DNA of 20,560 nt, from positions 1 through 20,560 of the IMG/VR virus record IMGVR_UViG_3300044633_002029; one strand, given 5' to 3'. The stretch is from a virus. Position 1 is the first letter of the stretch; the number at the start of each line of letters is the position of its first letter. The notes under the pieces were generated by a model. It worked only from the letters and a program-made list of their open reading frames with translations, ran no database searches and was not told the DNA's origin. The position numbers and the translations under genes are program-made. Positions 1 to 20,560 of the stretch are shown one piece after another.

Positions 1-1
1 T

Positions 2-2230
2 TACCTAAACGGTATTATTGTAGCTAACGGCACCAATCGAGCACCTTATTTTTATTCTGGAAATACATATGTAATATCATCAGTAATCACTAATTTAAAT
101 CAGTGGTACCATATTGCTGCTGTTAGATCCGGTACAACTATGACAATGTACTTAAACGGAGTAAATGTTGGTAGCGCCACTTCAACCGATAATATAGTCG
201 GAACTAATTGCTACATTGGTCAGTCTTATGATTTATATCAAGCTACATTTGGTTACATTGACGACCTACGTGTAACAAAGGGTGTGGCCAGATATACCGC
301 TAATTTTACTCCACCTACAGCTGCACTACCATTACCGATTGGAACTGAAACAGGTGATGCATCTTGGAATAATGTTTCATTACTATTAAACGGGGATACT
401 ACTAGTGTTGATCAGTACTGGAATAATGTTTCGTTTTTATTAAATGGTGATACGATATCAGATAGTTCAAAAAATCATATCGCATTAACTAACAATAATT
501 CTGTTACCGTAAGTACATCAACTTTTAAGTATGGTACTGGGTCTTTGAATATGACCGGCAGTGACAAGTATATCTCGTTTCCTGCATCGACTGCTACTGA
601 CATTTCGACTGGTGATTTTACATTTGAATGCTGGGTTAACTTTAATTCGTTTGGTACTGATCGAAAATATGTATTACAATGGGACAATTCCGGTAGCTAT
701 TGGCAATTCGTACATGATTCCGGATTCGGTGCAAGTTTACGTGTTTCAGGTTATACTGCTATTGTTAACCAAGGTAGCAATGCAGGATGGTCAACTGGCA
801 CTTGGTATCATGTAGCATTAGTTAGATTTGGATCAACGTTTACTATCTATAGAAACGGTATTTCTATAGCAACTAGCACTAGCTCTGCATCAATTGGATA
901 TTTTACTGGCCAATTAATGTGCGTAGGTGGCAATACAATCGATGCATATTTTGACGATATTAGATTTACTAAAGGAATAGCAAGGTATACTTCTAATTTT
1001 GCGCCTGGGCCGGTTGCTGCGTTACCGACCTTTCCACTAGATAAATCACCTAATTCATTAGTAGTAACATCAGTAGGTGATACTTCAATTACGTCAAATG
1101 CAACTTATAAATTTGGCACTGGTAGCATGTATTTTGACGGTAGTGGGGATTACTTAACTGCTTCAACCACTTCTACAGTTTTAGGATCTGGGGACTTTAC
1201 TCTAGAACTGTGGTATTACCCAACAGCTAAGACAAATAACCATCCGTGTATTATTAGTAATATCGGTGCAAGCATTTGGGGGACTGATCAAATAAGTTTA
1301 GTTGATAGACATGCTTCAATCAGTTCTACTAAACTAACATTTTTTGCTTATAATTACGCAACGTCTACTCCGTTGTTAGTAAGCAATACATCATTTTTTA
1401 ATAATGTCTGGTATCATATTACTATTACTAGATCCGGAAGTGTGTTTAAATTATTCATTAACGGAACATTAGAATCAAGTGGAACATTTGCAGGTTCTCT
1501 AGATAATTCAAATAGATCGTTTATAATTGGTGCAGGCGTTACATCAACTAACGATTATATCACTGGATACATTGACGATTTACGAATTACCAAAGGTGTA
1601 GATAGATATCCTTATTCATTTACAGTGCCAACATCATCATTACCAAACTTTCCTATAATGGATAAATCACCAACTGCATTACCAGTAACACCTTACGGTA
1701 ATGTTCAAGTTAACAGTTTAATTAAAAAATACGGAACTGGGAGTATGTACTTTGATGGCAGTGGTGATTATTTAACCGTATCACCGTCAACGGATTTAAA
1801 TTTATCTACTGGCGATTTTACAATTGAATTCTGGGGATATCGTCAATCAGGTGGTGCTTTTATGGCGTACACGCATGATACATCACTTACTACCATTGGA
1901 GCTGGTTACTTCGTAATTGGTTCGTATGCAAGTGGCGCTATTTTCTTTTATGACGGTAATTTTAGAACTAGCAATATTAATCCAGGGGATAACGTTTGGT
2001 TCTATGTTACAGTTACCCGTAGTAGCGGAACTCTAAGAGTATTTGTCAATGGAATTTTAGGATATTCGGGTACAATTGCAACTAATTTCCCAAACACTAA
2101 TGGTTCTATAATTGGTAAGTCTGCGTCTAGTGAATTTGTGACAGGCTACATAGACGACCTCCGTATCACAAAAGGCGTAGCACGATACACTGCTAATTTC
2201 ACACCCCCTACTATATTACCAACGTCTTAA
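2..2230 (+). CDS. LamG-repeat tail fibre/adhesin protein, 5' partial
   Basis: The frame is open from the left edge (first full codon at base 2), so the ATG at 140 is internal and the true start lies upstream. 742 residues are visible. They form one partial and three full LamG/concanavalin-A-like beta-sandwich units, at about bases 2-345, 346-1030, 1031-1645 and 1646-2230. Each unit shows 'YGTGSMYFDGSGDYL'-type entry strands, 'STGDFTFECW', 'WYHVALVRSG', a 'YxNG' hairpin and an exit motif of the type 'GYIDDLRVTKGVARYTANF'. LamG folds commonly bind glycans, so a host-surface adhesin on the virion is the likely role (inference). Unit two opens with a duplicated strand (WNNVSLLLNGD then WNNVSFLLNGD, bases 364-453). 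The next gene, a tail assembly chaperone, follows after 9 bases, which supports a fibre assignment. A bacterial LamG surface protein is the alternative but fits the neighbours poorly. Confidence 0.85.
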   Translation, partial: YLNGIIVANGTNRAPYFYSGNTYVISSVITNLNQWYHIAAVRSGTTMTMYLNGVNVGSATSTDNIVGTNCYIGQSYDLYQATFGYIDDLRVTKGVARYTANFTPPTAALPLPIGTETGDASWNNVSLLLNGDTTSVDQYWNNVSFLLNGDTISDSSKNHIALTNNNSVTVSTSTFKYGTGSLNMTGSDKYISFPASTATDISTGDFTFECWVNFNSFGTDRKYVLQWDNSGSYWQFVHDSGFGASLRVSGYTAIVNQGSNAGWSTGTWYHVALVRFGSTFTIYRNGISIATSTSSASIGYFTGQLMCVGGNTIDAYFDDIRFTKGIARYTSNFAPGPVAALPTFPLDKSPNSLVVTSVGDTSITSNATYKFGTGSMYFDGSGDYLTASTTSTVLGSGDFTLELWYYPTAKTNNHPCIISNIGASIWGTDQISLVDRHASISSTKLTFFAYNYATSTPLLVSNTSFFNNVWYHITITRSGSVFKLFINGTLESSGTFAGSLDNSNRSFIIGAGVTSTNDYITGYIDDLRITKGVDRYPYSFTVPTSSLPNFPIMDKSPTALPVTPYGNVQVNSLIKKYGTGSMYFDGSGDYLTVSPSTDLNLSTGDFTIEFWGYRQSGGAFMAYTHDTSLTTIGAGYFVIGSYASGAIFFYDGNFRTSNINPGDNVWFYVTVTRSSGTLRVFVNGILGYSGTIATNFPNTNGSIIGKSASSEFVTGYIDDLRITKGVARYTANFTPPTILPTS

Positions 2231-2239
2231 GGAGATTTT

Positions 2240-2674
2240 ATGGACATTGCAATTATTGAAAACAACCAAGTGATTAAACTTGGTAATTATAAAAAATTAT
2301 TTCCAAATGTATCATTTGCTGCAGCTGGACCTAATGACGACTTCTTATCTGAAAATTCGTCATATATTGCGTATCACTGGAAAGAACACGATCAAACTAC
2401 TCATAAACTAGTAACAGTGCATCCGTATCTTGAAAATGGCTATGTATATACGGTAGAAGTTGTTGAAAAAACAGCAGATGATTTATCTAGCGAATTAAAT
2501 ATCGAAGCAGAAACTATTAGATTAACTCGTAATCAATTATTAAAAGATACTGATTGGACTCAAGTGTTAGATGCACCAATTGATAGAACTGCATACGCAA
2601 CTTATAGACAAGCGTTGCGTGATATTACATTACAAGAAGGGTTTCCACTTAACATTGAATGGCCAACATTGTAA
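2240..2674 (+). CDS. phage tail assembly chaperone (Phage_tail_APC-like)
   Basis: A 144-residue protein whose C-terminal half carries the signature of the phage tail assembly chaperone family (Pfam Phage_tail_APC, named from memory): 'IRLTRNQLLKDTDWTQ' (about residues 92-107), then 'YRQALRDIT' and a terminal 'IEWPTL'. Members sit next to tail-fibre genes and are thought to help fibre folding or attachment. The N-terminal 80 residues are less conserved and may be specific to the adjacent fibre. The start is fixed by a strong AAGGAG site 5-10 bases upstream, directly at the stop of the LamG gene. It closes the first LamG adhesin unit and lies just before a late-promoter-like site, so it is probably the last gene of that transcript. 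Confidence 0.85.
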   Translation: MDIAIIENNQVIKLGNYKKLFPNVSFAAAGPNDDFLSENSSYIAYHWKEHDQTTHKLVTVHPYLENGYVYTVEVVEKTADDLSSELNIEAETIRLTRNQLLKDTDWTQVLDAPIDRTAYATYRQALRDITLQEGFPLNIEWPTL

Positions 2675-2676
2675 AT

Positions 2677-2684
2677 ACTAAATA
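2677..2684 (+). promoter_or_regulatory. T4-type late promoter-like octamer
   Basis: ACTAAATA matches the T4 late consensus TATAAATA at 6 of 8 positions and lies 17 bases before the ATG at 2702, in one of the few real gaps. A second TAAATAC overlaps the preceding stop codon. Two other gene starts (6503 and 20047) have similar octamers at 18-23 bases. Recognition by a gp55-like late sigma factor is inferred. The core TAAATA is not rare in AT-rich DNA and also occurs inside genes. Confidence 0.5.
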
Positions 2685-2701
2685 CATAAAAAGGAATATA
2701 C

Positions 2702-2944
2702 ATGTCTACAACTCTTTCAACTATCTTAACAGGTGGTACACAATACGGTACTTTACCTATCGTTAACGGCGGTACTGGTTCAACGTCTGCATCGGCTGCA
2801 TTAACGGCGTTAGGCGCTCAAACATTGTTAGTTTCAGGCACTAGCATTAAAACAGTAAACGGTAATAGCTTACTTGGTTCTGGCGATGTTGCAACTGCTA
2901 CTACTGGAAAAGCAATTGCAATGTCAATTGTATTTGGGAGCTAA
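2702..2944 (+). CDS. short tail-fibre-like protein (mini-fibre)
   Basis: An 80-residue protein, rich in Gly, Ser, Thr and Ala, with phage fibre motifs: 'YGTLPIVNGGTGSTSASAAL' (residues about 16-35) and 'VNGNSLLGSGDV'. Its N-terminus aligns with that of the 1379-residue fibre at 6503 (L-S-x-I/V-L-x-G-x-x-YGTLP-x-x-NGGTG), so both may use the same module to dock on the virion or to trimerise (inference). It ends right after 'TGKAIAMSIVFG', with no receptor-binding or chaperone domain. It may be a genuine small adaptor or the remnant of a longer fibre. An AAAGGA site precedes the ATG at good spacing. The next ATG follows 3 bases after the stop, so the two genes are likely co-translated. Confidence 0.75.
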   Translation: MSTTLSTILTGGTQYGTLPIVNGGTGSTSASAALTALGAQTLLVSGTSIKTVNGNSLLGSGDVATATTGKAIAMSIVFGS

Positions 2945-2947
2945 TAA

Positions 2948-3337
2948 ATGGCTGCACCTAATATTGTTAACGTAGCAACTATTAATGGTAGGACTACGTA
3001 CTTAACACCGTCAGCAACTACTAACGTAGTATTACTTACAAACACAGCATCAAGTGGAAAAGTATTAAAAATTAATACCCTAATTGCCACTAATGTCGAC
3101 GGTACTAACTCAGTTAACGTTACTGTATCACTATATACTAACGGTGCTGTTGCACAAGGATCTGCACCAAGTGGCGGTACTGCATATCCATTAATTTATC
3201 TAGTGTCTGTTCCGGCCGGTTCTGCATTATCATTATTAGATAAATCAGTTTACTTAGAAGAAAACATGTCAGTAATCGTAACATCAGGTACTGCTAGTAA
3301 AATAAATTATACGATTTCGTATGATGATATTTCGTAA
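2948..3337 (+). CDS. small beta-rich phage structural protein, function unknown
   Basis: A 129-residue protein without signal peptide or membrane segment. It is dominated by alternating hydrophobic/Thr-Val strands: 'VVLLTNTASSGKVLKINTLI' (about residues 27-46), 'NVTVSLYTNG', 'YLVSVPAGSALSLLDKSVYL' (about 84-103) and 'INYTISYDDIS' at the end. The layout resembles a small jelly-roll or beta-sandwich virion protein, and the pattern is familiar from short proteins near fibres in marine T4-like phages (general recollection, not a named family). A GGGAG site overlaps the previous gene's end. Position between mini-fibre and LamG adhesin suggests a fibre connector or decoration protein (inference). 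Confidence 0.7.
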   Translation: MAAPNIVNVATINGRTTYLTPSATTNVVLLTNTASSGKVLKINTLIATNVDGTNSVNVTVSLYTNGAVAQGSAPSGGTAYPLIYLVSVPAGSALSLLDKSVYLEENMSVIVTSGTASKINYTISYDDIS

Positions 3338-3346
3338 GGAGGTACT

Positions 3347-6300
3347 ATGTCTAGATTTCAAGGCGGAATGATTGGAAGTGTTGCTAACACTCCAAACGGA
3401 ACTGCATATACTGGTAGAGCAAATGGCGTATGGACATTGCCACATCACATTGCTGCAAAAAGCGCATTACTATGGGCGATTGGGCAAACTAAGCCAAATC
3501 CTCCAACTATAGGTACTGCTACAGGAATATCAGGTACATCAGTATCAGTAGCATTTATACCACCTGTAGTAAACGGTGGTGATACAATAACAATTTATAC
3601 TGTAACATCTTCAGGTGGTCAGATTGCAACCGGCGCAAGTTCGCCTATAGTAGTTACAGGGTTAACTTCTGGAACATCATATACATTTACTGTAACTGCT
3701 ACTAACAATTTAGGTACAAGCATAAGTTCAAGTGCATCGAATAGTGTTGTGCCAATTGCCGGTGATCCGTTTTATTCTTCGGTTAGTTTGTTTTTGAACG
3801 GCAATGGCACTAATAATAGTGCAGTGTTTAGCGATTTAAGTAGCCCTCCAAAAACAATAACCGCATATGGCAATTCAGTATCGAGTACAACACAAACCAA
3901 ATTTAATACAACTTCTATGTATTTTGATGGAGCTGGAGATTACTTAGCAATTAGTAACTCTACTAATTTTGCGTTTGGAACTAATGACTTTACTATTGAA
4001 TGTTGGTTACATCAGACCTCTAGAACTACTACCTATCAAGGATTGTTTAGCACTACTGGAAATAGCGGTTCAGATTGGACTGGATATGCAGGTTCTATAT
4101 GTATTGCGTGTCATTCAAGTTCTAGTGATAATTTGATGTTAGGATATAACAATGCAGGAAGCGTAACAATATCATCGGGCGTTCCTTTTAATATGAACAC
4201 ATGGATTCATTTTGCATTTGTTAGGTCAGGAACATCATTTGTATTGTATAAAGATGGCGTTAATTCAGCATCATTAACGTTGCCTGCTAATTTTTCGTTT
4301 ACGTCTGACGGAACTAATGTTATTGGTAAACAAGATATCCGCAATAATTATTATTTTACTGGATATTTAGACGATTTCCGTGTAACCAAAGGCATTGCTA
4401 GATATACTGCTAATTTTACTCCATCACCATTCCCTCCAACAGCAGCACTTATGCCTGCTAGCGGATTAATACAAGCAGACCCATATTATAGTTCAGTTGC
4501 TTTGTTATTATCTGGAGATTCATTCACTGACTTGAGTAGTAGTCCTAAGACTTTTACTAATAATAATTCAGTAGCAATTAATACTATTACTAAAAAGTAT
4601 GGTACTGGTAGTATGTATTTCAATGGAACCAATCAATCATTAACGTTTGCATCAAGTGCTACGTTTGCATTTGGTACTGCGGATTTTACTATTGAATGTT
4701 GGTATTATCCAGTAACTCGTTCATCACCTTGGCCAACAATCTGGGGTAATACTGAAGGATATCCTACTAATTGTTTTGCTATGAATGATCGACATAATCA
4801 GCATCAATCTGTATTTGCAGTTACTATTGGTAATTATCAACCAAATAACGACGTTGCTATAATCGGTAGTATAACAGTCGTTGATAAAGTTTGGTATCAC
4901 TTAGCAGTAGTAAGAAGCGGTACTTCTATAAAGATGTATGTTAATGGTGTTCTTGACGGGTCTATTACATACTCTGGATCAGTAGACAATAATTCTGCAG
5001 AATCATGGTTTATTGGCGGTGTTACGAGTGCGTGGGTAAACGCATACATTAACGATTTCCGTATAACCAGAGGCGTAGCTCGATATACTGCTAACTTTAC
5101 TCCGCCAGTTGCATCATTACCATATTCGGCATCTAATGTTGCATTACCTATCGATCCTGCGTATTCAGCAGTTAGCTTATTAGTAAATGGCGAAACAACT
5201 GATGTAGATGCAAATTGGTCAAACGTATCATTAATGTTAACTGGTGATGATTTTATTGATTGGTCTAATCAGCATAATGCTATTACAAATACAAATGTTA
5301 CTGTTAACACTACCAATAAGAAATATAATAGCAGCAGCATGTCATTTAGCGGTAGTAATAGTTATTTAACGTTACCTGCAAATTCATTTGGATTTGGTTC
5401 ATCTAATTTTACATTAGAAACTTGGATTAATCCAGCAAATACTACAAGTTTTCAGATAATTGGGTCACATCAGAGTGGTGTAAATTGTTCTTGGCTATGG
5501 CTCGTTCAAGGAAATCAGATTTATTTTATATATAACACTAACGTCACACCTTCGGTTAGTTATACAGTACCAACTAACGCATGGACACATCTTGCATTAG
5601 TAAGAAATGGCTCCACGTTAACTTTTTATGCAAACGGTAGTTCTGTTGGAACAGCTACTATTTCAGTTGCTATTAATTCAGACCCATATGCAATCTCTGT
5701 TGGTGCAGACTATAACGGGGCAAACACTAAACTCACAGGTTATATAGCAGACCTTAGAATTACAAAAGGTGTCGCTAGAACTATTACTGTACCAACCGCA
5801 GCATTACCGTCATATAGAATAGTAGATAAATCAACTGCTGCATTAGCAATTACACCGTACGGTAATGTTCAACTTAGTACTACACAGAAAAAATACGGAA
5901 CTACGTCGTTGTACTTTGACGGAACTGGGGATTATATAACATTACCTGCAAGTGCTGGTTTAGACTTTGGTACTGGTAATCTAACTATTGAATTATGGTT
6001 TTATTGGGCAGGTGCATCCTGGTCAACTAATAATGATTTAATTGGTAGCTTAGGGTATTATACTGTTGGGAAAAACGGCAACTGGATGTTTAATGTTCGT
6101 AATTCAACTGCTATCGCATTTGCAATATATAACGGACAATCTGATACATCCGGTAGCGCATGGGATTATACAGTGCCGACTATATCAGTACAAGCATGGC
6201 ATCATGTTGCACTTGTAAGATCAAACGGCTTATTTAGTGTGTACTTAGATGGTGTTAAGAGTGTAACAACAGTAGCTAACGCATCTGCAATGTCAGACGG

Positions 6301-6451
6301 TGGGGCATCTGGTATTAAAATTGGCGGGTTAACTTATCCATCTAATACTTATTGGAATGGTTACATTGCAGATTTCCGATTTACTAAAGGAATAGCAAGG
6401 TATACTACTCACTTTGTACCGCCATCTGCAGCATTGCCAATAACGTCATAG
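3347..6451 (+). CDS. fibronectin-III and LamG-repeat tail adhesin
   Basis: A 1034-residue complete protein with a strong AAGGAGG site. Residues 1-48 are a short Gly-rich head. Residues about 50-136 are a fibronectin type III domain, showing 'SVSVAFIPPVVNGGD', 'ITIYTVTSSGG' and 'VTGLTSGTSYTFTVTATN'. Four LamG/concanavalin-A-like units follow, at about residues 139-375, 376-604, 605-820 and 821-1034. Each ends in the same exit motif as in the first gene of the window (for example 'GYLDDFRVTKGIARYTANF'). FnIII domains are common spacers in phage tail proteins, and LamG domains commonly bind carbohydrate. A host-surface adhesin is therefore likely. It is a paralogue or domain-shuffled relative of the protein at 2-2230: its third unit has the same duplicated entry strand, and its last unit shares 'DKSxxALxxTPYGNVQ' with that protein's last unit. 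Confidence 0.85.
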   Translation: MSRFQGGMIGSVANTPNGTAYTGRANGVWTLPHHIAAKSALLWAIGQTKPNPPTIGTATGISGTSVSVAFIPPVVNGGDTITIYTVTSSGGQIATGASSPIVVTGLTSGTSYTFTVTATNNLGTSISSSASNSVVPIAGDPFYSSVSLFLNGNGTNNSAVFSDLSSPPKTITAYGNSVSSTTQTKFNTTSMYFDGAGDYLAISNSTNFAFGTNDFTIECWLHQTSRTTTYQGLFSTTGNSGSDWTGYAGSICIACHSSSSDNLMLGYNNAGSVTISSGVPFNMNTWIHFAFVRSGTSFVLYKDGVNSASLTLPANFSFTSDGTNVIGKQDIRNNYYFTGYLDDFRVTKGIARYTANFTPSPFPPTAALMPASGLIQADPYYSSVALLLSGDSFTDLSSSPKTFTNNNSVAINTITKKYGTGSMYFNGTNQSLTFASSATFAFGTADFTIECWYYPVTRSSPWPTIWGNTEGYPTNCFAMNDRHNQHQSVFAVTIGNYQPNNDVAIIGSITVVDKVWYHLAVVRSGTSIKMYVNGVLDGSITYSGSVDNNSAESWFIGGVTSAWVNAYINDFRITRGVARYTANFTPPVASLPYSASNVALPIDPAYSAVSLLVNGETTDVDANWSNVSLMLTGDDFIDWSNQHNAITNTNVTVNTTNKKYNSSSMSFSGSNSYLTLPANSFGFGSSNFTLETWINPANTTSFQIIGSHQSGVNCSWLWLVQGNQIYFIYNTNVTPSVSYTVPTNAWTHLALVRNGSTLTFYANGSSVGTATISVAINSDPYAISVGADYNGANTKLTGYIADLRITKGVARTITVPTAALPSYRIVDKSTAALAITPYGNVQLSTTQKKYGTTSLYFDGTGDYITLPASAGLDFGTGNLTIELWFYWAGASWSTNNDLIGSLGYYTVGKNGNWMFNVRNSTAIAFAIYNGQSDTSGSAWDYTVPTISVQAWHHVALVRSNGLFSVYLDGVKSVTTVANASAMSDGGASGIKIGGLTYPSNTYWNGYIADFRFTKGIARYTTHFVPPSAALPITS

Positions 6452-6471
6452 AATGAGAAAGTATAAAAACA

Positions 6472-6479
6472 GTTAAATA
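6472..6479 (+). promoter_or_regulatory. T4-type late promoter-like octamer
   Basis: GTTAAATA lies in the 51-base gap before the fibre gene, 23 bases upstream of its ATG, and matches TATAAATA at 6 of 8 positions. Transcription beginning about six bases after it would give a leader of some 18 bases carrying AAAGGAA. All genes from 6503 to 19999 lie on the same strand without a clear gap, so this could be the promoter for the fibre module and the following cassette (inference). Confidence 0.5.
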
Positions 6480-6502
6480 CACAATAAAGGAATTTTGTAA
6501 TA

Positions 6503-9500
6503 ATGAAAAATTTATCTTCAGTGTTAAGAGGGACAAACTACGGAACCTTGCCAGTAGCAAATGGCGGTACTGGGGTTATTACCTCAACCGGTTCCGGTAG
6601 CGTTGTATTATCAACTAGTCCAACTTTAGTTACTCCAATTTTAGGTACTCCGACTTCCGGTAATTTATCTAATTGTACAAATGCAATCGGGTACTCTTTA
6701 AAGTCAGCTACAACATCAATAGATGTTAGTTCTGCTACTGCACCATCTACCGGACAGGTGTTAACTGCTACTAGTTCAACTACTGCAACTTGGCAAGCAA
6801 TTAATGGTTTACCTACGCAAACAAGTAATAGTGGAAAATACTTAACTACCGATGGCACTAGCGCATCATGGGCAACTATTAATGCTGGTCTAAATGTAAC
6901 TACTTCTAAAACTGCAAACTATACTGCACTTGCGTATGATTTAGTTAATGCAAATTCAACTGCCGGCGCTTTTAGTATTACTTTACCAGCATCTCCAGTT
7001 AATGGTGCAATTGTTGGTGTTATGGATACTGCTGGCACATTTGCTATTAATTCAATCACCGTCCTACCAGGATCCGGTGCAACTGTAGAAAGCGATACAT
7101 CTGTTATTTTAGATATTAACGGCACTTATATTACTTTTGTATATATTGCAGCAAGTACTAATTGGAAGGTGCAAGGTACGCCGTCTGCAACTGTATCAGG
7201 AACTGGTACTGGTAGTATAGTTTATGCAACTAGCCCGACCCTAATTTCACCAGCATTAGGAACTCCAGTAAGTGGTAATTTAGCTAACTGTACATTTCCA
7301 ACATTAAATCAAAACACAACTGGAACTGCAGCTGGACTTAGTGCTACGTTAGCAGTAGGCAGTGGTGGTACTGGGGCCACTACTTTAGCAGCTAACAATG
7401 TATTACTTGGCAACGGCACTAGTGCATTGCAAGCAGTCGCACCAGGAACTTCTGGTAACTTGTTAACAAGTAATGGCACCACATGGGTGTCATCATCTCC
7501 ACCGATTACATTACCAACGCAAACAAGTAATAGTGGCAAGTTTTTAACTACAGACGGAACTACTGCATCATGGGCAACTTTAAATGCTGGGTTAAACGTA
7601 ACTGCTTCTAAAACTGCAAACTATACTGCACTTGCTTATGATTTAGTTAATGCTAATACCACAGCTGGCGCGTTTAGTATCACTTTACCAGTATCACCAG
7701 TTAATGGTGCAATTGTTGGTATAATGGATACTGCTGGCACATTTGCTACAAATAGCGTAACTGTATTACCAGGTTCTGGTTCAACTATAGAAAGTGACAC
7801 TTCGGTTGTTTTAGATATTAACAGCACTTATATTACCTTTGTATATATTTCAGCATCAACCAATTGGAAAATCCAAAGTACGCCTTCTGCGACTGTATCG
7901 GGAACTGGTACTGGTAGTATAGTTTATGCAACTAGCCCAACGTTAGTTACTCCATTGTTAGGTACTCCTACAAGTGGTACATTAACTAATTGTACTGGAT
8001 ATACATTTGCAAATTTATCAACTAAACCAACTACGTTATCCGGATATGGGATTACTGATGCAGTGTTATCATCAACTATTGGTGCAGCATCTGGTATTGC
8101 TCCGCTAGGTAGCGATTCTAAAATCTCAGCTACCTACTTACCTAGTTATGTAGACGATGTATTAGAGTATGCAAATTTAGCAGGATTTCCTGCTACTGGT
8201 GAAACTGCTAAAATTTATGTAGCACTTAATACTAATGCTATATACAGATGGACAGGATCTGCATATATTGAAATTAGTCCAACTGCAGGTAATGCAGATA
8301 CTGCTACTAAATTAGCTACTGCTAGAAGTATTTCAACAACTGGCGATGCAACATGGACTGTTAGTTTTGACGGTTCTGCAAATGCCACTGCGGCTATCAC
8401 ACTAGCTAATGTAGTTACTGCCGGCACTGGTACTAAAGTAACGTATAATGCAAAAGGGTTAATTACAGGTTCAACTACGTTAACAGTAAGCGACATTACC
8501 GATATTGCAACTAACTATCAAGCAAAACATGCTAACTTAACTACTATATCAAGTTTGTCAACTTCTACCACTGGTTTAATTGTAATGACTAACGGTGTAG
8601 CATCGTTAGACACATCAACTCATTTAATATCAGGTGGCGCGTTGGGTACTCCTACAAGTGGTGATTTGGCAAACTGTACTAATGCAGTTGGGTATTCATT
8701 AAAGTCTGCTACTACATCAGTGTCAATTAGTGCTGCAACTGCGCCAACAACTGGGCAGGTTTTAACAGCAACAAGTTCAACTACTGCAACTTGGCAAGCA
8801 ATTAATGGTTTACCAACACAAACAAGTAATAGTGGAAAGTTTTTAACTACGGACGGTACAAATGCATCATGGGCAACTTTAAATGCCGGGTTAAATGTAA
8901 CTGCAACTAAAACAGCAAGTTATACTGCAGTTGCATATGATTTAGTTAGTGCTAATTCAACGGCAGGGGTATTTAACATTACTTTACCGGCATCTCCAGT
9001 TAACGGTGCAATTGTTGGTATTATTGATATTGCCGGTACGTTTGCTACAAATAACGTAACTGTATTACCAGGCGCAGGTGCCACTGTTCAAAGTGACACT
9101 GCAGTTGTTCTTGATATTAATAATACATATGTTACCTTTGTATACATTGCAGCAAGCACAAACTGGAGAGTACAAAATTCTCCGTCAAGAACTGTATCAG
9201 GTACTGGTACTGGTGCTGTTGTATACGCAACTAGTCCAACGTTAGTTACTCCATTGTTAGGTACTCCTACAAGTGGTACGTTAACTAATTGTACTGGGTA
9301 CACTTATGCAAACTTATCAGGTACAACTCCGACTTGGGATCAAAACACAACTGGCACTGCAGCCGGACTTAGTGCTACATTAGCAGTTGCAAGTGGCGGT
9401 ACTGGATCAACTACATTAACTGCTAATAACGTATTGTTAGGAAATGGAACTAGTGCGTTACAAGCAGTTGCTCCTGGTACTACTGGTAACTTGTTAACCA

Positions 9501-10642
9501 GTAATGGCTCCACGTGGGTGTCATCTGCTCCACCAATTACATTACCAACCCAAACAAGTAATAGTGGAAAATACTTAACTACTGATGGTACTAATGCATC
9601 ATGGTCAACTATTGTAACCGGTCTACAAGTAACTGCTATTAAAACCGCAGCGTATACCGCAGCAGTTAACGATTTAGTTAGATGTAATACTACATCAGGT
9701 GCAGTTACTATTACGTTTCCAGCTTCACCTACCGACGGTGCAGTTATTGGTATTATTGATGTTACTAAAACATTTGCTACTAATGCAGTTACTGTATTGC
9801 CAGGTAGTGGTGCTACTATCGAAGGCGATACATCTGCTATATTAGATATTAGTGGTACATATCTTACATTTATATATGTGTCATCAACTACTAATTGGAG
9901 AATGCAATTAACACCGTCGCCTCCTGTTACAGGAACCGGCTCTGGAAATAACGTGCTTGCAACTAGCCCGACTATGACTACATCAATCCTTACAGATTCA
10001 ACTAGTTTTAGTTTACTTAACACTACTGCAACTACTATTAACTTTGCAGGTGCTGCTACTACTTTAAATATTGGAGCAAGCACTGGAACCTTAACATTAA
10101 ACAACTCATCAGTTACCATTGGCGCAAGTGCAGGAACGCTAACTATAAATCCATCTACTGTAGTAGGCACACAAACAACACAAGCATTGTGGAATACTAC
10201 TGCAACTACTATTAACTTTGCAGGTGCTGCTACTACATTAAACATTGGGGCAAGCACTGGAACTACTTCTATTAAAAATAATACATCAGTAACTGGAAAC
10301 ATTTATGCAACCGGTGATGTATACTCATCATATTCTGATATTTTATTAAAGACCGTAACTGGTAAGATTACTAACGCATTAGATTCGATTTGTGCAATTG
10401 AAACATTTTATTATAGACCAAATGAGTTAGCACTTTCGTTAGGAATTAATGATGACGGTATTAAAGTAGGTGTAAACGCGCAGAGCGTACAAAAAGTTGC
10501 ACCAGAAGTAGTCGGTCCTAGTGCAATAGATGAAGAATTTTTAACTGTACAGTACGAACGATTAGTCCCGTACTTAATAGAATCAATAAAAGAATTAAGA
10601 GAAGAGGTTGCAATGCTAAAGGAGAAATTAAATGGCGTATAA
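6503..10642 (+). CDS. long modular tail fibre with C-terminal S74 chaperone domain
   Basis: A 1379-residue fibre. The N-terminus ('YGTLPVANGGTG') matches the 80-residue protein at 2702. The shaft is built from four copies of a module of about 145 residues (about 103-249, 337-483, 770-916 and 1014-1156). Each runs from 'LPTQTSNSGKYLTTDGT' through 'TLPASPVNGAIVG' to 'VSGTGTGSIVYATSPT'-type ends, with linkers such as 'LAANNVLLGNGTSALQAV' between them. The last 100 residues are a Peptidase S74 / endosialidase-type intramolecular chaperone: 'YSSYSDILLKTVTGKI', 'NAQSVQKVAPEVV', 'VQYERLVPYLIESIKELREE', with a C-terminal coiled coil. In that family the chaperone assists trimer folding and then cleaves itself off at a conserved Ser. 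The 'SD' near residue 1278 is the likely site (inference). The ATG follows AAAGGAA by 10 bases. Confidence 0.9.
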   Translation: MKNLSSVLRGTNYGTLPVANGGTGVITSTGSGSVVLSTSPTLVTPILGTPTSGNLSNCTNAIGYSLKSATTSIDVSSATAPSTGQVLTATSSTTATWQAINGLPTQTSNSGKYLTTDGTSASWATINAGLNVTTSKTANYTALAYDLVNANSTAGAFSITLPASPVNGAIVGVMDTAGTFAINSITVLPGSGATVESDTSVILDINGTYITFVYIAASTNWKVQGTPSATVSGTGTGSIVYATSPTLISPALGTPVSGNLANCTFPTLNQNTTGTAAGLSATLAVGSGGTGATTLAANNVLLGNGTSALQAVAPGTSGNLLTSNGTTWVSSSPPITLPTQTSNSGKFLTTDGTTASWATLNAGLNVTASKTANYTALAYDLVNANTTAGAFSITLPVSPVNGAIVGIMDTAGTFATNSVTVLPGSGSTIESDTSVVLDINSTYITFVYISASTNWKIQSTPSATVSGTGTGSIVYATSPTLVTPLLGTPTSGTLTNCTGYTFANLSTKPTTLSGYGITDAVLSSTIGAASGIAPLGSDSKISATYLPSYVDDVLEYANLAGFPATGETAKIYVALNTNAIYRWTGSAYIEISPTAGNADTATKLATARSISTTGDATWTVSFDGSANATAAITLANVVTAGTGTKVTYNAKGLITGSTTLTVSDITDIATNYQAKHANLTTISSLSTSTTGLIVMTNGVASLDTSTHLISGGALGTPTSGDLANCTNAVGYSLKSATTSVSISAATAPTTGQVLTATSSTTATWQAINGLPTQTSNSGKFLTTDGTNASWATLNAGLNVTATKTASYTAVAYDLVSANSTAGVFNITLPASPVNGAIVGIIDIAGTFATNNVTVLPGAGATVQSDTAVVLDINNTYVTFVYIAASTNWRVQNSPSRTVSGTGTGAVVYATSPTLVTPLLGTPTSGTLTNCTGYTYANLSGTTPTWDQNTTGTAAGLSATLAVASGGTGSTTLTANNVLLGNGTSALQAVAPGTTGNLLTSNGSTWVSSAPPITLPTQTSNSGKYLTTDGTNASWSTIVTGLQVTAIKTAAYTAAVNDLVRCNTTSGAVTITFPASPTDGAVIGIIDVTKTFATNAVTVLPGSGATIEGDTSAILDISGTYLTFIYVSSTTNWRMQLTPSPPVTGTGSGNNVLATSPTMTTSILTDSTSFSLLNTTATTINFAGAATTLNIGASTGTLTLNNSSVTIGASAGTLTINPSTVVGTQTTQALWNTTATTINFAGAATTLNIGASTGTTSIKNNTSVTGNIYATGDVYSSYSDILLKTVTGKITNALDSICAIETFYYRPNELALSLGINDDGIKVGVNAQSVQKVAPEVVGPSAIDEEFLTVQYERLVPYLIESIKELREEVAMLKEKLNGV
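6809..9975 (+). repeat. four diverged copies of a ~440-bp fibre module plus two linker copies
   Basis: Copies of the coding module begin at about 6809, 7511, 8811 and 9542 and run about 430-450 bases each. All start with a conserved 'acaagtaatagtgg' context. A second unit of about 200 bases, coding for 'NQNTTGTAAGLSATLAV' onward, occurs at 7309-7510 and 9339-9541 and leads straight into modules two and four. The copies differ mainly at third codon positions, so they are old duplications kept under protein-level constraint. The first three modules are closest to each other; the fourth is the most diverged. Confidence 0.85.
10022..10263 (+). repeat. 68-bp direct repeat with 174-bp period in the fibre shaft
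   Basis: Bases 10022-10089 and 10196-10263 encode the same segment 'TTATTINFAGAATTLNIGAS' and its continuation, and differ at only about three positions. A shortened, diverged copy ('SSVTIGASAGTLTI') lies between them. Low divergence suggests a more recent duplication than the large shaft modules. The repeat sits just before the S74 domain. Confidence 0.8.
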
Positions 10643-11717
10643 AGTAGGTGCTAATAATGCATTAATTGCCGACGAAAAAGGAGTATATCTCCCAAAATTT
10701 ACAACAAGCACTCGACCATCTAGTCCAGTTCAGGGACAGGTAATTTATAATACCGATACCGGATTTTTAGAAATGTGGGATAATTCATTAGCCGGATGGA
10801 CTGTAGTTTCTACTACATCAGCACTTCTTGTTCCATTTTTATATCGAACTATCATCACAACTGGTTATGTAATGGCTGGTTATCAAAGCACTAGTCCTTG
10901 GAAAAATGTTAATAAAATGGCACACGCAACTGACGTGTGTTCTAACTTAGGCGATTTATTACCTTTGGCTGGTGCGTATTGTGGCGGCGGGGCTAGTTTA
11001 ACTAAAGGATTTATATGGGGCGCGGATAACGCATGGCCAGGAACTACTACTAATATTGTTAGTTTTAATATGGCTTCAGACTCATCGGTGGCTACTATTT
11101 GGACTATGCGAAATTCAAGAAACGACTGTGAATCAGTGTTTAAAGAAACATTGTATTCATACATCTTTGGCGGCGGTCCTACCGACGTTGATGTATTTAA
11201 TATGACTACTGAAACTGTATTGGGAGCTCAAGGACTTACTTCAATGGGAGGTCAGCCAAGTTATCAATACGGAGTTAGCGCGATAAGCGACGAAACTAAA
11301 GGATTTGTATGGGGTGATGCTAATCAAAAACTTACTTTTGGAACTGGTGCCGCAGCGACGATTTCTACTGGTGCTATATCTGCGTCAAATTCTCAACAAA
11401 AAGGTATAAACAGTAAATTGGGAAAAGGTTACTGCGGGAATGAAGGCGACTACAATGGGGGTTATAATTTGCGCAGATGGCAATTTAGTACCGAAACTAG
11501 TTTAGGTACAGTTGCTAAACCAGTTGGTAATAGCGGAGAAGAAAACTTTGATATGGGACAAGCTCATCAATACATGTATGGAATGTACGACGGCGCTCAA
11601 AACAATCGCGGTTGGAGATTTAGTTATACAACGGAAACTGGAACCGAATTAGGTTCTGGTAGTATTAGAACAGGTGTTCCTGGTGGTAGTTCCGGTGCAT
11701 GTGCGTGGAAGGGGTAA
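10632..11717 (+). CDS. phage fibre/adhesin protein, paralogue 1 of a tandem pair
   Basis: A 361-residue protein overlapping the fibre gene by 11 bases; AAAGGAGA lies inside the fibre's end. Residues about 22-60 are the common phage fibre docking module 'TSTRPSSPVQGQVIYNTDTG' followed by 'LEMWDN..GW'. The rest carries recurring units of about 45-50 residues with motifs like 'VFNMTTETVLG', 'WQFSTETSLG' and 'WRFSYTTETGTELG', separated by Gly-rich turns. This is suggestive of a beta-propeller or kelch-like fold (inference from periodicity). The C-terminal 100 residues ('GYCGNEGDYNGGYNLRRW' to 'TGVPGGSSGACAWKG') are very similar to the next gene, whereas the middle (about residues 110-250) diverges. 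Likely a virion receptor-binding or fibre-tip protein; the exact role is not known. Confidence 0.75.
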   Translation: MAYKVGANNALIADEKGVYLPKFTTSTRPSSPVQGQVIYNTDTGFLEMWDNSLAGWTVVSTTSALLVPFLYRTIITTGYVMAGYQSTSPWKNVNKMAHATDVCSNLGDLLPLAGAYCGGGASLTKGFIWGADNAWPGTTTNIVSFNMASDSSVATIWTMRNSRNDCESVFKETLYSYIFGGGPTDVDVFNMTTETVLGAQGLTSMGGQPSYQYGVSAISDETKGFVWGDANQKLTFGTGAAATISTGAISASNSQQKGINSKLGKGYCGNEGDYNGGYNLRRWQFSTETSLGTVAKPVGNSGEENFDMGQAHQYMYGMYDGAQNNRGWRFSYTTETGTELGSGSIRTGVPGGSSGACAWKG

Positions 11718-11812
11718 ATTATGGCATTTATTAGTGCAACTACTGATGTGTTTAATACATTTGGTGTGAAGTTTCCAAAATTTACAACAAGCACTCGACC
11801 ATCTAGTCCAGT
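10692..11812 (+). repeat. 38-base perfect direct repeat shared by the tandem paralogues
   Basis: Bases 10692-10729 and 11775-11812 are identical over 38 positions, within the codons for the 'FTTSTRPSSPV' module. Elsewhere the two genes differ freely at silent sites even where the proteins agree. The perfect match therefore points to local gene conversion or recombination at this module boundary rather than protein constraint alone. Confidence 0.85.
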
Positions 11813-12770
11813 ACAAGGTCAAGTAATTTATAATACTGACAGTGGAAAATTAGAACTTTGGGATAATTCAACTAGAGGTTGGGTAGAAGTTACAACTGCT
11901 GCAAGAACATTCATGTATAATACAATTATTACTACTGGTTATGTAATGGCCGGATATCAAAATAGTAGTCCATGGAAAAATGTTAATAGGATGGCACACT
12001 CAACTGACGTGTGTACTAATTTAGGTGATTTGCTTTCATATGCAGGAGGTTATATTAGTGGTGCATGTAACTTAACACGTGGGTTTGCATTTTGTACAGG
12101 TGATGTAATGGCTAGCAGTAACTTAACTGCAGCATTTAATATGGCTACTGAAACAGGAGCCGGTACTAATACTAACTGGAATACTAGAATTAGTAGAGAC
12201 ATGCCAGGTACAACATTCAAAGAACATTTAATGGCATACATTATGGGCGGCGGGTCAACTGATGTCGATGTATTCAACATGACTACAGAAACTATGTTAG
12301 GACAGCAAAACCTAACTGCTGATTCCGGTACCGGTACTGCAATCAACGACGAAAAGGTTGGATATGCATACGGCGGAACTAACGCTCAAAAAATAACATT
12401 TGCAACTGCATCTATTACTACTACATCCGTATCTGGTTCACACGGTCAACAAAAGGGTATAAATAGCAAAACAGGCAATGGCTACTGCGGAAATGAAGGC
12501 AGCTACAATGGGGGTTATAACTTACGTAGATGGCAATTTAGTACTGAAACTAATTTAGGTACAGTTGCTAAACCAGTTAGTAACAGTGGAGAAGAAAACT
12601 TTGACATGGGACAGGATCATCAATATATGATGGGGTGTTATGACGGCGCTCAAAACAACCGAGGTTGGAGATTTAGTTATACCACCGAAACTGGAACTGA
12701 ATTAGGTTCTGGTAGTATACGCACCGGAGTACCTGGTGGTAGCTCTGGTCATTGCGCATGGAAAGGATAA
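11721..12770 (+). CDS. phage fibre/adhesin protein, paralogue 2 of a tandem pair
   Basis: A 349-residue protein starting 3 bases after paralogue 1, with GAAGGGG as ribosome site. It has the same architecture: 'TSTRPSSPVQGQVIYNTDSG' at about residues 19-38, then 'YVMAGYQNSSPWKNVNRMAH', recurring 'FNMATETG', 'VFNMTTETMLG', 'WQFSTETNLG' and 'WRFSYTTETGTELG' units, and a C-terminus nearly the same as its neighbour's. The two differ mostly in the central third. Where one has 'GGGASLTKGFIWGADNAWPG', the other has 'SGACNLTRGFAFCTGDVMAS'. Such a conserved frame with a variable centre would fit two alternative host-binding surfaces on a shared scaffold (inference). Confidence 0.75.
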   Translation: MAFISATTDVFNTFGVKFPKFTTSTRPSSPVQGQVIYNTDSGKLELWDNSTRGWVEVTTAARTFMYNTIITTGYVMAGYQNSSPWKNVNRMAHSTDVCTNLGDLLSYAGGYISGACNLTRGFAFCTGDVMASSNLTAAFNMATETGAGTNTNWNTRISRDMPGTTFKEHLMAYIMGGGSTDVDVFNMTTETMLGQQNLTADSGTGTAINDEKVGYAYGGTNAQKITFATASITTTSVSGSHGQQKGINSKTGNGYCGNEGSYNGGYNLRRWQFSTETNLGTVAKPVSNSGEENFDMGQDHQYMMGCYDGAQNNRGWRFSYTTETGTELGSGSIRTGVPGGSSGHCAWKG

Positions 12771-12779
12771 AGGAAAATA

Positions 12780-13544
12780 ATGAGTGATTTAGTATCATAC
12801 ACAAGTAAAGATTTAATAACAACAACTACAGATTTAACTGAATATCAAAAAGATTTAATTGCATACTCATTAAGTCGCGATTGGGCAATGCCCGAATTTA
12901 AAGCTAAACATTTTGTAGGTCAAGCACAAATTACACCGTATGCTATTATAAAGCAATACTTGTTAGAATTAAATAGCAGAGAAGGCGCTATTGAAAATTT
13001 AGAATACGAGACAAGAAAACTACAGTGTCAACTAGCAATCGAAATTGAAAAACGAGATACTGCAGAAACTTTAGGCACTAAGAGTTTACACGAAGTTGAA
13101 ATTATTCATTTAGACCGGTTATTAAAGAAGAACTTACATAAAATCAAAGATGCATATAGTGAACGTCAGATATTCATTAAGTTGTTAGATGATATTAATA
13201 GTTCCGACGAAGGCAAATTACCAAATGGTGAACTTATAATGGACGCAATTAAAGATCCTGCAAAAGAAGAACTATTAGAAAAAGAATACTGGACTTTACG
13301 ATTAGCTAAACAAACTGCGTTAGATATGATTGCATATGGTAGAGCAGGAGTTGGAAACATGGAAGCTGTAGGTATGCTACCAGAAGATCAACAAATCGAA
13401 GTAATGAAATTAGCATGTGATTATTATGTACGTAACGAATACCGAACACAAGAATTATTATCATCAGTTAATGAAAACTTCCAGTTAGGTCTTAATCCGG
13501 AAAAATTAACACAACATTTAAAATTTAATCCGCAGGAGAAATAA
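12780..13544 (+). CDS. hypothetical phage protein with helical/coiled-coil centre
   Basis: A 254-residue soluble protein that I do not recognise. It has no signal peptide or membrane segment. From about residue 52 to 145 it is highly charged and helical with heptad-like Leu/Ile spacing ('YLLELNSREGAIENLEYET', 'IIHLDRLLKKNLHKIKDAY'). The C-terminal part has 'DMIAYGRAGVGNMEAVGMLP' followed by another charged helix. It is unlike the Gly/Thr-rich fibre proteins around it. A strong AAAGGA site precedes it, and its stop overlaps the next start (TAATG). Its place between the adhesin pair and a fibre-assembly-like gene suggests a chaperone or structural accessory protein, but this is position-based inference only. 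Confidence 0.7.
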   Translation: MSDLVSYTSKDLITTTTDLTEYQKDLIAYSLSRDWAMPEFKAKHFVGQAQITPYAIIKQYLLELNSREGAIENLEYETRKLQCQLAIEIEKRDTAETLGTKSLHEVEIIHLDRLLKKNLHKIKDAYSERQIFIKLLDDINSSDEGKLPNGELIMDAIKDPAKEELLEKEYWTLRLAKQTALDMIAYGRAGVGNMEAVGMLPEDQQIEVMKLACDYYVRNEYRTQELLSSVNENFQLGLNPEKLTQHLKFNPQEK

Positions 13545-14266
13545 TGTACATTTTATTTAAAACTGTCGATACAAAGACAATGGGATTAGTTAAACGATAT
13601 GGTCAATTTGTTGATTATGTAGTTGGGTTTGTTGACGATTCTATTTCCGAAATTATTGATTATTCAATTCTTAATGCTACTGTAATAGATGAAGATACTG
13701 CAAATGGTTGGATGTTTGCTACTAGTTACGGTCCTACTATATCAGTTAGGCCAAATACTTCACAAAGCGATCAACTACAAATCATTAATTCAACAGAACT
13801 GTCTAATGAAAAAGTTAAATATACTTTAACTGATGCTAACATATCAAATGCAGTAAAGTTTTTAAAAGCATATATGCAAAAGGTGCTTAATGACACTTAT
13901 GATAAACGATTTGATAAACTGTCACCGGGAAATAATTTAGAAGTAGCAACTTGGGCTACTCAATTATTAGAAGCACAACAATTCATAATTGATCCTACAA
14001 GTCCTACGCCGTCACTAAATACTTTAGCTACTGCTAGAGGGCTAACAGTAGCAGAATTATCACAACGCATTGTTGCCGCTTCTGACAACTATACCCAACA
14101 AACTATAGCATTATTAGCTAATAAGCAGATTGTACAAGATGAAATTTACGCGTGTAATACAATTACTGATGCAAATGTATTACTACATTCTAGGTTTCAA
14201 ATTAATATGCCATATAAGCTACAATTAGAGTTAGGAATTACGGAAGGGTCAACATTAAATTTATAA
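13544..14266 (+). CDS. tail-fibre assembly-like protein (DUF4376-like C-terminal half)
   Basis: A 240-residue protein starting on the stop codon of the previous gene, with CAGGAGA upstream. Residues about 127-200 resemble the DUF4376-type segment of phage fibre-assembly proteins: a Trp-containing helix 'EVATWATQLLEAQQFI', a Pro-rich link, 'SLNTLATARGLTVAELSQRI', then 'YTQQTIALLANKQIVQDEI'. The first 125 residues are of mixed alpha/beta character and are unrecognised. It closes the structural block, so a fibre-maturation chaperone is plausible. Family assignment is from memory of the pattern and only moderately secure. Confidence 0.6.
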   Translation: MYILFKTVDTKTMGLVKRYGQFVDYVVGFVDDSISEIIDYSILNATVIDEDTANGWMFATSYGPTISVRPNTSQSDQLQIINSTELSNEKVKYTLTDANISNAVKFLKAYMQKVLNDTYDKRFDKLSPGNNLEVATWATQLLEAQQFIIDPTSPTPSLNTLATARGLTVAELSQRIVAASDNYTQQTIALLANKQIVQDEIYACNTITDANVLLHSRFQINMPYKLQLELGITEGSTLNL

Positions 14267-14273
14267 CTAATTT

Positions 14274-15890
14274 ATGTTCTCAATACCAATCAATCCTAAA
14301 CTTACACTACAACAATTTGAAACGTTTTATAATTTTTGTCAAGAATACAAAGATTACATTTATGACTTATACTTTACTTGCCGCATGCCGCCTTTTATAC
14401 AAGACGCAATGGGCGATGTTATTTTAAGTAACGAGTTTGCTCCAATCGAAACTGCACTACATATACAGGAGTCACTAGGGATTCCTGTAAGTGCAACATT
14501 CAACAATATCTTAATACGACCTTCTCAAGATACATTAGATCTGTTTATACAGAACTTTCAACATTTATACGATGCAGGTGTACGTTCTGCTACTATTCCA
14601 CATACACACTGGGTAGCTACTGGACAAATACAAAAACACTTTCCTGAGTTACTAATAAAAAATACAATTCTACGGAATGTATCTAGAGCTAATGAAGTTG
14701 CAGAACTTGCAAAAGCTGGTTTTCATTATATTAACATTGATCGAGATTTGATGCGTGATAGAGATACATTAATCCAAATTGATCGTGTACGAAAACAATT
14801 CAATGTTAAAATTGCATTGTTGTCTAATGAAGGTTGTGCTGGAAATTGTCCAATGATGGATGAACATTTTCAGTTTAACAACACTAGAATAGGGTCGAGT
14901 CCGCAATACTTCAATGATGTTATTAGTAGAGTTAGTTGTCCTAAGTGGGAATATACTGATCCTGCAACTCCTCTTAAGACTGCAAACTTACCTCCGTGGA
15001 AGGAAGACTGGGACGAATTACTGTCATATGTTGATGTTTTTAAAATGCATGGCAGAGAATCACATACTAGAATGTTTGAAACTATGGATATTATCAAACG
15101 ATATGCAAACAATGAACCGATACTGTTTAATACGTTCGACGAATACTTACAAGAAACTAATCTAGAAAATAAACCAATAGCTGCATGGCGTGAAAAAATT
15201 AAAAATTGTAAATTTGATTGCTGGGATTGTAATTTTTGTGATAACGTATACACAGCTAAAGCAAATCAACAATCACATCCATTAATCATTGCAGTAGTTA
15301 ATGAATTAGTAACTTCGGTTAATTATCCGGTTACTACAAATATACCTGGATTAACTTCTCCTAGAGTACAACAATTATTACACGGACTAGCAAAACACTG
15401 CAATAATTATCTTGAAATTGGATCTGCTAGTGGTGCAACTGCCCATGCAGTTGCTAGTTCTGGAATTAATACAATATGTGTAGATAACTGGAGTGTAAAC
15501 ATACAACCTCAAAGCGATGCATTTGAATTACCCGATAATACATTTGATTTATTTAATAAGAATATGATTGACTTTAAGAATGTTACTGTGTATAATAGTG
15601 ATTTACTAGCTGTAGATACTTTATTAATTAATAACATTGATTTATTCTTTTATGACGGACCACACGATTATATCACTACAGCTAATGCAGTTAAACATTA
15701 TACTAGGTCACTTGCTAGTCACGCAATACTAATTTTTGACGACGCTAATTGGGAAGAAGTAGTAGCAGGTGCTAACGCAGGTATTGATGATGCAGGGTTA
15801 ACTGTATTGTATAGTAAGAAAATGTTAAACAGTTTAGAAAACAGTTCTATGTGGTGGAACGGATTATATATTGTAGTAGTAGCAAAATGA
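14274..15890 (+). CDS. peptidase-U32-like protein fused to class I SAM methyltransferase
   Basis: A 538-residue fusion. Residues about 1-330 look like a U32-family TIM-barrel protein. The hallmark stretch 'LLSNEGCAGNCPMMDEH' (183-199) and other cysteines (C222 in 'SCPKW'; C312, C316, C319, C322) could ligate an iron-sulfur cluster, as is known for U32 proteins in tRNA/rRNA hydroxylation and ubiquinone synthesis. Residues about 355-538 are a Rossmann-type methyltransferase: motif I 'YLEIGSASGATAHAV' (379-393), acidic 'CVDNW' (402-406), 'IDLFFYDGPHDY' (455-466) and 'AILIFDDANWEEV' (484-496), reminiscent of Methyltransf_24/TylF-type O-methyltransferases. The substrate is unknown. It is the first gene of the cassette, 7 bases after the structural block, with no recognisable Shine-Dalgarno site. 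A protease role is unlikely, since U32 members often are not proteases. Confidence 0.75.
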   Translation: MFSIPINPKLTLQQFETFYNFCQEYKDYIYDLYFTCRMPPFIQDAMGDVILSNEFAPIETALHIQESLGIPVSATFNNILIRPSQDTLDLFIQNFQHLYDAGVRSATIPHTHWVATGQIQKHFPELLIKNTILRNVSRANEVAELAKAGFHYINIDRDLMRDRDTLIQIDRVRKQFNVKIALLSNEGCAGNCPMMDEHFQFNNTRIGSSPQYFNDVISRVSCPKWEYTDPATPLKTANLPPWKEDWDELLSYVDVFKMHGRESHTRMFETMDIIKRYANNEPILFNTFDEYLQETNLENKPIAAWREKIKNCKFDCWDCNFCDNVYTAKANQQSHPLIIAVVNELVTSVNYPVTTNIPGLTSPRVQQLLHGLAKHCNNYLEIGSASGATAHAVASSGINTICVDNWSVNIQPQSDAFELPDNTFDLFNKNMIDFKNVTVYNSDLLAVDTLLINNIDLFFYDGPHDYITTANAVKHYTRSLASHAILIFDDANWEEVVAGANAGIDDAGLTVLYSKKMLNSLENSSMWWNGLYIVVVAK

Positions 15891-16492
15891 AACGATTTCC
15901 TATATTATCAGCCGATGTATTTTATAAACAAAATATCGGAACACCTGAACAACGATCTCAATTATTAAAAGAAGCATGGAGTGTAAATCAATGCACTCCT
16001 GAAAGTATTAGTTTTTCAAACCACGGCTGTTGGCGTTCATTTTTTGAATATTCTGACATTAGTTGGCTAATGGCTGAAATTAAAGATAGCATTAACGCAG
16101 CGACTGGATATTATATTGAAACTGATCCTATATATAAAACAAAAACAGAGTCATTTTTAGATGCAGAAATAAAATACTGGACAAACATCAACAATCCAGG
16201 TAGTAAGAATAACTTACACGAACATAAATTACATCATTATGTTGCAGTGTATTATGTACAAGGTAGAGATACTGGAGAAATTATATTTCATAATCCTATG
16301 AATCTAACTGAAGGGTGTAATCCGTATGCTCCTTTTGTTAGTCCAATTTCTTTTAAACCAAATGACGGTGACTTGCTAGTTTGGCCAGCATGGTTACCTC
16401 ATGAAACTGAACCTAATAAATCAACTAGACATCGCATTAATATTGCATTTAACATACGGTTTTCTTGTCCACAACACATAAACTATGACTAA
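15887..16492 (+). CDS. 2OG-Fe(II) oxygenase (2OG-FeII_Oxy_5-like)
   Basis: I place the start at 15887, not the in-frame ATG at 15851. The later ATG overlaps the preceding stop as ATGA, and the 12 residues upstream lie inside the methyltransferase coding region. The 201-residue protein has a C-terminal double-stranded beta-helix like phage and marine-bacterial 2OG-FeII_Oxy_5 proteins: 'YWTNINNPGSKNNLHEHKLH' (97-116) with candidate metal ligands H111/H113, 'VAVYYVQG', then 'NDGDLLVWPAWLPHETEPN' (159-177) with H172 as distal metal ligand, and R183 in 'RHRINIAFNI' as candidate 2-oxoglutarate-binding Arg. Such enzymes hydroxylate proteins, nucleic acids or small molecules; the substrate is unknown. 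There is no Shine-Dalgarno site, so it is probably translationally coupled to the upstream gene. Confidence 0.8.
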   Translation: MKRFPILSADVFYKQNIGTPEQRSQLLKEAWSVNQCTPESISFSNHGCWRSFFEYSDISWLMAEIKDSINAATGYYIETDPIYKTKTESFLDAEIKYWTNINNPGSKNNLHEHKLHHYVAVYYVQGRDTGEIIFHNPMNLTEGCNPYAPFVSPISFKPNDGDLLVWPAWLPHETEPNKSTRHRINIAFNIRFSCPQHINYD

Positions 16493-17222
16493 AATAGAAT
16501 TCTATTCTGATGTATACGGATTAGCTGATGCTGTTCCTATTGTTAGGCCATCTAGCGAGTTACCTAATTGGGTATCATTAGCTAGAATGGATTACAAGCA
16601 ACAACCTAAAAATGCGTCGCATATATATAGATGCCCGGGTATTTTTGATCTGTTTAATTACGGATTTATAATTCCAGCATGGCATGATATAACGTTAACG
16701 CCAACTACTAATAATTTTAAATGGGAAATTCCAGATGATCGATTAATAGATCTTATGGGATCAACTTATGTTGCTGAGGCACATGATTCATCTACAATTG
16801 GTAAACACTTACCGAGACCACATTGGACTCACCCGTGTGTACTAAAGATTAATACACCATGGAATGTGTTAGCTCCAAAAGGTGTTAAATTTTTAATGAC
16901 TGCGGTACCTTATCCAGATAGTTACGAGTTTCAAGCAGTATCTGGTATATTAGATCCTGCAATTAGTACTAGTATTAATATCCAATTAAACTGGAATATT
17001 AATGCTTCGTATACTATCAAAGCAGGCACACCATTAGCACACTTAATACCATTAACTGAGAAAAAATACGATTTTGTAGTACGTGACAAAAATGAAAATG
17101 ACGAAAAATGGTCACTTAAACGAAAATACTTAAATGGCATGTCTTACATTATAAATCGAGCTAGATTAAAATCTGCATACGAACAACAAATTAAAAAACC
17201 GTTCTTTCAATTCTGGAAATAA
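16485..17222 (+). CDS. DUF6065-like protein of unknown function
   Basis: A 245-residue protein overlapping the oxygenase gene by 8 bases. The pattern resembles a family of phage and bacterial proteins that I associate with DUF6065 (from memory): an N-terminal 'LPNWVSLARM', then 'IYRCPGIFDLFNYGFIIPAW' (about residues 47-66), a central 'FKWEIPDD', 'LKINTPWNVLAPKGVKFLM' (about 119-137), and a C-terminal 'IKAGTPLAHLIPLTEKKY'. The alternation suggests an all-beta fold without signal peptide or membrane segments. No catalytic motif is evident. It lies in an overlapping array with an oxygenase and a methyltransferase fusion, which suggests a shared pathway, but no reaction can be assigned. Confidence 0.65.
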   Translation: MTKIEFYSDVYGLADAVPIVRPSSELPNWVSLARMDYKQQPKNASHIYRCPGIFDLFNYGFIIPAWHDITLTPTTNNFKWEIPDDRLIDLMGSTYVAEAHDSSTIGKHLPRPHWTHPCVLKINTPWNVLAPKGVKFLMTAVPYPDSYEFQAVSGILDPAISTSINIQLNWNINASYTIKAGTPLAHLIPLTEKKYDFVVRDKNENDEKWSLKRKYLNGMSYIINRARLKSAYEQQIKKPFFQFWK

Positions 17223-17226
17223 TTAA

Positions 17227-18258
17227 ATGGATTACTCATTACTGTTTAAAGACCTCTCATTTGTGTTAATGATTGGGTTTATTATGATCAGTGCAGGGTT
17301 AGCAAAAGAATTTAAATTATTTGCACCCGCAGTTTCATTGATAAAAAATACTGTTAAAAATAACAGAATAATAATTATACTAATAAGTGCAGTCGGTGGT
17401 ATATTACCAATCGAAGGTCGTGTAGTAGTTTCTGCAGGTTTCCTTGATTCAGTATCACTACCGACTAAGAACAGAGAAAAACTAGGTATTATCGACTTTA
17501 TGTCAACTCATCATTATTACTTATGGTCGCCACTTGAAAAAACTGTTATCTTACCAATGGCAGCTTTTGGTTTGTCATATGTAGACTGGCTTACTTATGT
17601 TTTACCTATCCTGTTAGTTAGTCTTGTTTACATTAGTTGGTATATTTGTACTAACATACACGATGCTGATATTTACATACCTAATGTGAGTTTTAACCTT
17701 TGGGAGTTGTTATATCAATCATTTCCAATGTTTGTTGCTATTGGATTATACATTTACGGTACTGATAAATTAATTTGCTTTGGCGCGTTAGCATCATACT
17801 ATGTTATTATCACTCGATATGTTAATATCTTAAAATATATCAACTGGAATTTAATTATAATTGTTGCAAGCGTGATTATCTTAAGCAATTATATAAAACT
17901 GCATAGCGGAGAACTAGAAATGTTTATCAAGTCAACTTCGTACAATATGGATACAATATATGGATTTATTGGAATTTCAGTAGGTGCATTTATGTTTAGC
18001 TTTATTACAGGTAGCAGTGGTAAATTTATTGCACTTGCGATTGTGCTATCTCAACTTTTTGGCCATGAGTACTTCTTATGGTTTTTTACACTAGAATACG
18101 CTGCGTATTTAATCAGTCCTACTCATAAATGCGTTGCAGTCGGTAATCAGTATTTTGGAACTACACTATCAACCTATTACAAAGCCCTTATTACATGGGG
18201 TGTATTATTAACATTAACTACAGGAATTTTAACTTATTATGAGATATTTAATTTTTAG
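17227..18258 (+). CDS. polytopic inner-membrane protein, DUF401-like permease
   Basis: A 343-residue hydrophobic protein with about nine to eleven membrane segments (for example residues 8-24, 47-66, 122-141, 163-178, 181-198, 207-221, 244-262, 284-298, 319-337). Two re-entrant-type motifs recall the DUF401 family, which belongs to the ion-transporter/ArsB-NhaD-like superfamily: 'GGILPIEGRVVVSAG' (57-71; family form is like LLPMPGGALxSAP) and 'LISPTHKCVAVGNQYF' (295-310), plus 'FITGSSGKFIAL' (259-270). The length is slightly short for the family. The substrate is unknown. It starts 4 bases after the previous stop and overlaps the outer-membrane receptor gene by 20 bases, so the two are almost certainly co-expressed. 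Together they would span both membranes of a Gram-negative host (inference). No strong Shine-Dalgarno site is seen. Confidence 0.7.
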   Translation: MDYSLLFKDLSFVLMIGFIMISAGLAKEFKLFAPAVSLIKNTVKNNRIIIILISAVGGILPIEGRVVVSAGFLDSVSLPTKNREKLGIIDFMSTHHYYLWSPLEKTVILPMAAFGLSYVDWLTYVLPILLVSLVYISWYICTNIHDADIYIPNVSFNLWELLYQSFPMFVAIGLYIYGTDKLICFGALASYYVIITRYVNILKYINWNLIIIVASVIILSNYIKLHSGELEMFIKSTSYNMDTIYGFIGISVGAFMFSFITGSSGKFIALAIVLSQLFGHEYFLWFFTLEYAAYLISPTHKCVAVGNQYFGTTLSTYYKALITWGVLLTLTTGILTYYEIFNF

Positions 18259-19999
18259 TATATCATTATTACTGTCATTTCCATGCTTTTCAGAAATAGA
18301 AATTGACATTACAGAAGGTATTGAACTACTAACCTCTACAGTTAACGGTACTAACTATGAAGTTCAACAACAGTTAACTCCATCTACATTTGCTAGTTCA
18401 ACTCCAATACAACAAACTTCTCCCGGTTTGAAAAGTCCATACATTGGTGCATTTACTGGAAACCAAGTTGATCAAACTATTAACGGAATTAGAATGAATA
18501 ATTCGTTATTCCGCTCTGGTCCTAATCAGTATTACAGTTGGGTACCAGATGCATTTACTAAGTCAGTAGGTGTATCAGACGGTGGTAACATTGGCGGTAC
18601 TATTAATCGTGAGATAGGAGTTGACTCTTCACACGTTGGCGGTACATTTGATTCTGCATTAGGATGGATACAATCTGCATCATATAAAACTAGCAAATAC
18701 GGCATTGGATTTAGTGGTACTGATTATGGTAATGTAGAAACTGCAGATGGTACAATTCCACATAGCTCTTATAATAATAAAGCTGCAATTGGAGAATACA
18801 ACTGGAATGATAATAATCGATCAGTATTTGTGTTTTCTAATTCAGGCGACTTAGATCGTACAGATAAATGGAATGGCGGGTACCGAATTTCAGGATTACA
18901 AAAACCTACCCCATATACATGGTTAGACCAATCTTATTACAATTTCAATCACACTATGAGTTATGATAAATTTCATTTAACTACAGGTTATCAAAAATTT
19001 AGTGAAGAAATATTAGATGGCACTAAATTTATTAATACTGATCTAAATCAATACACAGTTAACGGTGATTATTTCTTAACTAATAACCTTAGTTTGTATT
19101 CTGCAAATACAGTTGAAGACATTACATATGATAACGGAGTTGCACAATCAGCAACTAATAAAAATCCTCAAATTTCAAATGATCTGTACACTACTACAAA
19201 GCAAGGTGTTCGATGGAAGCGCAATGGACTAATTAACACAACAATAAGCGGCGGGGCTAAAGAAGTTCAAGCAACTGATGTTTTAAGTTTTGTAGATCCA
19301 GAAGGGTCTGTTATTTTTGATCACAATGGGTACTTTGCAAGTTTTGACAGCAGTGTAAATGCTCCATCTTATGCAAACTTAAAACAATCGCAAACTACTG
19401 GTAGAGGAAAAAGTATTGCAAATCCTAATTTAACTGAAGAACGCGCAAATACATTTAAAATTGGATATTCTCTTAATGGTTTATATATTGATGTGTATAG
19501 AAAACTAGTAGACAATGTAATTAATTCTAAAACTGTTGCTAAAAATACATATATGCCAGTTAACTTTGGTACTGCTACAGTTAATGGCGGGACTATTGGA
19601 TATACTAACTCATCGTTGTTTAATACGCTATTTGGTATCAATACACGACTTAATGTTACGGATAGCTCTATTTCTAAACTAACTGGCGGATACGAACCAA
19701 TCACTAAAGTATCTCCATTTACTGGGTTTATTAGAGTGAACTATAACAAAGTTTGGAGTGAGTTTAGTTACCAAGCACCTGATCATGATATGTCTGTTGC
19801 CGACCTAGATGATGTTAGAACATATCAGTATGCAAAAGGTTATAAATTAGTTAACATTGGGTATACTGATAATGTCTTCAAGCAATTTGAATATACAGTA
19901 GGTATTAACAATTTATTAGATAACAATGGACGAATTTTAGGTTCATCAGTAAATGTTCCTGAAAGAAGTGCAGTATTAAAAGTAAGATATAACTTCTAA
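18239..19999 (+). CDS. TonB-dependent-receptor-like outer-membrane protein
   Basis: A 586-residue protein. Residues 1-18 form a signal peptide (MRY, hydrophobic core, then 'CFS' before E19). Residues about 45-128 are a plug domain: 'GLKSPYIGAFTGNQVDQTIN' (63-82), 'GIRMNNSLFRSGPNQYYSW' (83-101) and 'GGNIGGTINREI' (115-126), matching the TonB-dependent receptor plug pattern. The barrel follows, with the family's 'NPNLTEERANTFKIGYSLNG' segment, 'FASFDSSVNAPSYANL' (the 'gFRaPtl' region), and a C-terminal 'GINNLLDN...VPERSAVLKVRYNF' ending in Phe, as needed for outer-membrane insertion. In the family such proteins import siderophores, vitamins or glycans using TonB. Differences here are the small size (families are mostly 650-800), the short plug and no clear TonB box. 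Base composition is like its neighbours. It overlaps the DUF401-like gene by 20 bases. Confidence 0.85.
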   Translation: MRYLIFSISLLLSFPCFSEIEIDITEGIELLTSTVNGTNYEVQQQLTPSTFASSTPIQQTSPGLKSPYIGAFTGNQVDQTINGIRMNNSLFRSGPNQYYSWVPDAFTKSVGVSDGGNIGGTINREIGVDSSHVGGTFDSALGWIQSASYKTSKYGIGFSGTDYGNVETADGTIPHSSYNNKAAIGEYNWNDNNRSVFVFSNSGDLDRTDKWNGGYRISGLQKPTPYTWLDQSYYNFNHTMSYDKFHLTTGYQKFSEEILDGTKFINTDLNQYTVNGDYFLTNNLSLYSANTVEDITYDNGVAQSATNKNPQISNDLYTTTKQGVRWKRNGLINTTISGGAKEVQATDVLSFVDPEGSVIFDHNGYFASFDSSVNAPSYANLKQSQTTGRGKSIANPNLTEERANTFKIGYSLNGLYIDVYRKLVDNVINSKTVAKNTYMPVNFGTATVNGGTIGYTNSSLFNTLFGINTRLNVTDSSISKLTGGYEPITKVSPFTGFIRVNYNKVWSEFSYQAPDHDMSVADLDDVRTYQYAKGYKLVNIGYTDNVFKQFEYTVGINNLLDNNGRILGSSVNVPERSAVLKVRYNF

Positions 20000-20007
20000 A
20001 TAATTTA

Positions 20008-20041
20008 ATCCTCATTTTACGATAAATATTAGAATGAGGAT
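20008..20041 (+). promoter_or_regulatory. hairpin enclosing a late-promoter-like site and covering the next gene's ribosome site
   Basis: Perfect 9-base arms, ATCCTCATT at 20008-20016 and AATGAGGAT at 20033-20041, enclose a 16-base loop. The 3' arm contains GAGGA (20036-20040), the ribosome site for the ATG at 20047. The loop contains GATAAATA. In read-through RNA the ribosome site would be paired. RNA started at the late promoter would lack the 5' arm and leave it free. There is no U-run after the stem, so it is not a good factor-independent terminator, though termination after the cassette remains possible. Confidence 0.65.
20021..20028 (+). promoter_or_regulatory. T4-type late promoter-like octamer
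   Basis: GATAAATA matches the T4 late consensus TATAAATA at 7 of 8 positions, the best of the three sites, and lies 18 bases before the ATG at 20047. It marks the return to virion genes after the cassette. Confidence 0.6.
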
Positions 20042-20046
20042 CAATT

Positions 20047-20406
20047 ATGTCACGATTAATTATTAAAACAGGTACACTTCCAAACGATAAAAGCGGCGAT
20101 AGTTTATTCGCTGCTTTTAACAAAGTTAATGCTAACTTTACGGAATTGTATTCTATCACCGGCGGTACAACTGCCAATCTCAAAGAACTTATACAAGATA
20201 CAATAGCAGAAATGATAGCCAACGGTACTCTGTTTGGCTTATCTGCTAATTATGACGACCCAAATAACGCACTTGATTTATATAATACATCTGCAACTGT
20301 AGATAACGGTTTTGCATCTACAATATTTGAGGATCTAATTTTTGACGGCGGTAACGCTACTACAGATACATTTACAGATATGCTAATCAACGGAGGAGCC
20401 GCATAA
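20047..20406 (+). CDS. short phage structural protein (fibre/baseplate-associated)
   Basis: A 119-residue protein whose N-terminus, 'IKTGTLPNDKSGDSLFAAFN' followed by 'KVNANFTELYS', is a motif recurrent at the start of fibre and baseplate proteins of T4-like marine phages ('GDSLRTAFxKVNxNFTELY' type). The remainder is acidic, with a repeat-like tail: 'STIFEDLIFDGGNA' and 'DTFTDMLINGGAA'. The ribosome site GAGGA lies 6 bases before the ATG and within the 3' arm of a hairpin. It overlaps the next gene by one base (TAATG). Function is inferred from the motif and position only. Confidence 0.75.
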   Translation: MSRLIIKTGTLPNDKSGDSLFAAFNKVNANFTELYSITGGTTANLKELIQDTIAEMIANGTLFGLSANYDDPNNALDLYNTSATVDNGFASTIFEDLIFDGGNATTDTFTDMLINGGAA

Positions 20407-20560
20407 TGGCAAATAAAATACAAATAAGAAGGGATACTACTACAAACTGGACGGCAGTAAATCCTATTCTAAGCGAAGGCGAACTTGGCTTAGATACTAC
20501 ATTAGACAAAATTAAAATTGGCAACGGCACATCAACTTGGTCTGCATTATCATTCTTTGT
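20406..20560 (+). CDS. tail fibre protein with Mtd_N-like N-terminus, 3' partial
   Basis: The first 51 residues of a gene running off the right edge, starting on the previous stop codon and preceded by GGAGG. The visible part, 'KIQIRRDTTTNWTAVNPILS' then 'EGELGLDTTLDKIKIGNGTS', matches the N-terminal docking domain common in phage fibres (Mtd_N type, named after the major tropism determinant). In known cases this domain anchors the fibre or sets up trimerisation. The receptor-binding part is not in the window, so the size and specificity are unknown. Confidence 0.8.
   Translation, partial: MANKIQIRRDTTTNWTAVNPILSEGELGLDTTLDKIKIGNGTSTWSALSFF

Follow-up and report, generated by a model that had tools for sequence, protein, structure and literature searches.

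The gene at 14274..15890 (+ strand) of the window, i.e., the 20,560-nucleotide stretch of viral DNA analysed here, specifies a real, conserved and uncharacterised phage protein, for which we propose the design of a dicluster, methyltransferase-fused U32 variant. The reading frame starts with ATG and comprises 538 aa plus a stop codon; the strand opposite to it is full of stops. A U32-type TIM-barrel domain with a Cys-rich tail (residues 1-335, 14274..15278; assigned by Foldseek, VIA and hhalign) is followed by a class I SAM-dependent methyltransferase domain (residues 346-538, 15309..15887). All domains and motifs discussed lie on the + strand. The initial annotation had pointed out three motifs, NEGCAGNCP (185-193), a cysteine cluster from C312 to C322, and EIGSASG (381-387), and all of them are located precisely there. 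It missed C222 and H198, which are as invariant as the cysteines of its motifs (160/160).

The fusion was initially considered unusual. This view needs correction: the protein belongs to a conserved family of T4-like cyanophages which is present at full length in 123 records, and thus is no singular event. Residues 46-538 match phrog_1458 (E 7.5e-156, 521 bits, PHROGs), a family whose length equals that of the fusion. The cyanophage homologues carry the label T4-GC 354 in the older cyanophage annotation and, among the matches listed, are annotated as 'hypothetical protein'. The family of which the window protein is a member is known by number only, without a function. All 123 cyanophage records found by tblastn cover at least 80% of the query, with identities below 60% (looser threshold); cyanophage homologues are 41-45% identical to the window protein over the full length. 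IMG/VR contributes several hundred further relatives. With the gp8 baseplate gene as a marker we counted 429 T4-like cyanophage records, and therefore about three in ten (~29%) carry the fusion, both counts being redundant and inflated by near-identical isolates. The conservation data given below are from an alignment of 160 family members about 41-68% identical to the window protein. In Prochlorococcus phage P-SSM3 (L087:5968-7688) the gene is distributed over two frames, and no CDS has been annotated there.

An origin of the gene from a host was considered and rejected. The two matches in genome contigs, one in a MAG of Euryarchaeota UBA439 and the other in a Dehalococcoidia MAG, are phage contigs in bins. 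This is evident from their phage-type neighbours, T4-GC homologues in both contigs (L174, L175) and tail genes in L175. Probably both are cyanophage-type tail-module contigs which were mis-binned into GTDB MAGs. When 292 genomes of the archaeal phylum were searched with the phage profile, only the binned phage contig was retrieved. A search of plasmids returned nothing, and models of defence systems gave no match.

The assignment of the N-terminal half to the U32 type, made at first from the letters alone, is borne out by fold and profile comparisons. The AlphaFold2 model of the full-length protein, computed with an alignment of 52 sequences (window and IMG/VR), has a mean pLDDT of 89.1; the N-terminal half modelled alone has 83.6. 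With the N-terminal model as the query, U32 structure Mk0906 (5d88) ranks first in the PDB both by Foldseek (E 8.5e-6) and by VIA (Z 16.8 at an rmsd of 3.0 over 218 aligned residues). No other TIM-barrel family came out ahead of it, the outcome which the initial annotation had named as speaking against its reading. An MTHFR-like barrel, the next fold at Z 13.3, was rejected. A radical-SAM reading of the C-x3-C-x2-C spacing was set aside as well: U32 is the best-matching fold, and the barrel has already ended where the motif occurs. That radical-SAM proteins are absent among the fold matches listed excludes nothing by itself.

At the sequence level the relationship is remote. PDB sequence searches with either half gave no meaningful match. 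No Pfam model matches the N-terminal half, and when the window protein and 48 family members were scanned singly against PF01136 only noise was obtained and the cut-off was not reached. Single-sequence hhalign comparisons with UbiU and UbiV gave nothing useful. Profiles did. The N-terminal profile aligned to a TrhP/UbiU-type U32 profile with E 8.9e-6; a chance match was rejected since 15 column shuffles and the reversed profile gave E values of 0.14-0.84. In this alignment C188 is placed on C170 of TrhP, and FKMHGRES on LKIEGRTK of TrhP. By this pairing K257-M-H-G-R-E262 (15042..15059) is the counterpart of KIEGR in E. coli TrhP and UbiU, a motif which follows the last strand of the core; K257, G260 and R261 are invariant across the cyanophage, cellular and enterophage sets. 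In addition, an indirect profile link connects the phage domain to seven-Cys cellular proteins (E 9.9e-18) and those to TrhP-type U32 proteins (E 7.7e-17).

The direct profile match and the link via cellular homologues which pass the PF01136 cut-off make membership in the U32 superfamily secure, and we regard it as virtually certain that the N-terminal half is a divergent member. Membership in the canonical hydroxylase group is not secure because the protein scores below the Pfam cut-off and possesses neither the CX6C spacing nor Glu162 of TrhP. In the column aligned to the latter, position 181, Ser is found in 150/160 and Ala in 10/160 members; with this essential Glu replaced the chemistry may differ from that of TrhP. 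In summary, the window protein shares with TrhP, RlhA, UbiU and UbiV (PF01136) a common fold, profile homology, the K-x-x-G-R motif and the first two cysteines of the cluster. It differs from them by its sub-threshold PF01136 score, the CX3C spacing with His198, an extra four-Cys tail, the absence of an equivalent of Glu162 and the methyltransferase fused on.

UbiU and UbiV, which function in hydroxylation, each have one [4Fe-4S] cluster with four Cys ligands; the canonical U32 cluster motif is CX6CX15-16C plus a fourth Cys (PMC6747719). The window protein does not keep this motif. In its place we find C188-x3-C192-x5-H198-x23-C222 and a separate tail, C312-C322. The core motif N-E-x-C188-x3-C192-x5-H198 (residues 185-198, 14826..14867) occurs as NE.C...C.....H in 160/160 members, as does C222, the third core cysteine (14937..14939), and C312-x3-C316-x2-C319-x2-C322 (15207..15239; CKFDCWDCNFC in the window protein), the proposed second Fe-S site. 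Thus, positions 188, 192, 222, 312, 316, 319 and 322 are Cys and position 198 is His without a single exception. Such conservation of seven cysteines is beyond chance, with Cys accounting for only 2.1% of residues. The remaining four cysteines (22, 36, 376, 402) vary among family members. The stretch 291-330 is modelled with low confidence (pLDDT 58-68).

The pattern extends beyond the cyanophages. C-x3-C-x5-H, C222 and the exact CX3CX2CX2C spacing of the tail are kept in 8/8 cellular homologues. In the U32 proteins of enterophages H198 is replaced by Cys with the same C-x5 spacing. A His/Cys exchange at a fixed position next to two cluster cysteines is the behaviour expected of a cluster ligand. 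Judged from these sequence patterns the U32 part very probably binds at least one Fe-S cluster, and the presence of two is likely. C188, C192, H198 and C222 would hold a core [4Fe-4S] cluster; the ligands of the other cluster would be C312, C316, C319 and C322.

The C-terminal half, read from the beginning as a Rossmann methyltransferase, is shown by sequence and fold to be a class I methyltransferase; it has the fold of O-methyltransferases, its SAM motifs are intact and three acidic residues are invariant. PF13578 is matched with E 1.4e-7 and 32.8 bits, above the cut-off of 26.3. The best VIA fold matches are TomG (Z 17.9), SafC (17.0), MycF (17.0) and TrmR (5zw3; 16.9), the latter tied with many other O-methyltransferases at Z 15.4-17.9. 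In the SAM-binding motif E381-I-G383-SAS-G387 (15414..15434) both G383 and G387 are present in 160/160 members, and so is D404, the acidic residue after strand 2. Putative metal ligands are D461 (15654..15656) and D489-D490-A-N492 (15738..15749); D461, D489, D490 and N492 each are conserved in 159/160 members, the remaining one having a gap. D461, D489 and D490 would correspond to the metal triad of COMT/MycF-type O-methyltransferases. The domain resembles the metal-dependent enzymes TomG, SafC, MycF, COMT and TrmR in fold (Z 15-18), SAM motif and, putatively, acidic triad, yet differs from them as a C-terminal fusion without a sequence-level match in the PDB. The two halves of the protein are conserved to very different extents: 95/335 positions of the U32 part are at least 98% conserved in the 160-member alignment compared to 19/193 in the methyltransferase.

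A search of 400 Chloroflexota genomes uncovered standalone bacterial homologues of the N-terminal domain with E values down to 4e-31. Two of these (L213 and L215; the same genes with more flanking DNA are L223 and L224) score above the cut-off of PF01136. These seven-Cys U32-like proteins (L208-L213, L215-L224) share with the window protein all seven cysteines, His198, K257/G260/R261 and the CX3CX2CX2C tail. They differ in that they have no fused methyltransferase and that the Dehalococcoidia copies are neighbours of reductive-dehalogenase-like genes (L217-L222; of two such genes scanned Pfam recognised one, the others were identified by their common N-terminal sequence). In three of these six Dehalococcoidia-type loci an O-methyltransferase gene (PF00891) directly precedes the U32-like gene. 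This methyltransferase family is another one than that of the fused domain, and the three loci resemble each other and thus are not independent. A DAHP synthase gene (PF00793) adjoins two unrelated cellular homologues, L217, which is one of the six, and L223.

With the L223 protein as a query a third homologous group came to light, the U32 'peptidase' which T4-like phages of enterobacteria encode. These proteins have N-E-F-C...C-x5-C, a counterpart of C222 (in all six aligned) and a C-x4-C-x3-C-x2-C tail. The Tevenvirinae proteins (p000v, LC53, PM2 and others) are like the window protein phage-borne, with a U32 core and a four-Cys tail. They differ from it as standalone proteins above the PF01136 cut-off with a Glu near the position of the TrhP Glu, and their genes reside in a nucleotide-modification locus (arabinosyl-cytosine), often together with a chorismate mutase. 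A CM_2 chorismate mutase gene follows the U32 gene, either immediately or with a few small ORFs in between, in 5/8 enterophage loci (L228:6809-8319, L229:5989-7898, L230:6001-7576, L231:5956-7358, L234:2309-3714); four were identified by Pfam and the fifth by a profile built from those four. Mosigvirus p000v has a different small ORF in this place, and Marfa has none there. Chorismate mutase makes prephenate. A thymidylate-synthase-like gene also lies beside the U32 gene in this locus.

The cyanophage fusion gene sits among tail genes, away from nucleotide genes. In the window it is preceded on the + strand by homologues of T4-GC 351 (tail-adhesin-like, 11721..12770), T4-GC 353 (12780..13544) and T4-GC 352 (13544..14266). 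Where at least 3 kb of upstream DNA is available, those of 351 and 353 are present in 127/129 family loci; where it is at least 0.9 kb, that of 352 is present in 135/150. Two peculiarities of the window were observed here. The T4-GC 351 homologue is one of two tandem, clearly related adhesin-like copies (10632-12770, the other copy at 10632-11717), and the order of the 352 and 353 counterparts (12780-14266) is reversed compared to cultured cyanophages such as P-HM2 and P-SSM4. Downstream follows a 2OG-Fe(II) oxygenase gene (15887..16492, + strand; PF13759 E 9.9e-16), homologues of which occur in 57/172 family loci and adjoin the fusion gene in about 49. Further on, 17227-18258 codes for a hydrophobic membrane protein of 343 aa (phrog_14035, E 2.2e-76) with homologues in 68/172 family loci. 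The region 18239-19999, in the tail region, codes for a protein of 586 aa with a signal peptide and a TonB-plug-like segment (PF07715, E 0.13, below the cut-off); none of the 172 family loci contains a homologue, and the PDB gave no sequence match. The tail-module neighbourhood is weak functional evidence because gene order is in general well preserved among these phages and because in S-ShM2 a dozen genes are positioned between the fusion gene and T4-GC 353. A CM_2 chorismate mutase was absent from eight cyanophage-type records, while that of the positive control LC53 was found. The cyanobacterial host has prephenate of its own.

How might the product of this gene operate? We propose that its product is a bifunctional phage enzyme composed of an Fe-S U32 barrel and an O-methyltransferase. 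The barrel would place an oxygen atom on a ring carbon or another unactivated carbon without O2, in a chemistry like that of UbiU/UbiV and, genetically, of TrhP/RlhA, with prephenate or a relative as the partner. The attached methyltransferase, probably assisted by Mg2+, would then O-methylate the new hydroxyl to yield a methoxy group. As candidate substrates we consider small aromatic compounds, nucleotides or RNA bases, and also some part of the tail-adhesin module encoded next to the gene. In the UbiU/UbiV route hydroxylation is likewise followed by O-methylation. For tRNA it has been reported that formation of 5-hydroxyuridine by the TrhP-dependent pathway needs prephenate and that TrmR then methylates the product; in three eukaryotes TrmR is joined in one protein with TrhO, another enzyme producing 5-hydroxyuridine (PMC6599085). 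The presence of related U32 genes beside genes for O-methyltransferase, DAHP synthase or chorismate mutase is consistent with prephenate-linked hydroxylation and subsequent O-methylation.

Several observations were counted against hydroxylation followed by methylation: the missing Glu162, the lost CX6CX15-16C spacing, the lack of a chorismate mutase in the eight cyanophage-type records, the different family of the PF00891 neighbours, the setting among tail genes, and the fact that the 5-hydroxy-dCMP (5-hodCMP) of RB69-type phages is ascribed to an enzyme of the thymidylate-synthase superfamily and not to the U32 protein (PMC13390438). Taken together with the arguments in favour, i.e., U32 homology, Fe-S-type cysteines, recurrent shikimate-pathway and methyltransferase neighbours, the logic of UbiU/V and TrhP-TrmR, and the TrhO-TrmR fusions, this analysis makes it somewhat probable that the U32 part carries out hydroxylase-type chemistry. 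It would give roughly an even chance that hydroxylation and then O-methylation befall one and the same substrate, as the initial annotation had suggested from the fusion. The complete proposal, a two-cluster U32 enzyme (3 Cys + His; 4 Cys) with O2-free hydroxylation and O-methylation in the same chain in oxygenic hosts, is tentative and less likely than not.

The main competitor holds that each domain has a molecule or step of its own and that they are joined for co-expression only, the U32 part being an Fe-S enzyme of another chemistry and the methyltransferase operating by itself. The very unequal conservation of the halves, the absent TrhP Glu and the standalone state of the cellular homologues speak for such a separation; the full-length fusion in all 123 phage records and the recurrence of methyltransferase genes beside cellular homologues speak against it, and we consider it rather unlikely. 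The other readings name a substrate. They are specific forms of the sequential reaction, and the probabilities assigned to them overlap with that of the latter. Modification of the adhesin module of the virion, whose genes (T4-GC 351-353) lie directly ahead of the fusion gene, would alter tail-fibre chemistry or host binding; this reading gains from the near-constant presence of 351 and 353 homologues in loci with sufficient flank. It loses by the general maintenance of tail-gene order and by S-ShM2; further, we know of no U32 protein which acts on proteins by hydroxylation or methylation of this sort. We view it as improbable.

Even less probable, and to the same degree, are two nucleic acid substrates. 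A tRNA wobble enzyme, in effect TrhP and TrmR in one chain, would produce 5-methoxyuridine and tune phage translation. TrhP is a U32 protein, TrmR a COMT-like O-methyltransferase with VIA Z 16.9 to the C-terminal half, and the TrhO-TrmR fusion is on record (PMC6599085), but the fold score does not set TrmR apart from many O-methyltransferases, Pfam recognised no RNA-binding domain, and the gene is situated among tail genes. Alternatively, a DNA nucleotide might be modified, e.g., to 5-methoxycytosine, in the manner of the 5-hydroxycytosine loci of the RB69 type. Mosigvirus phages of this type indeed carry 5-hydroxy-dC derivatives (PMC13390438), and the related Tevenvirinae U32 gene, often with chorismate mutase, is part of the arabinosyl-cytosine locus by a thymidylate-synthase-like gene. 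Against this stand the ascription of 5-hodCMP to that other enzyme superfamily and the distance of the cyanophage gene from nucleotide genes.

A subgroup of U32 proteins, common to phages and Chloroflexota and distinguished by an additional site of four cysteines, is hereby described, and U32 and chorismate mutase emerge as an unexplained pair inside a phage cytosine-modification locus. If the proposed reaction sequence is true, it would amount to a kind of methoxy modification so far unseen in phages, and the dicluster U32 design would be common to standalone bacterial proteins and the RB69-type U32-chorismate mutase pair. When read as a dicluster U32 enzyme with an O-methyltransferase, an anonymous, widespread gene of ocean viruses becomes a testable enzyme.

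Follow-up and report, generated by a model that had tools for sequence, protein, structure and literature searches.

The stretch of DNA analyzed here (the window), from a large aquatic bacteriophage, is an entire IMG/VR contig of 20,560 bases, the large genes of which are all located on the plus strand. They encode repeat/fiber proteins, two phrog_1417 proteins, phrog_1409 and phrog_1604 proteins, and then a series that extends from phrog_1458 to a gp9/10-like connector. The two phrog_1417 paralogs are arranged in tandem at positions 10632-11717 and 11721-12770, and relatives possess two or three copies. The series comprises (i) a phrog_1458 protein with a C-terminal methyltransferase domain (14274-15890), a conserved neighbor that is ~44% identical in cyanophages, (ii) a 2OG-Fe(II) oxygenase identified by family match (15851-16492), (iii) a phrog_7084 protein identified by PHROG match, which is a frequent upstream neighbor (16485-17222), (iv) the proposed partner gene for a DUF401-family inner-membrane transporter (phrog_14035; 17227-18258), (v) a compact TonB-dependent receptor (TBDR) of 586 amino acids (18239-19999), and (vi) a protein resembling the N-terminal part of T4 gp9/gp10 (tail-fiber connector), identified by family match 3' of the TBDR gene (20047-20406). 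The nearest annotated relatives of the neighbor genes are found in T4-like cyanophages, with about 30 to 45% identity. The phrog_1458 protein is conserved beside most TBDR loci; it is encoded by a single gene in the window but split in loci L010 and L012, where one gene encodes the N-terminal part and another the methyltransferase. Positions 20008-20046, 5' of the gp10-like gene, contain the inverted repeat ATCCTCATTTTA...TAGAATGAGGAT around the late-promoter-like sequence GATAAATA.

The first-pass annotation had assigned the open reading frame at 18239-19999 to the TBDR family. This open reading frame and all the quoted motifs are present, and the assignment was borne out by the predicted fold, structural matches, and matches to the barrel family model and to a receptor profile. 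An AlphaFold2 model based on a 19-sequence alignment (pLDDT 78.2, pTM 0.78) contains both the plug and the 22 barrel strands that had been expected (broken strands counted once); the stretches of low confidence are residues 1-43 (pLDDT <50) and 92-96. A model calculated without an alignment had a pLDDT of 27.6 and was discarded in favor of this one. Long and short gaps alternate between the modeled strands, corresponding to the long loops and short turns of the expected TBDR topology. A Foldseek search with the model returned 236 PDB chains at an E value of ≤0.001, the best being BtuB (1.3e-19), with PhuR, Cir, FrpB, and many more among the other matches. By eye, the protein starts with a signal peptide (residues 1-18, MRYLIFSISLLLSFPCFS; 18239-18292), and the barrel defined by the model and the PDB fold matches (residues 132-586; 18632-19996) ends in an aromatic F. 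The proposed search with plug and barrel profiles was successful for relatives: the barrel model PF00593 matches 4 of the 19 family members (best, 9.1e-13), and the family profile matches the heme receptor PhuR (1.3e-10). For the plug model PF07715, the best family member reached 0.0013, and the window protein alone stayed below the cutoff (13.2 bits). On its own, the window protein also had no confident match in PHROG, NCBIfam, PDB sequences, or INPHARED (50,697 phage records). Membership in the TBDR family is thus confirmed at the level of sequence and modeled fold; TonB-driven transport of a ligand is its putative function.

Canonical TBDRs such as BtuB, Cir, PhuR, and ChuA (PF07715 plus PF00593) share with the window protein the signal peptide, the N-terminal plug, the 22-strand barrel, and the C-terminal aromatic residue. 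The window protein differs in being phage encoded beside DUF401, in its 11 to 15% identity, and in its shortened plug, which was delimited by model and alignment (residues 44-131; 18368-18631) and contains FRSGPNQYYSW. Compared to the nearest canonical TBDRs, this compact plug lacks ~28 residues between the TonB box and the plug core and, within the conserved RGPSSVLYGS stretch, another ~8 residues, and both deletions are common to all phage members and to four members from Sulfurimonadaceae. At the TonB-box position, relatives have clear motifs after the signal peptide (LDPVVVTAT, LDEVVVVAG, and LKEVVVVGG), whereas the alignment suggests a degenerate TonB-box-like stretch in the window copy (IELLTSTV, residues 28-35; 18320-18343). 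In the phylogenetic tree, the compact TBDRs form a clade of 20 members (support 100/100) separate from the canonical TBDRs. The 12 sequences from T4-like phages make up a single subclade of it (100/100), and the sequences from other phages and from Campylobacterota are interleaved, as might be expected after repeated exchange, with some long-branch joins unsure. Conservation peaks in the plug core at 0.72 and is 0.50 in the strands and 0.52 in the extracellular loops, a pattern more in keeping with an importer than with a decoy. Close TBDR pairs have dN/dS values of about 0.05 to 0.15, indicating purifying selection on the protein.

A scan of IMG/VR with the full-length window TBDR as a single protein gave no match, a 60-amino-acid plug query retrieved 14 viral contigs, and the alignment of those retrieved 29. 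These 29 other contigs represent at least three phage lineages, and their homologs, mostly full-length and intact, are 41 to 50% identical to the window protein in T4-like contigs and 26 to 27% identical in the others. In 22 of the 23 T4-like contigs with a TBDR, the gene directly adjoins a DUF401-like gene; the remaining contig ends inside the TBDR gene. The first-pass annotation had considered that an assembly chimera of phage and bacterial DNA would refute its reading. The base composition of the TBDR gene is that of its flanks, its first 20 bases are shared with the DUF401 phage gene upstream, and homologs keep the same phage neighbor in 22 other contigs. We therefore regard a chimera or bacterial contamination as ruled out, with a negligible residual probability, and the same neighbor and overlap support the claim that the TBDR is encoded by a phage within a region of structural genes.

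A search of viromes for orthologs beside fiber genes had been proposed; homologs do exist, and the distant members (L040-L044) are surrounded by nonstructural genes. Expression together with the tail fibers was not borne out, as no exact match to the late promoter TATAAATA is located directly upstream of the TBDR gene, and matches with one mismatch in the window do not exceed the chance level. The location among tail-fiber and neck genes would also suit a decoy or virion part, namely, a TBDR that captures ligands from the host or competing phages, either as a component carried inside or on the virion or as a shed protein. Given the N-terminal signal peptide, the 22-strand membrane barrel, the integral inner-membrane partner, and the nonstructural surroundings of the distant members, we consider this very improbable. 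In close relatives whose flanks are the same, the corresponding slot is occupied by a different barrel (L155, L157, L158, and L189) or by nothing (L182, L183, L192, and L198), and the empty or different slot in L182, L183, and L158 indicates that the TBDR is dispensable for the virion. Phage encoded, virion dispensable, and conserved under selection, the gene can be classed as a phage auxiliary metabolic gene.

Several other genes were observed at the related loci. In L005-L007, the TBDR gene is flanked by DUF401 on one side and by a Dps-like ferritin gene on the other, with neck and terminase genes following. A Dps-like ferritin gene is present between the DUF401/barrel slot and the T4-like neck genes in L005-L008, L155, L158, L182, and L183, and a flavin-dependent tryptophan-halogenase-like gene is found near the DUF401 pair in L005, L006, L007, and L029 (PF04820, 5.7e-93 in L005). 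In L022, L024, and L028, a tRNA-Arg(CCG) gene is located ~30 bases 5' of the TBDR start, a site that is perhaps an insertion hot spot.

The key to reading this locus is the DUF401 partner, which the first-pass annotation had not seen. The DUF401 model PF04165 matches eight of the nine phage members of the partner alignment (best, 3e-13); the window copy alone is not matched and aligns at 53% to members that are. A weak match to CitMHS was seen as well. DUF401 and TBDR genes are directly adjacent in every T4-like TBDR locus that is not cut off, in the order DUF401-TBDR in the window and in L005-L009 and in the order TBDR-DUF401 in L010-L017 and L022-L037. Since both orders are kept, the pair survives rearrangement. 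Two further phage contigs, one of 281 kb that carries a gene for a multisubunit-type RNA polymerase and one of 96 kb that carries a gene for a type II topoisomerase, each encode a distant TBDR (27% identity) and, nonadjacently, DUF401. Phage-type DUF401 was detected in at least 551 viral contigs, and isolates that encode it include the Synechococcus phages S-CAM4 and S-H25. A search without an internal positive control found no bacterial homologs at an E value of ≤1e-10 in 345 and 321 genomes of two classes. A DnaK-like gene (625 amino acids) is located directly 3' of the phage DUF401 gene in L149 and L150.

We then analyzed the slot downstream of DUF401 in the best 80 of the at least 551 DUF401 contigs and in three cyanophages, which provided 44 nonredundant downstream genes. 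Barrels were recognized by a home-made heuristic requiring a signal peptide, a C-terminal beta signal, and no other membrane helix. In this sample, the gene directly 3' of DUF401 was barrel-like in 28 of 44 cases; among the other genes, the figure was 7 of 434 (odds ratio of 107; P = 1.4e-27). The P value is not exact, given the heuristic nature of the barrel test and the kinship among the loci. The slot barrels of these contigs fall into six sequence-unrelated groups, and curated models support several of them: a siderophore-type canonical TBDR of 717 amino acids (PF00593, 2e-43; TIGR01783, 2.7e-58), a TorF-type porin (4e-50), OMP_b-brl, and DUF2490. Another group consists of proteins of 287 to 304 amino acids, some of which have the TonB-box-like motif LDEVVVTAK. 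In the pmoC phages L144 (3300031813_000669) and L145 (3300004807_000233), DUF401 is followed by the 717-amino-acid siderophore-type TBDR. One phage with this TBDR also carries gp32, gp6, and PhoH genes, which, along with pmoC, point to T4-like phages that probably infect methane oxidizers. The text of the pmoC-phage paper (PMC7674155) mentions neither TonB nor DUF401. Matches of the siderophore-type TBDR in INPHARED, mostly Acinetobacter phage MD-2021a records, contained many chromosomal-type TBDRs and were judged to be bacterial DNA.

The other 16 of the 44 phage DUF401 genes in this sample, including those of cyanophages S-H25 and MbCM1, have no barrel alongside. Such genes, and the gathering of 2OG-Fe(II) oxygenase, halogenase, and Dps genes in the same region, are what one would expect if two independent host-derived uptake genes happened to occupy one site where auxiliary metabolic genes are carried as cargo, without forming a joint system. 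However, the pair is kept in both orders, it co-occurs nonadjacently in two other phage lineages, and the same slot is used by six unrelated barrel families, and we hence judge the shared-site explanation to be quite unlikely.

Our preferred reading, which we hold to be probable, is that TBDR and DUF401 constitute a phage-encoded nutrient uptake cassette that spans two membranes and has an exchangeable outer-membrane half. The TBDR would be exported to the outer membrane of the host during infection, where it would bind a scarce solute, and would be opened by the TonB-ExbB-ExbD complex of the host. That TonB is supplied by the host is suggested by the search for TonB_C, carried out as a clue to the energy source, which had no match in 12 phage contigs and did match the control genomes. 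DUF401 would then convey the solute, in whole or in part, through the inner membrane. Other phages fill the same slot with a canonical TBDR, a small TonB-box-like barrel, or a porin-like barrel, and the outer-membrane half is probably exchanged as an adaptation to host or substrate. There is about an even chance that phages widely encode full two-membrane import in this manner, combining the virus-specific DUF401 with an exchangeable gate (compact TBDR, siderophore-type TBDR, TonB-box barrel, or porin) and drawing on host TonB for those gates that require it. Against the cassette reading stand the TonB-box-like stretch of the window copy, which is both degenerate and modeled with low confidence, and the phage DUF401 genes that have no barrel alongside.

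Among the three roles initially proposed for the TBDR, feeding of the infected cell is thus favored, because of the DUF401 transporter partner, the conserved plug core, the TonB-box-like motifs of relatives, and the ExbB/ExbD/TonB and phosphatase neighbors of cellular relatives, and the decoy role is disfavored. The masking role is retained as a rival, in which the barrel would take the place of host receptors or cover them, the inner-membrane protein would keep DNA from entering, and the pair would act in superinfection exclusion. TBDRs serve many phages as receptors, and Cor of phages phi80 and N15 inactivates FhuA (PMC11436027); furthermore, the variety of barrels beside DUF401 would suit a change of surface as well as transport. 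However, the inner-membrane partner is from a transporter-like family (DUF401, with its weak CitMHS match), relatives retain TonB-box-like motifs, and the surface loops are less conserved than the plug core within the barrel, whereas a surface decoy would call for the reverse. Surface remodeling therefore appears unlikely.

As to the substrate of the proposed uptake cassette, the nearest cellular relatives are informative. All four loci encoding a compact TBDR in Sulfurimonadaceae (L045, L046, L129, and L130) are located among phosphatase genes, and three of the four also contain ExbB/ExbD/TonB. These loci form phosphorus-scavenging islands in which the compact TBDR occurs with PhoX, PhoD, phosphoesterase, or phytase. 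The proteins share with the window TBDR the shortened plug, the FRSGPNQYFSWIP-type motif, and the supported clade of 20, but are chromosomal, about 26 to 27% identical, and encoded in genomes that lack DUF401, so that what holds in the cellular setting may not apply to the phage pair. Precedents for TBDRs in phosphorus scavenging are those of Flavobacterium, which are induced by phosphate depletion (PMC8115612), and Cc0171 of Caulobacter (PMC2996285); both are cellular, and the substrate is not settled there either. Given the phosphatase neighbors at all four of these cellular loci, a phosphorus compound is our first, tentative guess by analogy. PstS, sought as a further clue to the substrate, was absent from 18 phage contigs. 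An iron complex, which is suggested by the Dps neighbor, the siderophore-type TBDR in L144, and the heme receptors being nearest by sequence, is the second and more doubtful guess.

Cyanophage PstS is a transporter auxiliary gene and an example of phage-borne nutrient uptake. It serves the host transporter in one compartment, whereas the TBDR-DUF401 pair would cover both membranes. Lc of the temperate phage PA-2 is a lysogenic-conversion porin linked to receptor exclusion. Like the TBDR, Lc is a phage-encoded outer-membrane barrel; unlike it, Lc is a porin and has no inner-membrane transporter partner. The sole phage TBDR that we found in BFVD is a SusC of an uncultured marine phage (A0A8D9FQQ5), which we infer to be the SusC-like TBDR of megaphage Mar_Mega_1, likewise read as a nutrient gene (PMC9723777). 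That protein differs in its length (805 amino acids), its SusC type, and its 13% identity, and pairing with DUF401 was not reported. Scanned window proteins gave no match to a SusD-like lipoprotein, and the related loci are flanked by phage genes. A TBDR has also been annotated in the pelagiphage Polarivirus skadi, where it was read as a pointer to the entry receptor (PMC10504331); this protein was not matched in the database search with the window protein. In the literature found, with most subscription journals outside its coverage, neither a DUF401 pairing nor an exchangeable outer-membrane slot is described.

There is a fair chance that the TBDR-DUF401 cassette represents a new kind of system. 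Phage nutrient genes known to date mostly lend a single part to a host pathway. If this reading is true, the virus equips the cell with an outer-membrane gate and an inner-membrane carrier of its own, which would change the view of resource limits in infections in nutrient-poor water, and TBDRs would have a second role in phage biology besides that of receptors. It would also place DUF401 in a functional context and offer for experimental tests a phage gene pair that many viral genomes contain, among them those of phages with methane-monooxygenase subunit C.
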